Notes under the pieces: model-generated
Told to the model about the DNA's origin: nothing
What the model saw: the letters and a program-made list of their open reading frames with translations, nothing else
Databases searched by the model: none
DNA from: Kineobactrum sediminis
GTDB taxonomy: Bacteria > Pseudomonadota > Gammaproteobacteria > Pseudomonadales > Halieaceae
Direction of reading: 5' to 3'
Assembly (NCBI RefSeq): GCF_002868715.1
Contig: NZ_PKLZ01000001.1
Span: 496,001 to 560,000, forward strand
Length of the DNA: 64,000 bases
Shown: piece after piece, positions 1 to 64,000 of the stretch
Position numbering within the stretch: position 1 is the stretch's first letter
Layout: the number at the start of each line of letters is the position of its first letter
Program-made: the position numbers and the translations under genes

Positions 1-1401
1 CGTGGCGCCAGCCACGTCGGCCGCGCCACGTGTATTCAGCAGGATATCGGCAAGGGTGGCAAAACCCTTGTCTGCGGTCAGGCCGTTCACCCCCGGAGCC
101 AGTGCCCGCCACTCGCCAGTGCCATCCTCGTTGAAGCGTGCGGCGTACAGGGTACCGTCATCCAGCAGTGAGCCGTCTGCGCTTGCCGGGTGATAGGGCC
201 GGGTGGAGACAAACTTGTAAATATATTCGAACACGGAGTCATCGCCGCTATACAGGACCACCGGCTTGCCTTCCTGCGCGGGGGCAAACACCACGCCCTC
301 GTGGGCAAAGCGGCCCAGGTGGGTGCGCTTGACCGGTACGCTTGCGGGATTGAACGGATCCAGCTCAACCACCCAGCCAAAGCCGTGGGGCTCGTTGCGG
401 TAATCCTGGTGTGGGCTGTTCGCGCGGGGCGTAGCGTCGAAACGGGCATAGATATCCGCCTCCGTACCGGCATTGGCAGCAGCCAGGTGCCAGCGCCAGG
501 CATTCATCGGGCCTACCCCATAACGGGACAGGCTGGCGGGGACGTCGCTGCCCTCGTGCACAAAATAATAGCGCCAGTTTTCCTCACAGGCCAGGTAGGT
601 GCCCCAGGGCGTAACCCCGTGGGAACAATTATTGAGGGTGCCGCGACCAAGAGTGCCTTCCGGGCTGAAACGGGTCTGCAGGCGAGGGTCGCCGCGCAAA
701 GGGCCGCTGAATGCCATCGGCGTCAGCCCGGTGATCCGCCGGTTAAGCGCGTCGCGCACCAGTTCCCAGTGGCCATTTTCACCCCGGCGAATGCGCACGA
801 CACTAACGCCGTGGGCATTCATTTCCTTCAATACCTGGCCGGGATCACGACTGCCATCGACCTTTAGCGGCACATCGTAACTGGCCAGCGCAACACCGGC
901 AGCGGCAGCGTGCATCAGCCGGGGCTCGGCATACTCGTGGTTGAGCACCAGCAAACCCTCACTGGAGCTGCCTGCAAGCGGGAAAAAATGCATACCGTCG
1001 TGATGGGAGCCCATTTGCGTGGCCTGGTCGGCACCGCTGTTATGCTGGCCAAAGGCCGGATAGTCACCGCTGATCGGCTCACCCCAGGGCAACAGCACCT
1101 GTACCCGGTAACCTTCCGGCACCACGGCGGTATCGGCGCGGCTCACCGGAACCGGCTCAAAGCCCAGCAAGTTACTTTTCCGTGGACCCGGCACCCGCGC
1201 ACCCGCCAGGGCCATACCCGACAGGCCGGCCCCGAACAGGCTGGCCACCGCCAGCCCGATACCACCACGCAGAATGTCGCGCCGCGGGTAGCGGGCGGCG
1301 ATCACCGCCTGGAAATCGGGCTGGGACACGGGCGCGCGCCGTGGTTCTTCGTTCGCGGCAAATGAAGGGTCGGCGATACCGGGGATAATACGATCGTTCA
1401 T
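1..1401 (-). CDS. PhoX-type alkaline phosphatase (DUF839), C-terminus outside window
   Basis: A frame open from an ATG at 1401 to the window edge gives 467 codons, so the C-terminal part is missing. Residues 40-60 carry a twin-arginine export signal (YPRRDILRGG followed by a hydrophobic run to about residue 65), so a folded protein is probably sent to the periplasm by Tat. The rest reads like the PhoX/DUF839 family: GxYPAFGQHNSG, LVLNHEY, NNCSHGVTPWGTYL, CEEN, and HEGVVFAP followed by YSGDD. PhoX enzymes are calcium/iron-dependent phosphomonoesterases used to take phosphate from organic esters. It is transcribed away from rep, with about 190 bases between the two starts. A Pho box was not identified. 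The family call is firm; the substrate is inferred from the family. Confidence 0.85.
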   Translation of the reverse strand, partial: MNDRIIPGIADPSFAANEEPRRAPVSQPDFQAVIAARYPRRDILRGGIGLAVASLFGAGLSGMALAGARVPGPRKSNLLGFEPVPVSRADTAVVPEGYRVQVLLPWGEPISGDYPAFGQHNSGADQATQMGSHHDGMHFFPLAGSSSEGLLVLNHEYAEPRLMHAAAAGVALASYDVPLKVDGSRDPGQVLKEMNAHGVSVVRIRRGENGHWELVRDALNRRITGLTPMAFSGPLRGDPRLQTRFSPEGTLGRGTLNNCSHGVTPWGTYLACEENWRYYFVHEGSDVPASLSRYGVGPMNAWRWHLAAANAGTEADIYARFDATPRANSPHQDYRNEPHGFGWVVELDPFNPASVPVKRTHLGRFAHEGVVFAPAQEGKPVVLYSGDDSVFEYIYKFVSTRPYHPASADGSLLDDGTLYAARFNEDGTGEWRALAPGVNGLTADKGFATLADILLNTRGAADVAGAT

Positions 1402-1587
1402 GTGGAGGCCTGCATCGGTCTTCTGGTTCCCGGCCATTATAAGGATTCCAGGAATGGAGTGCGGAGTCTAATCACTGAAGATGACATTATTAATCGTCGC
1501 CCGGCACGAGTTCCTGCTGAGACGCCTGCGCCCCAGGGCCGGTTCCTGTTACACTTGCCGACCATTTCCAGCGCCAGATCAACTTCC

Positions 1588-3585
1588 GTGACCCAACTCA
1601 ATCCACGCCAGCGCGAGGCTGTGCGCTATATCGACGGCCCCATGCTGGTACTGGCCGGTGCCGGCAGCGGCAAGACCAGCGTAATCACCCGGAAAATCGC
1701 CTATCTGGTGGAACAGTGCGGCATCAAGCCGAAGCATATTGCCGCTGTCACCTTTACCAACAAGGCTGCCCGGGAAATGAAGGAGCGGGTGGGCAAACTG
1801 CTCGGCAGTCGCGCCATGGAAGGACTCACGGTAAGCACCTTTCACCAGCTGGGCCTGAAGATCATTCGTGCCGAGAGCAAGACCCTGGGCATGAAAAGAG
1901 GATTTTCCATTTTTGATGGCGAGGACACCCGCAACCTGATCAAGGCCCTGCTGATCCAGGAACACGGCGCCGAGGGCGACCAGGCGCCGCTGATCCAGCA
2001 GCGGATCTCCAACTGGAAAAATGACCGGGTACTACCCGAGGAGGCCCTGGCCCATGCCAAAAGCCCCGCCGACATGCTCTTTGCCCAGGCCTACAAGCGC
2101 TACCGGCAAGCCCTGAAGGCCTATAACGCGCTGGATTTTGATGACCTGATTCTGCTGCCCACCATCCTCTTCGAGCACCAGCCGGACATTCTGGAGAAAT
2201 GGCAGAACCAGCTGCATTACCTGCTGGTGGACGAATACCAGGACACCAACGCCAGCCAGTACCTGCTGGTCCGGCAACTGGTAGGCTTGCGCGGCGGGCT
2301 CACCGTGGTGGGGGATGACGACCAGTCCATTTATGCCTGGCGCGGTGCCCGGCCGGAAAACCTGGCCCTGCTGCAGGAGGATTTCCCGGGTATGCGGGTA
2401 GTCAAACTGGAACAGAACTATCGTTCCACGGCGCGCATTCTCAAAGCCGCCAATATCCTGATCGCCAACAATGCGCACGTGTTTGAAAAGCAACTGTGGA
2501 GTGAACTGGGCTACGGCGATCAGCTGCGAGCCATTCGCTGCACCGACGAACAGCATGAAGTGGATCAGGTGGTGGCGGAGATCCTGGACCACAAACTGCG
2601 CAAGCGTACCCGCTTTGGCGACTATGCCGTGCTGTACCGCGGCAATCACCAGTCGCGGCTGCTGGAACTGGCTTTGCAGCAACAGCAGGTCCCCTATCAC
2701 CTTAGCGGCGGCACGTCGTTTTTTGCCCGCAACGAGGTCAAGGACATCATGGCCTACCTGCGCCTGCTGGTGAACGAAAATGACGATAACGCTTTTTTAC
2801 GTATCGCCAATGTACCCCGTCGCAAACTGGGACCCTCCACCCTCGAAGCCCTGGGCAATTACGCCAACAGCAAACACTGCAGCATGAGCCAGGCCCTGCA
2901 ACATATCGACGGCAGTGTGCTGCCCGAGGCGGGCCTGCGCCGCTTGCGGGAGTTCAACCAGTGGCTCGCCGGCCTGCGCCGCCAGAGTGGGGGCGGCGGC
3001 GGTATCACCGCCATACGCCAGCTGATCCGCGATATTGATTACGCCGACTGGCTGCTGCAACTGAGCTCCAGTGAGGATGTTGCCGAACGGCGCATGGGCA
3101 ATGTCACCTTCCTGGTCGACAGCCTGGAACGGGTAATGCAGGACGACGAACTTGATCTCGATGAAGCCGTGAGCCGCCTGCTGCTGCGGGACATGCTGGA
3201 ACAACAGGAGGACGAGGACGCCAGCCCCGACAATGTGCAGCTGATGACCCTGCACGCCTCCAAGGGCCTGGAATTCCCCCACGTGTTCATTATCGGCATG
3301 GAAGAAAACCTGCTGCCACACCGCGCCAGTATCGAGGAAGACAATATTTCCGAGGAGCGCCGCCTGGCCTATGTCGGCATTACCCGGGCACAGCAGACGC
3401 TAACCATGACCATGGCCCTGAAGCGACGCCAGTACGGCGAAATCATCAGCTGCGAACCCAGCCGTTTCCTCGCCGAACTACCGATAGATGACCTGCAGTG
3501 GCAGGGCGGCGATGCCGACACCGCCGAGGCCAATGAACAGCGCGCCAGTGAAACCCTGAGCAGCCTGAAGTCCCTGTTCAGCTGA
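1588..3585 (+). CDS. rep: ATP-dependent DNA helicase Rep
   Basis: 665-residue superfamily 1A helicase, close to the 673 residues of E. coli Rep. The Q motif and Walker A (LAGAGSGKT) lie in the first 35 residues, then VTFTNKAAREM (Ia), DEYQDTN (Walker B), GDDDQSIYAWRGA (III), QNYRS (IV), LMTLHASKGLEF (V) and VGITRAQ (VI), all intact. Rep unwinds DNA 3'-5' and clears proteins ahead of the replication fork. The frame is open upstream to 1402, but the conserved N-terminus begins at a GTG at 1588 (VTQLNPRQREAV), so I set the start there. It is followed at once by a strong inverted repeat that serves as terminator. UvrD is the closest alternative, but the N-terminal wording and the length fit Rep. 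Confidence 0.93.
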   Translation: MTQLNPRQREAVRYIDGPMLVLAGAGSGKTSVITRKIAYLVEQCGIKPKHIAAVTFTNKAAREMKERVGKLLGSRAMEGLTVSTFHQLGLKIIRAESKTLGMKRGFSIFDGEDTRNLIKALLIQEHGAEGDQAPLIQQRISNWKNDRVLPEEALAHAKSPADMLFAQAYKRYRQALKAYNALDFDDLILLPTILFEHQPDILEKWQNQLHYLLVDEYQDTNASQYLLVRQLVGLRGGLTVVGDDDQSIYAWRGARPENLALLQEDFPGMRVVKLEQNYRSTARILKAANILIANNAHVFEKQLWSELGYGDQLRAIRCTDEQHEVDQVVAEILDHKLRKRTRFGDYAVLYRGNHQSRLLELALQQQQVPYHLSGGTSFFARNEVKDIMAYLRLLVNENDDNAFLRIANVPRRKLGPSTLEALGNYANSKHCSMSQALQHIDGSVLPEAGLRRLREFNQWLAGLRRQSGGGGGITAIRQLIRDIDYADWLLQLSSSEDVAERRMGNVTFLVDSLERVMQDDELDLDEAVSRLLLRDMLEQQEDEDASPDNVQLMTLHASKGLEFPHVFIIGMEENLLPHRASIEEDNISEERRLAYVGITRAQQTLTMTMALKRRQYGEIISCEPSRFLAELPIDDLQWQGGDADTAEANEQRASETLSSLKSLFS

Positions 3586-3609
3586 ATTCAACCCGCTCCT
3601 GGCTTCAAA

Positions 3610-3653
3610 CTGAAAAGGCCCCCATGCCGGTTCCGGCATGGGGGCCTTTTCAG
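3610..3653. terminator. Bidirectional terminator hairpin between rep and cytochrome c5
   Basis: Perfect inverted repeat with 21-base arms (3610-3630 and 3633-3653) and a two-base centre. The GC core is flanked by AAAA on one side and TTTT on the other, so transcripts from both converging genes would end in a stem plus U run. It lies 24 bases after the rep stop and 20 bases from the cytochrome stop. Confidence 0.9.
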
Positions 3654-3672
3654 TGGTGCTGTCGCGATGCTA

Positions 3673-4101
3673 TCAGCGGCTGTTCTCGACCATGTAATCA
3701 ACAGCGGCGATCACCTCATCGTCGGAGCAGTCCATACAACCACCCTTGGCGATCATACCGGTTCCCGCGATACCGTTAACACCCGCGTCATACAAGACAT
3801 CCATGCCCTTGGCTATACGGTCGGCCCAGGCCTCCACATCACCCACGACCGGTGCCCCGGCCGCGCCGGAGGCATGACAGGCCAGGCAGGCGGCGTTATA
3901 AACATCCTCACCCGAGCGAGCCACCGCATCTTCCGCCGCGGCGGCAGGGCCACCGCAGGTGGTGTCACCTTGCAGGCATACTTCGCCGAAGGGCTTGATA
4001 CGCGCCTCGACTTCCGCGCGCTGTTTGTCGGTCAGGTTGACCGCGCCCGCTGCCATCGCCACACCTAACACCACCATACTTAAAACAATTCGGCTGATCA
4101 C
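3673..4101 (-). CDS. Cytochrome c5-type monoheme protein
   Basis: 142 residues with an N-terminal signal peptide (hydrophobic run about residues 5-18, AMAAGA cleavage region) and one heme c motif CLACH around residue 85, followed by GAPVVGD and a methionine-rich second half (GMDVLY, GTGMIAKGG) that supplies the distal Met ligand. A C-terminal CMDCSDDEV pair is the extra cysteine pair typical of cytochrome c5. The GTG at 4101 is preceded by GAGAGGA at good spacing; a longer frame from 4140 lacks such a site. The protein should be a periplasmic electron carrier to terminal oxidases or other reductases. It stands alone, convergent with rep. Confidence 0.85.
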   Translation of the reverse strand: MISRIVLSMVVLGVAMAAGAVNLTDKQRAEVEARIKPFGEVCLQGDTTCGGPAAAAEDAVARSGEDVYNAACLACHASGAAGAPVVGDVEAWADRIAKGMDVLYDAGVNGIAGTGMIAKGGCMDCSDDEVIAAVDYMVENSR

Positions 4102-4256
4102 TACGCTATCCTCTCGGGTTTGGGGGCGCATTATAGCCACTTATGCGCTGCGGGAAAACTCGCCACAATGCCACAAACACCCTAAAGGAACAGATACTGG
4201 CCCCGAGAAGGGATTTCCCCGTACCATAGGGCATCCATCCTCTTCGGACTGCCATT

Positions 4257-4883
4257 ATGAAACTGTATACCTTTGACGCCGCCCCGAACGCCCGCCGCCT
4301 GCAAATGTTACTGGACTACAAGGGTATCGAGATCGATACCGAGCAGGTGAACATGATGAAGCTGGAGCAGCTGGGAGAAGATTTCCGTCGAATCAACCCT
4401 TTGGGCACCGTGCCCGCGCTGGTACTGGACGACGGCACAGTCCTCACGGAAGTGATCGGCGCCTGTGTCTATCTCGAAGAACTGTACCCGGAGCGACCGC
4501 TAATGGGCACCGGTGCGCTGCAAAAAGCCCTGGTAATAAGCTGGTGTCATCGGCTCTTCAATACGCTGTTTCACCCGATCGCCGAAGTCTTCCGCAACGG
4601 TAACCCGGCCTTTGCCGGCCGCGCGCTGCCCGGCCCGATCAGCCTGGAACAGATACCGGCACTGGTTGAGCGTGGTCGTGCGCGCCTTGAAGGTGGCTGG
4701 ACCATGGTAGACGCCGCACTGGCAGACAGTAAGTTCCTGGTGAATGACACCTTCTCAATGGCTGATATCGACCTGCTGACCTGCGTCGAGTTTGCCGGCT
4801 GGATCAAGGAGGCTGTTCCCGAGAGCTGCAGCAACATTCACGCCTGGCTGCCCCGTGCCAAAGCGGCACTCGCAGGCGACTAA
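4257..4883 (+). CDS. Glutathione S-transferase family protein
   Basis: 208 residues with the usual GST plan: a thioredoxin-like N-terminal domain (MKLYTFDAAPNARR, then NPLGTVPALVLDDGTVLTE with the cis-proline and the glutathione-contacting Glu) and an all-alpha C-terminal domain containing FSMADIDLLT, the N-capping box motif. The active-site position near residue 9-11 is Pro-Asn-Ala rather than a clear Ser/Cys, so catalytic class is uncertain. It could be a detoxification enzyme or a stress-related GST. Divergent from the cytochrome c5 gene, and followed 34 bases later by the DUF3080 lipoprotein gene, possibly in one transcript. Confidence 0.85.
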   Translation: MKLYTFDAAPNARRLQMLLDYKGIEIDTEQVNMMKLEQLGEDFRRINPLGTVPALVLDDGTVLTEVIGACVYLEELYPERPLMGTGALQKALVISWCHRLFNTLFHPIAEVFRNGNPAFAGRALPGPISLEQIPALVERGRARLEGGWTMVDAALADSKFLVNDTFSMADIDLLTCVEFAGWIKEAVPESCSNIHAWLPRAKAALAGD

Positions 4884-4917
4884 CCGACGCGCAGCCGGCG
4901 CTGGCTATCACCCGGCT

Positions 4918-5964
4918 GTGCGTTATTACCGGCGGCAGCGGCCCGGTCGAGCCATTTTTACGAGCTTGGCGGGGCTGCTGTTGCTGCTACTCGCCGGTTG
5001 CGGCGGCAAGGGCCCGGACGCGGCGCTGGAAACCTATCTTGAGCGGCTGGCACGCCCGCTGGATACACCGATACCGGAATTGCAGGCGCAAACCGTGCCG
5101 CGGATGCCGCCGCGCCGGGAGCTCCAGCTTGAAACCGTGCCGGGAAACCTGGGGGCGCTGGACTTCCTGGCACTGACCGGCTGCGAAGTGCAGATCACCA
5201 TCGGCAAGCGCAATAGCAGCCTGGGGCTCATGGCAACACCGTCGCAACGCCTGTTACTGGAGCTGGAATTCCTGCAGCTGGCACCGGCGTGTATCACCAC
5301 GCTGCGCGCCGAGGGTCGCGATGCCCTGGCCAATGACCTGGAACAGGCACGGCGGCAGAAAACGGCGCAGCTGCCGACCTTGATATTCAATGCCACCCTG
5401 GCGAGTCACGAGTACCGGAAACTGTGGCAAGTGCCCCCGCTACTGGGAGATTACCCGGCGGCAACCAGCAGTAGCGTGTTCTCGGCACTGGCGGCCATCA
5501 ATGGCGCCACCGAGCGCTGGCTGGCGGGAGATTACCGGGCGGATAATCTCGACTTCGAAGTTCAGCTGAGCGAAGTGGCCAAGGGGGATGGCGGCGCCCT
5601 GCTCAAGGCCCTTGCATTACAGGCGGAATCACTCGAGTCCGGCAACGCTCTGCTGGAGCGGCGCCTGCAACAGGGGCCGCTGTGCAGGGGTGAGTTCCGG
5701 CCCGCCGCTGCCGACATCGTACGCACCGTGATTGAGAAGTACTTTGTCGGCGCCATTCAACCATGGTCAGCGGCCCTGGGACGGCGCCAGCACGAGTTGT
5801 TGCCGTTGATCAGGGACCTCGAGGATCAGCTGGACAGCGTCATGCCCCCTGCATACCGCGACTGGCAACAGCAACGAAATAGCCGGATCAAGCGCTGGGC
5901 CGGCGCGCCGCGCGAGCACGTGGCAACCCTGCAGGATCTGCTAGACTCATGTGAACCGGCGTAA
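4918..5964 (+). CDS. DUF3080-like lipoprotein
   Basis: About 348 residues from a GTG at 4918. An N-terminal hydrophobic segment ends in the lipobox LAGCG, so it is probably an outer-membrane-directed lipoprotein. The body is helix-rich and includes LDFLALTGCEVQITIGKRNSSLG and LEFLQLAPACI, wording I associate with the DUF3080 family of Pseudomonas relatives; function is unknown. No good ribosome-binding site is visible before 4918 and the frame stays open upstream into the GST gene, so the start is uncertain by up to about 40 codons; the lipobox fixes the mature end. Two paired cysteines (in TGCEV and PACIT) may form a disulfide. Confidence 0.7.
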   Translation: MRYYRRQRPGRAIFTSLAGLLLLLLAGCGGKGPDAALETYLERLARPLDTPIPELQAQTVPRMPPRRELQLETVPGNLGALDFLALTGCEVQITIGKRNSSLGLMATPSQRLLLELEFLQLAPACITTLRAEGRDALANDLEQARRQKTAQLPTLIFNATLASHEYRKLWQVPPLLGDYPAATSSSVFSALAAINGATERWLAGDYRADNLDFEVQLSEVAKGDGGALLKALALQAESLESGNALLERRLQQGPLCRGEFRPAAADIVRTVIEKYFVGAIQPWSAALGRRQHELLPLIRDLEDQLDSVMPPAYRDWQQQRNSRIKRWAGAPREHVATLQDLLDSCEPA

Positions 5965-6033
5965 GGTGACAAGCCCGCCTACGGGAAACTGCAACGCCTG
6001 ACCTGAGCCACCGTTGTTGTTTTGGAGTCCAGC

Positions 6034-6648
6034 ATGAACATCAAGCCAGTATCTGTAACCTGTCGTATCGGCCTTCTCATCCTGGGCGCGGTGTTCATTA
6101 CCGCCTGTGCCGTCGGGCCACCCAAGCCCGATATAGACTTCAAGCCGGGTTATGATTTCAGCGAAGTACAAACCGTGGCCTTTTACGAAAACTCCGGCCT
6201 GGTGGAGGGCGATAACCCATTACAGCTCAGCGATATGCAGAAAAACCGGATTGACGCCGCGATCGCACACGCGCTGCGCAATAAAGGCCTGGAGCTTGTG
6301 GACGATGCCGACAAAGCCGATATGCTGGTCAGCTGGCACCTTGTTACCCAGTTCAAGACCGACGTGCGTACTCGCCCCTATCCCAGCACGATGAGCCTTT
6401 ATTACGGTTACAATCGCTACAGCCTTTACAATTGCTGGGGGTGCATCGGAACTCCCACGGACATTTCAGTCAGGGACTACACCGAGGGCACCTTTATCGT
6501 CGATATGATCGACCCGGAACTTGAGCAGTCGGTATGGCGAGGCATTATCCGCACCCGCCTGTACGACGAGCAGGTTCAGAACCAGGCCGAATACAATGAG
6601 GCCGCCGAAGCGATTTTTGCGAAGTTCCCTCCCCCCACAAGCGTGTAA
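6034..6648 (+). CDS. DUF4136-domain lipoprotein
   Basis: 204 residues. A short signal peptide ends at the lipobox ITAC, followed by the DUF4136 signature: DFKPGYDFSEVQTVAF, then ALRNKGLELVDDADKADMLVSWHLV and a late TEGTFIVDMIDPE with LEQSVWRGI. Proteins of this family are small envelope lipoproteins of unknown role. A GGAG sits 7 bases before the ATG at 6034; an ATG four codons upstream lacks one. There is a Tyr/Cys-rich insertion (YYGYNRYSLYNCWGC) in the middle. Separated from the tRNA promoter by only a few bases. Confidence 0.75.
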   Translation: MNIKPVSVTCRIGLLILGAVFITACAVGPPKPDIDFKPGYDFSEVQTVAFYENSGLVEGDNPLQLSDMQKNRIDAAIAHALRNKGLELVDDADKADMLVSWHLVTQFKTDVRTRPYPSTMSLYYGYNRYSLYNCWGCIGTPTDISVRDYTEGTFIVDMIDPELEQSVWRGIIRTRLYDEQVQNQAEYNEAAEAIFAKFPPPTSV

Positions 6649-6655
6649 CCATCTA

Positions 6656-6684
6656 TTGAGCCTGCGGGCGGGCTTTGCTATAGT
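6656..6684 (+). promoter_or_regulatory. Predicted sigma-70 promoter of tRNA-Arg
   Basis: TTGAGC (6656-6661) and TATAGT (6679-6684) with an exact 17-base spacer, followed by a GC-rich discriminator (CCGCCG), the pattern expected of a stringently controlled stable-RNA promoter. Leader to the mature tRNA is about 88 bases. Confidence 0.7.
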
Positions 6685-6777
6685 CCGCCGTCCTCAAAAG
6701 CGTCATTGGAAAATGGCGCCCCGAGGCAATGCCGACAGCGGCAGCAGGCCCCGAGCCTGCAACAACATCGTGTTTTT

Positions 6778-6854
<77 letters not shown>

Positions 6855-6899
6855 TATTTACTGGGGACTTTACAACAACGAACCCAGGATTCCGGACTC

Positions 6900-8201
6900 A
6901 TGTACCCACACATCAAAATGCTCAAAAACCGGCTCTGGATCGCGGCGACAGTAATAACTGTTGGCATCAGCGGCGTGGTAATGGCTGATACCCGGCAGGA
7001 TCAGGCGGCGTGGATGGAAGGTTTTCCGCCGCCGCAAGGCAGTATCATCCGCAACAGCGATCGCGACTTCTTTTCCTTTCCCAAGTTGACCTGGTCAGTT
7101 TGCCACCTTCGCCAGCTGCTGCCGACCAAAGCGGTATCACGGGGCCTCGCCGCGCCTGTCCCGTTCGAATATCGGCCGGACCGCAACATTGACCAAATCG
7201 AGTTCCGGCGCAGCGATACCGGGGAAACGATGAGCTGGGCAGAGGCCTACACCGCAAATCACACCGATGGGCTCATTGTTCTGCACAAGGGAAAAGTGCT
7301 GTATGAGCGCTATTCGGGATGCCTGGACGAGCTTGGAAAACACGCCATCATGTCGATGACCAAGTCCATCGTGGGACTCATGGCGGAGATACTGATTGCC
7401 GAAGGGGTCCTCGATGAACACGCGCTCGCCGGCGAGCTCGTTCCCGAGCTCAAAGCCGGTGCTTTTGGCAATGCCACACTGCGACAGATTCTGAACATGA
7501 CAACCGGGCTGAAATACAGCGAGGATTACACCGATCCCAAGGCCGATGTCTGGGTATATAACGAAGCCGCAAGTCCCCTGCCCAAACCTCCCGGATTCGA
7601 GGGCCCGCGAAGTTATTTTGAATATCTGCAGACTATTGAGCCCGAGGGTCAACACGGCGAGGCCTTTGCCTATAAAACCATAAACGTTGATGCGGTGGGA
7701 TGGATCATTGCCAGAGCCACCGGGAAGTCGATAGCGGAGCTTCTGTCTGAGCGCATCTGGCAGAAAATAGGCGCCGAACAAGAGGCTTATTTTACCATCG
7801 ATTCAATTGGAACCCCTTTCGCGGGTGGAGGCCTTAGCGGCGGCTTGAGAGACCTGGCCCGTATAGGCCAGCTGATGCTTGATGAAGGCTCACTCAACGG
7901 CGAGCAGCTGATTCCCAAAGATGCGATAAAAAGTATCACTGCCGGTGCGAACCCCGAGGATTTCGCCAAAGCGGGGTACGACACCATCCCGAATGGCAGC
8001 TATAAAAGCCTTTGGTGGCTTTTTCACAATGACAATGGTGCCTATGCGGCCAGAGGTGTTCATGGCCAGACGATCTATATTGATCCCACGGCGCAGATGG
8101 TCATTGTCCGCTTTGCCTCGCACCCAACCCCAGGCAACGCTGCCAACGACCCAACGTCCCTGCCAGCTTACCAGGCGCTGGCTGACTATCTGCTGAACTG
8201 A
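6900..8201 (+). CDS. Exported serine hydrolase of the beta-lactamase class C / NylB type
   Basis: 433 residues with an N-terminal signal peptide (hydrophobic about 12-28, VMA/DT cleavage). The nucleophile motif SMTK (SxxK) follows AIM at about residue 150, with a downstream YKTIN segment supplying the general-base Tyr and a GVHGQTIYID segment in place of the KTG box. GLSGGLRDLARIGQLML and WWLFHNDNGAYAARG are typical of esterase/6-aminohexanoate-dimer hydrolase relatives rather than true beta-lactamases. Expected to cleave an ester or amide in the periplasm; the substrate cannot be read from sequence. It stands alone between tRNA-Arg and dps. Confidence 0.8.
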   Translation: MYPHIKMLKNRLWIAATVITVGISGVVMADTRQDQAAWMEGFPPPQGSIIRNSDRDFFSFPKLTWSVCHLRQLLPTKAVSRGLAAPVPFEYRPDRNIDQIEFRRSDTGETMSWAEAYTANHTDGLIVLHKGKVLYERYSGCLDELGKHAIMSMTKSIVGLMAEILIAEGVLDEHALAGELVPELKAGAFGNATLRQILNMTTGLKYSEDYTDPKADVWVYNEAASPLPKPPGFEGPRSYFEYLQTIEPEGQHGEAFAYKTINVDAVGWIIARATGKSIAELLSERIWQKIGAEQEAYFTIDSIGTPFAGGGLSGGLRDLARIGQLMLDEGSLNGEQLIPKDAIKSITAGANPEDFAKAGYDTIPNGSYKSLWWLFHNDNGAYAARGVHGQTIYIDPTAQMVIVRFASHPTPGNAANDPTSLPAYQALADYLLN

Positions 8202-8300
8202 GCTTCCGGAGATAAGGGTCTTCAACTACAACGAATCTCAGCTTCATATTAACTCAACAGCCATACCGGGCAATGAACGCTATACTCGCTTCACTCAAAC

Positions 8301-8320
8301 GCACCCCGATGATGGGGTGC
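8301..8320 (+). other. Short hairpin just upstream of the dps ribosome-binding site
   Basis: GCACCCC (8301-8307) and GGGGTGC (8314-8320) with a six-base loop, ending 4 bases before the AAGGAG of dps. It lacks a T tract, so it is more likely a 5'-UTR structure or operator than a terminator. Function inferred only from position. Confidence 0.4.
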
Positions 8321-8338
8321 CGAGAAGGAGAACGAGTA

Positions 8339-8809
8339 ATGAGCAGCATCGATATTGGTATCAGTGAACAGGATCGCAACGAAGTGGCGGAAGGACTGAA
8401 GTGCCTGCTGGCTGACTCCTATACCCTGTATCTGCAAACCCACTACTTCCACTGGAACGTGACCGGGCCCCAGTTCCGCGAGCTGCACCTGATGTTCGAG
8501 GAGCATTACCTGGAACTGGCCACCGCGGTGGACGATATCGCCGAGAGAATCCGTACCCTCGATGTCTTTGCGCCCGGCACCTACAAGGCTTTTGCCGAGC
8601 TCAGCGCCATTAAGGAAGTGGAAGCATTACCGGCCGCGAAGGACATGGTGACCACCTTGACCGAAGGCCACGAACAGGTGGTTAAAACCTGCCGCAAGGC
8701 GCTCAAGGTGGCACAGCAGGCCGATGATGAATCCTCGGCAGCGCTGATCTCGGACCGCATGCGCGTCCACGAAAAGACCGCCTGGATGCTGCGGGCACTC
8801 AATAGCTGA
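8339..8809 (+). CDS. dps: Dps-family ferritin-like DNA-protection protein
   Basis: 156 residues. The ferroxidase signature is complete: [16 protein letters not shown], then [19 protein letters not shown], giving the His, His, Asp and Glu ligands at the dimer interface. These dodecameric proteins oxidise iron with peroxide and store it, protecting DNA. The ATG at 8339 has AAGGAG 8 bases upstream; an in-frame extension to 8273 lies upstream of that site and is not needed. The short N-terminal tail has no lysine-rich DNA-binding stretch, so DNA binding may be weak. Followed directly by the palindromic repeat element. Confidence 0.92.
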
Positions 8810-8822
8810 TTCTAGAACCCCT

Positions 8823-9006
8823 GGGGTCAGGTCTCGCATTGTAGCATTTGGCCATATTGAGGTGGGAGCTGGGGTCAGGTCTCGCTTTGTAGCACCGATG
8901 CGTTATCAAGCCGTTATCGCAGATATCCAGACGGTGCTACAAAGCGAGACCTGACCCAGGCCCTTCAAGCGCCATCACCAAATGCTACAATGCGAGACCT
9001 GACCCC
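8823..9006. repeat. Nested palindromic repeat element (REP/MITE-like)
   Basis: 184 bases built as two nested inverted repeats. The outer arms (8823-8851 and 8978-9006) are a perfect 29-base inverted pair; the inner arms (8871-8896 and 8933-8957) pair over 25 bases. All four arms share the core GGGGTCAGGTCTCGC, then A or T, then TTGTAGCA. A further 24-base copy of the outer arm lies at 40707-40730. No open reading frame is inside. The ends GGGGTCAG/CTGACCCC resemble repeats mobilised by REP-associated tyrosine transposases, but no transposase is in the window. It fills the gap between dps and the SDR gene, whose stop is 7 bases away. Confidence 0.85.
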
Positions 9007-9012
9007 ATACTG

Positions 9013-9888
9013 TTACATTTGCGGGACTTCGGCTTCGTCGATGGGGAGTTCGCCGCGGCCGATGCGTTCGGCGCGCTGTTGTAGTGTGTGTGCGGCGTCT
9101 TCAAGCCCGATCATGATCACAAAGCGCTGCTCGCGAATACCCTGCAGGCAGTACTGTGCCAGCTCGTCCAGGTCCTGGAAACTGAGTTCCATGCCCGCGG
9201 CCGCCGCGGCTTTCTTGAAATCGTCAATCGATGGCACCGGCGCCGTGGGCTTTTCCCGGGCCAGGTTGCCGGGTCGGTTACGGTCTGTGGTCCAGATGCC
9301 GGTTTCCAACAGGCCACCGGAGGGGTAGAACACGGACGCACCCAGCACCGTATCCTGGGACTGTAACTGCGCCGCCAGGCACTCTGTCAGGCAGGACACC
9401 GCGGCCTTGCTGGAGGCGTAGACCGACTGGTAGGGCAGCGCGGAGATGCCGCCGTCGCCCGAGGAGGTGTTGATCACATAACCCGGCTCGCCGGAGGCGA
9501 TCATGCGCGGTACAAAGGCCTGGATGCCGTGCACAACACCCAGTACGTTAACGCCGTGCACCCACTTCCAGTCATTGGGTGTGGTCTCCCAGATGTTGGC
9601 GGAGGGCGCTGCCACACCGGCGTTGTTGAACAGCAGATGGCAGCGACCGTAGTGCTCAAAAACGTGATCCGCGAGGCTGTTGACCGAATCCGCGTCCGAG
9701 ACATCCGCGACGACGCCGGTGATGTCACCCAGCGCTTCAAACTCAGCCATTACGCGATCCAGGGCTTTCTGCTCAACATCCGCCACAACAACCCGGGCGC
9801 CCTCCTGCAACAGAGCCTTGACCAGAGCCCGCCCGATGCCGCTGGCGCCGCCGGTAACCACTGCCACTTTATCGTTAAAATCCTTCAT
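9013..9888 (-). CDS. Short-chain dehydrogenase/reductase (SDR)
   Basis: 291 residues, classical SDR. TGGASGIG near residue 13 binds NAD(P), DV at about 64 and NNAG at 91-94 follow, and the catalytic set Ser (NTSSGDGG), Tyr and Lys (YASSK) is complete. An acidic residue after the second strand (VVVADVE) argues for NAD over NADP. Substrate unknown; members with this length often act on acyl alcohols, sterols or xenobiotics. It reads toward dps and ends against the palindromic repeat, which may double as its 3' structure. Confidence 0.85.
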   Translation of the reverse strand: MKDFNDKVAVVTGGASGIGRALVKALLQEGARVVVADVEQKALDRVMAEFEALGDITGVVADVSDADSVNSLADHVFEHYGRCHLLFNNAGVAAPSANIWETTPNDWKWVHGVNVLGVVHGIQAFVPRMIASGEPGYVINTSSGDGGISALPYQSVYASSKAAVSCLTECLAAQLQSQDTVLGASVFYPSGGLLETGIWTTDRNRPGNLAREKPTAPVPSIDDFKKAAAAAGMELSFQDLDELAQYCLQGIREQRFVIMIGLEDAAHTLQQRAERIGRGELPIDEAEVPQM

Positions 9889-10109
9889 TTTCTGCCAAGC
9901 TCCTTTGTTATCCGTTTATTGTGAACGTCAGGATGTTCCTTAATGCTGTACTGAAAATACAGTAACCACCACCGTCATTGACAGCGTCGACGATTATCCG
10001 GCCACTGGCGGTTCAACAAACTCGACCATTTTTACAACTCCGGTTGCTTACGGGCAGCTTAGGCGCGACCATTACGCTTGGCCCAAGAGATGTCCAGGTT
10101 TTGTCCCAA

Positions 10110-11339
10110 ATGCTAGCAGATCACAATAAACGCCAGGTTATGACCCTGGTCCTGATTTACGTTGTTGCCGCCACACTCTGGATACTACTAAGCGACTGGC
10201 TGCTTTTCAGCATCTGGCCGGGCAGCGAGCACGTGCTCGGCAGCAACATCAAGGGTACGGGCTTCGTGATCTTCACCTCCCTGGTGCTGTGGATTCTGCT
10301 CCACCGTATTTCCCATACGGAGTTGCGCGCGGAACAGGCAGAAACCGCAACCACACTGAACCTGTTCAACCTCCCCCAGTTCTTTGCCTCGCTTCCCGTT
10401 GTGGTCTATGTCCTTGACGTTTCCGATGGCGATTCCCGGGCCATCTGGGTCAGCAGGAACATCGAGGACATTATTGGTTATCCTGTTAGTGTCGCACTTG
10501 AGCCAGGCTGGTGGGAAAAAAACCTTCACCCTGAACACCGGGAACAGAATGTGGCGGACTTTCGCGAAATACTGGAACAGGAGGGTGGCAATCACGCTTA
10601 CCACTTCCGTCATGGCGACGGGCCTTATGTATTCATCAAGGACGAGCTGCGCCTGATCAGCAGGCCGGACAGTAATACCCGGAGGTACATCGGGGTCTGG
10701 ACCGATATCAGCGAAAGCCACAAGGCGGAAGAAGCAATACTCGACTATTCAAAGAAGCTCGAACACGCGATGTTTGCCACCGTCAACAGTATTGCCAGAC
10801 TGAGCGAGCTTAGGGATCCCTATACCTCCGGCCATGAGCGCCGGGTGGGTGAAATGGGAGCAGCCATTGCCGTCGAGATGGGCCTGGATCAACACACCTG
10901 TATGGGTCTGCGTATAGCTGGCCTGCTGCACGATATCGGCAAGATTGCGGTGCCCGCGGAAATACTTGTCAAACCCGGCAGATTGTCAGGAACGGAATAT
11001 GCCCTGGTGAAGGAGCATCCCGAATACGGCTACTCCATTCTCAAGGACGTGACTTTTCCCTGGCCGGTGGCACGGGTTGCCCGCGAACACCACGAGAGAA
11101 TGAACGGTAGTGGCTATCCACAGGGGCTCAAAGGTGAGCAGATCAGCCTGGAGGCACGCATTATCGCCGTCGCCGATGTCATCGAGTCGATGGCATCCCA
11201 CCGGCCGTATCGGGCCGGCCTGGGCCTGGCCGAAGCCCTGGAAGAGATAGAGCGGGGCTCGGGCACCCTTTACGATGCAAAGGTGGTTGCCGCCTGTTTA
11301 ACCATTTTCCGCGAACAGGATTACGTTATTACCGATTAA
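10110..11339 (+). CDS. Membrane PAS/HD-GYP c-di-GMP phosphodiesterase
   Basis: About 409 residues from the ATG at 10110; the frame is open to 9978 but the extra 44 residues look non-coding. Two membrane helices (about 11-33 and 47-63) precede a PAS fold (about 84-205, ending VWTDISE) and a C-terminal HD-GYP domain with LLHDIGK and HHERMNGSGYPQGL intact. HD-GYP enzymes hydrolyse c-di-GMP to pGpG or GMP using a di- or tri-iron centre. The PAS domain probably senses a small ligand or redox state. Start choice is uncertain because neither 10110 nor the ATG at 10140 has a strong ribosome-binding site. Convergent with mmsB. Confidence 0.85.
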   Translation: MLADHNKRQVMTLVLIYVVAATLWILLSDWLLFSIWPGSEHVLGSNIKGTGFVIFTSLVLWILLHRISHTELRAEQAETATTLNLFNLPQFFASLPVVVYVLDVSDGDSRAIWVSRNIEDIIGYPVSVALEPGWWEKNLHPEHREQNVADFREILEQEGGNHAYHFRHGDGPYVFIKDELRLISRPDSNTRRYIGVWTDISESHKAEEAILDYSKKLEHAMFATVNSIARLSELRDPYTSGHERRVGEMGAAIAVEMGLDQHTCMGLRIAGLLHDIGKIAVPAEILVKPGRLSGTEYALVKEHPEYGYSILKDVTFPWPVARVAREHHERMNGSGYPQGLKGEQISLEARIIAVADVIESMASHRPYRAGLGLAEALEEIERGSGTLYDAKVVAACLTIFREQDYVITD

Positions 11340-11355
11340 TCCGGCGGCGAACCCG

Positions 11356-12246
11356 CTAGGCCTCTTTGTGCAGCGTCTGCATGATGCTTGAAAAATCCTG
11401 CTGGCCACCACCTTCCGCCTGCAGTTTGCTGTACAACTCCTTCGCCAGCTGACCCATGCGATTGTCAACGCCGCTCTGCTCGGCGATAGCCATGGCCAAG
11501 CCCAGGTCTTTCGCCATCAGGTCAACCATGAAGCCCGGCTTGTAGTCGTTACTGGCCGGGGCTTTTTCCATCACCCCCGGGAACGGGTTGTAGACTTCCA
11601 GAGACCAGTTGCGTCCGGAGCTGGCAAGCATGATCTCGGACAGCACTTTTGGGTCCAGGCCATTGCGCACACCCATTTCCAGGGCCTCGCAGGTACCGAT
11701 CATGTGAATCGCCAGCAGCATGTTATTACAGCCCTTGGCGACCTGGCCCGCACCTGCGGGACCCGCGTGAAAGATATTCTTGCCCATGTCGGCGAGGATG
11801 ATCCTGGCGCGGGCAAAGGTGTCCGCCTCGCCACCGCACATGAAGGCGAGTGTACCGGCGGCCGCGGCGGCAACACCGCCGGACACGGGTGCGTCCATGA
11901 AACCAATGCCCATGGCGGCGGCGGCCTGTCCCACTTCGCGGGAGGGCGGTGCGTCGATGGTACTGCAATCAAGCACCGTAGTGCTTTTGTCCAGCTGCGC
12001 GAGCAAGCCGTCGTCACCGAGATAGATGCCCGCAACGTGCTTGCCCGCGGGCAGCATGGAGATCACATAGTCTGCCCCACGCACTGCATCACTGGCGGTA
12101 TCGGCGACCACGGCACCCGCGTCCCGCAGCTGCTGGCAGGCTTCGGGCGAAAGGTCAAATACCTGCACGGAGTGCCCGGCCTTGACCAGGTTGATGGCCA
12201 TGGGGCCGCCCATATTGCCGAGGCCGATAAATCCGACGTGTGCCAT
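11356..12246 (-). CDS. mmsB: 3-hydroxyisobutyrate dehydrogenase
   Basis: 296 residues. NAD-binding GFIGLGNMGGPMAINL at the N-terminus, substrate motif DAPVSGGVAAAAAGTL, and the catalytic Lys segment GQVAKGCNNMLLA are all present. It oxidises 3-hydroxyisobutyrate to methylmalonate semialdehyde in valine degradation. The ATG at 12246 has AGGAGAG upstream; a longer frame begins inside the hydrolase gene and is not used. It is the last gene of the five-gene minus-strand operon, 19 bases after the 3-hydroxyisobutyryl-CoA hydrolase gene that makes its substrate. Confidence 0.93.
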   Translation of the reverse strand: MAHVGFIGLGNMGGPMAINLVKAGHSVQVFDLSPEACQQLRDAGAVVADTASDAVRGADYVISMLPAGKHVAGIYLGDDGLLAQLDKSTTVLDCSTIDAPPSREVGQAAAAMGIGFMDAPVSGGVAAAAAGTLAFMCGGEADTFARARIILADMGKNIFHAGPAGAGQVAKGCNNMLLAIHMIGTCEALEMGVRNGLDPKVLSEIMLASSGRNWSLEVYNPFPGVMEKAPASNDYKPGFMVDLMAKDLGLAMAIAEQSGVDNRMGQLAKELYSKLQAEGGGQQDFSSIMQTLHKEA

Positions 12247-12265
12247 TTCATTCTCTCCTGTGCGG

Positions 12266-13378
12266 TTAAAGGTCTGCCAGCGGGTTTTCGGGCCACGGTG
12301 CCTGGAAAAACGAATCCAGCAGGGCTTCGGGGACATCCCGTGTGCTGCGGTACTGCCAGGCAGGATTGCGATCCTTGTCCAGCAGCAATGCCCGCACGCC
12401 TTCGGCGAATTCGGGATAGCGCACTACATTGGTGGCCAGCAGCAGCTCAGCCTGGAATACTTCCCGCAGCGAAGAGTGCCGGGTTTCATCAAGCTGGCGA
12501 CTGATCCACAAGGCTGCCAGCGGTGAGCCATGGGCAAGCCCGTCCCTGGCTTTTGACAGCCACGGATCACTGGTTTGCTGGTTCACGATATTGTCGACAA
12601 CCTGGTGAATGTCGTCGCCGTCACAGAGTGAGTTGATGAGGCTCAGGTGTGGTTCCACCTGGCCTCCGGGCATGCTGCCGATACTCTGCTCGGTGAACGG
12701 CCGCAACACATGCCGTACCTGGGCATGATCGGTGCCGGCGTCGCCGGTCCAGTTGCTGCGTCGCAACTGCTCCAGTACGGCACTCTTGTGTTCACTGCAG
12801 ATGAAGCGGTCGGCGATACCGGTAAACACGGCATCTGCCGCGTTCATTGAGGCCCCGGTGAGCGCAAGAAACAGCCCCGCCTTACCCGGCATGTGATTGA
12901 GAAACCAGCTGCCGCCCACATCCGGAAACAGGGCTATGGTGATCTCCGGCATGGCGATGCGGGTGGCCTCGGTCACGACCCGATGCGAACACCCGGCCAT
13001 TACGCCGAGACCGCCGCCCATCACAATGCCATGACCCCAACATACAATCGGCTTGGGGTAGGTATGCAGGGTATGGTTCATCCGGTATTCGCGCGCAAAA
13101 AACGTTTCCGCCTCTACACAGGGTCCACCGGGGGTAGCCGTGGCAGAGCGGTGCAGGGCCTGCACATCACCGCCGGCACAAAAGGCTTTCTCACCGCTGC
13201 CGTCAATAAAGACAGCGGCAATGTCCGGGTCCACACGCCAGCTATCCAGCTGTTGTTGCAGCATGTCGACCATCGGCAGGGTCAGGGAATTCAGGGTCTT
13301 GGGCACATTCAGGGTCAAGCGCCCGACTTTCAGCCGGCCACAGGCCACTTCTTCAATAATAACGGGGGCATCTGACAT
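12266..13378 (-). CDS. 3-hydroxyisobutyryl-CoA hydrolase (crotonase fold)
   Basis: 370 residues, the length of HIBCH rather than of a simple enoyl-CoA hydratase (about 260). Motifs FCAGGDVQALH, GHGIVMGGGLGVMAGC and MPEITIALFPDVGGSWFL give the oxyanion hole and the Glu and Asp characteristic of the hydrolase subgroup. It releases 3-hydroxyisobutyrate from its CoA ester in the valine pathway, avoiding build-up of toxic methacrylyl-CoA. It sits 9 bases after the enoyl-CoA hydratase gene and before mmsB, which uses its product. Confidence 0.9.
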   Translation of the reverse strand: MSDAPVIIEEVACGRLKVGRLTLNVPKTLNSLTLPMVDMLQQQLDSWRVDPDIAAVFIDGSGEKAFCAGGDVQALHRSATATPGGPCVEAETFFAREYRMNHTLHTYPKPIVCWGHGIVMGGGLGVMAGCSHRVVTEATRIAMPEITIALFPDVGGSWFLNHMPGKAGLFLALTGASMNAADAVFTGIADRFICSEHKSAVLEQLRRSNWTGDAGTDHAQVRHVLRPFTEQSIGSMPGGQVEPHLSLINSLCDGDDIHQVVDNIVNQQTSDPWLSKARDGLAHGSPLAALWISRQLDETRHSSLREVFQAELLLATNVVRYPEFAEGVRALLLDKDRNPAWQYRSTRDVPEALLDSFFQAPWPENPLADL

Positions 13379-13387
13379 GTTGGGTCC

Positions 13388-14176
13388 TTAGCGGTTTTTC
13401 CACTGTGGCTTGCGTTTCTCCAGGAAGGCGTTGACACCCTCGCGCTGGTCTTCGGTGGAAAACAGGTCGACAAACAGGTCCCGTTCGAGCGCCAGACCAG
13501 AGCTGATTTCAATATCCCGGGCACCGTGGATCAGGCGCTTGCAGGAGGCAACTGCGCCCGGGCTCTGGCCACCCACCTTCTCCGCCAGCGCCAGGGCGGC
13601 AGTCAGGGATTCACCTTTCGCCACCACCTCTTCCACCAGGCCGATACGCAGGGCGGTAGCGGCATCAACCCGCTCGCCACAGAGAATGATACGCTTCGCC
13701 CAGCCCTCACCCACCAGACGCGCAAGACGCTGGGTACCGCCGGCACAGGGCAGCAAGCCCACTTTCGCCTCGGGCAGTGCCATTTGCACACCTTCCTCGG
13801 CAATGCGTATGTCACAGGCCATGGCCGCTTCCAGCCCACCGCCCATGGCAAAACCGTTCACTGCCGCGATGGAAACCCCGCGGAAATCCGCCAGGGTTTC
13901 AAAAGCCTCCCCAAAATAGACAGCCATGGTGCGCGCCTGCTCCGGATCGCCGTCGGCGAACAGCTTGAGATCGGCGCCCGCGGAGAAAAACTTCTCCCCG
14001 GCACCAGTCATCACCAGGGCAAAGATTTCAGGCTCCCCGTTCAGGGTGTTAATCAGCTCGCGCAATGCCGGCAGGCTTTCGGTGTCCCAGGTGTTTGCGC
14101 CGGGATTGTCGATGGTGATCAGCGCGGTATGACCGCGCACTTCCACCTTGAGTTTGTCCGATGTGCTCAGGCTCAT
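13388..14176 (-). CDS. Enoyl-CoA hydratase
   Basis: 262 residues. FSAGADLKLF forms the oxyanion hole; the two catalytic glutamates lie in GGGLEAAMACD and LPEAKVGLLP. In this operon it most likely hydrates methacrylyl-CoA to 3-hydroxyisobutyryl-CoA, though crotonases are often broad. Its start overlaps the stop of the acyl-CoA dehydrogenase gene by 4 bases, indicating translational coupling. Confidence 0.9.
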   Translation of the reverse strand: MSLSTSDKLKVEVRGHTALITIDNPGANTWDTESLPALRELINTLNGEPEIFALVMTGAGEKFFSAGADLKLFADGDPEQARTMAVYFGEAFETLADFRGVSIAAVNGFAMGGGLEAAMACDIRIAEEGVQMALPEAKVGLLPCAGGTQRLARLVGEGWAKRIILCGERVDAATALRIGLVEEVVAKGESLTAALALAEKVGGQSPGAVASCKRLIHGARDIEISSGLALERDLFVDLFSTEDQREGVNAFLEKRKPQWKNR

Positions 14177-15333
14177 TTTATGACCTCCAGTGCGCCTTCC
14201 ATTAATAGTTTGCGAGCCACGATCACCCGCATGATTTCATTGGTGCCTTCCAGAATCTGGTGTACCCGGGTATCGCGCACGTGACGCTCCATGGGGTATT
14301 CGCGAATATAGCCGTAACCGCCAAACAGCTGCAGGGCATCATTGCATATGGTGAACCCGGCATCGGTGGCGAAACGCTTGGCCATGGCGCAGTAAGTGGA
14401 TGCCTGCGGGTCTTTATTGTCGAGCTTGCTTGCCGCCAGCCGGATCATCTGCCGGGCGGCCACAAGCTCGGTAAGCATATCCGCCAGCTTGAACTGGGTC
14501 GCCTGGAAATCCGCGATTGCGGTATCAAACTGCCTGCGCTCTTTGACGTAGGCAGTGGCTTCCTCCAGTGCCTGCTGCGCAGTACCCACACTGCAGGTCG
14601 CGATATTGATGCGACCACCATCCAGTCCGGCCATGGCAATAGAAAAACCCTGGCCTTCCTCGCCCAGGCGGTTGCCGACCGGAACCCGCACATTATCAAA
14701 TGTGACCATGCGCGTGGGCTGGGCATTCCAGCCCATTTTCTGTTCTTTCTTGCCGTAGCTGATACCCTCGGCATCCGCGGGCACGAGCAGTGCCGTAATA
14801 CCCCGGGAACCGTTGTCACTGGTGCGCAGCATCACCACCAGGACATCGGTTTCACCGGCACCGGAAATAAACACCTTGCTGCCGTTTACAACATAGTCAT
14901 CGCCCTCGCGACGCGCCGTTGTGCGCAGTGAAGCGGCGTCGGAACCCGCACCGGGCTCGGTCAGGCAGTAGGATGCCAGGGTGACACCCGCGACCAGGTC
15001 CGGACACCAGGCTTCAATAACGGCATCCGAGCAGTAATGGCCGATCATGCTGGTGGCCATGTTGTGGATGGTGAGAAACGCAGCGGTGGTGGTACAGCCG
15101 CGCGCCAGTTCCTCGACAATCAGGCTGGCATCGAGCCGACCCAAACCCAGGCCACCGGCGCTTTCAGGGGTATACATGCCCATGAAACCGAGTTCCCCCG
15201 CCTGGCGCAGGGCATCCTTGGGAAAGAAGGACTCTTCATCCCATTTCGCCGCGTTGGGGGCGAGCACTCCATCCGAGAATGCTCGCGCACTGTCGACAAA
15301 AGCCTGCTGTTCTTCGTCAATCGCAAAATCCAT
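14173..15333 (-). CDS. Acyl-CoA dehydrogenase (isobutyryl-CoA type)
   Basis: 386 residues, three-domain acyl-CoA dehydrogenase. YCLTEPGAGSDAASL binds FAD, VFISGAGETDVLVVM is the middle-domain segment, and FGGYGYIREYPMERHVRD and ILEGTNEIMR close the C-terminal domain; the last carries the likely catalytic Glu. Its position before an enoyl-CoA hydratase, a 3-hydroxyisobutyryl-CoA hydrolase and mmsB points to isobutyryl-CoA oxidation (ACAD8-like). It is 13 bases from the upstream aldehyde dehydrogenase gene. Confidence 0.9.
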   Translation of the reverse strand: MDFAIDEEQQAFVDSARAFSDGVLAPNAAKWDEESFFPKDALRQAGELGFMGMYTPESAGGLGLGRLDASLIVEELARGCTTTAAFLTIHNMATSMIGHYCSDAVIEAWCPDLVAGVTLASYCLTEPGAGSDAASLRTTARREGDDYVVNGSKVFISGAGETDVLVVMLRTSDNGSRGITALLVPADAEGISYGKKEQKMGWNAQPTRMVTFDNVRVPVGNRLGEEGQGFSIAMAGLDGGRINIATCSVGTAQQALEEATAYVKERRQFDTAIADFQATQFKLADMLTELVAARQMIRLAASKLDNKDPQASTYCAMAKRFATDAGFTICNDALQLFGGYGYIREYPMERHVRDTRVHQILEGTNEIMRVIVARKLLMEGALEVIK

Positions 15334-15346
15334 ACTGTACTCCTGA

Positions 15347-16765
15347 TCAGAACCGGTTCATGACAGAGCCAAACAGCTCTTCGTCAGAAGGGATAACCTT
15401 GGTTTCAACCAGGGGTTTTGACACCCAGGTTTCATTGATCAGGTCGCGCCAGGTGATGTTGTGGTTGATACTGTTGCCACCCCAGGAACCGCACCCCAGC
15501 GAGAATGTCTGGCGCATGCCATTCCACAGATTACCGCTGTTGGAGGCCGCCTGGGGCTGGTTGACCATCACCCGGGAGGTCCGGGTCGCCATGGCCAGGC
15601 GCATGATGTTGTCGTCACTGTAGGAGTAGATGCCACAGCTGTGGCCCTGCCCCTGGTAGGCCTGGATACGGTTAGTGAGATCAATGGCGTCGTCAATGTC
15701 CTTAACCTTGTACAAGGCCATGGTCACCGTGAGCTTTTCCCCGGAAAAGGGATACTCAGGGCCGGCACCCACTTCCGGAACAATCAGGAACTGCTTGCCC
15801 TCGGGCAGGTCGATACCTGCACGGCCGGTAATGTTCACTGCGTGCTGGGCGACCACACTCGCATTTAAGTGACCATCCTGCCACAGCACGTCCTGCAACT
15901 TCTGCTTGTCGTCACCTTCAATAACATAACCGCCCTCGTGCTTGAGCTTTTCCAGAAATTCGTCATAGACGGATTCGAAAACCAGCACTGAATTGTCGGA
16001 TGAGCAGGAAGCGGCGAGATCCAGGGTTTTGGAAATGCGTATTTTTTCCGCCGCCTCATCCAGGTCGGCAGTATCGTCCACGGTAATCACCGCGTTCCCC
16101 ACGCCCACCCCGAGAGCCGGGGTGCCCGATGAATACGCCGCACTCACCATGGCGCCGCCGCCGGTGGCGAGAATGCGGTCACACTGGCGCATCAATTCAT
16201 TGGTTTTGTCCAGGGAGGGTATATCAATGCTCTGCACCAGGTCCGCCGGGCCACCCATGGCAACGATGGCGCCACGCATGTAGTCGCAGATCATCTTGTT
16301 GGTGAGTTTGGCGCGTGGGTGCGGTGCAACGATAATGGCATTGCGGCCCTTCACGGCGGAAATGGCCTTGATAACCGGCGTTGCCTCGGGGTTGGTTGAG
16401 GGCGATAGCGCACCGATCACCCCGATCGGCTTGGCGATCTTGACCAGGTTGCGCTCGACATCCTCCTCAATCACACCCACGGACTTATCATTGATGATAT
16501 CCATCAGCGTGGCGCGGGTCTTGCGATGGATCTTCAGGTACTTGCCCTCGTAGTTACCCAGCTGGGTTTCCTCTACGGCAAAGCGCGCAATTTTCTCGGA
16601 AATATCTTCCTGTGCAACCGACCAGACCATCGCCGTGATCAACTCGTCGACCTGCTCCTGGGTGTAGTGCTCAATTGCGGCCTGGGCCGCGCGGCCACGG
16701 GCCATCATCGCGGCAATTTCCTGCTGAACTTCGTTGTCCTGTTGAATATCCTGGGCGTTTTCCAT
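15347..16765 (-). CDS. CoA-acylating aldehyde dehydrogenase (AdhE/SauS-like)
   Basis: 472 residues. The catalytic Cys sits in DLAASCSSDNS, and the C-terminal FSLGCGSWGGNSINHN followed by WRDLINETWV is the signature of acylating aldehyde dehydrogenases related to the N-terminal half of AdhE, EutE and sulfoacetaldehyde dehydrogenase, not of MmsA. LSPSTNPEATP and ATGGGAMVSAAYSSGTPALGVG support the same group. It would oxidise an aldehyde to acyl-CoA with NAD(P). First gene of the valine operon, in the place where methylmalonate-semialdehyde dehydrogenase (mmsA) normally stands, so methylmalonate semialdehyde to propionyl-CoA is a plausible but unproven reaction. Confidence 0.85.
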   Translation of the reverse strand: MENAQDIQQDNEVQQEIAAMMARGRAAQAAIEHYTQEQVDELITAMVWSVAQEDISEKIARFAVEETQLGNYEGKYLKIHRKTRATLMDIINDKSVGVIEEDVERNLVKIAKPIGVIGALSPSTNPEATPVIKAISAVKGRNAIIVAPHPRAKLTNKMICDYMRGAIVAMGGPADLVQSIDIPSLDKTNELMRQCDRILATGGGAMVSAAYSSGTPALGVGVGNAVITVDDTADLDEAAEKIRISKTLDLAASCSSDNSVLVFESVYDEFLEKLKHEGGYVIEGDDKQKLQDVLWQDGHLNASVVAQHAVNITGRAGIDLPEGKQFLIVPEVGAGPEYPFSGEKLTVTMALYKVKDIDDAIDLTNRIQAYQGQGHSCGIYSYSDDNIMRLAMATRTSRVMVNQPQAASNSGNLWNGMRQTFSLGCGSWGGNSINHNITWRDLINETWVSKPLVETKVIPSDEELFGSVMNRF

Positions 16766-17016
16766 GTCTTATTCTCCTCACCTGGCAATCACTGATCCGC
16801 TCCCTGAAGGAGCGACTATAGACGGAATATGTTAGTAACCCATGAGGGTACTGCCATCAGGAATGCAGGTATAGAGAGAATCTTGCGCTTAATATGGATT
16901 ATATTGCGTCACCAGCGACAAAAGACAAGGCGCGGCACGCGAATTCTGCCGCATGCAATCCGGCCTTGTTACGGCTAGAATCCATGGCTTCCAGCAACCG
17001 TCACCCGAGCCCGATA

Positions 17017-17454
17017 ATGCCCCGCAAATCCATTGCCCTACCCGAAACCTTTGTCTTCACCACCGGCTATGACGTGCTTTATACCGATGTGAACGCGGCC
17101 AACCACCTGGGGGCGGATCGCCTGCTGTCAATTGCCATGGAGGCCCAGCTGCGGTTCATCAGATACCTTGGGCATACTAACGCCATCGCCTTCGAGGATG
17201 CGGGCCTGATCATGGCACACGCGGAAACAGCCTACATGGCGGAGGCCGACTATGCCGACCATCTGCTTATCGAACTGGGTGCACGCGAATTCGAGACCCA
17301 CAGTTTTCAATTCGTCTACCGAATCAGCAAGGATGACGGGGCCCGGGAGGTGGCACGGGTGGCGACAACCCTGCTGTTTTTCGACTACCAACAAAAATGC
17401 GTAGTGCCGGTTCCCGACGGCTTCAGGGAACAGATATTGGGCAAGTTCAAATAA
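17017..17454 (+). CDS. Hotdog-fold acyl-CoA thioesterase (4HBT-like)
   Basis: 145 residues. The pattern TTGYDVLYTDVNAANHLG near residue 20 has the Asp and His of the 4-hydroxybenzoyl-CoA thioesterase type, and EAQLRFIRYLG plus MAHAETAYMAEADYADHLLIELG complete the hotdog fold. The frame runs open from 16894, but family members start with a short Pro/Leu-rich lead like MPRKSIALPETF, so the ATG at 17017 is preferred; none of the candidate starts has a good ribosome-binding site. Divergent from the valine operon, and could salvage CoA from stalled acyl-CoA esters. Confidence 0.75.
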   Translation: MPRKSIALPETFVFTTGYDVLYTDVNAANHLGADRLLSIAMEAQLRFIRYLGHTNAIAFEDAGLIMAHAETAYMAEADYADHLLIELGAREFETHSFQFVYRISKDDGAREVARVATTLLFFDYQQKCVVPVPDGFREQILGKFK

Positions 17455-17574
17455 TTGCGCCAGGCCGCGCCCATTGATTGAAACAATGGCAAAGCCTGCA
17501 CTATTCACGGCCTAATCAGGGCTTCAGTCAGCGATTGCCCCACTGGCATCGTGTTCAGCAGTAAGGAAACCCAC

Positions 17575-19728
17575 ATGCGCCACGCTCTTTTGTCCGCCGC
17601 CCTGCTCTACCTCGCCTCTGCCATCGCGATTGCGGCACCGGTAAGCGAGGAGCGACTGCTCGCAGCACATGAAGAGGGCGACAACTGGCTGAGCCATGGG
17701 CGCACCTACAGCGAACAGCGCTTCTCGCCGCTTGCGCAGGTACATGACGGGAACGTCGATCAACTCGGCCTGGCCTGGTTTTTCGAGACCGATACTCACC
17801 TGGGCATGGAGGCCACGCCACTGGTCATCGATGGCGTGCTGTATATCAGCGGCGCGTGGAATACCGTCTGGGCACTGGATGCAAAAAGCGGCCAGCGGCT
17901 GTGGAAATTCGACCCTGAAATACCCCGGGAAAAAAGCATCAGTGCCTGTTGTGGAGTCATCAATCGCGGCCTGGCTGCATGGGGAGACGCGCTTTATATC
18001 GGCACCCTGGACGGGCGCCTGATCGCGATTGACCGCGCCACCGGTGAACAGCTGTGGTCACAACAGACTACGGATCCGGACCAGCCCTACTCCATCACCG
18101 GAGCGCCCCGGGTGGCCAAGGGCAAGGTATTTATCGGCAATGGCGGTTCCGAGTTCGGTATTCGCGGCTATGTCAGTGCCTATGATGCCGACACCGGGGA
18201 GTTTGCCTGGCGCTTTTACACCGTGCCCGGCAACCCGGCCGACGGCTTTGAGAGCGAGGCGATGGAGCGCGCGGCCGCCACCTGGAGTGGCGAGTGGTGG
18301 CGACAGGGTGGCGGTGGCACAGTCTGGGACAGCATCGTGTATGACCCGGAACTGGACCAGCTCTACATTGGGGTTGGCAATGGAGCACCCCACAACCGCC
18401 GCATTCGCAGCCCGGGAGGTGGCGACAACCTGTTCCTGAGCTCCATTGTAGCCCTGGATCCGGATACCGGGGACTATCTCTGGCATTACCAGGAGGTGCC
18501 TGCGGAAAGCTGGGACTATACCGCGACCCAACAGATCACCCTGGCGGAGATTCCCTGGGAAGGCGCGGCGCGCAAGGTTATCCTGCACGCTCCCAAGGCG
18601 GGTTTCGTCTACGTCATTGACCGTGCATCCGGTAAGCTGCTGTCCGCGGAACCATTCACCACCGTGACCTGGGCCAGCCACTACGACCTGGAGACCGGCC
18701 GTCCGGCGGAAGTGCCCGGACAGGATTACGACGGCAAGGCCGCGATGGTATATCCCTCTGCAATGGGTGGCCATAACTGGCATCCGATGGCCTACAGCCC
18801 CGATACCGGCCTGATGTACATTCCGGAGCTGGATATGGGCATGTTGTACGACGAGATCGAGCCCGTCGATTACCGGCACCTCAAGCGTCACTTCAATACC
18901 GGCTACAAGCTCAACCACGATGGCTATTCACAGCGCTTCACCCAGGCCCTGCTGGAGCACCTTCCCAAGGCCAGCCTGCTGGCATGGGATCCGGTCAAAC
19001 AGGAGGCCGCCTGGAAACTGCCCCATCCCAACATTCACAATGGCGGCGTTCTCGCAACCGCCGGCAACCTGGTTTTTCAGGGAACTTCCGATGGCCGCAT
19101 GCTGGCGGTGCAGGCCGATAACGGCGAACCGTTGTGGAGCTTCGCAACCGACAACAGTGTCATGGCCGGCCCCGTCAGCTATCGCGTGGATGGCGAACAG
19201 TACATTGCGGTAGCCGTTGGGCGTGGCGGCGCCCTGACCATGAACACCGGTAGAAGTTACCCCACCGGCAATCCCAATAATCGCATCATGGCCTTCAAGC
19301 TCAACGGCTCAGCGGCATTACCGCAAACACCAGAGGTCGCGAGACTGGAGCCACCGCAACGCCTCGATGTGTCGGCAACGGACCTGGCTGAGGGCCGGCA
19401 ATTGTTCAACCGTTATTGCGCCCGTTGTCACGGCGCCGACGTATCGGGAGATGGCTCGATACCGGATCTGCGCAACCTCGAGCCTGTGTGGCACGAAAAT
19501 TTCGAAGCGGTGGTACTGGAAGGCTTGATGGAAGAGGCCGGCATGCCGCACTTCGCGGATGTACTCGATAAAGACCAGACCCGTAAAATCCACGCCTATA
19601 TCATTGAGCGAAGCCACGAGGACTTCAATCTCCGCCAGGAGACCGGCTGGCTGCAATCGTTACGTGATTTTGGTGCTGATATTTCCGCGCGAGCCCTGGC
19701 CTGGTTTATACGATTTACCACAGGGTAA
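17575..19728 (+). CDS. Secreted quinohemoprotein (PQQ + heme c) alcohol dehydrogenase
   Basis: 717 residues with a signal peptide (about 1-21). The eight-bladed propeller contains the adjacent Cys125-Cys126 pair (SACCG) that rings PQQ, the catalytic Asp314 in SWDYTA, and repeated W-motifs such as DxxTGxxLW. A C-terminal cytochrome domain has CARCHG at 615-620. This is a type II quinohemoprotein alcohol dehydrogenase: periplasmic oxidation of alcohols with electrons leaving through heme c. AAGGA lies before the ATG at 17575. PQQ biosynthesis genes are not in the window. The diguanylate cyclase gene follows 232 bases later. Confidence 0.92.
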   Translation: MRHALLSAALLYLASAIAIAAPVSEERLLAAHEEGDNWLSHGRTYSEQRFSPLAQVHDGNVDQLGLAWFFETDTHLGMEATPLVIDGVLYISGAWNTVWALDAKSGQRLWKFDPEIPREKSISACCGVINRGLAAWGDALYIGTLDGRLIAIDRATGEQLWSQQTTDPDQPYSITGAPRVAKGKVFIGNGGSEFGIRGYVSAYDADTGEFAWRFYTVPGNPADGFESEAMERAAATWSGEWWRQGGGGTVWDSIVYDPELDQLYIGVGNGAPHNRRIRSPGGGDNLFLSSIVALDPDTGDYLWHYQEVPAESWDYTATQQITLAEIPWEGAARKVILHAPKAGFVYVIDRASGKLLSAEPFTTVTWASHYDLETGRPAEVPGQDYDGKAAMVYPSAMGGHNWHPMAYSPDTGLMYIPELDMGMLYDEIEPVDYRHLKRHFNTGYKLNHDGYSQRFTQALLEHLPKASLLAWDPVKQEAAWKLPHPNIHNGGVLATAGNLVFQGTSDGRMLAVQADNGEPLWSFATDNSVMAGPVSYRVDGEQYIAVAVGRGGALTMNTGRSYPTGNPNNRIMAFKLNGSAALPQTPEVARLEPPQRLDVSATDLAEGRQLFNRYCARCHGADVSGDGSIPDLRNLEPVWHENFEAVVLEGLMEEAGMPHFADVLDKDQTRKIHAYIIERSHEDFNLRQETGWLQSLRDFGADISARALAWFIRFTTG

Positions 19729-19960
19729 CCCATCGCGGCGCACACTGGAGCCGACCGCCACGGCAGCGTCGGCCTGTGCCAATTGCAGCGCCGTGGTGTT
19801 AGAATCCGTCATCGCGAACCGGTTACCGCAGGATCGCAGGTGACTTTCTTACCCCCGAGTTTGTCAGGTTGTCGTTTGGCCCGGCGTCAACGCAGTCACC
19901 CTGACACCACGACAAGGTGAACCTGAACTGAACGCTTACACCCCTACACTGCGTGCGCCC

Positions 19961-22894
19961 GTGTCATTTTGCCGGTGGCTGTTGCTGGTAACATTCGCGG
20001 TGCCCGCCCTGGCACTGATTCCCGAGCGACTTCCCAGCCAATACCTTTACGACCGCTATGGTCGGGAACAGGGCTTGCCCTCTGATACCGTTTGGGTTGC
20101 CCGCCAGGGCACGGATGACTACCTCTGGATTGGCACCAAGAACGGGCTGGCCCGCTTCGACGGCACCCGCTTTACCATTTTTGATAAAAAGAGTAATCCG
20201 GAATTCCAGTCGAGTGACATTCGCGATATCGAGGTCGCCGAAGATGGCAGCCTGTGGTTTGCGACCTATGGCGGCGGCGTCATGCATTTTGCCGACAACA
20301 CATTCACGGTAATGAACAAGGCGGACGGTCTCGCCGACAACGTCGTCCACGACATTTTCATCGGTCCCTCGGGCACCGTCTGGTTCGCCACGGGATATGG
20401 CATTTCGCGCCTGCAGAACGGCGAATTCCGCAGCTGGAATGCGACCGATGGTTTGGTTGATAATCGCACATTCCGCATTTATGAGGACCCCAAAGGAACT
20501 GTCTGGGTGGCCACACTCACCAACGGCATCAGCCGTTTTGATGGCGATGAGTTTCATAATTACTCTGCAGGCAGCGGTATTGATTCCACCCAGGCACACC
20601 TGTTTTTTGACGATCCGGAACTCGGCCTGATAGTAACAACCGTTACCGGCAGCACCTATCGACTGACCGATAGCGGCCCGGCCCTGCACAGCAATACGGC
20701 GTTACAAAGTGGCCTGCCCCTGCATTCCGCCGTGCGCGACCGCGATGGCAGCCTGTGGCTGGGCACCTACGGAAAAGGCCTGTGGCGACTAAAGCCCGGG
20801 GAGGAGGCACAACTCCAGTCCCTGCCTCTCGACAGCTCTCAACCCGGTTATGTCTTTGCACTAACCGAGGATAACGAGGGCAATGTCTGGGCCTCCACAA
20901 TGGATGGCGCGGTCAGGATCAAGGACAGCCCGTTTTTGCAATACGGGCAAGCGGAAGGGCTGGCAAACGCCACTTTTGTGGTTACCCAAAGCCAGGCGGA
21001 CAACGCACTATGGGCCGGTACGGAAGGCAATGGCCTGTTCCGTATCGGCCCGGACGGGGCAATCACTCAAATAACCACCCGGGAGGGGCTGTCCAGCAAT
21101 AATGTCTCTGCCCTGCTCGCGGAGCCTGATAACACGCTCTGGGTGGGCACCTTTGGTGGCGGCCTCGACCGTATTGCCAGCGACGGCAGTATCCGCCACT
21201 TTACGACCGTTGATGGACTTCCCGACAAGCATGTAATGGGTCTGCTGCGCGACAGCAATGAGCGGCTGTGGGTGATCACTGACGGCGGTGTAAGTTATCT
21301 GGACGACACGACCGACGGGCGCTTCAAACAGCTGGAGAGCATCCCTGACACCATGCCCCGACAGATCATGGAAGACAGCAGCGGGCGTTTCTTCATCAGC
21401 AGCAATAGCGGGCTATTCGTACTGGATGGTGAGCAACTACGGCACTGGACTCGAAAGGACGGGCTTGGCAGCGATCTTGTGACCACCACCTACGAGGACG
21501 CCGACGGGACGATCTGGATTGGCACCCGCGAGGCTGGCCTGGCCCGACTGAAAAATGGCGATCTTTTTTCATTCGACACCAGCCATGGGCTACCGCAGCT
21601 GTCGGTACTGGCCATACTGGAGGATGATGATAACAATCTCTGGATAAGCGGGGCGGGGGGCCTGATGACCGTCTCCCGCGACGCTCTGAACGCCGTTGCC
21701 AGCGGTGCTGCCGAGACCTTCAATGCGCGCCTGTTCCAGGAGGACGACGGCCTGCGCTCAGCCCAGTTCCTGGGGGGCTTTCAACCGGCAGGCTGGAAGG
21801 CACGGGACGGCAGTTTATGGTTTGCATCCAACCGCGGGCTGGTGGCCGTGGAGCAGTGGTCACCGACGGACACCAGAGCGCCCACCCGGCCCATTATCGA
21901 GCAAGTGAGGGTCAATGGCCGCGCAATACCATTATTAGACGAGCCGCTGGTGTTGCCGCCAGAGGGGCAGAATCTGGAAGTGGACTACACAGTCCCGCGC
22001 CTCGGCAATCCACACGATGTTCACTTTCACTATCAGCTCGAGGGTTTTGACCGTGAGTGGCAGCCCGCGGGTGAGCGTCGTACCGCTTATTTTACGGCGC
22101 TGACACCGGGTACAAAAACGCTGCGGATTGCGGCCAGCATCAATGGTGCCGGCTTTGACCCGACGCTGACTGAGCAACAGGCCGTTCTTCGCCTGCACCG
22201 GCGGCCCTACTGGCATGAGACCTGGTGGTCCAGGCTTGCGGCAGGACTCGCGGTATTGATGGCGGCAGTGGGCATTTACTTTTATGCAATACATCGCGCA
22301 ACCCAACGCCAGCGCCGGCTTGAATTGCTGGTCGACAGGCGCACTCGCGAGCTGCAGATTGCGTTGTCCCGGGTAGAAGAGATCTCCCGCATTGACGGCC
22401 TGACCGGGATCGCCAATCGCCGCTATCTTGATGAAAATATGGACAAAGCCTGGCGGCAATGCGCCGCCCAGCACGCGCCGATCAGCATCATCATGCTTGA
22501 TATCGATTTCTTCAAGCAGTTCAACGACAGCGAAGGCCATGTTGCGGGTGATAACTGCCTGCGACAGGTTGCCGAAACCCTGCAATCCGGCGTGTTGCGG
22601 GATGGCGACCTGGTCGCGCGCTATGGCGGTGAGGAGTTCCTGATTCTGTTGCCCGGGGCCGACACAGAGGCAGTGGCCGGCGTCGCCAGGCGTCTCCACC
22701 AGAAGGTGAGGTCATTGAAAATCCCCCACCCCGACAGCCGGATATCCCCCTACCTGACCGTGAGTATGGGTAATGCAACCGCCTGGCCCGCGGAAAAAGG
22801 CAGTCCCGACGAGTTGGTCCAGCGCGCAGATCGAGCCCTCTATGAAGCCAAAAGCGGCGGCCGCGACCAGGTCAGGACTGATCCGGGGCCCTGA
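19961..22894 (+). CDS. Propeller-sensor diguanylate cyclase (Reg_prop + Y_Y_Y + GGDEF)
   Basis: 977 residues from a GTG start. A signal peptide is followed by about a dozen two-component-regulator propeller repeats (variants of GSLWFATYGGG, LWVGTFGGGL, IWIGTREAGL), a Y_Y_Y domain ending LTPGTKTLRI, one membrane helix (about 755-780), a short linker helix and a GGDEF domain. RYGGEEF (889-893 active site) is intact, and an RDGD I-site lies exactly five residues before it, so it should make c-di-GMP under product inhibition. The large periplasmic propeller resembles hybrid sensor kinases that read polysaccharides or other nutrients; here the output is a cyclase. Confidence 0.88.
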   Translation: MSFCRWLLLVTFAVPALALIPERLPSQYLYDRYGREQGLPSDTVWVARQGTDDYLWIGTKNGLARFDGTRFTIFDKKSNPEFQSSDIRDIEVAEDGSLWFATYGGGVMHFADNTFTVMNKADGLADNVVHDIFIGPSGTVWFATGYGISRLQNGEFRSWNATDGLVDNRTFRIYEDPKGTVWVATLTNGISRFDGDEFHNYSAGSGIDSTQAHLFFDDPELGLIVTTVTGSTYRLTDSGPALHSNTALQSGLPLHSAVRDRDGSLWLGTYGKGLWRLKPGEEAQLQSLPLDSSQPGYVFALTEDNEGNVWASTMDGAVRIKDSPFLQYGQAEGLANATFVVTQSQADNALWAGTEGNGLFRIGPDGAITQITTREGLSSNNVSALLAEPDNTLWVGTFGGGLDRIASDGSIRHFTTVDGLPDKHVMGLLRDSNERLWVITDGGVSYLDDTTDGRFKQLESIPDTMPRQIMEDSSGRFFISSNSGLFVLDGEQLRHWTRKDGLGSDLVTTTYEDADGTIWIGTREAGLARLKNGDLFSFDTSHGLPQLSVLAILEDDDNNLWISGAGGLMTVSRDALNAVASGAAETFNARLFQEDDGLRSAQFLGGFQPAGWKARDGSLWFASNRGLVAVEQWSPTDTRAPTRPIIEQVRVNGRAIPLLDEPLVLPPEGQNLEVDYTVPRLGNPHDVHFHYQLEGFDREWQPAGERRTAYFTALTPGTKTLRIAASINGAGFDPTLTEQQAVLRLHRRPYWHETWWSRLAAGLAVLMAAVGIYFYAIHRATQRQRRLELLVDRRTRELQIALSRVEEISRIDGLTGIANRRYLDENMDKAWRQCAAQHAPISIIMLDIDFFKQFNDSEGHVAGDNCLRQVAETLQSGVLRDGDLVARYGGEEFLILLPGADTEAVAGVARRLHQKVRSLKIPHPDSRISPYLTVSMGNATAWPAEKGSPDELVQRADRALYEAKSGGRDQVRTDPGP

Positions 22895-22911
22895 CGGACC
22901 ACATCGCCGCC

Positions 22912-23343
22912 CTAATCTGCAGCCGCGACGGCGACCGCGCCCAGCATACTGTCATAGGTTGCCTGCATGACATTGATCATGTCCTCGGGGCTTACCCCAT
23001 CAATCGTTACCCCGGCAAAAGAGGCCTGCCAGACGGCCAGCGTTCTGCCTTCGCCGGCATCGGCAAGGCTCGCCGTCACCCGATAATCCCGCATGATATT
23101 TACCGGGCCCTCCAGCACGGCATATTCAAGCTGATGTGTGGCGGGCGATAGTACCAATAGTTCTTCCTCTACCGGCTGGTCACTGCCGGGCATGAAAATG
23201 CGGCGAACCTGGCCCACACCTTCGCCGATTTTTTCTACCCGCTCAGCACCGGCAAACCAGTCCAGATTGGCAAAGTCAGCCACTACTGCCCAGACCTTGT
23301 CCAGTGGCGCATCCAGAGTTTTTTCAACCGTAAATTCATACAT
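22912..23343 (-). CDS. SRPBCC (START-like) family protein
   Basis: 143 residues. The N-terminal VEKTLDAPLDKVWAVVADF and DWFAGAERVE are the usual beginning of polyketide-cyclase/dehydrase-like SRPBCC proteins that bind hydrophobic ligands in a helix-grip fold. No catalytic residues can be assigned. It lies 15 bases after the amidase gene on the same strand and may share its transcript. Function unknown. Confidence 0.75.
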   Translation of the reverse strand: MYEFTVEKTLDAPLDKVWAVVADFANLDWFAGAERVEKIGEGVGQVRRIFMPGSDQPVEEELLVLSPATHQLEYAVLEGPVNIMRDYRVTASLADAGEGRTLAVWQASFAGVTIDGVSPEDMINVMQATYDSMLGAVAVAAAD

Positions 23344-23358
23344 GAACCATTCCTCTCC

Positions 23359-24822
23359 TTATTGTGTATAACCCGGTGGCGCAGTAAAGGCCCGGTGATG
23401 TTGTTCAAGCAACCTGGCCACGGCCAGACTGGTGCGATCCCCCAGATAGCGCGCTACGATCTGCACCCCAACCGGCAGGCCATCCAAAGTAATACCGGCA
23501 GGCACTGCGGTTGCCGGCAGATAGGCGTTCAACGACAGGCCTGCCCAACGCAGAATATCCGTGTAAGGCCGCTCCATCCCATTGACCCACAATGTGCGCG
23601 CCTGCATATCGGGCAGGTGATCGTGGGCAAATGCCGGCACATGGGCACAGGGACAAATCAATACATCAAAGTCCTCGAAAAAGCGTGCCCACGTCGCCCG
23701 TGTCTGTTCGCGAATTTCGTTCTGGCGCAGCCATTCACTGTGGCTCAGTGCCAGCCCCCGAAGCTGTAACATGGGCTCGGCCATATCGGACGGATCGGCT
23801 TCCGCTACCGCAGCCTGGGCCATTTCGCGCACGGAAGCGGGCATTTCAGGCGCCATCGCGGCCATCAATAACTGCACGTAATTATGGTGATTGGCCTCCG
23901 GGGAGATCGCCGGCCTGGCATCCAGGTCAACCTGTGCCCCCAGGTGCTGCAGGGTGCCCGCCACCAGATTGACGCAGCGCAACACCTCGCTATCCACTGG
24001 ACAAAAAGGATCATCCGCCCATATCGCTACCCGCAGGCTGGATATATCGGCAAAGTCCGGCGCCGGGAGCGCCAGCCGCCAGCCGGTTGCATTCGGCGGG
24101 CTGGGGCCGGCAAGTACATCAAGCGCCTGTTCAAGGTCATCAACACAGGTGGCGAGGGGGCCCGCCACTGACAAATCCGGCTCTGAGAGTACGTCTTCAC
24201 CCGGTGGAAGATGACCCTGGAGCGGAACGATACCATAGCTGCTCTTGTGGCCAAAAACGCCGTTGAAGTGGCTGGGCGTACGAATCGAGCCGCCAATATC
24301 GCTACCCAGTTCAAGCGGTGTCAGGCCTGCCGCAAGAGCCGCGGCAGCGCCACCGGAGGAACCGCCACAGGTGCGTGCCCGGTTCCAGGGATTATTGGTG
24401 GTACCGTATACGTCATTGAAGGTTTGCAGGTCCGCACTCATGAAAGGCACATTGGTCTTGCCGAAAATGATCGCCCCGGCATCAATATAGCGCTGAACCG
24501 CTACCGCGTTGTTCGCCGGCACCTGGTCATGGCACTCGGGAATACCACCCACGGTTACCAGGCCTTCGGTACACCAGGCGTCCTTGATGGTCATCGGCAC
24601 CCCATGAAGCGGCCCCCAATCCTCGCCCTTTGCCGCTGCAGCATCCGCTGCCTCGGCGCGGGTCCGGGCGCGTCCCTCATCGAGGGCGATCACCGCGTTG
24701 AGCTCTCCATTGAACTGCGCTACGCGGTCGAGAAAAAACGCCAGCACATCCACCGAGGATACGACGCCGGCTTTGATATCCCGGGCAATGGCAAAGGCAC
24801 TGCGGTAGAGTAGATGCTGCAT
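23359..24822 (-). CDS. Amidase-signature family hydrolase
   Basis: 487 residues. The Ser-cisSer-Lys triad is readable: Lys in MTIKDAW, the cis-Ser in CGGSSGGAAAALAAG, and the nucleophile in GSDIGGSIRTPSHFNG. C-terminal AVPAGITLDGLPVGVQIV is also typical. No GatB partner is nearby and there is no signal peptide, so it is a stand-alone cytoplasmic amidase acting on an unknown amide rather than GatA. Probably co-transcribed with the downstream SRPBCC gene; the ppnN gene lies 86 bases upstream on the same strand. Confidence 0.88.
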   Translation of the reverse strand: MQHLLYRSAFAIARDIKAGVVSSVDVLAFFLDRVAQFNGELNAVIALDEGRARTRAEAADAAAAKGEDWGPLHGVPMTIKDAWCTEGLVTVGGIPECHDQVPANNAVAVQRYIDAGAIIFGKTNVPFMSADLQTFNDVYGTTNNPWNRARTCGGSSGGAAAALAAGLTPLELGSDIGGSIRTPSHFNGVFGHKSSYGIVPLQGHLPPGEDVLSEPDLSVAGPLATCVDDLEQALDVLAGPSPPNATGWRLALPAPDFADISSLRVAIWADDPFCPVDSEVLRCVNLVAGTLQHLGAQVDLDARPAISPEANHHNYVQLLMAAMAPEMPASVREMAQAAVAEADPSDMAEPMLQLRGLALSHSEWLRQNEIREQTRATWARFFEDFDVLICPCAHVPAFAHDHLPDMQARTLWVNGMERPYTDILRWAGLSLNAYLPATAVPAGITLDGLPVGVQIVARYLGDRTSLAVARLLEQHHRAFTAPPGYTQ

Positions 24823-24908
24823 CTCAGCCTCATTTTTGGTGACGGGTTAAACTCCGGTTGTCAGCATAGCACCGATAATCGACCGTGAAACCCGAACCGG
24901 GCCAAACA

Positions 24909-26267
24909 TCAGTCGACGATCCGGTAGCAGGGCACGTAATCCTGCTCGCCTTCGCCCAGCTTCATGCGCTGCTGTTTGACCAGCAGTTGCAACAGGCTGT
25001 CCATCTGTCTCAGCAGGCGTGGCTCGCCGCGCAATTGATAGGGGCCATGCAACCTCACCTGCTCAATACCAAAGGTTTTCACATTGCCTGCCACCAGACC
25101 GGAAAAGGCTCGCCGCAACTCGCTTGCGAGCTGGTGTGGCGGCAGTTCAGCGTGCAGGTCGAGGCTTGCCATATTGGCGTGGGTGGGGACGAACGGGACC
25201 TGCAGGTCTTTCGTTATCACCAGCTCCCAGTTGAAGTAGTAAGCCTGCTGCAGCCGCCGGCGGCGGGCCTGCTGATCCTGCACCACCTTGCGCACCGTAT
25301 AGCCCACATGATCCGCATTACCGAGGATAATCTGGTAATGCTCCCGGACACCCTCACCCAGGCTGGCCACCAGAAAGGCCTCCAGCTCCTGAAAATACTC
25401 GGCACAGTTATCGGGGCCGGCAAATACTACCGGCAGGCTGTGGGCGTTGTCAGGGTGCATCAGGATACTGAACAGATAAAGGATCTCCTCCACCGTTCCC
25501 ACTCCGCCGGGAAAAATGATCACGGCGTGGGCCAGGCGGACAAAGGCTTCCAGGCGCTTCTCGATGTCGGGCATTATGACCAGCTCATTGACAATGGCGT
25601 TGGGCGACTCAGAGGCAATGATGCCTGGCTCACTGATACCGATATAACGCCCGTCCTTGACCTGTTGCTTGGCGTGGCCGAGGGCCGCGCCTTTCATCGG
25701 GCCTTTCATGGCGCCGATGCCACAACCGGTGACAATATCCAGGCCACGCAGGCCCAGGGCGTAACCCACCTCCTTGGCGTAGTCATATTCATTTCGGGGA
25801 ATGGCATGACCGCCCCAGCACACCACCATCTGCGGGGGCACATCCGGCCGCACGACATTGGCATTGCGCAAAATCCGGAACACGGTATTGGTGGCGTCGG
25901 ACTGGACGCTGAAAGATTCCGGCGCCATTTTGATGTCGGTATAGATGATATCGCGGAGGCAGGCAAACAAATGCTCCTGGATACCACGGATCATCCGCCC
26001 ATCCACGAAGGCCTGCGGTGGCGCATTAAAAAGCTCCAGCCGCAGCCCCCTGGACTGCGGCACTATCCGCAGCTCAAAATCCGAATAATCCGCATAAATT
26101 TCCGCCGCGTCATCCTTGCTGCTGTCAGTGTTGAGGATTGCAAGCGCGCAGCGGCGGAACAGGTCAAAAAGATCGCCGCGAGTGTTGGTTAATGCTTCGA
26201 TTTCGGCCCGGGACAGCAGGTTGAGGGAACTGATCGGGTTAACGATGGCGTGTTCAAATTTTTCCAT
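24909..26267 (-). CDS. ppnN: Pyrimidine/purine nucleotide 5'-monophosphate nucleosidase PpnN
   Basis: 452 residues, nearly the same as E. coli PpnN (YgdH, 454). The LOG-type Rossmann core carries CWGGHAIP, VTGCGIGAMKGPMKGA and the PGGVGTVEEILYLF motif (equivalent to PGGxGTxxE), flanked by the family-specific N- and C-terminal domains (AIVNPISSLNLLS at the start, VPCYRIVD at the end). It cleaves nucleoside monophosphates to base plus ribose-5-phosphate and in E. coli is stimulated by ppGpp. Divergent from the TonB receptor gene, with a 210-base intergenic region. Confidence 0.95.
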   Translation of the reverse strand: MEKFEHAIVNPISSLNLLSRAEIEALTNTRGDLFDLFRRCALAILNTDSSKDDAAEIYADYSDFELRIVPQSRGLRLELFNAPPQAFVDGRMIRGIQEHLFACLRDIIYTDIKMAPESFSVQSDATNTVFRILRNANVVRPDVPPQMVVCWGGHAIPRNEYDYAKEVGYALGLRGLDIVTGCGIGAMKGPMKGAALGHAKQQVKDGRYIGISEPGIIASESPNAIVNELVIMPDIEKRLEAFVRLAHAVIIFPGGVGTVEEILYLFSILMHPDNAHSLPVVFAGPDNCAEYFQELEAFLVASLGEGVREHYQIILGNADHVGYTVRKVVQDQQARRRRLQQAYYFNWELVITKDLQVPFVPTHANMASLDLHAELPPHQLASELRRAFSGLVAGNVKTFGIEQVRLHGPYQLRGEPRLLRQMDSLLQLLVKQQRMKLGEGEQDYVPCYRIVD

Positions 26268-26389
26268 GCAAAGATCCTGAATAAAAAACGGTGGATGTTG
26301 CGGTCCCGCCTTTTGACTTTAACAGATTCTCCGCGAGCCGCGGTAACCAGCGACATTATCCATGCACACGAAAACAGAAACTATTCATA

Positions 26390-26429
26390 TTGCGTAAGCC
26401 ACGTTATTGTGACTATGATTGACGCGTCA
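26390..26429 (+). promoter_or_regulatory. Predicted promoter and palindromic operator of the TonB receptor gene
   Basis: TTGCGT (26390-26395) and TATGAT (26414-26419) with an 18-base spacer. The perfect 10-base palindrome TGACGCGTCA (26420-26429) follows at once, covering the expected transcription start, a position suited to a repressor. The regulator is not known. Confidence 0.45.
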
Positions 26430-26477
26430 CCCAGATGACATGCAACAGCTTTCCCTAAAAAAATAACCAAGGAGCTG

Positions 26478-29156
26478 ATGATGCCCGCGATATTTTCATG
26501 CCGCAAAAAGGTCTTGCCGCTTACCATTCTTGCAATAACCGCCGCGACTCTTGGCCATAATGCCAATGCGCAGCTGGAAGAAGTGATTGTTACTGCCCAG
26601 AAGCGGGCGGAATCCATCCAGGACGTACCGATTGCCATTACCGCCTTTGACGAGGCGGCGCTGCGCGACAAGCAGATCAATGGCTTCGCCGACATGCGTT
26701 TCACCGCGCCCAACGTGTCTTACAACAAGGGCAACTTCACCGGCAACAACTTCCAGATTCGTGGGGTTGGCAGCAACCTCGTGGCGGCCTCCGCAGATAG
26801 CGGCGTGGGGGTACACATCAACGAAGTGCCACTGATTTCGCCACGCCTGTTTGAAACCGAGTATTACGACGTGGAACAGGTGGCGGTGCTGCGCGGCCCC
26901 CAGGGCACCCTGTACGGCCGCAACTCTACCGGCGGTGCAGCCAACATGATCACCCGCCCCGCCAGCATTGATGTGTTCGAGGGCAGTGTCGATGGCCAGT
27001 ATGGCAACTACGACCACAAGAAGCTCAGCGGTGCCATCAACATCCCCGTCAACGATGCCTTCGCCATGCGCTTTGCCGGCCTGTGGCTGGACCGCGAAGG
27101 CTATACCGAAAACCTGTTCAACAACACCGATGTCGACGGTCGCGACCAGTACTCGGTGCGGGCGTCCTTCCGCTGGTTGCCCACAGAGGCCACCCAGGTA
27201 GATCTTATGCTGTCCTATTTTGACGAGGACAGCACCCGTACCCGCAGCCAGAAAACCATGTGCCACAATGACCCCAGCGGCATCCTCGGCTGCCTGCCGG
27301 ACCGGCTTGATTTTGACGTACCCAACCCCTCATCCCAGTTGGCCAATATCCTGGTATCGAACGCCGTGCTGGGCCCGTTGGGCGCCTTTACCCTGGGTTC
27401 CAATGAGCGCCCCCTGGTGCCCCGGGACCTGCGTAAAGTGGCCAGCGAACGGGACCCCATCTATACCGCTGATGAAACCCTGGCCACCCTGACCATCGCC
27501 CAGGAAATGGGCGACTACACCCTCACATTTGTCGGCGGCTACCAGGACACCAGTGTACTGTCGCAAATGGATTACCAGTGGACAGCCAGCGCCCCGCTGG
27601 CGATTCCGGCACTGCTGCCCTTTGTGGCGCCAACCGCTGCCAGCACCCTGTTCGCTGATGGCCTGTGGCCTATCTCAGCGCCTTCGCCCAATTCCACGGG
27701 CAGCATTGGTGGCCACATCGATTCCTACAGTGAGGGCCTGGAGTCCTACGACCAGTCCAACCAGTCATCCGAGCAGCTATCGGCGGAACTGCGCCTGCAG
27801 TCGGACCTTGACGGGCCCCTCAATTTCACGGTCGGTGGCTTCTGGATGGATGTCGACCTGGACAACCAGTACTGGGTATTTGCATCGGGGTTTGAATATT
27901 TTGCTACGGTGTTTCCGGCAGCGGTATTCGGGCTGGATGGCCAGGGCTGGGTTGGCCCCCAGTTCAACAACGAGACCATCGACTACAACATCAACTCCCA
28001 GGCCGTCTTCGGCGAGCTCTATTTTGACATTACCGAAACGCTGAAGCTGACTGTTGGCGCCCGCTATACCATCGACGAAAAAACCATCACCGACCGGGCG
28101 ATACTGTTCAACAATGATCCGGTAACAGGCCTGCCGGTATTTCAGGAGTTTGGCGCTGACCTCCCCATTCCCACCCCTACCCGCAATGACAAAATCGAGT
28201 GGAAGGAGACTACCGGGCGCGTTGTTCTCGACTGGTCGGTAACCGCGGACATGCTGGCGTATGCGTCCTACTCCCGCGGCTACAAGGGTGGCGGCTTCAA
28301 CCCGCCCTTCGACCCCGATGACTTCCCCGACCAGGAGCCCGATTTCAAGCCCGAATTTGTGGACTCTTTTGAAATAGGCGTGAAAAACACCCTGCTGGAC
28401 AATACCCTGCAGGCCAACTTCAGCGCCTTTTTCTATGACTATGCGGACATGCAGATTTCCAAGATCGTCAACCGCACCTCTTTTAACGAGAATACCGATG
28501 CGGAGATCTACGGCGGCGAGGCGGAGCTGGTGTTTGCGCCCAACGACCGGTGGGTGCTGAACGGCAACCTTGCCTACCTGAACAGCACTGTGAAGGGCTT
28601 TGAAAGTATCGATACCCGCGATCCTACTGCCGGGCGCACGGATGTGACCTTGATCAAGGATCTCAGCAATGCGTCCAACTGTGTCGCGATGATATCGCCG
28701 GAACTCTTTGCCCAGCTTGCGGGCTCCCAGTTCTCCAGCTGTGGCGCGCTGGCAACTGCCGGGCTGCCCATCGTCGACGGCATCAGCCAGGACCTGGATG
28801 GCAACCGCCTGCAAAATGCACCTGAGTGGTCACTGAGCCTGGGTGGCCAGTATACCTTTGCGTTGCAGGGGGACAGTGAACTGACCTTGCGCGTGGACTA
28901 CTACTGGCAGGATGAAATGTACTCGCGGCTGTTCAACCGGGAAATAGACCGCATACCCTCCTGGGACATCTGGAATGCACAGGCCACCTATACCTCTACC
29001 GATAATCGCTGGTATGCCCGGGCTTTTGTGAAGAACATTGCCGATGATGACCACCTGGTAGGCATGTATGTAACGGATCCGTCCTCCGGTATGTTTACCA
29101 ACGTGTTCTCCATCGAGCCACGTACTTACGGCCTGGCGCTGGGCTATAACTTCTAG
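26478..29156 (+). CDS. TonB-dependent outer-membrane receptor
   Basis: 892 residues. A signal peptide (about 1-34, ending NANA) precedes a TonB box region LEEVIVTAQKR and a plug domain (FQIRGVGSN, VAVLRGPQGTLYGRNSTGGAANM). The rest is a 22-strand beta barrel ending in the outer-membrane C-terminal pattern GLALGYNF. AAGGAG lies 4 bases before the first ATG; the second ATG at 26481 is equally possible. The repertoire (EVIVTAQKR, DVPIAITAF) matches the large group of receptors in oligotrophic gammaproteobacteria and sphingomonads that import complex organics rather than classical siderophores. No substrate genes are adjacent. Followed by a terminator. Confidence 0.92.
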   Translation: MMPAIFSCRKKVLPLTILAITAATLGHNANAQLEEVIVTAQKRAESIQDVPIAITAFDEAALRDKQINGFADMRFTAPNVSYNKGNFTGNNFQIRGVGSNLVAASADSGVGVHINEVPLISPRLFETEYYDVEQVAVLRGPQGTLYGRNSTGGAANMITRPASIDVFEGSVDGQYGNYDHKKLSGAINIPVNDAFAMRFAGLWLDREGYTENLFNNTDVDGRDQYSVRASFRWLPTEATQVDLMLSYFDEDSTRTRSQKTMCHNDPSGILGCLPDRLDFDVPNPSSQLANILVSNAVLGPLGAFTLGSNERPLVPRDLRKVASERDPIYTADETLATLTIAQEMGDYTLTFVGGYQDTSVLSQMDYQWTASAPLAIPALLPFVAPTAASTLFADGLWPISAPSPNSTGSIGGHIDSYSEGLESYDQSNQSSEQLSAELRLQSDLDGPLNFTVGGFWMDVDLDNQYWVFASGFEYFATVFPAAVFGLDGQGWVGPQFNNETIDYNINSQAVFGELYFDITETLKLTVGARYTIDEKTITDRAILFNNDPVTGLPVFQEFGADLPIPTPTRNDKIEWKETTGRVVLDWSVTADMLAYASYSRGYKGGGFNPPFDPDDFPDQEPDFKPEFVDSFEIGVKNTLLDNTLQANFSAFFYDYADMQISKIVNRTSFNENTDAEIYGGEAELVFAPNDRWVLNGNLAYLNSTVKGFESIDTRDPTAGRTDVTLIKDLSNASNCVAMISPELFAQLAGSQFSSCGALATAGLPIVDGISQDLDGNRLQNAPEWSLSLGGQYTFALQGDSELTLRVDYYWQDEMYSRLFNREIDRIPSWDIWNAQATYTSTDNRWYARAFVKNIADDDHLVGMYVTDPSSGMFTNVFSIEPRTYGLALGYNF

Positions 29157-29172
29157 TCCGGGATTCTCGCAT

Positions 29173-29210
29173 TACCAAACGGCCAGAACCCCGGTTCTGG
29201 CCGTTTGGTA
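29173..29210. terminator. Terminator-like hairpin after the TonB receptor gene
   Basis: Perfect inverted repeat with 18-base arms (29173-29190, 29193-29210) and a two-base centre, 17 bases after the receptor stop. The outer ends carry AAAC and GTTT rather than a long T run, so efficiency is uncertain. Confidence 0.7.
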
Positions 29211-29314
29211 TGGGGCAGCCTCTTCCACTACCGGGCCTTAACAGGCCTCGGGCCTTAAACCCGCCAGTTTCTGCTACCATTCTGCTGTTATCCCTCTAAA
29301 TCAAGGAGCGCCCC

Positions 29315-31189
29315 ATGCTACGGATACTGGCCTATATCATCGGCATCCCCCTTCTGCTGCTGCTACTGGCAGTAGTGCTGGTCCCCCTGTTGGTGGATGA
29401 GCAGAGGCTTGTCACCATGGCGGCAGATGCCGTGGAGGAGCGCAGCGGCGCCCGGATTACAGTACACGGTGATGCCGGTCTGGCCCTGTTCCCACGGGTA
29501 GCACTGAATCTCGGCGACACTGAAGTCAACTTGCCGGACCCGGGCCAGCCGGAAATCAGGGTTGGTACGCTGGCGGTTGAGGTGCGCTTGTGGCCCCTGT
29601 TTACGGGCGAAGTGGCAATCACCGGTATCGAGTTGAATAACCTGGAGATCACTGTTCCCGCGGCGGAAGTGCCGGCAACTCCCGAAAACAGATCCCTCAC
29701 CGACGCCGAACTGGACAGGTTTTTTGAAGCCAGGCGGCGCGCACGGCGAGAAGCTGCGGAATCTGCCGCGGGAGGAGCACTGGCGCTACCGATGGCGCTG
29801 AACATACAACGCCTGCAGATCAGTGATGCCCGCATCACACTGCTGCAGGCCGACGACGCCGAACCGGTCATTATTGAAATTGAGAGCCTCAGCGCCCAGG
29901 GCCTCAACCTCGACGGCGAGCCGGTACCGCTGTCGCTGCGCCTGCGCGTAGCAGGAGAACCTGTCGTGCTGCTGGACCTGGATGCCACATTCAGCGTCGA
30001 CGGGGAACAGCAGCAGCTAATGCTGCGGGAAGCTGACGCCGAATTGTCGGGGGCAACACCGCAACCACTGCAGCTGCAAGCCAACGGTACCGTTGACCTG
30101 GAAACCCGGAAAGCTGATCTGGAACTGGTACTGCGCAGTGGCGATATGCGCGGTGACGGCACCCTGCGCTACGCCGGCTTTGAGAGCCCGCAGATTGATG
30201 CCACCCTGCAGCTTAACCTGCTGGATCCGGCCCTGTTGCTACTGGCGGGCCCGGACGCTGCAACGGCCGAAACTGAAAAAACCGGCAACGGTGCCGACAC
30301 CGGCGACGCACCGCTACCGCTGGACGCACTGCGCCTGGCGGATACCCGTGCTGACATCACGGTCGACCGGGCGGTAATAGAACCACACACCATTACCGAC
30401 CTGCACCTGCAGCTGCGCGCGCTTGAAGGCGTCGTCACCCTGGACACCATCACCGGCGCCGTGCATGGCGGCCAACTGGACGCCACCGCCACACTCAATG
30501 CCCGGCGCAGCATCGCGCAACTGGATACCCGGGGCGAATTCAAGGGGCTGGACACCGCGCAGTTGCTGGCGGCACTGGACGCGGATCCGGTATTGACCGG
30601 TAATGCCAGTGCCAACTGGGAACTGACCAGCGCGGGACGCACACGCAATGAACTGGTTCAGGGGTTGCTGGGCGAAGTCCAGTTGACCACCGCTGACATC
30701 GTCCTGCAGCAAATGGGCATAGAACGCATGCTTTGCGAGGTTGTCGCCCAGGTTAACCAGGAATCATTGCAAGCCCAATTGCCTGCGCGCACTGAATTCG
30801 AAACCCTCACCGCCACCATCAAACTCGGCGAAGGTGAGGCATTATTGGCGCCGCTGCGCGCAGAACTGGCTCATGTCGCGCTGCGCGGTGACGGCAGGCT
30901 GGACCTCGCAACAACAGAGTTTCGCGCTGATTTCCGCGCCCAATTGGGCTCCGGTTTGGCGGAGGTGGACCCCGCCTGCAGAGTCAATGAACGCATTACA
31001 TCAATCGCCTGGCCGGTGGTCTGCAAGGGCGAACTGGGCGGCGAACCCGGCGAGTGGTGTCGGGTAGACAGTCGCGAGATCCTGCAGGCCCTCGCCAAGG
31101 GCGAACTGGAACGCCAAGTGAAGAAAGAAGGCGGCAAACTGTTGCAGAAGCTGCTGGATCGCACCCAGCCAAAGGAAGAACAACAATGA
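29315..31189 (+). CDS. AsmA-family envelope protein
   Basis: 624 residues. One N-terminal membrane anchor (about 5-27) is followed by ARITVHGDAGLALFPRVALNLGDTEV, the AsmA N-terminal domain, long beta-rich repeats and a C-terminal AsmA_2-like region (LTGNASANWELTSAGRTRNELVQGLLG). AsmA proteins are inner-membrane-anchored, bridge-like periplasmic proteins linked to phospholipid transport and outer-membrane integrity. The last four bases overlap the start of the hydroxyacid dehydrogenase gene, so the two are translationally coupled. A cluster of Arg residues at about 137-147 (FEARRRARREA) sits in a linker. Confidence 0.88.
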   Translation: MLRILAYIIGIPLLLLLLAVVLVPLLVDEQRLVTMAADAVEERSGARITVHGDAGLALFPRVALNLGDTEVNLPDPGQPEIRVGTLAVEVRLWPLFTGEVAITGIELNNLEITVPAAEVPATPENRSLTDAELDRFFEARRRARREAAESAAGGALALPMALNIQRLQISDARITLLQADDAEPVIIEIESLSAQGLNLDGEPVPLSLRLRVAGEPVVLLDLDATFSVDGEQQQLMLREADAELSGATPQPLQLQANGTVDLETRKADLELVLRSGDMRGDGTLRYAGFESPQIDATLQLNLLDPALLLLAGPDAATAETEKTGNGADTGDAPLPLDALRLADTRADITVDRAVIEPHTITDLHLQLRALEGVVTLDTITGAVHGGQLDATATLNARRSIAQLDTRGEFKGLDTAQLLAALDADPVLTGNASANWELTSAGRTRNELVQGLLGEVQLTTADIVLQQMGIERMLCEVVAQVNQESLQAQLPARTEFETLTATIKLGEGEALLAPLRAELAHVALRGDGRLDLATTEFRADFRAQLGSGLAEVDPACRVNERITSIAWPVVCKGELGGEPGEWCRVDSREILQALAKGELERQVKKEGGKLLQKLLDRTQPKEEQQ

Positions 31190-32331
31190 TCAGGCCCCTC
31201 CTGTTGGTACCGGCTATTTTTGCCTTGTTGCTGACGCCTCTGGTTGCAGCCGGGGAAAGTCCGGAGATCAGTGCAACTGAAACCGTCATCGACCGGCTGA
31301 ACCTTACACCCGCGCCCTATCCGATCAGCAGGCACCCGCGCTGGCAGCCATCGCGAATAGTGGTTTCACTGCCTCCCCGGCTGGGCAAGGACATGCCGGG
31401 CTATGCACTCGAATTGCAGGAGGCGGCAGGGGACACAACGCTGGTGCTGGACACCTCCGGCGCCTTTGTCCCCAGTGCCGAGACACTGGCCGGGGCCGAT
31501 GCTTATATCGGTTTCTGTACCACCGGGATGCTGGCCAATGCCGATGAATCACTGCTCTGGGTGCACAGCTATACCGTGGGTATGGACCGCTGCAGCAATG
31601 CCGACGAGGCACTGCTAGGGGACCGGGTTTTCACCAATAACAAACGCCTGTCCGGACCGACCATTGCCGAACACAGCATCGCCATGCTGCTATCCATCAG
31701 CCGCGGCCTGCCCGCCTATACTGCCGCCCAGGCGCGCCGGGAGTGGCGCCCCGAACTGGCGGCGAAACTGGAATTTGGCGAGCTGGCCGGAAAAACCATG
31801 CTGATTGCGGGCCTCGGCGGCATCGGTACCGAAATTGCGCGTCGTGCACACGGCCTCGGCATGCGCGTTATTGCCACCCGGCATTCATCCCGTGAAGGAC
31901 CGGATTTCGTCAGCTATGTCGGGCTGTCCGATGAACTGGAAGCTCTCGCTGCCAAGGCTGATGTCGTGGTCAACTCATTGCCACTGACGCAGGAGACACG
32001 CGGCCTGTTCGACAGGGCATTCTTCGCCCTGGTAAAACCCGGAGCGATCTTTATCACGGTTGGCCGGGGCCAGAGCACGGTCACCGCCGACCTGGTGGCA
32101 GCGCTGGCGAGCGGCCACCTGTACGGGGCCGGCCTGGATGTTACCGACCCGGAACCACTGCCTGCCGACAGTCCGCTATGGCTACTGCCGAATGTGATAA
32201 TCACCCCGCATGTTGCCGCCGCCGGCGGTGCCAGCCTGCAGCGCACCGCGCTGATTGCCACGGAAAACCTGCGCCGCTACGTTAGCGGCGAGGCATTGCT
32301 CAACCTCGTCGATATGGAGGAAGGCTACTAG
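31186..32331 (+). CDS. D-2-hydroxyacid dehydrogenase with an N-terminal signal peptide
   Basis: 381 residues. The catalytic domain is a standard D-isomer 2-hydroxyacid dehydrogenase: NAD-binding GLGGIGTEIARRAHGLGM, then Arg in VGRGQST, Glu in DVTDPEPLP and His in ITPHVAAAGG. The first 22 residues (MIRPLLLVPAIFALLLTPLV, then AAG) read as a cleavable export signal, which is odd for an NAD enzyme. The ATG at 31186 has AAGGAAG upstream and overlaps the asmA stop, so the signal region is likely translated. The open frame upstream to 31054 lies inside asmA. Periplasmic function, or a membrane-anchored cytoplasmic enzyme, are both possible. Confidence 0.85.
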   Translation: MIRPLLLVPAIFALLLTPLVAAGESPEISATETVIDRLNLTPAPYPISRHPRWQPSRIVVSLPPRLGKDMPGYALELQEAAGDTTLVLDTSGAFVPSAETLAGADAYIGFCTTGMLANADESLLWVHSYTVGMDRCSNADEALLGDRVFTNNKRLSGPTIAEHSIAMLLSISRGLPAYTAAQARREWRPELAAKLEFGELAGKTMLIAGLGGIGTEIARRAHGLGMRVIATRHSSREGPDFVSYVGLSDELEALAAKADVVVNSLPLTQETRGLFDRAFFALVKPGAIFITVGRGQSTVTADLVAALASGHLYGAGLDVTDPEPLPADSPLWLLPNVIITPHVAAAGGASLQRTALIATENLRRYVSGEALLNLVDMEEGY

Positions 32332-32365
32332 CGAAAGCAGTAACAGGCGCCGCCACTGGTGATCA

Positions 32366-34237
32366 TCAGGCGGCGCGCAGGGCCCTGCCGAGAGGACGAC
32401 TGCCCAGGGTCTCGGTGAAGCCGCCCTGCTCCCATACCGGCTCGCCCTTGATCAGCACGTGGGTCACAACACCATCGGACCGGTTCACCATCTGCTTGTG
32501 ATCGAACAGCTCGCGATGGATGAATTCCCGATTATCGTTGGTATCCCAGCCCTTTAGTACCTCCGGATCAACCATGGTGATGTCCGCCTGGGCGCCGATT
32601 TCGAGGCTGCCCACATCCAGCCCGAAAAAGGCCGCGGGCTCCCGGGTAAGGCGTTGCACAATGCGGCTCACCGTTGCCATGTCCTGAGCCTGGGCCAGTT
32701 TCAGTGACATCAGGTTGCCGTCAAAGAACGCCATATTGGTGATATGGGCGCCGGAATCATTGAACCCGGGCATGACGTTTTTGTTCAGCAGATAGCCCAG
32801 GGTGGCGCGGTTATCCTTGTTACCCACATCCGTCCACCAGCGGAAAGATTTGTCATAGGCGCGCAGCATATGCAGCATGAAATCCGCGTCGTCCGTGGTG
32901 GGCCTGGGAAACGCCTCGAACGCTTCGCGCTCCGCGTCCGAGCGGGCCTCATTGGGCTGCCCGCGCTGGAAGCGTTGCAGCCGCTCCAGCACCTGCTGCA
33001 TGCTCTCTCCGTCCCACTCCGCTACCGGCGCGCCATCAAAAATCATCATCCGAAAGTCGCGGATCACCAGTTTGTCGGGTAGCCCGAGCTTGCTCTTGAG
33101 ATGAGCCAGATTGCGGCCTTTACGGCCGTGATGCCAGTCGCGGCGAAACTCTTCAATGAATGCCGGGTCATTGAGTAGTGCCAGGCGGCCCTCTACATCA
33201 TCGTATTCCTTGGCGATCAGCTTGCAGGTGGAGTCCAGCTCCTCAAAGATCGGGCTGACAATGCCGTCTGCCCAGATCCTGAAATTGGTACCCAGGGCCT
33301 GGAAATGGATACGCCCCTCGAGCAACGAGCTGTTGATCAGGGAGGCAAGCCCCAGAAAGGCGTTGGACGCCTTGGGTGCCAACACGAACTCCATGACCGA
33401 TAGCGCCGAGGTCTTCAGTGGTGTGCCAAACAGACGGCCACTGCTGAGCATAAAATACCCCAGTGCCTTAAGCCTGTTTTCCAGAATCGGCGTGGTTTGC
33501 CAGACCCTGTCATGGCGTCTCACCACCCGCAACAGGCGCTTGAGCTCGCCGAAACTCGCAAACTGGGTGGGAATCCGCTGGTCGGTATGTGGGTTGTTGG
33601 CAAGGTAGTGAAAGGGCAGACCGTCGGTACTCATACCGAGGTAGCCCTGGTCCATCGCCTGCTCGAGTATCTCCTCCATTCGCACCAGTTCGGCTTCCGT
33701 CGGGTCGCGACTGATACTGTCGCGCAAGCCCATGACCTCTACCCTAAGCATGGAGTGGGGGACAAAAGCAGCGATATTGGGCCCAAGAGCCAGCTGCTCA
33801 AAGTGGTCAAGGTAATCACCGGTATTGTCCCAGGTAATTGTCTCCACACACTTGCTGAGTACTTTCTTGGGGATGTTCTCCACCCGGGTGAAGCAGTCGA
33901 CAATAGGATTCTGGTCATCTTCCACCTGCTGGCCGAAACAGGTGCCAAGGCTGCAATTGCCCACCACCACAGTGGTAGTGCCATGACGAACCACCTCCGG
34001 TAACCGCGGGTCCAGGTCCACCTCCAGATCAAGGTGCGTGTGAATATCCAGCAAACCCGGCATCAGCCACTGTCCCGTACCGTCGATTACCCGTTGCGCC
34101 TCCGAGCGTGGCAGCGCATGTCCCCTGGCCGCTACTCGACCATCTTTTATAGCAATATCAACAGCTTGTGGCGCCTCGCCGCTGCCGTCAAAAACCAGTG
34201 CGTCGGTAATCAGGGTATCCCAGGTAACTGTACTCAT
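32366..34237 (-). CDS. Amidohydrolase-family metalloenzyme (N-acyl-D-amino-acid deacylase-like)
   Basis: 623 residues. The metal-binding DIHTHLD follows the entry strand WLMPGLL, and the late GFNDSGAHITNM supplies the conserved Asp/His. ADITMVDPEVL near the C-terminus is the return of the small beta domain seen in D-aminoacylases and dihydroorotase relatives. Length and the long insertion between the metal motifs match the N-acyl-D-amino-acid deacylase branch, although many such proteins have other amide substrates. No signal peptide. Convergent with the hydroxyacid dehydrogenase and divergent from the MarR gene. Confidence 0.85.
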   Translation of the reverse strand: MSTVTWDTLITDALVFDGSGEAPQAVDIAIKDGRVAARGHALPRSEAQRVIDGTGQWLMPGLLDIHTHLDLEVDLDPRLPEVVRHGTTTVVVGNCSLGTCFGQQVEDDQNPIVDCFTRVENIPKKVLSKCVETITWDNTGDYLDHFEQLALGPNIAAFVPHSMLRVEVMGLRDSISRDPTEAELVRMEEILEQAMDQGYLGMSTDGLPFHYLANNPHTDQRIPTQFASFGELKRLLRVVRRHDRVWQTTPILENRLKALGYFMLSSGRLFGTPLKTSALSVMEFVLAPKASNAFLGLASLINSSLLEGRIHFQALGTNFRIWADGIVSPIFEELDSTCKLIAKEYDDVEGRLALLNDPAFIEEFRRDWHHGRKGRNLAHLKSKLGLPDKLVIRDFRMMIFDGAPVAEWDGESMQQVLERLQRFQRGQPNEARSDAEREAFEAFPRPTTDDADFMLHMLRAYDKSFRWWTDVGNKDNRATLGYLLNKNVMPGFNDSGAHITNMAFFDGNLMSLKLAQAQDMATVSRIVQRLTREPAAFFGLDVGSLEIGAQADITMVDPEVLKGWDTNDNREFIHRELFDHKQMVNRSDGVVTHVLIKGEPVWEQGGFTETLGSRPLGRALRAA

Positions 34238-34398
34238 AGCAACTCCAGTGTGGTGCCCGCTTTGCGACGCGGCATTGTTATTCGGGGTTTTTGCTCAGGA
34301 TTTTTCATCTGCGCCCTAATCTGCCATTAGCGCGAGCGACAGGCAAGGTTAAGCAATGCCGTGGGGTAAAACAATGCCTCATGGCACAACCAGCCCCC

Positions 34399-34426
34399 TT
34401 GCGCTATTTGTAAGCACGCTTATAAT
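34399..34426 (+). promoter_or_regulatory. Predicted promoter of the MarR/efflux operon
   Basis: TTGCGC (34399-34404), a 16-base spacer and a consensus TATAAT (34421-34426), 29 bases before the marR start. A short palindrome TGCC-TCAT-GGCA (34375-34386) lies just upstream and could bind the MarR product; that part is speculative. Confidence 0.6.
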
Positions 34427-34455
34427 GAGTGCCGCTATTAAATCACGAGGTTGCC

Positions 34456-34896
34456 ATGTCCAGTGCCACCGACATTGCCGATCAGCTGAGTTTCGAGCTG
34501 CACAGTTCGGCGCGGCTGTGGCGGCGTAATTTTGATCGTCGGGCCAAGGAGCACGGGCTCAGCCGCGCGCGCTGGCAGTTGCTCTGGCTGTTGGCCAGGG
34601 AGGAGGGACTGAAGCAGGCGGAGCTGGCTGACCGCATGGACATCGCACCGATCAGCCTTGCCCGGCAGGTCGACAAACTGGAACTGGAAGGCCTTGTGCA
34701 GCGCCGTCGCGACAGTGATGACAGGCGCTGCTTCAGGATCCACCTCACTGATGCGGCCCAGCCGGCACTACAGATTCTGCGGCGACTCGCACAGGAAACC
34801 CGGAGCGAGGCACTGGCGGGCTTCAACACCGAAGACATTGCACAATTACAGCAGTTACTGGGACGGATTCGACTGAACCTGTCCAGCGAGGAGTAA
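34456..34896 (+). CDS. MarR-family transcriptional regulator
   Basis: 146 residues. The winged helix reads LSRARWQLLWLLAREEGLKQAELADRM, then ISLARQVDKLELEGLVQRR and DSDDRRCFRIHLT, the recognition helix and wing of MarR proteins. First gene of a three-gene operon with a membrane-fusion protein and a DHA2 transporter, the emrRAB layout, so it probably represses the operon until an effluxed compound binds. ATG at 34456 has ACGAGG upstream; a GTG nine codons earlier is less likely. Confidence 0.9.
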   Translation: MSSATDIADQLSFELHSSARLWRRNFDRRAKEHGLSRARWQLLWLLAREEGLKQAELADRMDIAPISLARQVDKLELEGLVQRRRDSDDRRCFRIHLTDAAQPALQILRRLAQETRSEALAGFNTEDIAQLQQLLGRIRLNLSSEE

Positions 34897-34900
34897 ACAC

Positions 34901-35968
34901 GTGACCATAGGTCTTAAACGCAATCTGGGCATGGGCCTGGGCATCGCGCTGGCTATCGCTCTCGGGCTCTGGTTCAGCCTGGGCGGGCGCAACAGCGTCA
35001 GTACCGAGAACGCCTATATCAAGGCCGGTAAGCTGGCGCTGGCGGGCGAAGTCAGCAGCGTCATAAAAACCGTACTGGTGGCAGCCAACCAGCCGGTAAG
35101 CCAGGGACAGTTATTGGTACAACTGGAAGACCAGCCATTTCGCCTGGCGGTGTCCGAAGCTGAAGCTCATCTGGCGCAGGTGCGCAACCAGATACTGGGA
35201 CGCCGTGCCGACTATGCGGAAATCGAGGCGGAACTGCAGCAGGCGAGACAGGACGCTGATTATTACCAGCGACAACTGGCCCGCAACCAGAACCTGGGCC
35301 CGGCCGCAATATCCGAATCGCAACTGGACGAGTCGCGCCAACTGCTGACCCGTTCCAGAGCACGGATTGCCATCAACCTGCAGAAACTGGCGAGCCTTCG
35401 GGCCGCTTTGGGCGGCGGTCCCGACGTGGCGCTGGCCGCGCAAGCGGATATTCAGGTAGCCCAGGCACAGCTTGACCGGGCGCTGTACCAGCTGTCGAGA
35501 ACCCGCATCGAAGCACCGGTTGACGGTGTCATTGCCAACGACGTGCCGCAGGCAGGGGAGATGTCTCCCGCGGGATTCAGCCTTATCAGTATGCTCGATA
35601 CCAGCGAACTCTGGGTAGAGGCCAACCTCAAGGAAACCCAACTCGAACACATCCGCCCGGGACAAACTGCGGAGGTGAAAATCGACGCTTATCCCGGCCA
35701 GCGGCTGCGGGCGGAAGTGGCCAGCCTGAGTGCAGCCAGCGGCTCCGAATTCGCCATGATCCCGGCCCAGAATGCCAGCGGTAACTGGGTGAAAGTGGTA
35801 CAGCGCATCCCCGTGCGCCTGCGTTTGCTGCAGACTGAAGGCGCACCGGTTTTACGTGCCGGCATGAGCGCCGAGGTGCATATTGATGTCAGTTCGGCGC
35901 GGGCGAACAGCGCAAAGGTTGGCGCAAGCGCAATCGGTGGAGCTGACGTCGCCGCAATCGCTCCATGA
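34901..35968 (+). CDS. HlyD/EmrA-type membrane-fusion protein
   Basis: 355 residues from a GTG 4 bases after the marR stop. One N-terminal membrane helix (about 9-28), a biotinyl-lipoyl half (KAGKLALAGEVSSVIKTV, then VSQGQLLVQLED), a coiled-coil hairpin (about 85-180), the second lipoyl half (TRIEAPVDGVIANDVPQAGE) and a beta barrel (LWVEANLKETQLEHIRPGQ). It links the inner-membrane DHA2 transporter to an outer-membrane channel, which must be encoded elsewhere. Overlaps the next gene by 4 bases. Confidence 0.9.
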   Translation: MTIGLKRNLGMGLGIALAIALGLWFSLGGRNSVSTENAYIKAGKLALAGEVSSVIKTVLVAANQPVSQGQLLVQLEDQPFRLAVSEAEAHLAQVRNQILGRRADYAEIEAELQQARQDADYYQRQLARNQNLGPAAISESQLDESRQLLTRSRARIAINLQKLASLRAALGGGPDVALAAQADIQVAQAQLDRALYQLSRTRIEAPVDGVIANDVPQAGEMSPAGFSLISMLDTSELWVEANLKETQLEHIRPGQTAEVKIDAYPGQRLRAEVASLSAASGSEFAMIPAQNASGNWVKVVQRIPVRLRLLQTEGAPVLRAGMSAEVHIDVSSARANSAKVGASAIGGADVAAIAP

Positions 35969-37470
35969 CACGAAGCCCTTACGCTACCTATCTGCTCGCC
36001 GCCAGCGTGATGCTGGCGACGATCATGCAAGTACTGGATACCACCATCGCCAACGTTGCCCTGCCGCATATGCAGGGTGGCCTGGGCGCCAGCAGCGACC
36101 AGATTATCTGGGTGTTGACCTCTTATATTGTTGCTGCAGCGATCATGACCCTGCCAGTGGGCTACTTGTCACAGCGTTATGGCCGCAGGGCGGTACTACT
36201 GTGGTCCGTGGCCGGGTTTACGGTCAGCTCCATGCTTTGCGGACAGGCCGGGTCGCTCACCGAAATGATAGTGTGGCGTATTGCCCAGGGTATCTGTGGC
36301 GCGGCCCTGGTACCCCTGTCCCAGTCCATCCTGCTGGACAGCTTTCCCCCGGAGAAGCATGCCTCGGCGATGAGCGTCTGGGGTATGGGGGTCATGATTG
36401 GCCCCATTCTCGGGCCCAGCCTGGGTGGCTGGCTTACCGAATATTATTCCTGGCGCTGGGTATTCTACATCAACCTGCCCATTGGCATTATTTCCATGCT
36501 GGGCATCTATCGGTATGTGCCCGTTACCAGGACCACCCTGAAACGCTTTGATTTTCTCGGTTTTGGCCTGCTGGCCCTGGCGGTGGCATCGCTACAGTTA
36601 CTGCTTGACCGGGGTGAACATGTGCAATGGTTTGATGCCATGGAGATCAAGCTTTATGCGATTCTGGTGGCACTGGGGCTATATCTCTTTGTTGTCCACG
36701 CCCGCACTTCCGAGCATCGGTTCCTGTCACCGGCGCTGTTTCGGGATCGTAACTTTGTTACCGGCCTGATGTTCATCTTCATTGTCGGCATTATCCTGCT
36801 GGCAACCATGGCGCTGCTGCCACCCATGTTACAGAACTGGAAAGGTTACCCGGTGTCCACTACCGGCCTGATCCTGATGCCAAGAGGCGTAGGCACCATG
36901 CTGGGCATGCTGGTGGTGGCCAGGCTGATGCGGTTTATCGATGCACGCATGATATTACTCGCGGGCATGAGCCTGGTGTGCCTGTCCTTGTGGGGCATGA
37001 CCCAATTCACCATTGAGGTGGGGGCGCGCGAACTGATCATCAACGGTTTTGTCCAGGGCCTGGGCCTGGGTTTGGTGGTAATACCCAGCACCACCCTCAC
37101 CTATGCTACGCTTCCAGGACACCTGCGCGATGAAGGCGCGGCACTCTATAGCCTGTCGCGCAATATGGGCAGCAGCATCGGGGTATCCATGGTGATGGCG
37201 GTACTGACCCGCAATCTGTGGATTAACCAGCAGGAGCTGGCTTCACGCCTGCAGCCGGACTCCGGCCTGCTGGCCATGCTGCCCGATACCGGCACTATCG
37301 CGGCGCTGCCCATGGCCGTTGCCCGGGAGTTGAATCGCCAGGCGGCGGAAATTGCTTTTGTGAATGACTTTCAACTATTAATGTGGGTGAACCTTGCGGC
37401 CATGCCGCTGGTCTTACTGCTGAGAGTGCCCCGGGTGCCAGCACTGCAAGGCGCAACCAGCAACCCCTGA
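35965..37470 (+). CDS. DHA2-family (EmrB-type) multidrug efflux transporter
   Basis: 501 residues with 14 predicted membrane segments. Family markers are VLDTTIANVALPHMQGGLG in helix 1, the motif A region LSQRYGRRAV, and WRWVFYINLPIGIISM at helix 6. These are proton-driven exporters of hydrophobic drugs, uncouplers or fatty acids that work with EmrA-type adaptors. Start overlaps the adaptor gene stop (ATGA). Its 3' end overlaps the longest reading frame of selO by 88 bases. Confidence 0.92.
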   Translation: MTRSPYATYLLAASVMLATIMQVLDTTIANVALPHMQGGLGASSDQIIWVLTSYIVAAAIMTLPVGYLSQRYGRRAVLLWSVAGFTVSSMLCGQAGSLTEMIVWRIAQGICGAALVPLSQSILLDSFPPEKHASAMSVWGMGVMIGPILGPSLGGWLTEYYSWRWVFYINLPIGIISMLGIYRYVPVTRTTLKRFDFLGFGLLALAVASLQLLLDRGEHVQWFDAMEIKLYAILVALGLYLFVVHARTSEHRFLSPALFRDRNFVTGLMFIFIVGIILLATMALLPPMLQNWKGYPVSTTGLILMPRGVGTMLGMLVVARLMRFIDARMILLAGMSLVCLSLWGMTQFTIEVGARELIINGFVQGLGLGLVVIPSTTLTYATLPGHLRDEGAALYSLSRNMGSSIGVSMVMAVLTRNLWINQQELASRLQPDSGLLAMLPDTGTIAALPMAVARELNRQAAEIAFVNDFQLLMWVNLAAMPLVLLLRVPRVPALQGATSNP

Positions 37471-38981
37471 TTCTGTGGAGCGTACTTATCACTTCCAACC
37501 CTCAAACCGCTACTATCGCCTTTGACAACAGCTACGCCCGGCTGCCGCGCTACTTTTATAGCCGCCAGCCGCCCACGCCGGTTGCGGCACCCGGTGCGAT
37601 ACGCGTCAACCGGCCACTGGCGGAGGCGCTGGGACTGGACCCGGAATGGCTGGCCTCGCCGGAAGGCACCCTGGTGCTGGCGGGCAATATCGTGCCGGAA
37701 GGCGCAGAGCCACTGGCTGCAGCCTATGCCGGGCACCAGTTTGGCAGCTTCAATCCCAAGCTCGGCGACGGCCGGGCAGTGCTTTTGGGTGAACTGGTCA
37801 GCAGCAGCGGCGAACGCTTTGATTTGCAGCTCAAGGGCGCGGGCCGAACTCCCTATTCCCGGGGCGGTGATGGTCGCTCGCCGCTGGGGCCGGTATTGCG
37901 GGAATATAGTGTCAGTGAAGCCATGGCGGCACTGGGCGTGCCTACCAGCCGGGCGCTGGCGGCGGTCACCACCGGGGAAACGGTGGTGCGGGAACGCATA
38001 CTCCCGGGCGCCATCCTGGCCCGGGTGGCACACAGCCACATACGTATCGGCACCTTCGAATTTTTTGCCGCGCGCGAAAACACCCAGGCCTTGACCGAAC
38101 TGGTTACCCACACCCTGCAACGCCATTATCCCGAGCAGGCGGATGCCGAAAACCCGGCACTGGCGCTACTCGAGTGTGCGATTGCTGCACAGGCCAGCCT
38201 GATTTCGCGCTGGCAGTTACTGGGCTTTATCCACGGCGTGATGAATACCGACAACATGCTCTTGAGCGGGGAAACCATTGATTATGGACCCTGCGCTTTT
38301 ATGGACAGCTTCGATCCGGATACGGTATTCAGCTCCATAGACCATGGCGGACGCTACAGTTACCGCAACCAACCCGGCATAGGGCACTGGAACCTGGCGA
38401 CCCTGGCCCAGTCCCTGGTGGCGGTGTTGCATACGGACCCCAGGGAGGCCGTACGCCTGGCCCAGGGTGCGGTAGACACCTTCAGCGACCGGTTCCTGGA
38501 CGTCCACACCGAGGGCCTGAAGCGCAAGCTGGGGCTGGTGACCGACCAGCCTGACGATGCCGCGCTGATTGAGGAGCTTTACACCCTGATGGCGACGCAC
38601 AAGACCGACTTCACCCTCACCTTTCGTCGCCTGGCGGACCTGGCCTGCCCCGAGGGCGAACCCGGCCGCGATGTCGCAGCGCTCTATGCACTACCCGGTG
38701 AGTTTGAATCCTGGCTTGCGCGCTGGCAGCAACGCCTCGCCACCGAGGCACAGGCGCCAGCCGAACGCCAGGCGGACATGTATCGCGCCAACCCGGTGTA
38801 TATCCCGCGTAACCACCTGGTCCAGGAGGCTATCAGTGCCGGGGAGGCCGGCGACTTTGGCCCTTTTCACCAGCTGGTCGATCGCCTCGCCGATCCCTGG
38901 ACCTTTACCAGTGCCGACCAGCACTATGCCCTGCCGCCGGCACCGGGGCAGGAAGTGGCGCAGACATTTTGTGGTACCTGA
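37383..38981 (+). CDS. selO: Protein adenylyltransferase SelO (YdiU family)
   Basis: The conserved protein begins near 37515 (FDNSYARLPRYFYSRQPPTP) and runs to 38981. Pseudokinase-like AMPylation motifs are intact: GAGRTPYSRGGDGRSPLGPV, LREYSVSEAM, HGVMNTDNM and the metal-binding TIDYGPCAFMD. SelO transfers AMP to Ser/Thr/Tyr of redox-related proteins. It ends in TFCGT, a C-terminal Cys position reminiscent of the selenocysteine of eukaryotic SelO. The start is unresolved: the only ATG in frame is 37383, inside the transporter gene, and no GTG or TTG intervenes. A GGAG at 37477-37480 precedes ATC at 37488 by seven bases, so a rare ATC (or ATT/CTG at 37470/37473) start is possible. Confidence 0.88.
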   Translation: MGEPCGHAAGLTAESAPGASTARRNQQPLILWSVLITSNPQTATIAFDNSYARLPRYFYSRQPPTPVAAPGAIRVNRPLAEALGLDPEWLASPEGTLVLAGNIVPEGAEPLAAAYAGHQFGSFNPKLGDGRAVLLGELVSSSGERFDLQLKGAGRTPYSRGGDGRSPLGPVLREYSVSEAMAALGVPTSRALAAVTTGETVVRERILPGAILARVAHSHIRIGTFEFFAARENTQALTELVTHTLQRHYPEQADAENPALALLECAIAAQASLISRWQLLGFIHGVMNTDNMLLSGETIDYGPCAFMDSFDPDTVFSSIDHGGRYSYRNQPGIGHWNLATLAQSLVAVLHTDPREAVRLAQGAVDTFSDRFLDVHTEGLKRKLGLVTDQPDDAALIEELYTLMATHKTDFTLTFRRLADLACPEGEPGRDVAALYALPGEFESWLARWQQRLATEAQAPAERQADMYRANPVYIPRNHLVQEAISAGEAGDFGPFHQLVDRLADPWTFTSADQHYALPPAPGQEVAQTFCGT

Positions 38982-38988
38982 ATGCCGG

Positions 38989-39022
38989 TGACCGCCGCCT
39001 GCGCTTCGACTCGCGGCGGTCA
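38989..39022. other. GC-rich hairpin between selO and the dihydroorotate dehydrogenase gene
   Basis: TGACCGCCGC (38989-38998) pairs perfectly with GCGGCGGTCA (39013-39022) around a 14-base loop, 8 bases after the selO stop. There is no T tract, so it may be a weak or Rho-assisted terminator or an mRNA-stabilising end. Confidence 0.45.
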
Positions 39023-39077
39023 AGGCCGTATAATCAACGCCTGACACCGTTGTCCCAAACCTCTTTCGAGCGCTGCC

Positions 39078-40688
39078 GTGAAAACCGAATTCCTGGGTAA
39101 AGAACTGTCCGGCCCCTTCACCATCCCCTCCGGTATCGTGACCACCGCCACCTCCATCATCCAGTACGTGTTTGACCACATGCCGGAAGTGGGGGTCGTC
39201 ACTACCAAAAGTATTGGCCTGGCGCCCCGGGAGGGTAATCGGGAACCGGTACTGAGCCAGTATGCGCCGGGCTGCTTCGTTAACGCCGTTGGCCTGACCA
39301 ACCCCGGAGTACACGAATCCGTTGCCCTGCTGGGCAAACTGCGGGTGCCGGCAGACCGGTTTCTGCTGACTTCGATCTTTGGCGGTAGCCTGGAAGAGTT
39401 CGTTGAGGTGGCGAAGCTGCTGGCACCGGTATCGGACGGCCTGGAACTGAACCTGTCCTGCCCCCATGCCAGCGGTTACGGCATGGCGATGGGCCAGGAC
39501 CCGGACCTGGTCCGGGAAATCACCGCGGCGGTAAAAGCCGTGGTGGATATTCCCGTAATCCCCAAGCTTACCCCCAATACGCCCAATATCACAGAGATTG
39601 CCCTGGCGGCCGCCGCCGGTGGCGCCGATGGTATCTGCGCGGTAAACACCGTCGGGCCCGGCTATACCTCGGCCCACGGCCACGCAGTGCTCACCAACGG
39701 TGCCGGGGGCATGTCCGGCAAGGGTATCCTGCCCATCGGGCTCAAGTGTGTGCGCGAAATAGTCGCGGCGACCGGTCTGCCGGTGATCGGTTGTGGTGGG
39801 GCGAGCAGTGCCGATGATGCCAGGGCCTTCTTTGATGCCGGCGCCACCGTAGTGGGAATTGGCTCAGCTCTCGTAGGCATGACCACCGACGAAATTGCGG
39901 ACTACTTCAGCACCCTGCAGCAGGACATCGACAGCGGCCGCAATCGCGCCGAGAGCCATATTCGCTACGACATCGACATGAGCTTCCGGCCGGTTACGCT
40001 GGTGAGCAACGAGCGCGTTTGCGAAGACATCGCCATCCTTACCTTCGACCGCAAGGTCAATGTGCAGGCCGGGGAGTTCGTTTTCCTGTGGCTGCCCGGT
40101 ATCGGCGAGAAACCCTTCTCTGCGCTCACCGATGACCCGTTCTCACTGGTGGTGATTGACCTGGGCCACTTCACCCACCACCTGATGGACCTGCCGGCAG
40201 GCACTGAAGCCTACGTGCGCGGGCCCCACGGCATTCCCGTGGCGCCGCCGGAGGACGCCCGTATCATGGCCGTGGCGGGCGGTACCGGGCTGGCAGCGGT
40301 GTACCAGATCGCCCGGGACTTCGGCAACGCAGAGATCTTCGCCGGCGCCCGCAGCGCCGAGCGTCTTTATTTCCAGGACGAATGCGCGCAGATCGCAGAC
40401 CTGCACATAGCCACCGATGACGGCAGCGCCGGCTTCCACGGCCGGGTCACCGAACTCCTGCGCCAGCGCCTCGAAGCCATGAGCCCTGCCGAGCGCGACA
40501 ACCTCGTATTCTACAACTGCGGCCCGGAACCCATGGTCCACGCCGCTGTTGCCGTACAGCGCGAATTCTGCCGCGAAGACCAGATCGCAAGCGCCATCGA
40601 CTACCTCACCAAATGCGGTGTCGGCATCTGCGGCGCCTGCGCCACGCCCGACGGCCGACGCGGCTGCGTCGATGGCCCCTTCCTCTAA
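39078..40688 (+). CDS. Fused dihydroorotate dehydrogenase 1B catalytic subunit and PyrK-type electron-transfer subunit
   Basis: 536 residues from a GTG. Residues 1-300 are a class 1 FMN barrel: PSGIVTTATSI at the start, catalytic-base Cys in LELNLSCPHASG (class 1B/1A type), PKLTPNTPNI, and GCGGASSADDA for FMN phosphate. Residues 305-536 match PyrK: a ferredoxin-reductase fold (AGEFVFLWLPG, EKPFSA, VAGGTGLAAVYQIA) and a C-terminal 2Fe-2S site with Cys513, Cys518, Cys521 and Cys530. Normally PyrD1B and PyrK are separate chains that reduce NAD. Here one chain could pass electrons from dihydroorotate to NAD. Most gammaproteobacteria rely on the unrelated membrane class 2 PyrD, so this may be a second or replacement enzyme, or act on another pyrimidine-like substrate. 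Confidence 0.8.
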   Translation: MKTEFLGKELSGPFTIPSGIVTTATSIIQYVFDHMPEVGVVTTKSIGLAPREGNREPVLSQYAPGCFVNAVGLTNPGVHESVALLGKLRVPADRFLLTSIFGGSLEEFVEVAKLLAPVSDGLELNLSCPHASGYGMAMGQDPDLVREITAAVKAVVDIPVIPKLTPNTPNITEIALAAAAGGADGICAVNTVGPGYTSAHGHAVLTNGAGGMSGKGILPIGLKCVREIVAATGLPVIGCGGASSADDARAFFDAGATVVGIGSALVGMTTDEIADYFSTLQQDIDSGRNRAESHIRYDIDMSFRPVTLVSNERVCEDIAILTFDRKVNVQAGEFVFLWLPGIGEKPFSALTDDPFSLVVIDLGHFTHHLMDLPAGTEAYVRGPHGIPVAPPEDARIMAVAGGTGLAAVYQIARDFGNAEIFAGARSAERLYFQDECAQIADLHIATDDGSAGFHGRVTELLRQRLEAMSPAERDNLVFYNCGPEPMVHAAVAVQREFCREDQIASAIDYLTKCGVGICGACATPDGRRGCVDGPFL

Positions 40689-40706
40689 CTAACGGGGGTC
40701 ATAACG

Positions 40707-40730
40707 GGGGTCAGGTCTCGCATTGTAGCA
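40707..40730 (+). repeat. Single copy of the GGGGTCAG repeat arm
   Basis: 24 bases identical to the outer arm of the palindromic element at 8823-9006, found 18 bases after the dihydroorotate dehydrogenase stop. Just before it the string AACGGGGGTC occurs twice with 13-base spacing (about 40691 and 40703), a small direct duplication. No inverted partner was seen nearby, so this is a solitary or truncated repeat unit. Confidence 0.75.
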
Positions 40731-40776
40731 TCGTAGATATCTGCTTCGGAGGCTCAGCAACTACCCCAGCAGTTTG

Positions 40777-41070
40777 TCAGCGTTTTTCCCTGCGCAGTTT
40801 AAGCAGCCATGAGCTCTGGTTTTTTTCCGCATCATAAAAAACCGCCATGGTGAAGAAAAACATCAGCAGCAAAATTATATGAGCCGCCAGGCTTACCCCG
40901 AAGTAGAGAATGCTTCCGAGATAGGCTGCGAAGGCACCACTCCACATAAATGCCAGGATTGTCATGATGAACATCCTGCTGGTGGGGTCGGGAATATGTC
41001 TCAGGGGGTTTTTGCTGGAATCAAAAATGTATTTGTAGGCGTCATACACCCGGAGTCCAAGATTTTTCAT
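40777..41070 (-). CDS. Small two-helix membrane protein of unknown function
   Basis: 97 residues. GGAGG lies 7 bases before the ATG at 41070, a strong translation signal that argues for a real gene. A soluble N-terminal part (MKNLGLRVYDAYKYIFDSSK) is followed by two hydrophobic helices (about 32-54 and 57-77) and a basic C-terminal tail (WLLKLRREKR). I do not recognise the family. It lies alone between the repeat copy and the ku gene, 112 bases after... the ku stop on the same strand, so it could be read from the end of the NHEJ transcript. Confidence 0.6.
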   Translation of the reverse strand: MKNLGLRVYDAYKYIFDSSKNPLRHIPDPTSRMFIMTILAFMWSGAFAAYLGSILYFGVSLAAHIILLLMFFFTMAVFYDAEKNQSSWLLKLRREKR

Positions 41071-41181
41071 GTGCAATCCTCCATTGAACGGAATGTCCAG
41101 TCATTGAGGTTACGGCCGCTCAGCGTGGCTGGATTGGTGGCGAATGATCCCGTCGCCAATTTTTGAGTCGCTCCCGGTGAC

Positions 41182-42138
41182 CTAACCCGCTCTTTTCAGC
41201 GCATCTATCAATTCCTGCTTGTTCATCTTGCTGCGACCGTCAATATCCTTCTCACGGGCGCGGTCATACAGCTCATCCCGGCTGAGCGATTCCATGTTCG
41301 CCTTTGCATGTTCCTCAGGGGCAGGCCTGCCCTGCAAGCGTTCTTTCAGTACCTGCATGAGGTCGACGACGTTGTCTTGTTCTGTCGCTGTCTCGAAGTC
41401 CGGCTCGGCGAGGACATCTTCGCCCGTCTCCAGCTTGGTCGAAATACGTTCACGAACTCGCCGGGTGTCCCGGTCGGTCAACAGGGAGCGATCCAGCGTC
41501 TGCGAGTAGAGGGCTTTCATGGCGTCCTGTATCTCCCGCACCTGTTCCCTGGGGGGCTTTTCCAGAGCCGGCAGGCCGATCGCTTCAACGGAACGGATTT
41601 CATCCTGGAAACGCAATGTCTCGGCGCGCAGTATCCCGGCCTCGGCAATGATGGTGATCAGGTATTCCTTGTCACGCATTACAAAAGTCGCTACGCCTGC
41701 CTTGTGCTCATCTTCCATGCTCTTGGCCAATAGCCGGTAGGCCTTGGTTGCACTCGAATCCGGAGCCAGAAAATAACCGCGATCGAAAAATACCGGATTG
41801 ATATCTCCCCGTGGAACAAAGCGCCTGAGGTCGATTGTCCGGCTCTTTTCAGGAACGAGCGCCTCCAGCTCCTCATCTTCGACGATAACGAAACGATCCC
41901 GATCGACAGGGTAACCCCGGACTATTTCATCGCGTTCGAGGATCCTGTTTTCCTTCTCGCAGAAATACTCGCGGCGCAGCGGCGTACCCTGATGGTCGAC
42001 CATCTTCAGTGACAGAGACTTGCCGCGGTTTGCCGGGAACAGGCTGACCGGCAAGCTCACCAGGCCAAACGCCACGACACCCGACCAGAAGGACCTGGGC
42101 TGGAAGGAAGGCTGGTCATCATCTTTTTTTCTAGCCAT
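41182..42138 (-). CDS. ku: Ku-family DNA end-binding protein with SAP/Rho-N-like tail
   Basis: 318 residues. The Ku core is clear: SFWSGVVAFGLVSLPVSLFPA, REYFCEKENRILERDEIVRGY, VFFDRGYFLAPD and ATFVMRDKEYLI. The C-terminal 40 residues (MESLSRDELYDRAREKDIDG, then SKMNKQELIDAL) form a SAP- or Rho-N-like helical module that probably adds DNA binding. Bacterial Ku encircles broken DNA ends and recruits LigD. It overlaps the upstream ku gene by 8 bases and is the last gene of the four-gene operon. Two different Ku proteins here could act as a heterodimer, as in rhizobia with several ku genes. Confidence 0.92.
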   Translation of the reverse strand: MARKKDDDQPSFQPRSFWSGVVAFGLVSLPVSLFPANRGKSLSLKMVDHQGTPLRREYFCEKENRILERDEIVRGYPVDRDRFVIVEDEELEALVPEKSRTIDLRRFVPRGDINPVFFDRGYFLAPDSSATKAYRLLAKSMEDEHKAGVATFVMRDKEYLITIIAEAGILRAETLRFQDEIRSVEAIGLPALEKPPREQVREIQDAMKALYSQTLDRSLLTDRDTRRVRERISTKLETGEDVLAEPDFETATEQDNVVDLMQVLKERLQGRPAPEEHAKANMESLSRDELYDRAREKDIDGRSKMNKQELIDALKRAG

Positions 42139-42907
42139 GGCTCACACTTTTCAGGCTTGCCTCCAGCGCCTTGCCAAGATCTTCCGGTGTTTCTTCTGTT
42201 TTGCGCCTGGGCGCGCGCCTGATGCGGCCGCCCTTTTGCTTTTTGTCGATCAATTCCAGAACCTGATGGCGGTAATCATCCCGGTAATCCCCGGGTTCAA
42301 ATCGCGCCTCCAGCATACCGATCAGTTGGCGAGCCATCTCGAGTTCACGCTTGTCCAGCGGCTTACCGCCGGGTGGTTCGAGCTCTTCAGCGGAAACCAC
42401 CTGTTCTTCGTGGCGCAGGGATATCAGCATCAGGTACCCCTCGAAAGGACGCAACGCGCCCAGATACTCCTTGTTCCGCATCACCCAACGGGCCAGACCC
42501 TCCCGGTCCTGTGCCTGCAGCGCCTGTGTCAATGCCGCGTATTTGTCCTCGGCGCCATCAGGGCCCAGGTAATAGGGCCGGTCATACCAGCGATGGTCGA
42601 TAGCCTCCGGCGGCAGGAACGCGAGGATCGCTATCTCCCGGGACTTCTCCGGCTTCAGCTCTTCCAGTTCTTCCTGGGTCAGGATGACTTCTCGTCCCCC
42701 GCTGCTGATATAGGCGCGCCGGGTCTCGTTATAAGGTACGATTTCCTGCGTCTCCGGATTGACCATGGCTTGCCGGACGGGGGAATGATCTTTCTTGTGC
42801 AGCAGCCGGAAATGCACGTTCCTGTCCGCGACGGCGGAAAAAAGCTTCACCGGGACCGCGATCCCGCCGAAATGAATGACACCTTTCCATATCGCCCTGG
42901 CTGCCAT
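42131..42907 (-). CDS. ku: Ku-family DNA end-binding protein
   Basis: 258 residues. MAARAIWKGVIHFGGIAVPV starts the Ku beta-barrel; NETRRAYISSGGREVILTQEE, WYDRPYYLGPDG and WVMRNKEYLGAL are core motifs, and the C-terminus is lysine/arginine-rich (KKQKGGRIRRAPRRK), the usual bacterial Ku tail. The ATG at 42907 overlaps the stop of the small zinc-type protein gene by one base (TGATG), which fixes the start; the longer open frame reaches into that gene. Only the shared Ku core aligns by eye with the neighbouring ku product, so these are diverged paralogues. Confidence 0.92.
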   Translation of the reverse strand: MAARAIWKGVIHFGGIAVPVKLFSAVADRNVHFRLLHKKDHSPVRQAMVNPETQEIVPYNETRRAYISSGGREVILTQEELEELKPEKSREIAILAFLPPEAIDHRWYDRPYYLGPDGAEDKYAALTQALQAQDREGLARWVMRNKEYLGALRPFEGYLMLISLRHEEQVVSAEELEPPGGKPLDKRELEMARQLIGMLEARFEPGDYRDDYRHQVLELIDKKQKGGRIRRAPRRKTEETPEDLGKALEASLKSVSHG

Positions 42908-43137
42908 CAAATCGATCCCTCGGTCTGTTCGCGCCTGCAGTCGGGGCACAGAATGATTCCATGTCCCGCTTTGTCGTCGTAACACAGCATACACACGGAC
43001 CGGTCACAGGCGGTGCAGTAGGCCAGGGCCTCGGCGTGAACCGGTGCTTCACAGGCACAGCAGGACTCCGACCCGGGTGACAACCACCAGGAGAGATACC
43101 GGCTCGCAGTGCCCGCGGAGTTATCGTCGTCCATCAT
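42907..43137 (-). CDS. Small four-CxxC (zinc-binding-type) protein in the NHEJ operon
   Basis: 76 residues. Cys pairs at 26/29, 41/44, 49/52 and 64/67, with His34 and His59 between, give four CxxC knuckles, the arrangement of a two-zinc cross-brace or double zinc ribbon. The start ATGATG overlaps the ligD stop (ATGA), and its own stop overlaps the next ku start, so it is translated between LigD and Ku by coupling. I do not recognise a named family. Its position suggests a DNA- or protein-binding accessory factor in end joining; that is inference from context only. The second ATG (43134) is an equally good start. Confidence 0.7.
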   Translation of the reverse strand: MMDDDNSAGTASRYLSWWLSPGSESCCACEAPVHAEALAYCTACDRSVCMLCYDDKAGHGIILCPDCRREQTEGSI

Positions 43138-45686
43138 GATTTCTCCAGTCCCACCTGCCGGCGCATCCGCGAGGTGATCGCGACGCGGGACGCTTCATAG
43201 TCTTTCCACGGGTCCTCCCGCAGCGCACCCAGGCGGCGGCGAATATTGCTGATCGTGTACCGGTTCGAATTGACCCGGCTCGTCAGTTCATCCCATCGCA
43301 GCGGGGTAGCGACGGGCGCATTTTTTCGGGCGCGCAGCGAATACCGGCCTATGCTGGTGCTGCCTCGTCCGTTGCGTAGATAGTCGAGGAATATCCGCCC
43401 CTGGCGTTTTTTTTTGGCCATGTTCGTGGTCAGGTTCCGCGGATCATCCTGTGCGTGCGCCCTGGATACCGCGTGGGAAAATTGCTTGACCTCATCCCAG
43501 GTAGAGCCCGGCTTCAAAGGTACTATCAGGTGCAGACCCTTGCCGCCGGTGGCCTGCAGGAAGCTGGCCAGACCCAGGCCATCCAGGCGTTCGCGCAGGT
43601 CCATCGCAACCCCGGCGATCCGAGCCCAGGAAACATCCGGCCCCGGGTCCAGGTCGAATATGATGGTATCCGGCATTTCGATACTCTCGACCTGGCTGCC
43701 CCAGGGATGGAACTCCAGCACGTTGAACTGGACCAGCGCGATCACGTCGCTGATGGTCCGGACATAGACATAATCCCGCTCAGAGTCGTCATTTTCCCGT
43801 ATCGCTATCCGTGGCACGCCGCTGGCGAAGTTCTTGCCAGGGTGCTTCTGGAAGAAGCATTCCTGTTCCCAGCCCTCCGGGCAGCGCAGGAGCACAAGCG
43901 GCCTGCTCGCGAGGTGAGGCAGTATCCATTCCTGGATATCCTCGTAGTAACGGGCCAGTTCCAGCTTGGTCACGCCCTGTTCCGGATACAGGATCCTGTC
44001 CGCATGAGACAACTTGATACCCGCCACTTCCTGGTCCCCGCGCTTGCCGCGTTTGCTGCCCGCAGTTCCGCGTTCGATCCGGGCGGGCGGCACCGCCGGG
44101 CTCTCCGGCTTCGCCCTCACCGTTGCCGGGTCCTTGTCTTCCCGCAGGCCCCTGAAGACGGGGTGGCGCAGTACACCCGACCCCGTGCGCTCGGTGAATT
44201 CCACATCCACCACCAAGTTCGGTTCCACCCATCTGGCGCCGGTGCTCCCCGGCACTTCTGTTTCGAAAGGACATGAGTCGGTTTCCAGTTGCCGTAGTGT
44301 CCTGTGCAATTGATCCAGTTGACGCTGGGTAAAACCCGAACCCACTCGACCGACGTAGTCCAGCCCCTTTTTGCCAAAGGCGCCAAGCAGTAGCGAGCCA
44401 AACCCGGAACGAGCACCGGAGGGTCGCGTGTAGCCGCCGACCACGAATTCATCCTGGGCGGTGCACTTCACCTTCACCCAACTCCCCTGACGACCCGAAC
44501 GGTATCTGGCATCCGCGCGTTTCGACACCATCCCCTCGAGGCCCAGCTGGCAGACCTGTTCATGGAAGTCGGCGCCATGCCCCTGCACGTGATCCGAATA
44601 ACGCACCCGGGCAGTGAGTTGGGGCAGAGTTTGCAGAAGCTGTTCCAGCGTCCTCTTGCGCTCGAGCAGAGGGCTGTTTCGCAGGTCGTAACCGTTCAGG
44701 TAGAGGAGGTCGAACGCCAGGAAGACCAGCTCGCCGGTATGCCCGCGACGCCGGGAATTCGCGAGACTTTCCTGCAGCCTGCGGAAACTCGCGGCGCCAT
44801 TTTCATCGAATGAGGCAATTTCCCCGTCGATGAGTGCGCTTTGCACCGGCAGTGTCGCCAGAGCTTCGGCAAGTTCTGGAAAGCGTCGTGTCCAGTCCTT
44901 TCCGTTGCGGGTGATGATCGTCGCCTCGCCCTTGTCCAGCCATGCCAGCAGGCGGTAGCCGTCGTATTTGATCTCATGGATCCAGTCCTCGCCTTCGGGT
45001 GCCGTTTCAACCAGCGTGGCCAGTTGCGGCGAGGGCAGCTCCCGCAGCTCGGCCCGGCGGGCACGGTCAATCCTGGAGGGGTCCGGCACAGCTTTGTCGT
45101 GAGCGTCGACCGCTCGCTTGTTCTTCGGTTTTTCCTCGCGTGCGATCTCTTCCATGCTGCGGCCGGAAACGATACTCAGGTCATCCGGATTCAGTTCCTG
45201 GCCCGTCTCGTCCGTCCGCTTGATCAACAGCCAATCCCGGTCACCCCTGTTCCGGTCCGTTGGTTTGCCGCGCATGCGGACCAGGGTCCAGTGGCCGGTG
45301 AGTTTCGCCCCCTGTAGCTCGAAATCGAGTTTATCCTTGGTCGACTTGCCAAACTGTCGCCAGCGACCGCGGTCCCATAACATGATCGTGCCTCCGCCAT
45401 ATTCTTCCCGCGGAATGACGCCCTCGAACTCGCCGTATTCCAGCGGATGGTCCTCGACTTCTACGGCGAGCCGTTTTTCCCCGGGTTCGAGGCTGGGCCC
45501 TTTCGGCAATGCCCAGCTCCGCAGGACACCGTCCTGCTCCAGGCGGAGGTCGAAATGGTCATGGCTGGCTGCATGCTTGTGCATGACGTAAAGGCATTCG
45601 CCCGGTGAGGCCCCCTCCGAGCCTGAGGGTTCCGCGGTGCGGCTGAAATCTCGTTTGCTCCGGTATAGCTCGAGCTTCTCTGTCAC
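43134..45686 (-). CDS. ligD: Multifunctional NHEJ DNA ligase LigD (PE-LIG-POL)
   Basis: 850 residues. Domain order matches Pseudomonas LigD: 3'-phosphoesterase (about 30-160; YVMHKHAASHDHFDLRLE and WALPKGPS), ATP-dependent ligase (about 215-520; nucleophile Lys240 in EIKYDGYRL, then LIDGEIASFDENG, EGMVSKR, WVKVKC) and an archaeo-eukaryotic-primase-type polymerase (about 555-840; FDLDPG metal site and ATGGKGLHLIVPL). It trims, fills and seals ends held by Ku. The GTG at 45686 (VTEKLELYRSKRDF) is preferred to an 86-codon extension that lacks family similarity. First gene of the operon ligD - small zinc-type gene - ku - ku. Confidence 0.95.
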   Translation of the reverse strand: MTEKLELYRSKRDFSRTAEPSGSEGASPGECLYVMHKHAASHDHFDLRLEQDGVLRSWALPKGPSLEPGEKRLAVEVEDHPLEYGEFEGVIPREEYGGGTIMLWDRGRWRQFGKSTKDKLDFELQGAKLTGHWTLVRMRGKPTDRNRGDRDWLLIKRTDETGQELNPDDLSIVSGRSMEEIAREEKPKNKRAVDAHDKAVPDPSRIDRARRAELRELPSPQLATLVETAPEGEDWIHEIKYDGYRLLAWLDKGEATIITRNGKDWTRRFPELAEALATLPVQSALIDGEIASFDENGAASFRRLQESLANSRRRGHTGELVFLAFDLLYLNGYDLRNSPLLERKRTLEQLLQTLPQLTARVRYSDHVQGHGADFHEQVCQLGLEGMVSKRADARYRSGRQGSWVKVKCTAQDEFVVGGYTRPSGARSGFGSLLLGAFGKKGLDYVGRVGSGFTQRQLDQLHRTLRQLETDSCPFETEVPGSTGARWVEPNLVVDVEFTERTGSGVLRHPVFRGLREDKDPATVRAKPESPAVPPARIERGTAGSKRGKRGDQEVAGIKLSHADRILYPEQGVTKLELARYYEDIQEWILPHLASRPLVLLRCPEGWEQECFFQKHPGKNFASGVPRIAIRENDDSERDYVYVRTISDVIALVQFNVLEFHPWGSQVESIEMPDTIIFDLDPGPDVSWARIAGVAMDLRERLDGLGLASFLQATGGKGLHLIVPLKPGSTWDEVKQFSHAVSRAHAQDDPRNLTTNMAKKKRQGRIFLDYLRNGRGSTSIGRYSLRARKNAPVATPLRWDELTSRVNSNRYTISNIRRRLGALREDPWKDYEASRVAITSRMRRQVGLEKS

Positions 45687-46100
45687 GATCTGTGACCTCT
45701 TTCCAGGATTACGCCAGCTTCCCGGCTCCGGTTGCACCATAAACCTGGCCGTTGATAGAGCGCGCATCCAAGCTGCTACCCGGCAAACAGGATGCCTGGT
45801 GGTGCCCTGTCCCTCCACGGGAACGGATGCAAAAACAGGGCTGCTTGCTGTCGCTCGAAGAGCCATGCGCCTGTATCCGGCAACTTGAACTGTCCCGAAA
45901 AGCTTAGTTCGAATTGGCTGAAAATCAATCAGAGGTCGGGCCATGGTAGCTGACAGGGCCGTTATTTATGGACTATGAGCTTCGCAGCATATGGCTCACA
46001 AACCGCACGACTGCGGCCCTGTCCCCTGGCTTTATGGAGAAGCTCGTCGGCTCTACGCAGGCCGAGCTGTACACGATACCCAATCTTGTCAGTGCCGGTC
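45687..46100. other. Intergenic region between the NHEJ and kai operons
   Basis: 414 bases between the ligD start and the kaiB stop, both on the minus strand. Frames here (the ligD extension, and a plus-strand frame from 45968) show no family similarity and no good translation signals. It should hold the ligD promoter, but I could not assign convincing -35/-10 boxes. I see no clear terminator hairpin after kaiB. Confidence 0.5.
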
Positions 46101-46403
46101 TCAGAGCGCCGACAGAAAGTCTTTCAGGCTTTGCTTATCAGAGAGGTCTCCATAGAGCACGCGACGATGTCCTGACCCTTCTATGTGCAACAAGGCGGGC
46201 GTGGCGAAGATGTCGAAGCTGATTGCCTCTTGTGGTTCCCTTAGCAGGTCAATCTCGCGTGGCGGAGCGACGTCGATGCCAGTTTCGTCTAACGCTGCTG
46301 TCAGATTGAGATGAGCTCGTCGGGAACGGGGCGCCTCGCCGGTCACGAAAAGAATGAGCGGAGAGTCGTTATGCTGGCGTTCTGCGGGAAGCGGGCGGTT
46401 CAC
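46101..46403 (-). CDS. kaiB: KaiB-domain protein
   Basis: 100 residues. LILFVTGEAPRSRRAHLNLTAAL near the N-terminus, IDLLREPQEA in the middle and FATPALLHIEG, then RVLYGDLSDKQSLKDFL match KaiB (thioredoxin-like, fold-switching clock protein). The GTG start overlaps the kaiC stop by 4 bases (GTGA), so synthesis is coupled. In cyanobacteria KaiB binds the KaiC CI ring at night phase; in non-cyanobacterial pairs without KaiA it is linked to stress adaptation or timing. No kaiA is present here. Confidence 0.88.
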   Translation of the reverse strand: MNRPLPAERQHNDSPLILFVTGEAPRSRRAHLNLTAALDETGIDVAPPREIDLLREPQEAISFDIFATPALLHIEGSGHRRVLYGDLSDKQSLKDFLSAL

Positions 46404-48118
46404 TTTTTGGCCCCCCCTTCGTTGGGATCACGCCGTCGCACAATGTGTCGTTCATGACGATACACCTCATTGTCGATCGCCGACTCATCGTTGTGCTCGA
46501 CTTTCAGCTCTTCCTGCAGGCGTTCAAGGTCCTCCTGTCCCTGCTGGATAATAGAGCGGGTCTTGTCGATGTCCCGCGCCAGGCGATTCTGCTGGCGAAG
46601 GCGGTCCTTGAGCTGGCGTTGTCGTAGAGAGGCTTCCTCGCTTTCCTTCTGAGCGCGTGCCGTGCCCATCAGGACATCGCTGCCGTAAGGGTAGACATCG
46701 GCGAGTTCAATACCGTTGGTCGACAGGAGCATTTCGCGGACCTGATTCGAGTGGGCTGTTCCCCGTGACTTGACTACTGTCAGTGATCGATTGCGCTCTC
46801 CGCCAATGATCTGATAGCGCAGCACAATCCAGGTATCGGCGAGGGTCGAGGCATGGCTTAAAGTGGATTCGTTGAAGGGGTCATCGGCCTCGGATAGCGA
46901 GGTGATCATCGTGGTGATGCCCCGGATACGTGTCACGGTAAGCAGGCGTTCCAGGGCAAGGAAAGCACTATCGGCGCCGGAAGACTTGAGCAGGGCTGAA
47001 GCGGGGTCGATGACCAGGCAATCTGGCTGGAAATTATTAATCAGTTCCAGCATGGCCACATAGTGTTCCTCGACCAGAGCAGCCCAACTAGCCCGGGTGA
47101 GGACTTTCAAGTGGCCGCTGTCGATGGGCGACTGCAAGTCAATGCCCAGAGTGCCGACATTGCGCACGATCTGACGGGCGAACTCGTCGAAGCTGACCAG
47201 CAGGCCACGTTCGCCCCGTTTGGCGGCTGCCGCCAGGAAGGCCGCCCCCAGTGTGGTCTTGGACGTCCCGGGCTGGCCGGAAACCAGTACAATCGAGCCG
47301 CGATAGATGCCGCCATCCAGGATCTTGTCGAGTCGCTTGATGCCAGTACCGATGCGCTCCCCAGCGGCCGGAACCTCTTCGGTGACGATGGGCTCGGCGT
47401 AGGGAAGATGGATGCCGGCATCGTCGATCAGCATGGCGAGCTCATCGGGATTGTGGCGGGTGCCCCGGTACTTGGCGATGCGGAAACGCCGGTTGAGGCG
47501 CTTATCGACGAGGGTGCTGGATACCCGCAGAATGGTGGACAGCATGAACTCGATACCGTTGAGGTAATCCGGCCGAGGGTTATCGTCACCCATTTGCTTG
47601 CCGGTCAGCAGCAGGGAATACCGGTGCTCAATACACCAGTCGTTGAGCTGGGCGACCTGATCGATGGCCGTTTGGCTGTCCGGCTGGCGCCGCAGTAGCT
47701 GATCAATGCCGTCGAGAACGATCCAGGTGCCGTCGACACGCCTGGCACACAGGTCCAGCACGGCGAGCAAGCCCTCAATGTCGAAGGCCCCGGAGAACTC
47801 GGCCTGTCTCATCGATTGGCCGTCGATGATCTCACAGCGCGATGATTCCCGTAGCTTTGGACCCCACCGGAAAGCATCGGCGTTGCGCAGGATCTGTTCG
47901 CGCGACTCCTCGAAGCTCATGAAGACCCCGCCTTCCCCGCGTTCCAGGGCACTGGCGAGAATCTGCAGGCCGATGATGGTCTTGCCGCAGCCGGGTTCGC
48001 CGATTATCAGCGTAGCACCACCGGCTGGCAGGCCACCGTGGGTGACCATGTCCAGGTCGTGTATGCCGGTGGCGCGTTTGACCAGGCCGTGTTCTTCAGT
48101 CACATCGGTTTCGTTCAT
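46400..48118 (-). CDS. kaiC: KaiC-like double-RecA ATPase/autokinase
   Basis: 572 residues, two RecA/KaiC domains. CI has Walker A GEPGCGKT (40-47) and the catalytic pair Glu70-Glu71; CII has GQPGTSKT (281-288) and Asp311-Glu312 where cyanobacterial KaiC has two Glu. The dual phosphorylation pair is kept as Ser424-Thr425 in SHASTLADTW, followed by the ERNRSLTVVKSRGTAHS segment. The C-terminus is extended by a charged coiled coil (about 487-540) in place of the A-loop peptide that KaiA binds. AAGGAG precedes the ATG at 48118. Downstream of the GGDEF/EAL gene by 28 bases and coupled to kaiB. Confidence 0.92.
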   Translation of the reverse strand: MNETDVTEEHGLVKRATGIHDLDMVTHGGLPAGGATLIIGEPGCGKTIIGLQILASALERGEGGVFMSFEESREQILRNADAFRWGPKLRESSRCEIIDGQSMRQAEFSGAFDIEGLLAVLDLCARRVDGTWIVLDGIDQLLRRQPDSQTAIDQVAQLNDWCIEHRYSLLLTGKQMGDDNPRPDYLNGIEFMLSTILRVSSTLVDKRLNRRFRIAKYRGTRHNPDELAMLIDDAGIHLPYAEPIVTEEVPAAGERIGTGIKRLDKILDGGIYRGSIVLVSGQPGTSKTTLGAAFLAAAAKRGERGLLVSFDEFARQIVRNVGTLGIDLQSPIDSGHLKVLTRASWAALVEEHYVAMLELINNFQPDCLVIDPASALLKSSGADSAFLALERLLTVTRIRGITTMITSLSEADDPFNESTLSHASTLADTWIVLRYQIIGGERNRSLTVVKSRGTAHSNQVREMLLSTNGIELADVYPYGSDVLMGTARAQKESEEASLRQRQLKDRLRQQNRLARDIDKTRSIIQQGQEDLERLQEELKVEHNDESAIDNEVYRHERHIVRRRDPNEGGAKK

Positions 48119-48146
48119 CGATTCTCCTTGCAGGCGCATTCAATGG

Positions 48147-50645
48147 TCATTGGGCGCTACGCCCTGACGTCATTGAGTTTGAAGTGGCATCTGGGTGCAG
48201 GGTCAGGGGCAGTCGGGAATGCTTCTCGAGCAACCAGCGGAAGTCTTCCACTTCCAGTGGCATGCTGTAATGGTAGCCTTGGCCGATCCGGCATCCCAGC
48301 TCAAGCAGCACATCGCGCACGGCGGCATTCTCTACCCCTTCCGCAACTATGTCGGCCCCCAGCACCTGGCTGATGCCCAGGATCATTGAAACAATATTCC
48401 GGTTGAATGCGTTGTCCAGAATGCCTCTCACGAACCCCATGTCGATCTTGATTTCGTCGAAGGGATATCGCTGTAGGTAGAGCAGCGATGAATAGCCTGT
48501 GCCGAAATCGTCCAGGGATAGCTTCACGCCCAACTGATGGAGGTCATTGAGTTGTCGGTTCAACGTCTCGGATTCCTCGCTGAACACACTTTCCGTGATC
48601 TCAAGCGTCAGCGCCGCGGGATCGATACCATGGATTTCGAGGGCTTCTCGCACCTTCTCCGGGAAGTCACCCGGTCGAAACTGGTCCACTGACACGTTCA
48701 CGGACACACGGACCAGATCCAGGTTTGCCGCCTGCCACTCCCGCAGGTCTCGACACGCCTGGAAGAGCACCCAATCGCCGATCGGACCGATCAACTGACT
48801 CTGCTCGGCCACTGGTATGAACTGACCGGGCATCTGCAGGCCGCGATCCGGGTGCATCCAGCGGATCAGCGCCTCGCAGCCAATCATTGTGCCCGTCGCG
48901 AGGTCTACCTTGGGCTGGTAATGCAGCTCGAACTGGTCATCTTCCAGGGCCTGGCGAAGCTCCCTCGCCAGGTTGATACGTTGCTGGGCCCGTCGATACA
49001 TTTCACTGTCATAAAGACGGAACACCCCCTTGTCATGCCCGCGGTTCTCATGGAGGGCGATCTCGACCTCGTGTAGCAGGACTTCGGCACTGCGCTCCTT
49101 CTCGCCCAGCAGAGTGAAGCCGCCGTCTACAGCAATCTCGATAACAGTTTCCGAAAGCTGCACCGGCTGATGGAAGATGTCAGTCACTTTCTCGAGACGA
49201 TCATGGGGTGAAGATGCATGGCCACCTGGCAGCAGGACAATAAACTGGTCACCGCTTAAACGGCCGATCAGGGTGCGGTTCCAAAGGCGGTCTTCAAGGC
49301 GACGCGCCAACTCGATCAGCAAACGATCACCGATATGGTAACCATGTGCTTCGTTGACGTTGCGCATCTCCCGGATGTCCAGCAGGACAATGGTGTCTTC
49401 GGGGTTCCAGCCATGCTGGCCAGTGTGGCGCGCAAAGGCTTCGATGAAACCCAGCCGATTGGCCAGGCCGGTCAGCGGGTCCTGGTAGGCATGAAGCTTG
49501 AGTTCCTGTTCCGCCAGCTTGCGTTCGGTGATATCCACGTGCATCACCACTGCGCCGAGCATGCCTTCCGTTTCCTTGTCAGGGGTCAGTCGCGTCGCCA
49601 TCATGCGGAACCAGCGCGGCTGGTCCGGGGAATGGCAGGGATATTCGAGCGCGAAGCTGTCGCGATCACCCGCCAGCACGGACTGCAGTCCATCGGCCGC
49701 TTCGAACGCCTCCTCGGCGCAGTCGCCAATGACGTCACGACACACCGACAGGTAATTACTGCCGACGCCAAAGTCGGGATCCTGGTTTTCATTAGAGGTT
49801 CCGAAGTGCCGCCATTGGTCATTGACATCGACCACCTTGCCCTCGCCATCCAGCAGCGCAATATGGGCGGGCAGCGAATTAATCAGCGCCCTGCTGTTGG
49901 CCAGGGCGCTGGATAAGGCTTCGACCATGTCGCCCTGCTGGTCGAGCATGTGGTTGAAGGTCCTCGAGACGTCGGCGAATTCGTCCGACCCCGACACCGG
50001 GACACGAACGTCATACTCGCCACCCTCTACCCGGCGGGCAGCTTTTGAAAGCGCTTGAAGAGGGCCATTGATTCGCTTGAACAGGAGCCCGAAACCAACG
50101 AGACAGAAAACGCTGAATACGGTCGCCGCCCCGGCGAAGACCGCAGCGATCCAGTTTGCATCTCTGGCGACCTGGGCCTGATGCTGGATGATAACCTCCT
50201 CGAGAGCGCCAGTCAGGGCGATGCCGTAACCAGCGACCTGGTTCATAATGACCCGGCTGCGCAGGGGGATGGTCGGCTGGGCAGTATCGGCAGTAACCTC
50301 TGCGGCTGAGGCAGTGGCTGTCTCAAGGGCGTTGATGAGGTAGTCGATATTGCGGCTGGCGCGGCGCGCACTGGGAAATCGCTCGGTCATTTCTGACAAG
50401 GCCTGTTGCATCGACCTGGCTTGACCAAGGAAGGCTGTCCACAAGGCTGGATGAGGCTGGTTGACCAGGATGGCATCACTACCCACCGAGAGCGCATCGA
50501 TACGACCTTGTATTGCAATCAGCTCAAGGATCTCCTCTTGCTTGGTCTGCATCTGCTTGAGGCTATTAGTGCCGACAATCAGTAGTAGCGCCAGACCAAG
50601 CAGGCAGGCGATGATGCTGATCCGGGAAAGACGTCTGAGGCTCAT
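48147..50645 (-). CDS. Membrane receptor with HAMP, PAS, degenerate GGDEF and EAL domains
   Basis: 832 residues: membrane helix 11-29, periplasmic helical sensor 30-164, membrane helix 165-189, HAMP (190-240), PAS (250-372), GGDEF-like (385-540) and EAL (550-805). The GGDEF site is SGDQF (464-468), so cyclase activity is probably lost; the EAL site is intact (CEALIRW at 590-596, DDFGTGYSS, EITES, QGYHYSMPL), so it is a likely c-di-GMP phosphodiesterase. It heads the kaiC-kaiB operon, which suggests a signalling link. Its ATG overlaps the stop of the upstream decayed gene (ATGA) and has no clear ribosome-binding site of its own. Confidence 0.9.
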   Translation of the reverse strand: MSLRRLSRISIIACLLGLALLLIVGTNSLKQMQTKQEEILELIAIQGRIDALSVGSDAILVNQPHPALWTAFLGQARSMQQALSEMTERFPSARRASRNIDYLINALETATASAAEVTADTAQPTIPLRSRVIMNQVAGYGIALTGALEEVIIQHQAQVARDANWIAAVFAGAATVFSVFCLVGFGLLFKRINGPLQALSKAARRVEGGEYDVRVPVSGSDEFADVSRTFNHMLDQQGDMVEALSSALANSRALINSLPAHIALLDGEGKVVDVNDQWRHFGTSNENQDPDFGVGSNYLSVCRDVIGDCAEEAFEAADGLQSVLAGDRDSFALEYPCHSPDQPRWFRMMATRLTPDKETEGMLGAVVMHVDITERKLAEQELKLHAYQDPLTGLANRLGFIEAFARHTGQHGWNPEDTIVLLDIREMRNVNEAHGYHIGDRLLIELARRLEDRLWNRTLIGRLSGDQFIVLLPGGHASSPHDRLEKVTDIFHQPVQLSETVIEIAVDGGFTLLGEKERSAEVLLHEVEIALHENRGHDKGVFRLYDSEMYRRAQQRINLARELRQALEDDQFELHYQPKVDLATGTMIGCEALIRWMHPDRGLQMPGQFIPVAEQSQLIGPIGDWVLFQACRDLREWQAANLDLVRVSVNVSVDQFRPGDFPEKVREALEIHGIDPAALTLEITESVFSEESETLNRQLNDLHQLGVKLSLDDFGTGYSSLLYLQRYPFDEIKIDMGFVRGILDNAFNRNIVSMILGISQVLGADIVAEGVENAAVRDVLLELGCRIGQGYHYSMPLEVEDFRWLLEKHSRLPLTLHPDATSNSMTSGRSAQ

Positions 50646-51154
50646 GGATTAGTCGTTGGTTCGTGGGATGGGTGAGCCGGAATCCGGACGGGTAGAGGAT
50701 TTACGTCATGCAAGGGGGCAGACTCTATCCAAAAGAATGGCCGATCCAAGGGGGTAATGATGCCATTGCCCTCAACGGTCACGACCTCGTTGAGGTTATT
50801 AGAATAGGATATGCTCGCGATGATCATAGGGTCGGTGGATTCTTCAGCAGACCAGCGGGGTGATACTCATAAGTGCAAAATCTGCCTCTCCAGCGCGCAG
50901 AGCCTGCAACGTCTCCTTGCCAGTGGCACTGCGGTTGACTTCGATGTCCAGTCCATGGCGCCGGAAGCTGTTCTGCTCCACTGCGACCATAGTCGGTCGC
51001 CGAGGTAATCAACGTTGAAAAGGCGAAGGGGACCCTGGTAGCTCTCGTTGGCGAGGAGAGAGCCACTGCACATCGTGATGAAACACAAAACCAACAGCGC
51101 GATTCGTGTCCGGCACCCTTTTGATCTCCAACGCACTTGGACCGGAAAGTGCAT
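50642..51154 (-). pseudogene. Decayed periplasmic substrate-binding protein gene
   Basis: Read from 51154, the frame gives a signal peptide (LLVLCFITMCSGSLLA) and YQGPLRLFNVDYLGDRLW. The homologous sequence then jumps one frame to FRRHGLDIEVNRSATGKETL and QALRAGEADFALMSITPLV, and jumps again to WSAEESTDPMIIASISYSNN before a short tail. These are the start of an NMT1/THI5-like or phosphonate-type binding protein (mature length usually about 300), so two frameshifts and a missing C-terminal half mark it as a remnant. Its final stop overlaps the receptor start, so an intact copy probably fed ligand information to the GGDEF/EAL receptor. Confidence 0.7.
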
Positions 51155-51363
51155 CAGGATTTTAATACCCCAGAATATTCGAAAAATAGTTCTATAATAT
51201 CCCCGAAATCACGCGATGTCCAACATCGCTTGTGTTGACATCAGGGCAGTTGGTTGTCGTTTCACCACTGGCAGGGCGGGCAATCCCAGCGGAACGGACG
51301 CCACGAACCGATGCAGCCGAGCCTGAAGAAAGAGGCTGCCAAGCCTGTCCCCAAAGTGTGCCC

Positions 51364-51395
51364 CCAGGTGTAGATCGTCTGTGAGAGGAACCTCC
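51364..51395 (-). repeat. Remnant of the tRNA-Pro 3' end (att-like)
   Basis: The string CCAGGTGTAGAT followed by near-matches GTC, TGAGAGGA and ACCTCC repeats, in the same order and orientation, the 3' flank, acceptor and T-arm of the tRNA-Pro gene at 52285-52326, with two short deletions. It lies 921 bases away in direct orientation. Integration next to a tRNA leaves this kind of copy. GAGAGGA within it serves as ribosome-binding site of the next gene. Confidence 0.5.
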
Positions 51396-51397
51396 CA

Positions 51398-52195
51398 ATG
51401 ACACGCCAATCCCTGTTTTGCGCCACAGCGGTTATTCTTTTCATCGCCGGGTGCGAGCAGAGTGGACGCTCGTCCTCCGGGCCCTGCGAATTCTGGAACA
51501 AGGGCGACCGGGCCATGGTGACGGTTCGCGGCGAGCGACTACCCGAGTGCCGACGCATCGAGGCGCCGGAGACACCGTTCACGGCCCAGGGTCAGGAGCC
51601 GGCCTGGCAGCTGCGAATAACCGACCAGACGATCGAGCTGACTGAGAATTACGGCACCAGGCAATTGAGCTTTCCGCATGCCGAACCAACAATCAGCGGC
51701 GGCATTGTGCACTACCGGACGACCAATGACGATCACGAACTGGAGATTTTCATCGAACCGTCGATCTGCCGGGACATCATGAGCGGCATGCCGTACCCGG
51801 CAACGGTGCGTTACGCGCTCGACGGGGAAATGTCGAACGGCTGCGGCGGCGCGCCCGAAGATCTGTTGCTGGGCGGCGAATGGCGAGTCTCGTCGATCGC
51901 AGGCGAGCCGGTGCTGGAGAACGCGGCTCCGACCATCGAGTTCGTGGCCGAAGACAGTCGCGTTGCCGGCCAGACCGGCTGCAACCGGTTCACCGGAAAA
52001 TTCGAGCTGACCGGGGAGGGGCTGAACTTCAGTTCGCTGGGGACGACCATGATGGCATGCGCCGGACCCGGCGTTCAGGAGCAGGAAAGTCGTTTCGTCG
52101 AGGCCATGCAAAAAACCTTCCGGTTCGAGGCGCCCGCCTTCGACCGGTTGCACCTGGTCACTTCCGATGGCGAGATTATTGAGGCGTCGCGCTGA
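51398..52195 (+). CDS. META-domain lipoprotein
   Basis: 265 residues. The lipobox FIAGC ends a short signal peptide. Residues 35-145 form a COG3650-like beta domain ([35 protein letters not shown]), and residues 150-265 are a META/HslJ domain ([52 protein letters not shown]). Such proteins are envelope lipoproteins linked to stress or novobiocin resistance (HslJ). Transcribed opposite to its neighbours. The GAGAGGA before its start lies inside the tRNA-Pro remnant. Confidence 0.85.
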
Positions 52196-52295
52196 GGCGC
52201 ATATCCTTTCACGTTGGAAGTGCAAAAGATGTCTTCGGCGGCCGGCGCGCCGGTATAATCTGTAAAGGATGTCTCCGGTACAGACCAGGTGTAGA

Positions 52296-52372
52296 TGGTC
52301 GGTGTGAGAGGATTCGAACCTCCGACCCCTTCCTCCCGAAGGAAGTGCGCTACCAGGCTGCGCCACACACCG
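52296..52372 (-). tRNA. tRNA-Pro (anticodon CGG)
   Basis: 77 nucleotides with encoded CCA. Acceptor CGGTGTG pairs with CACACCG, the D arm reads GCGCAGCCTGGTAGCGC, the anticodon stem CTTCC/GGAAG carries loop TTCGGGA (anticodon CGG, for CCG codons), and the T loop is TTCGAAT. Confidence 0.95.
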
Positions 52373-52390
52373 AATGTTGCGAGGGCGGCA

Positions 52391-52419
52391 AATATACCAG
52401 AGTCACCCTGTGGAACCAA
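52391..52419 (-). promoter_or_regulatory. Predicted promoter of tRNA-Pro
   Basis: On the minus strand TTGGTT (52419-52414) and TATATT (52396-52391) are separated by exactly 17 bases, with a GC-rich stretch after, about 19 bases before the tRNA 5' end. Confidence 0.6.
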
Positions 52420-52441
52420 TAGCGGCGCCTTGCGCGCCGCT

Positions 52442-52657
52442 TCAGTAGATTCCAGCCCAGCGCGCCAGCAATTGGCTGAACAGGCTGAGCCCGGTCACAA
52501 TGGCTACCAGCACAATCACCAGACGCAGGGGCCTGAATGGCTTGCGTTCTACCGAGTTAATACCGCGGGACACAAAGGCATCCACTTTGGCCTGGTCTTC
52601 CGGATACAAGCGGCCTTCACCAGCTGCATCCGGGGCCGGGTTGTTCTGCTCTGACAT
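52442..52657 (-). CDS. DUF3094-type small membrane protein
   Basis: 71 residues. [20 protein letters not shown], then [11 protein letters not shown] and one C-terminal membrane helix (about 46-66) match the DUF3094 family found in Pseudomonas relatives; its function is unknown. GAGAGG lies at workable spacing from the ATG at 52657; two earlier ATG codons are too close to that site. Possibly read from the upstream acyl-CoA dehydrogenase promoter, as both are on the minus strand with 42 bases between them. Confidence 0.75.
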
Positions 52658-52699
52658 GTGCATCATCCTCTCGAAATCCCGACGCTATTGTCTGCGCTG

Positions 52700-54499
52700 C
52701 TAACCCTGTACGTCAAACAGTGCTTCAGGCATGTCCATCAGATTATCGGAACCGGACAGCAGCGCCTGCTTGTGCGCCAGGGTGCGGGGCAGGATCCGTC
52801 CGTAGTAGAAGCGGGCGGTCATCAGCTTGGCCTCATAGAACGACGTATCGCCGTCGGCGGCTGCAATCTTGCTGTTGGCCAGTATCGCCATCCGTGCCCA
52901 GAAATAGGCAAGGACCACGTACCCACTGTACATCAGGTAATCCACTGCCGCGGCACCTGCCTCGTCGGGGTTGGCCATGGCTTTCTCACCGATCTTCATT
53001 GACAGGTCCAGCCAGTCATCCTTGTAGCAGTTTAAAGCGCTGGTGAACTCGGCGCTCGCCTCGTCACTGTGAGCGTCACAGAATGACCCCACCAGTTCGG
53101 TGAAGCCGGTCAGCAGCTTGCCACCGGAACCCAGCACCTTGCGCCCGATCAGGTCTAGCGCCTGAATACCGGTGGTGCCTTCGTACAACGTGGCGATGCG
53201 TGCATCGCGCACAATCTGCTCCATGCCCCATTCCTTGATAAACCCGTGGCCACCGTATATCTGTACACCGAGATTGGCGGCCTCGTAGCCGGTTTCCGTG
53301 GCGAAGGCCTTGGCTATCGGTGTCAGCAGGGCCAACAGGTCATCTGCCGCTTTGGCCTGCTCTTCGGTACCGGCATCCACAATGTCGGCCTGCTGGGACA
53401 GGAAATAGATGAACGCCCGGTTACCCTCGGCAAAAGCCTTCTGGGTGAGCAGCATGCGGCGTACATCCGGATGTACGATGATGGGGTCTGCCGCGCCGTC
53501 AGGGTTTTTGGGTCCACTGAGACTGCGCATGGCCAGGCGGTCACGGGCGTAGGCCAGCGAACCCTGGAGAGTCAGTTCAGCATGGGCCAGGCCCTGGATG
53601 GCGGTACCGATACGGGCAATGTTCATGAAGGTGAACATGCAGTTGAGGCCCCTGTTCGGGGGTCCGATGAGGTAACCGGTGGCACCGTCAAAGTTCATCA
53701 CACAGGTCGCCGAACCCTTGATGCCCATCTTTTTCTCGATGGAGGCACACTGCAGTGCATTGCGCTCGCCCAGGGAACCGTCGTCCTCAACCTTGAACTT
53801 GGGCACGATAAACAGCGAAATTCCCTTGGTGCCCGCAGGCGCATCGGGCAGTCGCGCCAACACAATATGCACGATGTTTTCGGCCATATCGTGCTCGCCG
53901 GCGCTGATGAAAATCTTGGTGCCGGTGATGGCATAAGTCCCATCCGCCTGCGGCTCTGCCTTGGTGCGCAGCAGGCCAAGGTCACTGCCGCACTGGGCTT
54001 CGGTCAGGCACATGGTACCTGTCCAGCCGCCTTCAACCAGCCGGGTGAGGTATTTCTGCTTTTGGGCGTCATCACCGTGTGCATCGATTGTCTTGACGGC
54101 ACCGAGGCTCAGGCCGGGGTACATCAACCAGGACCAGTTGGCGGTGCCCGCCAGCTCGTTGACCACGATGCCCAGCAGGTTGGGCATGCCCTGGCCACCA
54201 AATTCGGTACCGGCAGACAGTGCCGGCCAGCCATTCTCCACATACTGCTGGTAGGCTTCCGGGAAACCTGCAGGGGTAGTAACACCCTGCTCACTCCAGG
54301 TGCAGCCCTCTTCGTCGCCGCTCTCATTGAGTGGCGAAAGCACGTTCTCCGCAAATTTGGCGCCCTCTTCGATAATGGCGTCCATCAGGTCTGCGGTGGC
54401 CTCTTCATAGCCGGGCAGGCTTTGATAGAGCGCCTCGGATTCCAGCAATTCGTTCATCACGAAACGGATATCCCTAAGGGGGGCTTTATAGGCTGGCAT
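52700..54499 (-). CDS. Acyl-CoA dehydrogenase with extra C-terminal domain (FadE/DmdC type)
   Basis: 599 residues, longer than the 386-residue dehydrogenase in the valine operon. MCLTEAQCGSDLGLLRTKA and IFISAGEHDM are the FAD middle-domain motifs, and IYGGHGFIKEWGMEQIVRD with LYEGTTGIQALDLIGRKV the C-terminal domain with catalytic Glu; the last 130 residues are the Acyl-CoA_dh_C extension. These proteins oxidise medium/long-chain acyl-CoA, or methylthiopropionyl-CoA (DmdC). The start at 54499 has GAGGAACG upstream. No dmdA/B/D genes are nearby, so a fatty-acid role is more likely. Confidence 0.9.
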   Translation of the reverse strand: MPAYKAPLRDIRFVMNELLESEALYQSLPGYEEATADLMDAIIEEGAKFAENVLSPLNESGDEEGCTWSEQGVTTPAGFPEAYQQYVENGWPALSAGTEFGGQGMPNLLGIVVNELAGTANWSWLMYPGLSLGAVKTIDAHGDDAQKQKYLTRLVEGGWTGTMCLTEAQCGSDLGLLRTKAEPQADGTYAITGTKIFISAGEHDMAENIVHIVLARLPDAPAGTKGISLFIVPKFKVEDDGSLGERNALQCASIEKKMGIKGSATCVMNFDGATGYLIGPPNRGLNCMFTFMNIARIGTAIQGLAHAELTLQGSLAYARDRLAMRSLSGPKNPDGAADPIIVHPDVRRMLLTQKAFAEGNRAFIYFLSQQADIVDAGTEEQAKAADDLLALLTPIAKAFATETGYEAANLGVQIYGGHGFIKEWGMEQIVRDARIATLYEGTTGIQALDLIGRKVLGSGGKLLTGFTELVGSFCDAHSDEASAEFTSALNCYKDDWLDLSMKIGEKAMANPDEAGAAAVDYLMYSGYVVLAYFWARMAILANSKIAAADGDTSFYEAKLMTARFYYGRILPRTLAHKQALLSGSDNLMDMPEALFDVQG

Positions 54500-54643
54500 G
54501 GACGTTCCTCGCGGGTTTTTCACAGATATGTAATCAGCGCTCACATTCTCCGCGAAAATACACCGAAGTCAAACAGGTTTTACATTAAATAATGGGAATC
54601 ATTGACTTGAAGTAGTGCCCGGTTTTCGCTTATTCCGGCGCAA

Positions 54644-55144
54644 TCAACCGGACCTTGGGGCATAAGCGTTGCACCAGCCGGTCCCCTTTACCAGTTTGCC
54701 CGCAAACAACGGGCATCCGGCCCATTCGTCGTCCGGCGTTCCCTGGTAGAGCTGGCAATTGGTGCATTGCTGACCCTCCTCGTAACGCGGCTGCTCGCTC
54801 GCTATTACATCGTCCGCGTCGTGAACATACGCCAGACGTTTGGCCTGAGGGGAATCCTCACTGAGTTTGGGCTGGGTCTCGTTAGCACTCGCGTCCTGCG
54901 ACCCGGCCTGCGCGTCAGCGGCATCGGCATCGGCATCGGCAGCGGAGCTTTCCGTTGGCTGCTCACCTGTGGATTGATCTGGTTCCATCCCCGAGGTGCT
55001 GCCGCCATCTCCCGCCACCGGTGCGCCTGCCTCTTCATCACCGCCGCAGCCTGTCAGTCCAACCAGCGGCGTCAGCAGCACGCTACCCCCCACGAGCGCA
55101 ATAAAGCGCCGGCGAGCCTCAACAGTTGTCTCATGATTGTCCAT
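54644..55144 (-). CDS. High-potential iron-sulfur protein (HiPIP), Tat-exported
   Basis: 166 residues. A twin-arginine signal (ARRRFIALVGG) ends at LTGCGG, which also reads as a lipobox, so the mature protein may be lipid-anchored. A long acidic, low-complexity linker (about 35-95, with Asp-Ala repeats from GGCATC units in the DNA) leads to a C-terminal HiPIP domain with Cys127, Cys130, Cys144 and Cys158 binding one 4Fe-4S cluster (QCTNCQLYQG, WAGCPLF, GWCNAYAP). HiPIPs carry electrons in the periplasm between bc1 complexes and oxidases or photosynthetic centres. Stand-alone gene. Confidence 0.92.
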   Translation of the reverse strand: MDNHETTVEARRRFIALVGGSVLLTPLVGLTGCGGDEEAGAPVAGDGGSTSGMEPDQSTGEQPTESSAADADADAADAQAGSQDASANETQPKLSEDSPQAKRLAYVHDADDVIASEQPRYEEGQQCTNCQLYQGTPDDEWAGCPLFAGKLVKGTGWCNAYAPRSG

Positions 55145-55233
55145 TTCCGGTCTCCTGCTAGATCATCGGGTGTTTCAGGAGTGTAGTCGCTCTGGCGCCA
55201 TGCTCCAGATAATTTGCGCGAACCGAATGGTCT

Positions 55234-55905
55234 CTAGAGAAGCTCTTTCAAATCAACATACCGGGATGCCGATGCCGGTGTGAACGGTGACAAGTGCGGA
55301 ATCTCGCCAAGTAGCGGAGCCGGCAGGAGTTGTCGCAATGTGTCCAGGTTTTCCTGATGGCAGGCCATCGCAGGGCCCGGCTGGTTGGCCACCCAGCCCG
55401 CCAGATGCAGGCCGTCCGCCTGAATTGCCTCCGCGGTCAGCAGGGCGTGATTGATGCAGCCCAGGCGCATGGCGACCACCATGATCACATCAGCACCCAG
55501 TGCTATGGCAACATCTGCCAGGGTTTCCCTGGGCCCCAGCGGCACACGCCAGCCCCCGGCGCCTTCTACCAGTACGAAGTCCGCACCGCTGCTCATTACA
55601 CCCCGGCACAGGCCCGCCAGGCGCGAGGCTTCCAGTCGGCGCCCGGCCTGGGCCGCGGCAATATGGGGCGCGATGGCCGGTATCAGTGCAACCGGATTCA
55701 CCTGGGCATAGGGAAGCTTCAGGGTCATGGCGGCCTGCAGGGCCAGCGCGTCCTCGTTATGGCCCTTACTGTCGCAGCCGGCGGCGACCGGCTTGACCGC
55801 GGCGGTAACCAGGCCCTGAGCACCGGCAGCATGGAGCAGCGCGCAACTGACCGCAGTTTTACCCACTTCCGTGTCGGTGCCGGTCACAAAAAACGTTTTA
55901 GTCAT
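55234..55905 (-). CDS. bioD: Dethiobiotin synthetase
   Basis: 223 residues. P-loop TGTDTEVGKT, substrate Lys in VKPVAAG, and VEGAGGWRVPL are standard BioD motifs. It carboxylates diaminopelargonate to dethiobiotin using ATP. Last gene of the bioB-bioF-bioHC-bioD operon; its ATG overlaps the bioHC stop by 4 bases. Confidence 0.95.
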   Translation of the reverse strand: MTKTFFVTGTDTEVGKTAVSCALLHAAGAQGLVTAAVKPVAAGCDSKGHNEDALALQAAMTLKLPYAQVNPVALIPAIAPHIAAAQAGRRLEASRLAGLCRGVMSSGADFVLVEGAGGWRVPLGPRETLADVAIALGADVIMVVAMRLGCINHALLTAEAIQADGLHLAGWVANQPGPAMACHQENLDTLRQLLPAPLLGEIPHLSPFTPASASRYVDLKELL

Positions 55906-57482
55906 GGTTTCTCCAACCGCCCGAAAACCACTTCGTAGGTTGCGGGCAGGCCCTCGTCCTCACGGCAGTCTTCATAGGCGCGAATCATTGCGGCCAGGCG
56001 GGAACGGCCGGTCAGCCCGCCGGAGCGGGCGCTGTTCATGTTGTGGGCACCCAGGGTTTTAAGCTCCCCCAGCAGATCACCCACCTTCTGGTAACGCATC
56101 ACGATATGCTCGCTGTGCAACTGCAGGCCTACGCCCGGGGTCTGCTCCGCTGCAGCCTGCAGGGCGGCCATCGGGAGAAAGGTATTAACGTGCTGTCCGG
56201 CATCTACTGCGGCCCAGGCGCGTCGCAGTTCCTGCAAAGTTGCGGGACCGAGGGTGGCAAACAGGCATACCGCACCAGGCTGCAAGACCCGCGCCAGTTC
56301 GGCGAACAACAACTCCGGACGATAGCACCACTGGAACGCCAGGCTGCTGAACACAAGCCCTGTGGAACCGGCTGCCAGTGGCAGGGCCTCGGCATCGCCC
56401 TGTGCCCAGACCGCGGGTCCGGGATGATGGACGCGGGCATAGTCGATCATACCGGCGGCGAGATCCATCCCCAGGTAACGGGCTTCGGGATAACGGGACT
56501 GCAGAGCCGGCTGAAAATAGCCCGTGCCGCAGCCCAGGTCCAGCACAGTGGCGGGGGCGATGTTTTCTCTACCCAATCGGGTAAGCAAACGTTCACCAAC
56601 ATCACGCTGCAAGGCGGCAACGCTATCATATTGTGCTGCCGACCGACTGAAAGAGGCGGCTATATCACGCTTGGCAACCGGGCCGGGTAGCGCTGCAATA
56701 CCGGCTGTACCGGGAAGGGCAAGGCTGGAGAGTGCCCGGGCAATAGCCGACACGGCTGTTAACGGCAGGGCGTGACTGCCACTCTCGAGCGTGCGCACCG
56801 CAGCGGTCGGAATATCCGCCAGCAGCGACTCCAGGGCAGGCGCCAGCGGCTCTGGCAGCAAAGCATCCGCGGCGGCCAGCAGGTGTAACTGTGGCACCGC
56901 CAAACGGCGCAGCAACGGCCGCGTATCCACCGTTGCCAGCCATGTCAGGCCCGCACATAGTGCCGGTTGAGTCCAGTGACCACCCAGCCGCGATAGCTCC
57001 CGGGACAGGCTGCGTTCATCTTCGGCGCCCAGGGCCTGGAGGCTATCGAATTTTTTCAACGCTTTGGCCGGCGCTGTTGTTGCCAGGGTCTCGAATGCCC
57101 TGAACTGCGCAGTGGGCATGCCCGGCCAATCCTGCTCGACGACAAAATGCGGATTACTGGCCACGGTCATTACTGCCGCTACCCGTTGCGGCGCGGCATG
57201 CCCGAGTGTCGCCGCCAGCTGGCCACCCAGGGACCAGCCCACATAGACAGCCCGCTCCGGCGCCAGCCGAAGAATCTCATCAATCAACGCAGCCAGGGCG
57301 GTTTCCGTGGGCCCTTGCGCCGGCTGCCAGTCGATCAGGCTGACATTGGCCCAGGAGCGCAAACTGGCCAGAAGAGGCCGCCATACGTCGGCGCTGCCTC
57401 CCCAGCCGTGCAACAACACCAGGTCAGCATGCGCGGACCCGGTGGCGGGCAGGTATTCCAGGCGCGGCGCGGGCTCAGGCAT
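55902..57482 (-). CDS. bioC: BioH-BioC fusion (pimeloyl-ACP methyl ester esterase + malonyl-ACP methyltransferase)
   Basis: 526 residues. Residues 1-255 are an alpha/beta hydrolase of BioH type: LLHGWGGS, nucleophile Ser84 in VGWSLGGQ, Asp206 in AADALLP and His237 in ESGSHALP. Residues 270-526 are BioC, an SAM-dependent methyltransferase ([10 protein letters not shown] at 314-323, FSSLAFQWC, and the conserved [10 protein letters not shown]). BioC puts a methyl ester on malonyl-ACP to start pimelate synthesis and BioH removes it at the end, so one chain holds both the first and last step. The ATG at 57482 overlaps the bioF stop by 8 bases, which fixes the start; the open frame further upstream lies inside bioF. 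Confidence 0.93.
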
Positions 57483-58641
57483 GGGGCCAGAGATCGCCCA
57501 GAGTGGCCAGCAGGCGCTCGACCTGGGCGCTATCGTGCGCAGCACTCAGGGTAATACGCAGGCGCGAGGTTCCCGCGGCGACTGTTGGCGGGCGAATGGC
57601 ACTGATCAGGAGACCCTGTTCACGCAAGCGCTGGCTCAGCAACATGGCTTGCCCTGCGTCACCCACCAATAAAGGCTGAATGGCACTTGTCGACGCCATC
57701 AGGGGCAGTCCCAGGGCTTTTGCTCCCGCGCGGAACAGGGTAATGAGATCCCCCAGGTGGTCCCGGCGCCAGGCTTCTTCGCGCAATACCGCCAGTGCGG
57801 TAACACTGGCCGCGGCAATGGCAGGGGGCATGGCGGTGGTGTAAATGTAGTTGCGGGTACTCTGGATGAGCGCCTCGATCAGCAATTCACTGCCGGCGAT
57901 AAAAGCGCCTGAAGTACCCAGGGCCTTGCCCAGTGTCGCCATCAAAATCGGGACTTGTGTTTCATTCAGCCCCGCGGCGGCAACACTGCCGGCACCGTTG
58001 GCGCCGAGCACACCAAACCCGTGGGCGTCGTCCACCATCAACCAGGCTTCCTGTTCACTGCACAGGCGCGCCAGCTCCTCCAAAGGTGCACTGTCGCCAT
58101 CCATGCTGAACACGCCATCAACGGCCACCAGGGTGGGACCTTCAGCCTGGGCCAGCCTGCGTGCCAGGGCATCGCAGTCATTGTGCGCAAAGCGACGGAA
58201 GCGGGCGCCGCTGTGCAGCCCCCCGTCCAGTAGCGAAGCGTGATTGAGGCGGTCCTGGAGCACCGTGTCTCCCGGTTTTAGCAGTGCCTGCAATACACCC
58301 GTATTGGCGGCATAGCCACTGGAGAACAGCAGTGCACGGGGACGACCGGTAAACTCCGCCAGGGCTTCTTCCAGCTCGCGGTGGGGGGCACTGTGGCCAC
58401 ACACGAGATGCGAGGCGCCACTACCTACCCCCCAGGTTGTTGCCGCTTCGCGCAGGCTGGCAACGATGCGCGGATGCGCGGCCAGCCCGAGGTAGTCATT
58501 GCTGCAGAAATTGAGATAGTCGCGCCCATCGAGGCGCACCAGTGGACCCTGCGCGGATTCGAGGGTCAGGCACTGGCGATACAGACCGGTCGCGTGGCGT
58601 TCATCCAGCAGCGCCCGGAGGCGTTGCGGAAAAGCCTCCAC
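57475..58641 (-). CDS. bioF: 8-amino-7-oxononanoate synthase
   Basis: 388 residues from a GTG. PLP enzyme of the alpha-oxoamine synthase family: [23 protein letters not shown], and the PLP Lys in [14 protein letters not shown]. It condenses pimeloyl-ACP with alanine. The C-terminal coding region overlaps the start of bioHC, supporting coupled translation in the operon. Confidence 0.95.
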
Positions 58642-58658
58642 GGAAATCGCGGGCGGCG

Positions 58659-59702
58659 CTAGTGAGCGGACTGCAGCGCTGCTGCGCTGCGGGTGGCATC
58701 GTAGAAGTCCGGCGAAGGCACTTCCGGTTCACGGTCTACCTGGCGCTGCTCCGGGCGAATACCAAGACGCCCGAACAGGGTCATGTCCTTGTTCGCCTGC
58801 GGATTGGGAGTGGTCAGCAGCTTCTCGCCATAGAAGATCGAGTTGGCGCCGGCAAAGTAGGCCAGCGCATGCATCTGCTCGTTCATCTCCTCACGCCCCG
58901 CGGACAGACGCACGTGGGAAGCGGGCATGAGAATGCGCGCCACCGCGATGGTACGGATAAAATCGAACGGATCCAGGTCTTCTTCCGCGGCCAGGGGGGT
59001 ACCCTCAACCCGCACCAGCATGTTGATCGGTACACTTTCCGGGTGTTCAGGCAGGTTGGCCAGCTGCTGTAACAGGCCGGCGCGGTCACGCTGGGTCTCA
59101 CCCATGCCGACAATGCCCCCGCTGCAGATCTTCATGCCCGCTTCGCGAACGTGCCCCAGGGTGTCGAGGCGATCCTTGTAGGTGCGGGTGGTAATGACTT
59201 CGCCGTAGTACTCAGGCGAGGTGTCGAGATTGTGGTTGTAATAATCAAGCCCGGCCGAGGCGAGCTCGCTGGCCTGGTCTTCGGTAAGCATACCCAGGGT
59301 CATGCAGCTTTCCAGGCCCAATTCACGGACACCCTTGACCATGGCGACCACGTAGGGCATATCCCGCGCCTTGGGGGAACGCCAGGCGGCACCCATGCAG
59401 AAGCGGGTGGCGCCGCTGTCCAGGGCAGCCTGCGCCTGTTCCAGCACCTTCTCCACCGCCATCAGTTTTTCCGTTTCCAGCCCGGTATCGTAGCGGTTGC
59501 TCTGGGGACAGTAGGCACAGTCTTCCGGACAGGCACCGGTTTTGATGGAAAGTAATGTGCTTACCTGCACCTCGTTCGGGTCAAAATGGGCCCGATGTAC
59601 ACCCTGTGCCTGGAACAGCAGGTCGTTGAAGGGCAGCTCAAACAGGGCTTCAATTTCCCGGCGGGACCAGTCGTGACGGGTTTTGGCGGCAGCAAGGGGC
59701 AT
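58659..59702 (-). CDS. bioB: Biotin synthase
   Basis: 347 residues. Radical-SAM Cys motif CPEDCAYC after LSIKTGA, the YNHNLDTS motif and GGIVGMGE are present, as are the Cys and Arg residues that hold the auxiliary 2Fe-2S cluster. It inserts sulfur into dethiobiotin. First gene of the operon, divergent from comF with only 74 bases between; I could not find a convincing BirA operator in that gap. No bioA lies in the operon or elsewhere in the window. Confidence 0.96.
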
Positions 59703-59776
59703 GACAATCTCACATCAGGGTAAACAGCCACACATGATAAGCGAACACCCACCACTGTCAACCCTGGACGCCTGCA

Positions 59777-60517
59777 TTGGTTAACACCCAAGCACATCAA
59801 CTACTGGAATCAGTATTCCCGCAATACTGTGTACTGTGCCAGCTGCGCAGCCATGACCCACTGCCCCTGTGTGTGGACTGCAGCAGGCAGTTCCAGCTGA
59901 ATGAACACTGTTGTCGCCGCTGTGCCCTGCCCTTGGCATGGGAACCGGGAAACAGCGGCGAAGCACCGCTCTGCGGACCGTGCCAAAGCCAGCCACCCCC
60001 CTTTGACCGGGTTGTCGCACCCCTGATCTACGAGGACCACATCGCCCACCTGATCCAGCGCTGGAAATTCCAGCGCCAGCGCCGCCTCACGCCGCTACTG
60101 GCTTCGCTATGGCTGGGTCACGCCGTCCTGGCGCAGCCATTGGATCGGGACCTGCTGCTGCCGGTACCCCTGCACTGGCGACGGCAGCTGTGGCGCGGCT
60201 TTAACCAGGCCGCCCTGTTGGGACATGCCCTGCAAAAGCAGGCGCCAAATCTGGCAGCTACTCCCTTGCGGGCCAATGGCCTCAGACGCATACGCGCCAC
60301 CCCGGCGCAGGCAGGGCTCAACGCCCGGGAACGCAGCCGCAACCTGACAGCGGCTTTTGGGATCCGCTGCGATGCCCGCGGCCTGCGCGTCGCGCTCATT
60401 GATGACGTCATGACCACCGGCACAACCGCCGCAGCACTGGCTACCGTACTCAAGCAGGCCGGCGCCAAAGATGTACAGCTTTGGTGCCTGGCACGTACGC
60501 CCGCGCCTGGACACTGA
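59777..60517 (+). CDS. comF: ComF-family phosphoribosyltransferase-like protein
   Basis: 246 residues from a probable TTG at 59777. An N-terminal zinc finger (CVLC, CVDC, CCRRC, CGPC) is followed by a PRT domain with LPVPLHWRRQLWRGFNQA and the PRPP loop VALIDDVMTTGTT. ComF proteins are linked to natural transformation; the Cys pairs and the RGFNQ motif are diagnostic. The start is weak because no ribosome-binding site is clear. Followed 35 bases later by srkA, probably in the same transcript. Confidence 0.88.
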   Translation: MVNTQAHQLLESVFPQYCVLCQLRSHDPLPLCVDCSRQFQLNEHCCRRCALPLAWEPGNSGEAPLCGPCQSQPPPFDRVVAPLIYEDHIAHLIQRWKFQRQRRLTPLLASLWLGHAVLAQPLDRDLLLPVPLHWRRQLWRGFNQAALLGHALQKQAPNLAATPLRANGLRRIRATPAQAGLNARERSRNLTAAFGIRCDARGLRVALIDDVMTTGTTAAALATVLKQAGAKDVQLWCLARTPAPGH

Positions 60518-60552
60518 TACACTGCCGCTTTTAAATATCCGGAGCCCGCGCT

Positions 60553-61542
60553 GTGATTCACGCCGAACACCCCTATGACAGGCTCACCCCGGACCGCGTA
60601 ATTGATGCTGTCGAGTCCGCCGGGTTCCACTGCGATGCGCGGCTATTGGCGCTCAATAGTTACGAAAACCGCGTGTACCAGGTGGGGATAGAGGATGCGA
60701 CCCCGATCATCGCCAAATTCTACCGGCCCGGCCGCTGGAGCGATGAGCAGATACAGGAAGAACACTCCTTCAGCCTGGAATTGCAGGACGCGGAAATCTC
60801 CGTAGTTGCGCCCATGGTCGATGCACAGGGGACCAGCCTGCACCAGTTTGAAGGGTTTCGCTTTGCCCTGTTTCCGCGCCGGGGCGGCCATCCCCCTGAG
60901 CTGGACAACATGGACAGCCTACTGGTGCTGGGACGTACCCTGGGACGCATTCACGGGGTTGGCGCGGCGAGCCGTTTCCAGCACCGCCCGACCCTCGCGA
61001 TAGACGACATGCTGACCCGGAACCGTGAGTTCCTGCTTGCGGAGGGCTTCATCCCCCGCGACCTGGTGCCCGCCTACAGCTCACTGACCCTGGACCTGCT
61101 GGAACGGGTACGGGCGATCTATGGCCAGGTTGGCAGCAAGGACCTGATACGGGTGCACGGCGACTGCCACATAGGCAATATCCTCTGGCGTGACGACTGC
61201 GCACACTTTGTTGACCTGGATGATTGCTGCATGGCGCCGGCAATCCAGGATCTGTGGATGTGCCTGAGTGGCGAGCGTCACGAGCGCCAGCTGCAACTGG
61301 CGGAACTGGTAGAGGGCTACAATGAATTTTTTGATTTTGAGCCGCGCCAGCTGCGCTGGATAGAAAGCCTGCGCACCCTCAGGGTGATCAACTATGCCGC
61401 CTGGCTGGCACGCCGCTGGAGTGACCCGGCATTTCCGCGCAGCTTTACCTGGTTCAACACCGAACGCTACTGGGCGAATCACATTCTGGAGTTGCGCGAG
61501 CAGATGTCAGCCCTGGACGAAGAGCCGCTGGTGCTACTCTGA
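60553..61542 (+). CDS. srkA: Stress response kinase A (YihE/RdoA family)
   Basis: 329 residues from a GTG. Choline-kinase-like fold: YENRVYQVGIED and IAKFYRPGRWSDEQIQEEH in the N-lobe, RVHGDCHIGNILW as catalytic loop and HFVDLDDCCMAPAIQDLWM as metal-binding segment. SrkA phosphorylates Ser/Thr and counters MazEF-driven death under stress in E. coli, where it is next to dsbA; here it follows comF instead. The 3' end overlaps the convergent acyltransferase gene by 9 bases. Confidence 0.92.
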   Translation: MIHAEHPYDRLTPDRVIDAVESAGFHCDARLLALNSYENRVYQVGIEDATPIIAKFYRPGRWSDEQIQEEHSFSLELQDAEISVVAPMVDAQGTSLHQFEGFRFALFPRRGGHPPELDNMDSLLVLGRTLGRIHGVGAASRFQHRPTLAIDDMLTRNREFLLAEGFIPRDLVPAYSSLTLDLLERVRAIYGQVGSKDLIRVHGDCHIGNILWRDDCAHFVDLDDCCMAPAIQDLWMCLSGERHERQLQLAELVEGYNEFFDFEPRQLRWIESLRTLRVINYAAWLARRWSDPAFPRSFTWFNTERYWANHILELREQMSALDEEPLVLL

Positions 61543-62268
61543 GCGCCGCGCTGCAGAAGCGGGATACAGCACCGACCAGAGCCAGCGCAGCGTACTGTTG
61601 GTGGACAGTACCTCCCGGTCAACGCCATCAAAAAATTGTTCCAGCCCGGCCGGGTCGCTGAACAGGTCCATACGGGTCCTGAATCCCAGGGTCGGGTCCA
61701 GCTCCTTGACCACTTTGGCCGGGTTCCCCGCGACCACAACGTTCGCCGGCACATCCCGGCTCACTACCGCGCGCGCGGCCACCACACTATTGGCACCGAT
61801 GGTAACGCCCTTCAGCACCGTGGCGTGGTCGCCCAGCCACACGTTATCGCCAATATGTACGGGAGTGGGCTGCTCCGGCCGGGCAACACGATCATAGAGA
61901 GTATGCCAGTCGGAGTCTGTCACATAGGCGCCATTGGCTATCATCACCCCGTCGCCGATAACAATTTCGTCGCTGGCGCTGAGACGGGCACCCGGACTCA
62001 TCAACACACAGTCGCCAATCCGGATACGGCCTTGCCCCTCTTCGCGACCCCACACGCCGATTTCAACACGATGCATCGGCTCGCCAATAGCGGTAAAGCT
62101 GCGGCCGATATGAATATTGACACCGGAAATATGCACATACCACGGCTTCATTACAGTGTGATAGGGGCCCAGGTAAGCGCAGCGCGGCCGCAGATAATAA
62201 TCCGTATACCAGCTGCGGAAGCGCAGATAGGTTTTCTTCAGCCAGTACGGTCGCAGATCCTTGACCAT
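61534..62268 (-). CDS. Left-handed beta-helix (hexapeptide) acyltransferase
   Basis: 244 residues. Hexapeptide repeats from about residue 75 (IRIGDCVLMSPGARLSASDE, VIGDGVMIANG, VHIGDNVWLGDHATVLKGV, IGANSVVAARAVVSRDVP) and the closing VVAGNPAKVVKEL identify an acetyl- or acyltransferase of the LbH group, with the catalytic His probably in SDWHTLYD. Acceptor unknown; sugar O-acetylation in surface polysaccharides is common for such proteins. GGAG 7 bases before the ATG at 62268 fixes the start; the open frame upstream to 63234 is not coding. Divergent from the TrmB-like gene. Confidence 0.85.
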   Translation of the reverse strand: MVKDLRPYWLKKTYLRFRSWYTDYYLRPRCAYLGPYHTVMKPWYVHISGVNIHIGRSFTAIGEPMHRVEIGVWGREEGQGRIRIGDCVLMSPGARLSASDEIVIGDGVMIANGAYVTDSDWHTLYDRVARPEQPTPVHIGDNVWLGDHATVLKGVTIGANSVVAARAVVSRDVPANVVVAGNPAKVVKELDPTLGFRTRMDLFSDPAGLEQFFDGVDREVLSTNSTLRWLWSVLYPASAARRSE

Positions 62269-62378
62269 GCACAATCTCCAATGGTTGGTTGCTGCCACGA
62301 TGGCCTTTATCATGGCGACGGTGGCACGGCTACTCTCGTGCCGCCCGTTACTGTTACAGGAGCCCGCCGACCTTGCAA

Positions 62379-63074
62379 GTGCATTCAAGAGCCGTGACCA
62401 GCAATCAGCAGGGCCTGCACCCGCGGCTGGCGGAGATAGTACTGCGCCATCTGCAGCACCCTCACCGCAGTCCCACGGCATCACATAACACCGAGGCCTG
62501 GCACGCGCTGGCGCGGATTCTGGCCGCAGACCCCAGGCCGCTGGTGCTGGACTCCTTTTGCGGTACCGGAATGAGTACCGCCCTGCTGGCAGCCAGGCAT
62601 CCCCGGCATCTGGTGGTCGGCATAGACCGTTCCGGCCATCGCCTGCACAAACACCAGAATCCGGATGGGACCGGTTATCTGTTGCTGCAGGCCGAGTGTG
62701 AGCCAATCTGGCGCCAGTTGCTCGCGGCGGGTGTGGAGGTTGATTACCACTACCTGCTGTACCCAAACCCCTGGCCCAAAGCACGGCACTTGCAGCGCAG
62801 GGTTCATGGTCACCCCGCGTTTCGGGAACTGGTGGCGCTGGGCGGCATCCTGGAACTGCGCTCCAACTGGCAACTGTATGTTGAAGAGTTTGGCGTCTCG
62901 CTACATTTGGCGGGGGTGCGGGGAATCGTCCGTGAATTACCCGTACAGCCGCCGTTGACCCTGTTTGAAAAAAAATACCACAGCAGTGGCCAGATTCTCT
63001 GGCAATACTGTTCCACCGGCCCCGGTGGCACTCGGGCGGAGCACCGGCTCCCGGTCTCTGACATTCCAGATTAG
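62379..63074 (+). CDS. TrmB-like SAM-dependent methyltransferase
   Basis: About 231 residues. SAM motif LVLDSFCGTGMSTALLAARH and the signature YLLYPNPWPKARHLQRRVHG match tRNA (guanine-N7) methyltransferases (PDPWPKxRHxKRR type). Compared with canonical TrmB the first motif is unusual (DSFCGTGMST rather than GxGxG after I/F) and the C-terminus lacks a clear tRNA-binding tail, so it may be a divergent paralogue. Start is uncertain: GTG at 62379 or 62394, neither with a close ribosome-binding site. Reads toward cysE, 41 bases away. Confidence 0.7.
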   Translation: MHSRAVTSNQQGLHPRLAEIVLRHLQHPHRSPTASHNTEAWHALARILAADPRPLVLDSFCGTGMSTALLAARHPRHLVVGIDRSGHRLHKHQNPDGTGYLLLQAECEPIWRQLLAAGVEVDYHYLLYPNPWPKARHLQRRVHGHPAFRELVALGGILELRSNWQLYVEEFGVSLHLAGVRGIVRELPVQPPLTLFEKKYHSSGQILWQYCSTGPGGTRAEHRLPVSDIPD

Positions 63075-63115
63075 CCGGGAATACGCTACAGTAAGCGCTG
63101 TCAAAAGGAGCACCT

Positions 63116-63937
63116 ATGCCATCCAGAAAAGTTGATCCCGTATGGGAGCGTATATTCAGGGAAACAGCGCAGCACGCGGCGGAGGAGCCGGTTCTGGCGA
63201 GTTTCCTGCATGCGACCATCCTCAACCACGACAACCTTGAGTGCGCGTTGAGCTTTCACCTGGCCAGCCAGCTGGACAGCCCCACTGCGTCGGCCCTGTT
63301 GCTGCGAGAGGTTATTCTGGAGGCCTTTGAAAGTGACAACTGCCTGCGCAAGACAATACGCGCAGACCTGCTGGCGGTTGAGGAGCGAGACTCAGCCTGC
63401 CACGAGCTGTACATCCCCTTCATGTACTTCAAGGGCTTCCACGCCCTGGAGACACACCGTGTTGCACACTGGTTGTGGAAGCAGGGCCGCCATTCCCTGG
63501 CCCTGTTCTTCCAGAACAGGGTCTCGGCGGAATTTGCGGTCGACATTCATCCCGCGGCCACCCTCGGTCACGGGATCATGCTGGATCATGCCACCGGCCT
63601 GGTCATTGGCGAAACGGCGGTAGTTGGCAACAATGTGTCAATCCTGCAGTCAGTAACGCTCGGTGGTACCGGCAAGATTGAAGGTGACCGCCATCCGAAG
63701 ATCGGTAACGGGGTACTCATCAGCGCCGGCGCCAAGATCCTGGGTAATATCAGGGTAGGCCACGGCGCCAAGGTGGGCGCAGGCAGTGTGGTACTCGAGG
63801 ATGTACCGCCGCACACCACCGTGGCGGGTGTGCCGGCTAAAATCGTCGGCCGGCCCTCCTCGCAGTCACCGGCGCTGGAGATGGATCACGATTTCTGCTG
63901 CGACGACGCCGAAGCGAGCCGCCAGAATCCCTGCTAG
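63116..63937 (+). CDS. cysE: Serine O-acetyltransferase
   Basis: 273 residues, the E. coli CysE length. The N-terminal helical domain has WERIFRETAQHAAEEP and VLASFLHATILNH; the hexapeptide domain carries DIHPAATLGHGIMLDHATGL (catalytic Asp/His), VIGETAVVGNN and SVTLGGTGK, and it ends with the flexible tail that binds CysK. It makes O-acetylserine for cysteine synthesis and is feedback-inhibited by cysteine. AAAAGGAG precedes the ATG. Confidence 0.95.
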   Translation: MPSRKVDPVWERIFRETAQHAAEEPVLASFLHATILNHDNLECALSFHLASQLDSPTASALLLREVILEAFESDNCLRKTIRADLLAVEERDSACHELYIPFMYFKGFHALETHRVAHWLWKQGRHSLALFFQNRVSAEFAVDIHPAATLGHGIMLDHATGLVIGETAVVGNNVSILQSVTLGGTGKIEGDRHPKIGNGVLISAGAKILGNIRVGHGAKVGAGSVVLEDVPPHTTVAGVPAKIVGRPSSQSPALEMDHDFCCDDAEASRQNPC

Positions 63938-64000
63938 CTGGCGCTGTGGTACTGGGGCGAAAGCTCCAGAACCGCATCCACAAAGGCACTGACATGGTCC
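63934..64000 (-). CDS. C-terminal fragment of an unidentified protein, cut by window end
   Basis: On the minus strand the last 22 codons before a TAG at 63936 read DHVSAFVDAVLELSPQYHSAS and stop. The wording is compatible with the C-terminus of a LysR-type regulator, but the piece is too short to be sure. It overlaps the cysE stop by a few bases (convergent). Confidence 0.35.
   Translation of the reverse strand, partial: DHVSAFVDAVLELSPQYHSAS

Follow-up and report, generated by a model that had tools for sequence, protein, structure and literature searches.

The KaiC-KaiB pair of Kineobactrum sediminis lies in an apparent operon behind a membrane receptor that ends in a predicted c-di-GMP phosphodiesterase domain. 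A functional link between receptor and Kai pair is well supported, because a c-di-GMP protein stands directly upstream of kaiC in 14/14 members of the KaiC clade to which this sequence belongs. The genes were found in a stretch of 64,000 nucleotides (the window; contig NZ_PKLZ01000001.1, positions 496,001 to 560,000). On balance we lean towards a KaiBC timer or switch, similar to the Rhodobacter hourglass, that is wired to one membrane-bound predicted c-di-GMP phosphodiesterase; contact between the Kai proteins and the receptor, and timing itself, we infer.

The receptor-kaiC-kaiB operon

On the minus strand the order is receptor gene, kaiC, kaiB, with 28 nt between the first two (Table 1). 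Coordinates and order given in an earlier note on this DNA agreed with the open reading frame calls, as did its 28-base spacing: the likely kaiC start, 48118, has AAGGAG in front and lies 28 nt past the receptor stop, while a longer frame from 48139, leaving a 7-nt gap, was judged less likely. KaiC and KaiB are coupled, as described there, through a stop/start overlap. No terminator-like site was found between receptor, kaiC and kaiB. A 17-nt palindrome overlaps the promoter-like site at 51222-51194. Weaker promoter-like sites (9 of 12) lie in the receptor gene (50216 and 48418) and in kaiC (48031 and 46575), and a separate kaiCB transcript could arise, for example, from the receptor-internal site 48418-48391. 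By the same rule no promoter-like site was found upstream of the cassette in loci L037, L038, L039, L040 and L043, and L036 has a weaker one; a promoter conserved among relatives was not found in the loci compared.

Table 1 Features of the kai operon region, in window coordinates.
Feature	Position	Strand	Remarks
Promoter-like site	51194..51222	-	TGGACA-17-TATTAT; 10 of 12 consensus match only; upstream of SBP remnant
SBP remnant, NMT1/SsuA-like	50681..51160	-	N-terminal half, frame-shifted
Receptor gene	48147..50645	-	832 aa; Pfam HAMP, PAS_4, GGDEF, EAL
PAS domain	49512..49910	-	Subfamily common to other Kai-linked histidine kinases and GGDEF-EAL proteins
EAL domain	48258..48965	-	Checked catalytic residues all there; lowest dN/dS among receptor parts
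kaiC	46400..48118	-	Two ATPase domains and C-terminal tail; T426/S431/T432
kaiB	46101..46403	-	Start overlaps kaiC stop (GTGA)

The predicted KaiC matched the KaiC ATPase model PF06745 in two stretches (257.9 bits) and carries two P-loops, GEPGCGKT and GQPGTSKT, as expected of a double-domain KaiC. The earlier statement that both ATPase sites are kept stood for the P-loops and for CI, where the P-loop Lys/Thr and the tandem acidic residues E77/E78 are in place, and needed qualification for CII, where the acidic pair reads D318-E319 where aligned solved chains show EE and where S293 precedes the P-loop Lys. Among 83 aligned KaiC rows (window included), position 318 is D in 59 and E in 24, and position 293 is A in 47, G in 25 and S in 11. 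The Ser-Thr phosphorylation pair was likewise said to be kept, and the alignment confirmed S431 and T432 in CII together with T426; S431 occurs in 82/83 rows, and position 432 is T or S in 70/83. The best solved matches were the R. sphaeroides chains 8dba/8fwi, aligned over residues 18-566, the C-terminal extension following the R. sphaeroides coiled coil to residue 566 in the HMMER alignment.

The KaiB domain just passes its Pfam cut-off (27.7 bits against 27) and scores far under the NCBIfam equivalog cut-offs; the protein is 43-72% identical to the KaiBs of L036-L047. Its best solved match is Lpp1115 (4kun) from the kai operon of Legionella pneumophila. That operon, the subject of Loza-Correa 2014, reportedly holds kaiBC with a co-transcribed third gene, and its KaiB and KaiC are said not to interact. 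A PF07688 search of the whole genome returned 0 matches with a positive S. elongatus control, bearing out the claimed absence of KaiA and setting the system apart from the cyanobacterial KaiABC clock. The Kai pair of the window resembles R. sphaeroides KaiBC (8DBA, 8FWI, 8FWJ), which the available text of PMC10076222 describes as an hourglass driven by ATP/ADP and regulated through a coiled coil, in its closest solved KaiC, matched into the coiled coil, and in a genome without KaiA. The two differ in phosphosites (S413/S414 in R. sphaeroides, Ser-Thr here) and in partner, a PAS histidine kinase in R. sphaeroides (kaiC-B-PAS/HK, in the part of PMC4794148 available) and a phosphodiesterase receptor in the window.

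The HAMP-PAS-GGDEF(degenerate)-EAL architecture first read from the sequence was recovered as Pfam domains, preceded by a hydrophobic segment (residues 3-30), a helical periplasmic domain and a second hydrophobic segment (163-192). Where a diguanylate cyclase would show GG[D/E]EF, the window receptor reads SGDQF. Degeneracy of this motif within the clade is confined to the window, L036 (Halomonas daqiaonensis), L037 and L038 (Halomonas urumqiensis), which read SGDQF/TGDQF, and to L046 (GGDQF); GGDEF is kept in L042-L045 and L047, with GGDEL in L039 and AGDEF in L040. The EAL domain retains 9/9 checked positions (EAL, N, E, DD, K, E, E, Q), which we take to be the catalytic set, and is predicted to be an intact c-di-GMP phosphodiesterase. 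The predicted periplasmic sensor is a helical bundle (model pLDDT 75) for which Foldseek gave no hit reaching E 0.001; LytS-XylFII (Z 13.4-13.6) and TorS-TorT (Z 12.4) resemble it, at scores that unrelated helical bundles reach alike. Compared with L036, dN was below dS in every part (dN/dS pairs: EAL 0.08/0.91, KaiC 0.08/0.72, PAS 0.14/0.66, KaiB 0.19/0.79, sensor 0.43/1.26).

Conservation of the cassette and its binding-protein gene

The earlier note would have put the functional link down to chance had the receptor stood next to kaiBC in no related genome; the neighbourhood comparison found a c-di-GMP protein directly upstream of kaiC throughout the KaiC clade (SH-aLRT 100, quick tree), a count in which L041 shows only an EAL end at a contig edge and L041 and L120 were labelled by hand. 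Besides the window and another genome of its order, the clade spans Halomonadaceae, Chromatiaceae, Ectothiorhodospiraceae, Wenzhouxiangellaceae, Methylohalomonadaceae and Rhodovibrionaceae, together with a Trueperaceae MAG that could be misbinned. Across families the genes remain clustered, separated by short gaps or overlapping one another, and the cassette of receptor, kaiC and kaiB stays while flanking genes differ (ORF lists of the window, L036 and L038). The locus stretches cover 22/68 KaiC matches listed, plus L033; an automated kaiB flag, positive in 80/80 loci, was left unused.

Upstream of the receptor lies the remnant of a periplasmic binding-protein gene (SBP), missed by the earlier note. 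The intact L038 protein, used as a tblastn query, matched it at 51% over 57 aa (E 7e-13) and hit a further piece in a different frame (E 3e-7); no C-terminal half was found, and the remnant is the sole match of its subfamily in the genome. The gene is intact in L038, L039, L040 and L043, and wherever the SBP frame is open (6/6 loci) it shares 4 nt with the start of the receptor gene, the receptor start in L039 and L046 being one that we picked inside a longer ORF. Neither L042, with a 50-residue SBP-like stretch (32 bits), nor L037, where no such stretch was seen, was counted as carrying SBP. As to its ligand, the protein could be placed at class level only, as SsuA/TauA/Thi5-like (model pLDDT 69.9, TM-scores mostly 0.4-0.5). 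Instead of an intact binding-protein gene coupled to the receptor, the window has the remnant only, and its broken frame indicates that the binding protein has decayed.

The SBP-receptor layout of L038, L039, L040 and L043 matches NspS-MbaA of Vibrio cholerae, in which, according to the available part of PMC8967002, a periplasmic binding protein is paired with an inner-membrane GGDEF-EAL receptor and absence of the binding protein leads to constitutive phosphodiesterase activity. The present system differs in having a binding protein of the NMT1/SsuA rather than the polyamine class, in the attached kaiCB and, in the window, in the break of the binding protein.

PAS subfamily and N-terminal motif of Kai partners

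The novelty that the earlier note implied for a c-di-GMP protein in a Kai operon did not hold up. The 2011 Ramlibacter genome paper (PMC3164672), in the portion of its text available, already reports that nearly every kaiCB cluster outside the cyanobacteria has, as the next gene after kaiC or kaiB, one for a histidine kinase or a GGDEF/EAL protein, so that a c-di-GMP protein is one of two usual neighbours, and its supporting-information legends name PAS_2PAC_GGDEF_EAL. Those operons share with the window the clustered kaiC and kaiB, two phosphorylatable KaiC residues and a c-di-GMP or kinase neighbour. Their partner is downstream, whereas the window receptor is upstream and membrane-bound with HAMP; it is without the motif of the downstream partners, and in relatives the SBP gene overlaps it. 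SBP as a fourth gene, the N-terminal motif and one PAS subfamily in both wirings go beyond that portion of PMC3164672.

The motif, defined in this analysis, is a stretch of about 60 N-terminal residues common to the downstream-of-kaiB partners (L..L....LE.L..GEVDAV..., then PAS). At E 1e-5 it occurs in 13 genomes of two samples (348 and 387), in 13/13 beside kaiCB or a kaiCB remnant. At this threshold it had no match in the window's genome, and none was found in the other 13 clade loci (in L037 and L045 the contig stops 3 and 653 nt past kaiB); in this clade the receptor stands upstream instead. Behind kaiCB and the common PAS or motif the output ends are swapped (histidine kinase, GGDEF-EAL, or PAS then an HD ORF), as expected if the partners serve Kai. 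Kinases were searched with two kinase cores, which missed some, such as the HWE kinase of L124, so a locus without a detected kinase may still hold one.

One PAS subfamily occurs in both the upstream receptors and the downstream partners. The best match to its profile is the Kai-adjacent domain in 11/12 chosen genomes, 8 of those 11 being rows of the profile (L056, L074 and L090 are not). A search for the subfamily at E 1e-20 gave 19 places in 17/348 genomes; apart from the window these were 18 places scoring 76-131 bits. Neither kaiC nor kaiB was near the match in the 15 stretches examined from these 18; of the remaining three places (G168:C184, G291 and G282), G168:C184 is followed at a distance of 1.3 kb by a kaiB-kaiC pair (L128). 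A strictly Kai-exclusive PAS domain is therefore out, the subfamily being present, at lower scores, away from kaiC. With a model built from the PAS domains of the upstream clade alone, the highest-scoring of the 15 non-Kai domains fell below 30 of 36 PAS domains from other Kai loci; the 36 were chosen by having the domain and include L084 and L128, neither directly adjoining kaiCB. A single Kai clade of PAS domains was not rejected (p-AU 0.33) in a weakly supported tree.

Possible routes between KaiBC and c-di-GMP

The window's KaiC, which resembles the KaiA-free coiled-coil KaiC of Rhodobacter, would cycle or switch as its nucleotide (ATP/ADP) and phosphorylation change. Its state and the binding of KaiB would then alter receptor output through the receptor's PAS, the element that this receptor shares with other Kai-linked sensors, and so change how c-di-GMP is hydrolysed close to the membrane. 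A periplasmic ligand on the SsuA/TauA-like protein may, in relatives, set the receptor from outside; the window would have lost this input, and its receptor may act as a phosphodiesterase controlled from the cytoplasmic side. The Kai pair and a membrane signal may share an output, as a timer or stress switch. Several observations count against the reading of KaiBC acting on the phosphodiesterase: the Legionella-like KaiB, a window without the motif that marks most Kai partners, the PAS subfamily found away from kaiC, a sensor fold that is a common helical bundle, the receptor-internal promoter-like site, and a GGDEF degenerate in part of the clade only.

Signal flow could also run the other way, with the receptor as input altering local c-di-GMP or its own conformation, thereby setting KaiC phosphorylation or KaiB binding, and the Kai output lying elsewhere. 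The receptor gene is first in the operon, with its sensor, HAMP and, in relatives, binding protein, and phosphodiesterase induction lengthens the circadian period of S. elongatus; yet c-di-GMP left KaiB-KaiC binding unaffected and did not consistently change KaiC phosphorylation in vitro (both from the available part of PMC13001216), and enzymatic ends that vary between Kai partners (EAL, kinase, HD) fit effectors better, which makes this direction unlikely. About equally doubtful is mere co-expression, in which KaiBC would serve stress or redox control, the role proposed for it in Legionella, with the phosphodiesterase sharing the regulon but never touching the Kai proteins. The closeness of the window KaiB to Lpp1115 among solved chains and the tie of Legionella KaiC2 to the stress response (PMC5520375, available part) speak for it, whereas the tight cluster kept across families and the Kai-adjacent ranking of the PAS profile, given its share of profile rows, speak against. 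Chance neighbours carried jointly by recent transfer are very improbable: double-domain KaiC at the window's level is patchy (its own genome and G004 among 58 genomes) and 3/13 non-window clade loci have a tRNA gene within 500 bp, a different one each time, suggesting mobility, but dN is below dS in every operon part, and in an even sample of 348 genomes, window excluded, a GGDEF gene directly flanks kai in 3/10 KaiC2-type genomes (a limit of 600 bits, set after a gap from 617.7 to 453.7 bits was seen), against 0.15 expected by chance for two flanking genes (P 3e-4) or 0.29 for four (P 0.002), assuming one gene per kb; with the clade counts this disfavours a chance neighbourhood.

Under the favoured reading of KaiBC wired to the phosphodiesterase, we propose more tentatively that the GEVDAV module is a KaiB/KaiC docking or read-out element of the partners, which the window's clade may have given up, coupling KaiBC through the shared PAS to a phosphodiesterase in the membrane, which in several relatives would be gated by a binding protein, as a second, independent wiring to c-di-GMP. 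The operon bears on how KaiBC systems outside the cyanobacteria act on the cell. With a predicted c-di-GMP phosphodiesterase as partner, its read-out, the time course of c-di-GMP in kai deletions, would be directly measurable in Halomonas relatives, and the near-exclusive motif of the other partners offers a tag by which Kai output proteins can be searched for and a defined site for mutation.

Operon layout and conservation of the receptor-kai link

The three genes described in the earlier note, a membrane receptor followed by kaiC and kaiB, were found to exist and to be correctly placed. The receptor has hydrophobic segments at residues 3-30 and 163-192 of its N-terminal region, its GGDEF motif reads SGDQF and is thus degenerate as claimed, and all nine EAL positions checked were present. 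KaiC likewise has the two ATPase domains attributed to it, with E77/E78, T426, S431 and T432 in place, while CII has D318-E319 and S293; no KaiA was found in the genome. The best promoter-like site (51222-51194) lies upstream of the whole operon, with four weaker sites on the operon strand inside the receptor and kaiC genes, and no terminator-like site was found between the operon genes. dN was lower than dS in every operon part. Among the matches listed in named genomes, the nearest relatives by KaiC were Halomonas species (85% to H. daqiaonensis), a similarity that suggested placement in Halomonadaceae and Pseudomonadota.

Coordinates of operon features and binding-protein genes
Feature	Position	Strand	Remark
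Receptor	50645-48147	minus	HAMP, PAS_4, GGDEF and EAL domains
Receptor PAS	49910-49512	minus	37-79% identity to the PAS of 45 Kai-locus proteins (those at E under 1e-18)
kaiC	48118-46400	minus	most likely start, 28 nt past the receptor stop
kaiB	46403-46101	minus	start overlaps kaiC stop (GTGA)
Binding-protein remnant	50681-51160		frame-shifted N-terminal half only
Intact binding-protein gene, Halomonas urumqiensis	L038:5383-6465		overlaps receptor

A KaiC scan of named genomes returned at least 551 relatives, and among the best 80 of these the kai genes had a same-strand c-di-GMP protein no more than 350 nt away at 41 loci, a histidine kinase only at 17 and a PAS protein cut by a contig edge at one, while no partner was detected at 21, in six of which the contig ended less than 800 nt downstream. 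In a quick tree built from 92 KaiC sequences the window fell in a clade of 14 (SH-aLRT 100), and a neighbourhood check across genomes supported a functional link to the receptor, with a c-di-GMP protein upstream in all 14 members including the window (L041, where only the EAL end remains at a contig edge, and L120 being labelled by hand). Many hosts of this upstream clade are, judging by name, presumably halophiles.

The window's phylum was also sampled evenly with 348 genomes, of which 58 matched KaiC at E 1e-50 and 11 did so with more than 600 bits (KaiC2-type). A GGDEF gene directly adjoined the kai genes in three of the ten non-window KaiC2-type genomes (L116, L118 and L120), against 0.15 expected. 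Another of the ten (L117) carries, downstream of kaiCB, a PAS protein and then an ORF encoding an HD domain (PF13487; L117:8004-10858), which is possibly an HD-GYP-type c-di-GMP partner, or perhaps a single frameshifted gene.

According to PMC3164672, the gene next downstream of kaiC or kaiB in almost all non-cyanobacterial kaiC-kaiB clusters encodes either a histidine kinase or a GGDEF/EAL protein, so that the pairing of Kai genes with a c-di-GMP protein in one operon had already been published. The upstream membrane receptor, the binding protein and the partner motif treated below are absent from the text of that account, and a literature search of open-licence papers found no report of these three.

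The window's genome has 27 GGDEF matches; one large two-component-propeller sensor in the window (19961-22894) bears a C-terminal GGDEF domain. The genes that come straight after kaiB, in its orientation, are a LigD-like ligase ORF identified by reading (43134-45944) and tandem Ku genes (42131-42994 and 41182-42138, PF02735 in both), a set corresponding to end-joining repair with duplicated Ku. Among 14 loci scanned, tRNA genes for Thr, Glu and Val lay within 500 bp of Kai cassettes (L036:5858-5933, L043:11144-11219 and L120:3504-3580), and the window cassette is about 1.1 kb from tRNA-Pro (52296-52372). This proximity, together with the differing flanks, hints at mobility of the Kai cassette.

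PAS domain and periplasmic binding protein

The best match to a profile of the receptor-type PAS was the Kai-adjacent domain in 11 of 12 hand-chosen whole genomes (143-202 bits, eight of the 11 being rows of the profile), with next-best matches elsewhere in those genomes at 78-127 bits; the twelfth (L047) had no profile match. Related PAS domains were also found away from kaiC. In the PAS tree, kinase and GGDEF-EAL versions interleave, with seven changes of output label and many weak branches, and it therefore seems that one kind of PAS has been joined to different outputs by exchange.

An intact NMT1-class periplasmic binding-protein gene lies directly upstream of the receptor in L038, L039, L040 and L043. 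The L038 product matched PF09084 at 75 bits; the nearest solved chain was TauA by sequence (E 2e-6), and SsuA and Thi5 were nearest by fold. L046 has a form without its middle, and L032, from another genus of the window's family, has the C-terminal part only, preceding a histidine kinase with HAMP. At each of these six loci the binding-protein frame overlaps the start of the next gene by 4 nt, that start being chosen within a longer ORF in L039 and L046. Only a weak trace survives in L036 (E 0.004) and none in L037, and a search of the window's genome gave no further copy of the subfamily. Decay or shortening of the gene seems to have happened on more than one occasion (window, L036, L046 and L032).

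The periplasmic domain of the receptor is a predicted helical bundle (pLDDT 75) whose model resembles LytS-XylFII and TorS-TorT, which bind periplasmic proteins, but also unrelated bundles; matches to the sensor model in 30 other sampled genomes mostly covered the HAMP-side third only, with a few weak ones extending further. We took NspS-MbaA as the working analogue, in which, according to PMC8967002, NspS loss leaves phosphodiesterase activity constitutive.

N-terminal motif of downstream partners

A GEVDAV-type N-terminal motif of about 60 residues was present, by pattern, in 40 of 44 proteins downstream of kaiB (16/16 kinases and 24/28 c-di-GMP proteins), compared with 0/20 signalling ORFs from L136-L150 and 20/836 other ORFs longer than 300 aa. 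No Pfam domain was named at this region in eight proteins scanned. A profile (A7) of 21 motif copies, 20 from the 80 loci and one from L124, matched 10 of the 348 genomes at E 1e-5, a threshold that misses weaker copies. Nine were KaiC2-type, each with its match just beyond kaiC-kaiB; one of the nine, G335 (L124), supplied a row of the profile, and others may be species of named rows. The tenth match (G163; 2.5e-6, partial) adjoins remnants of kaiC and kaiB; at L169:5655-5944 a surviving match lies beside kaiC and kaiB fragments. The only KaiC2-type genomes without a match were the window's and G187, both upstream-clade members of the sample. Taking genomes as independent and with groups drawn post hoc, the motif in 9/11 KaiC2-type versus 1/337 other genomes gave a Fisher's exact P of 3e-15. 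A second, partly shared sample of 387 genomes of G275's class added three matches, each of them immediately behind kaiC and kaiB, so that in the two samples together 13/13 distinct matching genomes have the motif beside kaiCB or its remnant.

Across the Kai loci examined (L032, L036-L125), 68 of 91 had the motif. Of its 70 hits, 68 started no more than 800 nt from kaiB or kaiC; of the two remoter ones, that of L076 belongs to another copy of the partner 5.5 kb further along and that of L060 to a kinase encoded upstream. Motif-bearing contigs were labelled Pseudomonadota, Cyanobacteriota, Bacteroidota, Acidobacteriota and Methanoperedens. The 23 motif-less loci include all 13 non-window upstream-clade members (in L037 and L045 the contig after kaiB is too short to judge absence), four others with a c-di-GMP gene upstream too (L051, L059, L069 and L095), and L049, L050, L079, L091, L096 and L101; L116 (G131) has both the motif and an upstream c-di-GMP gene. 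This distribution indicated that two wirings exist, the window's being the rarer one.

Direction of signalling

The cluster is conserved, its EAL residues are intact, its GGDEF is degenerate and the binding protein has been lost in the window. The signal may run in reverse, with the receptor serving as input; on the reading that we prefer, the receptor would read the state of KaiBC through its PAS region and set c-di-GMP hydrolysis.
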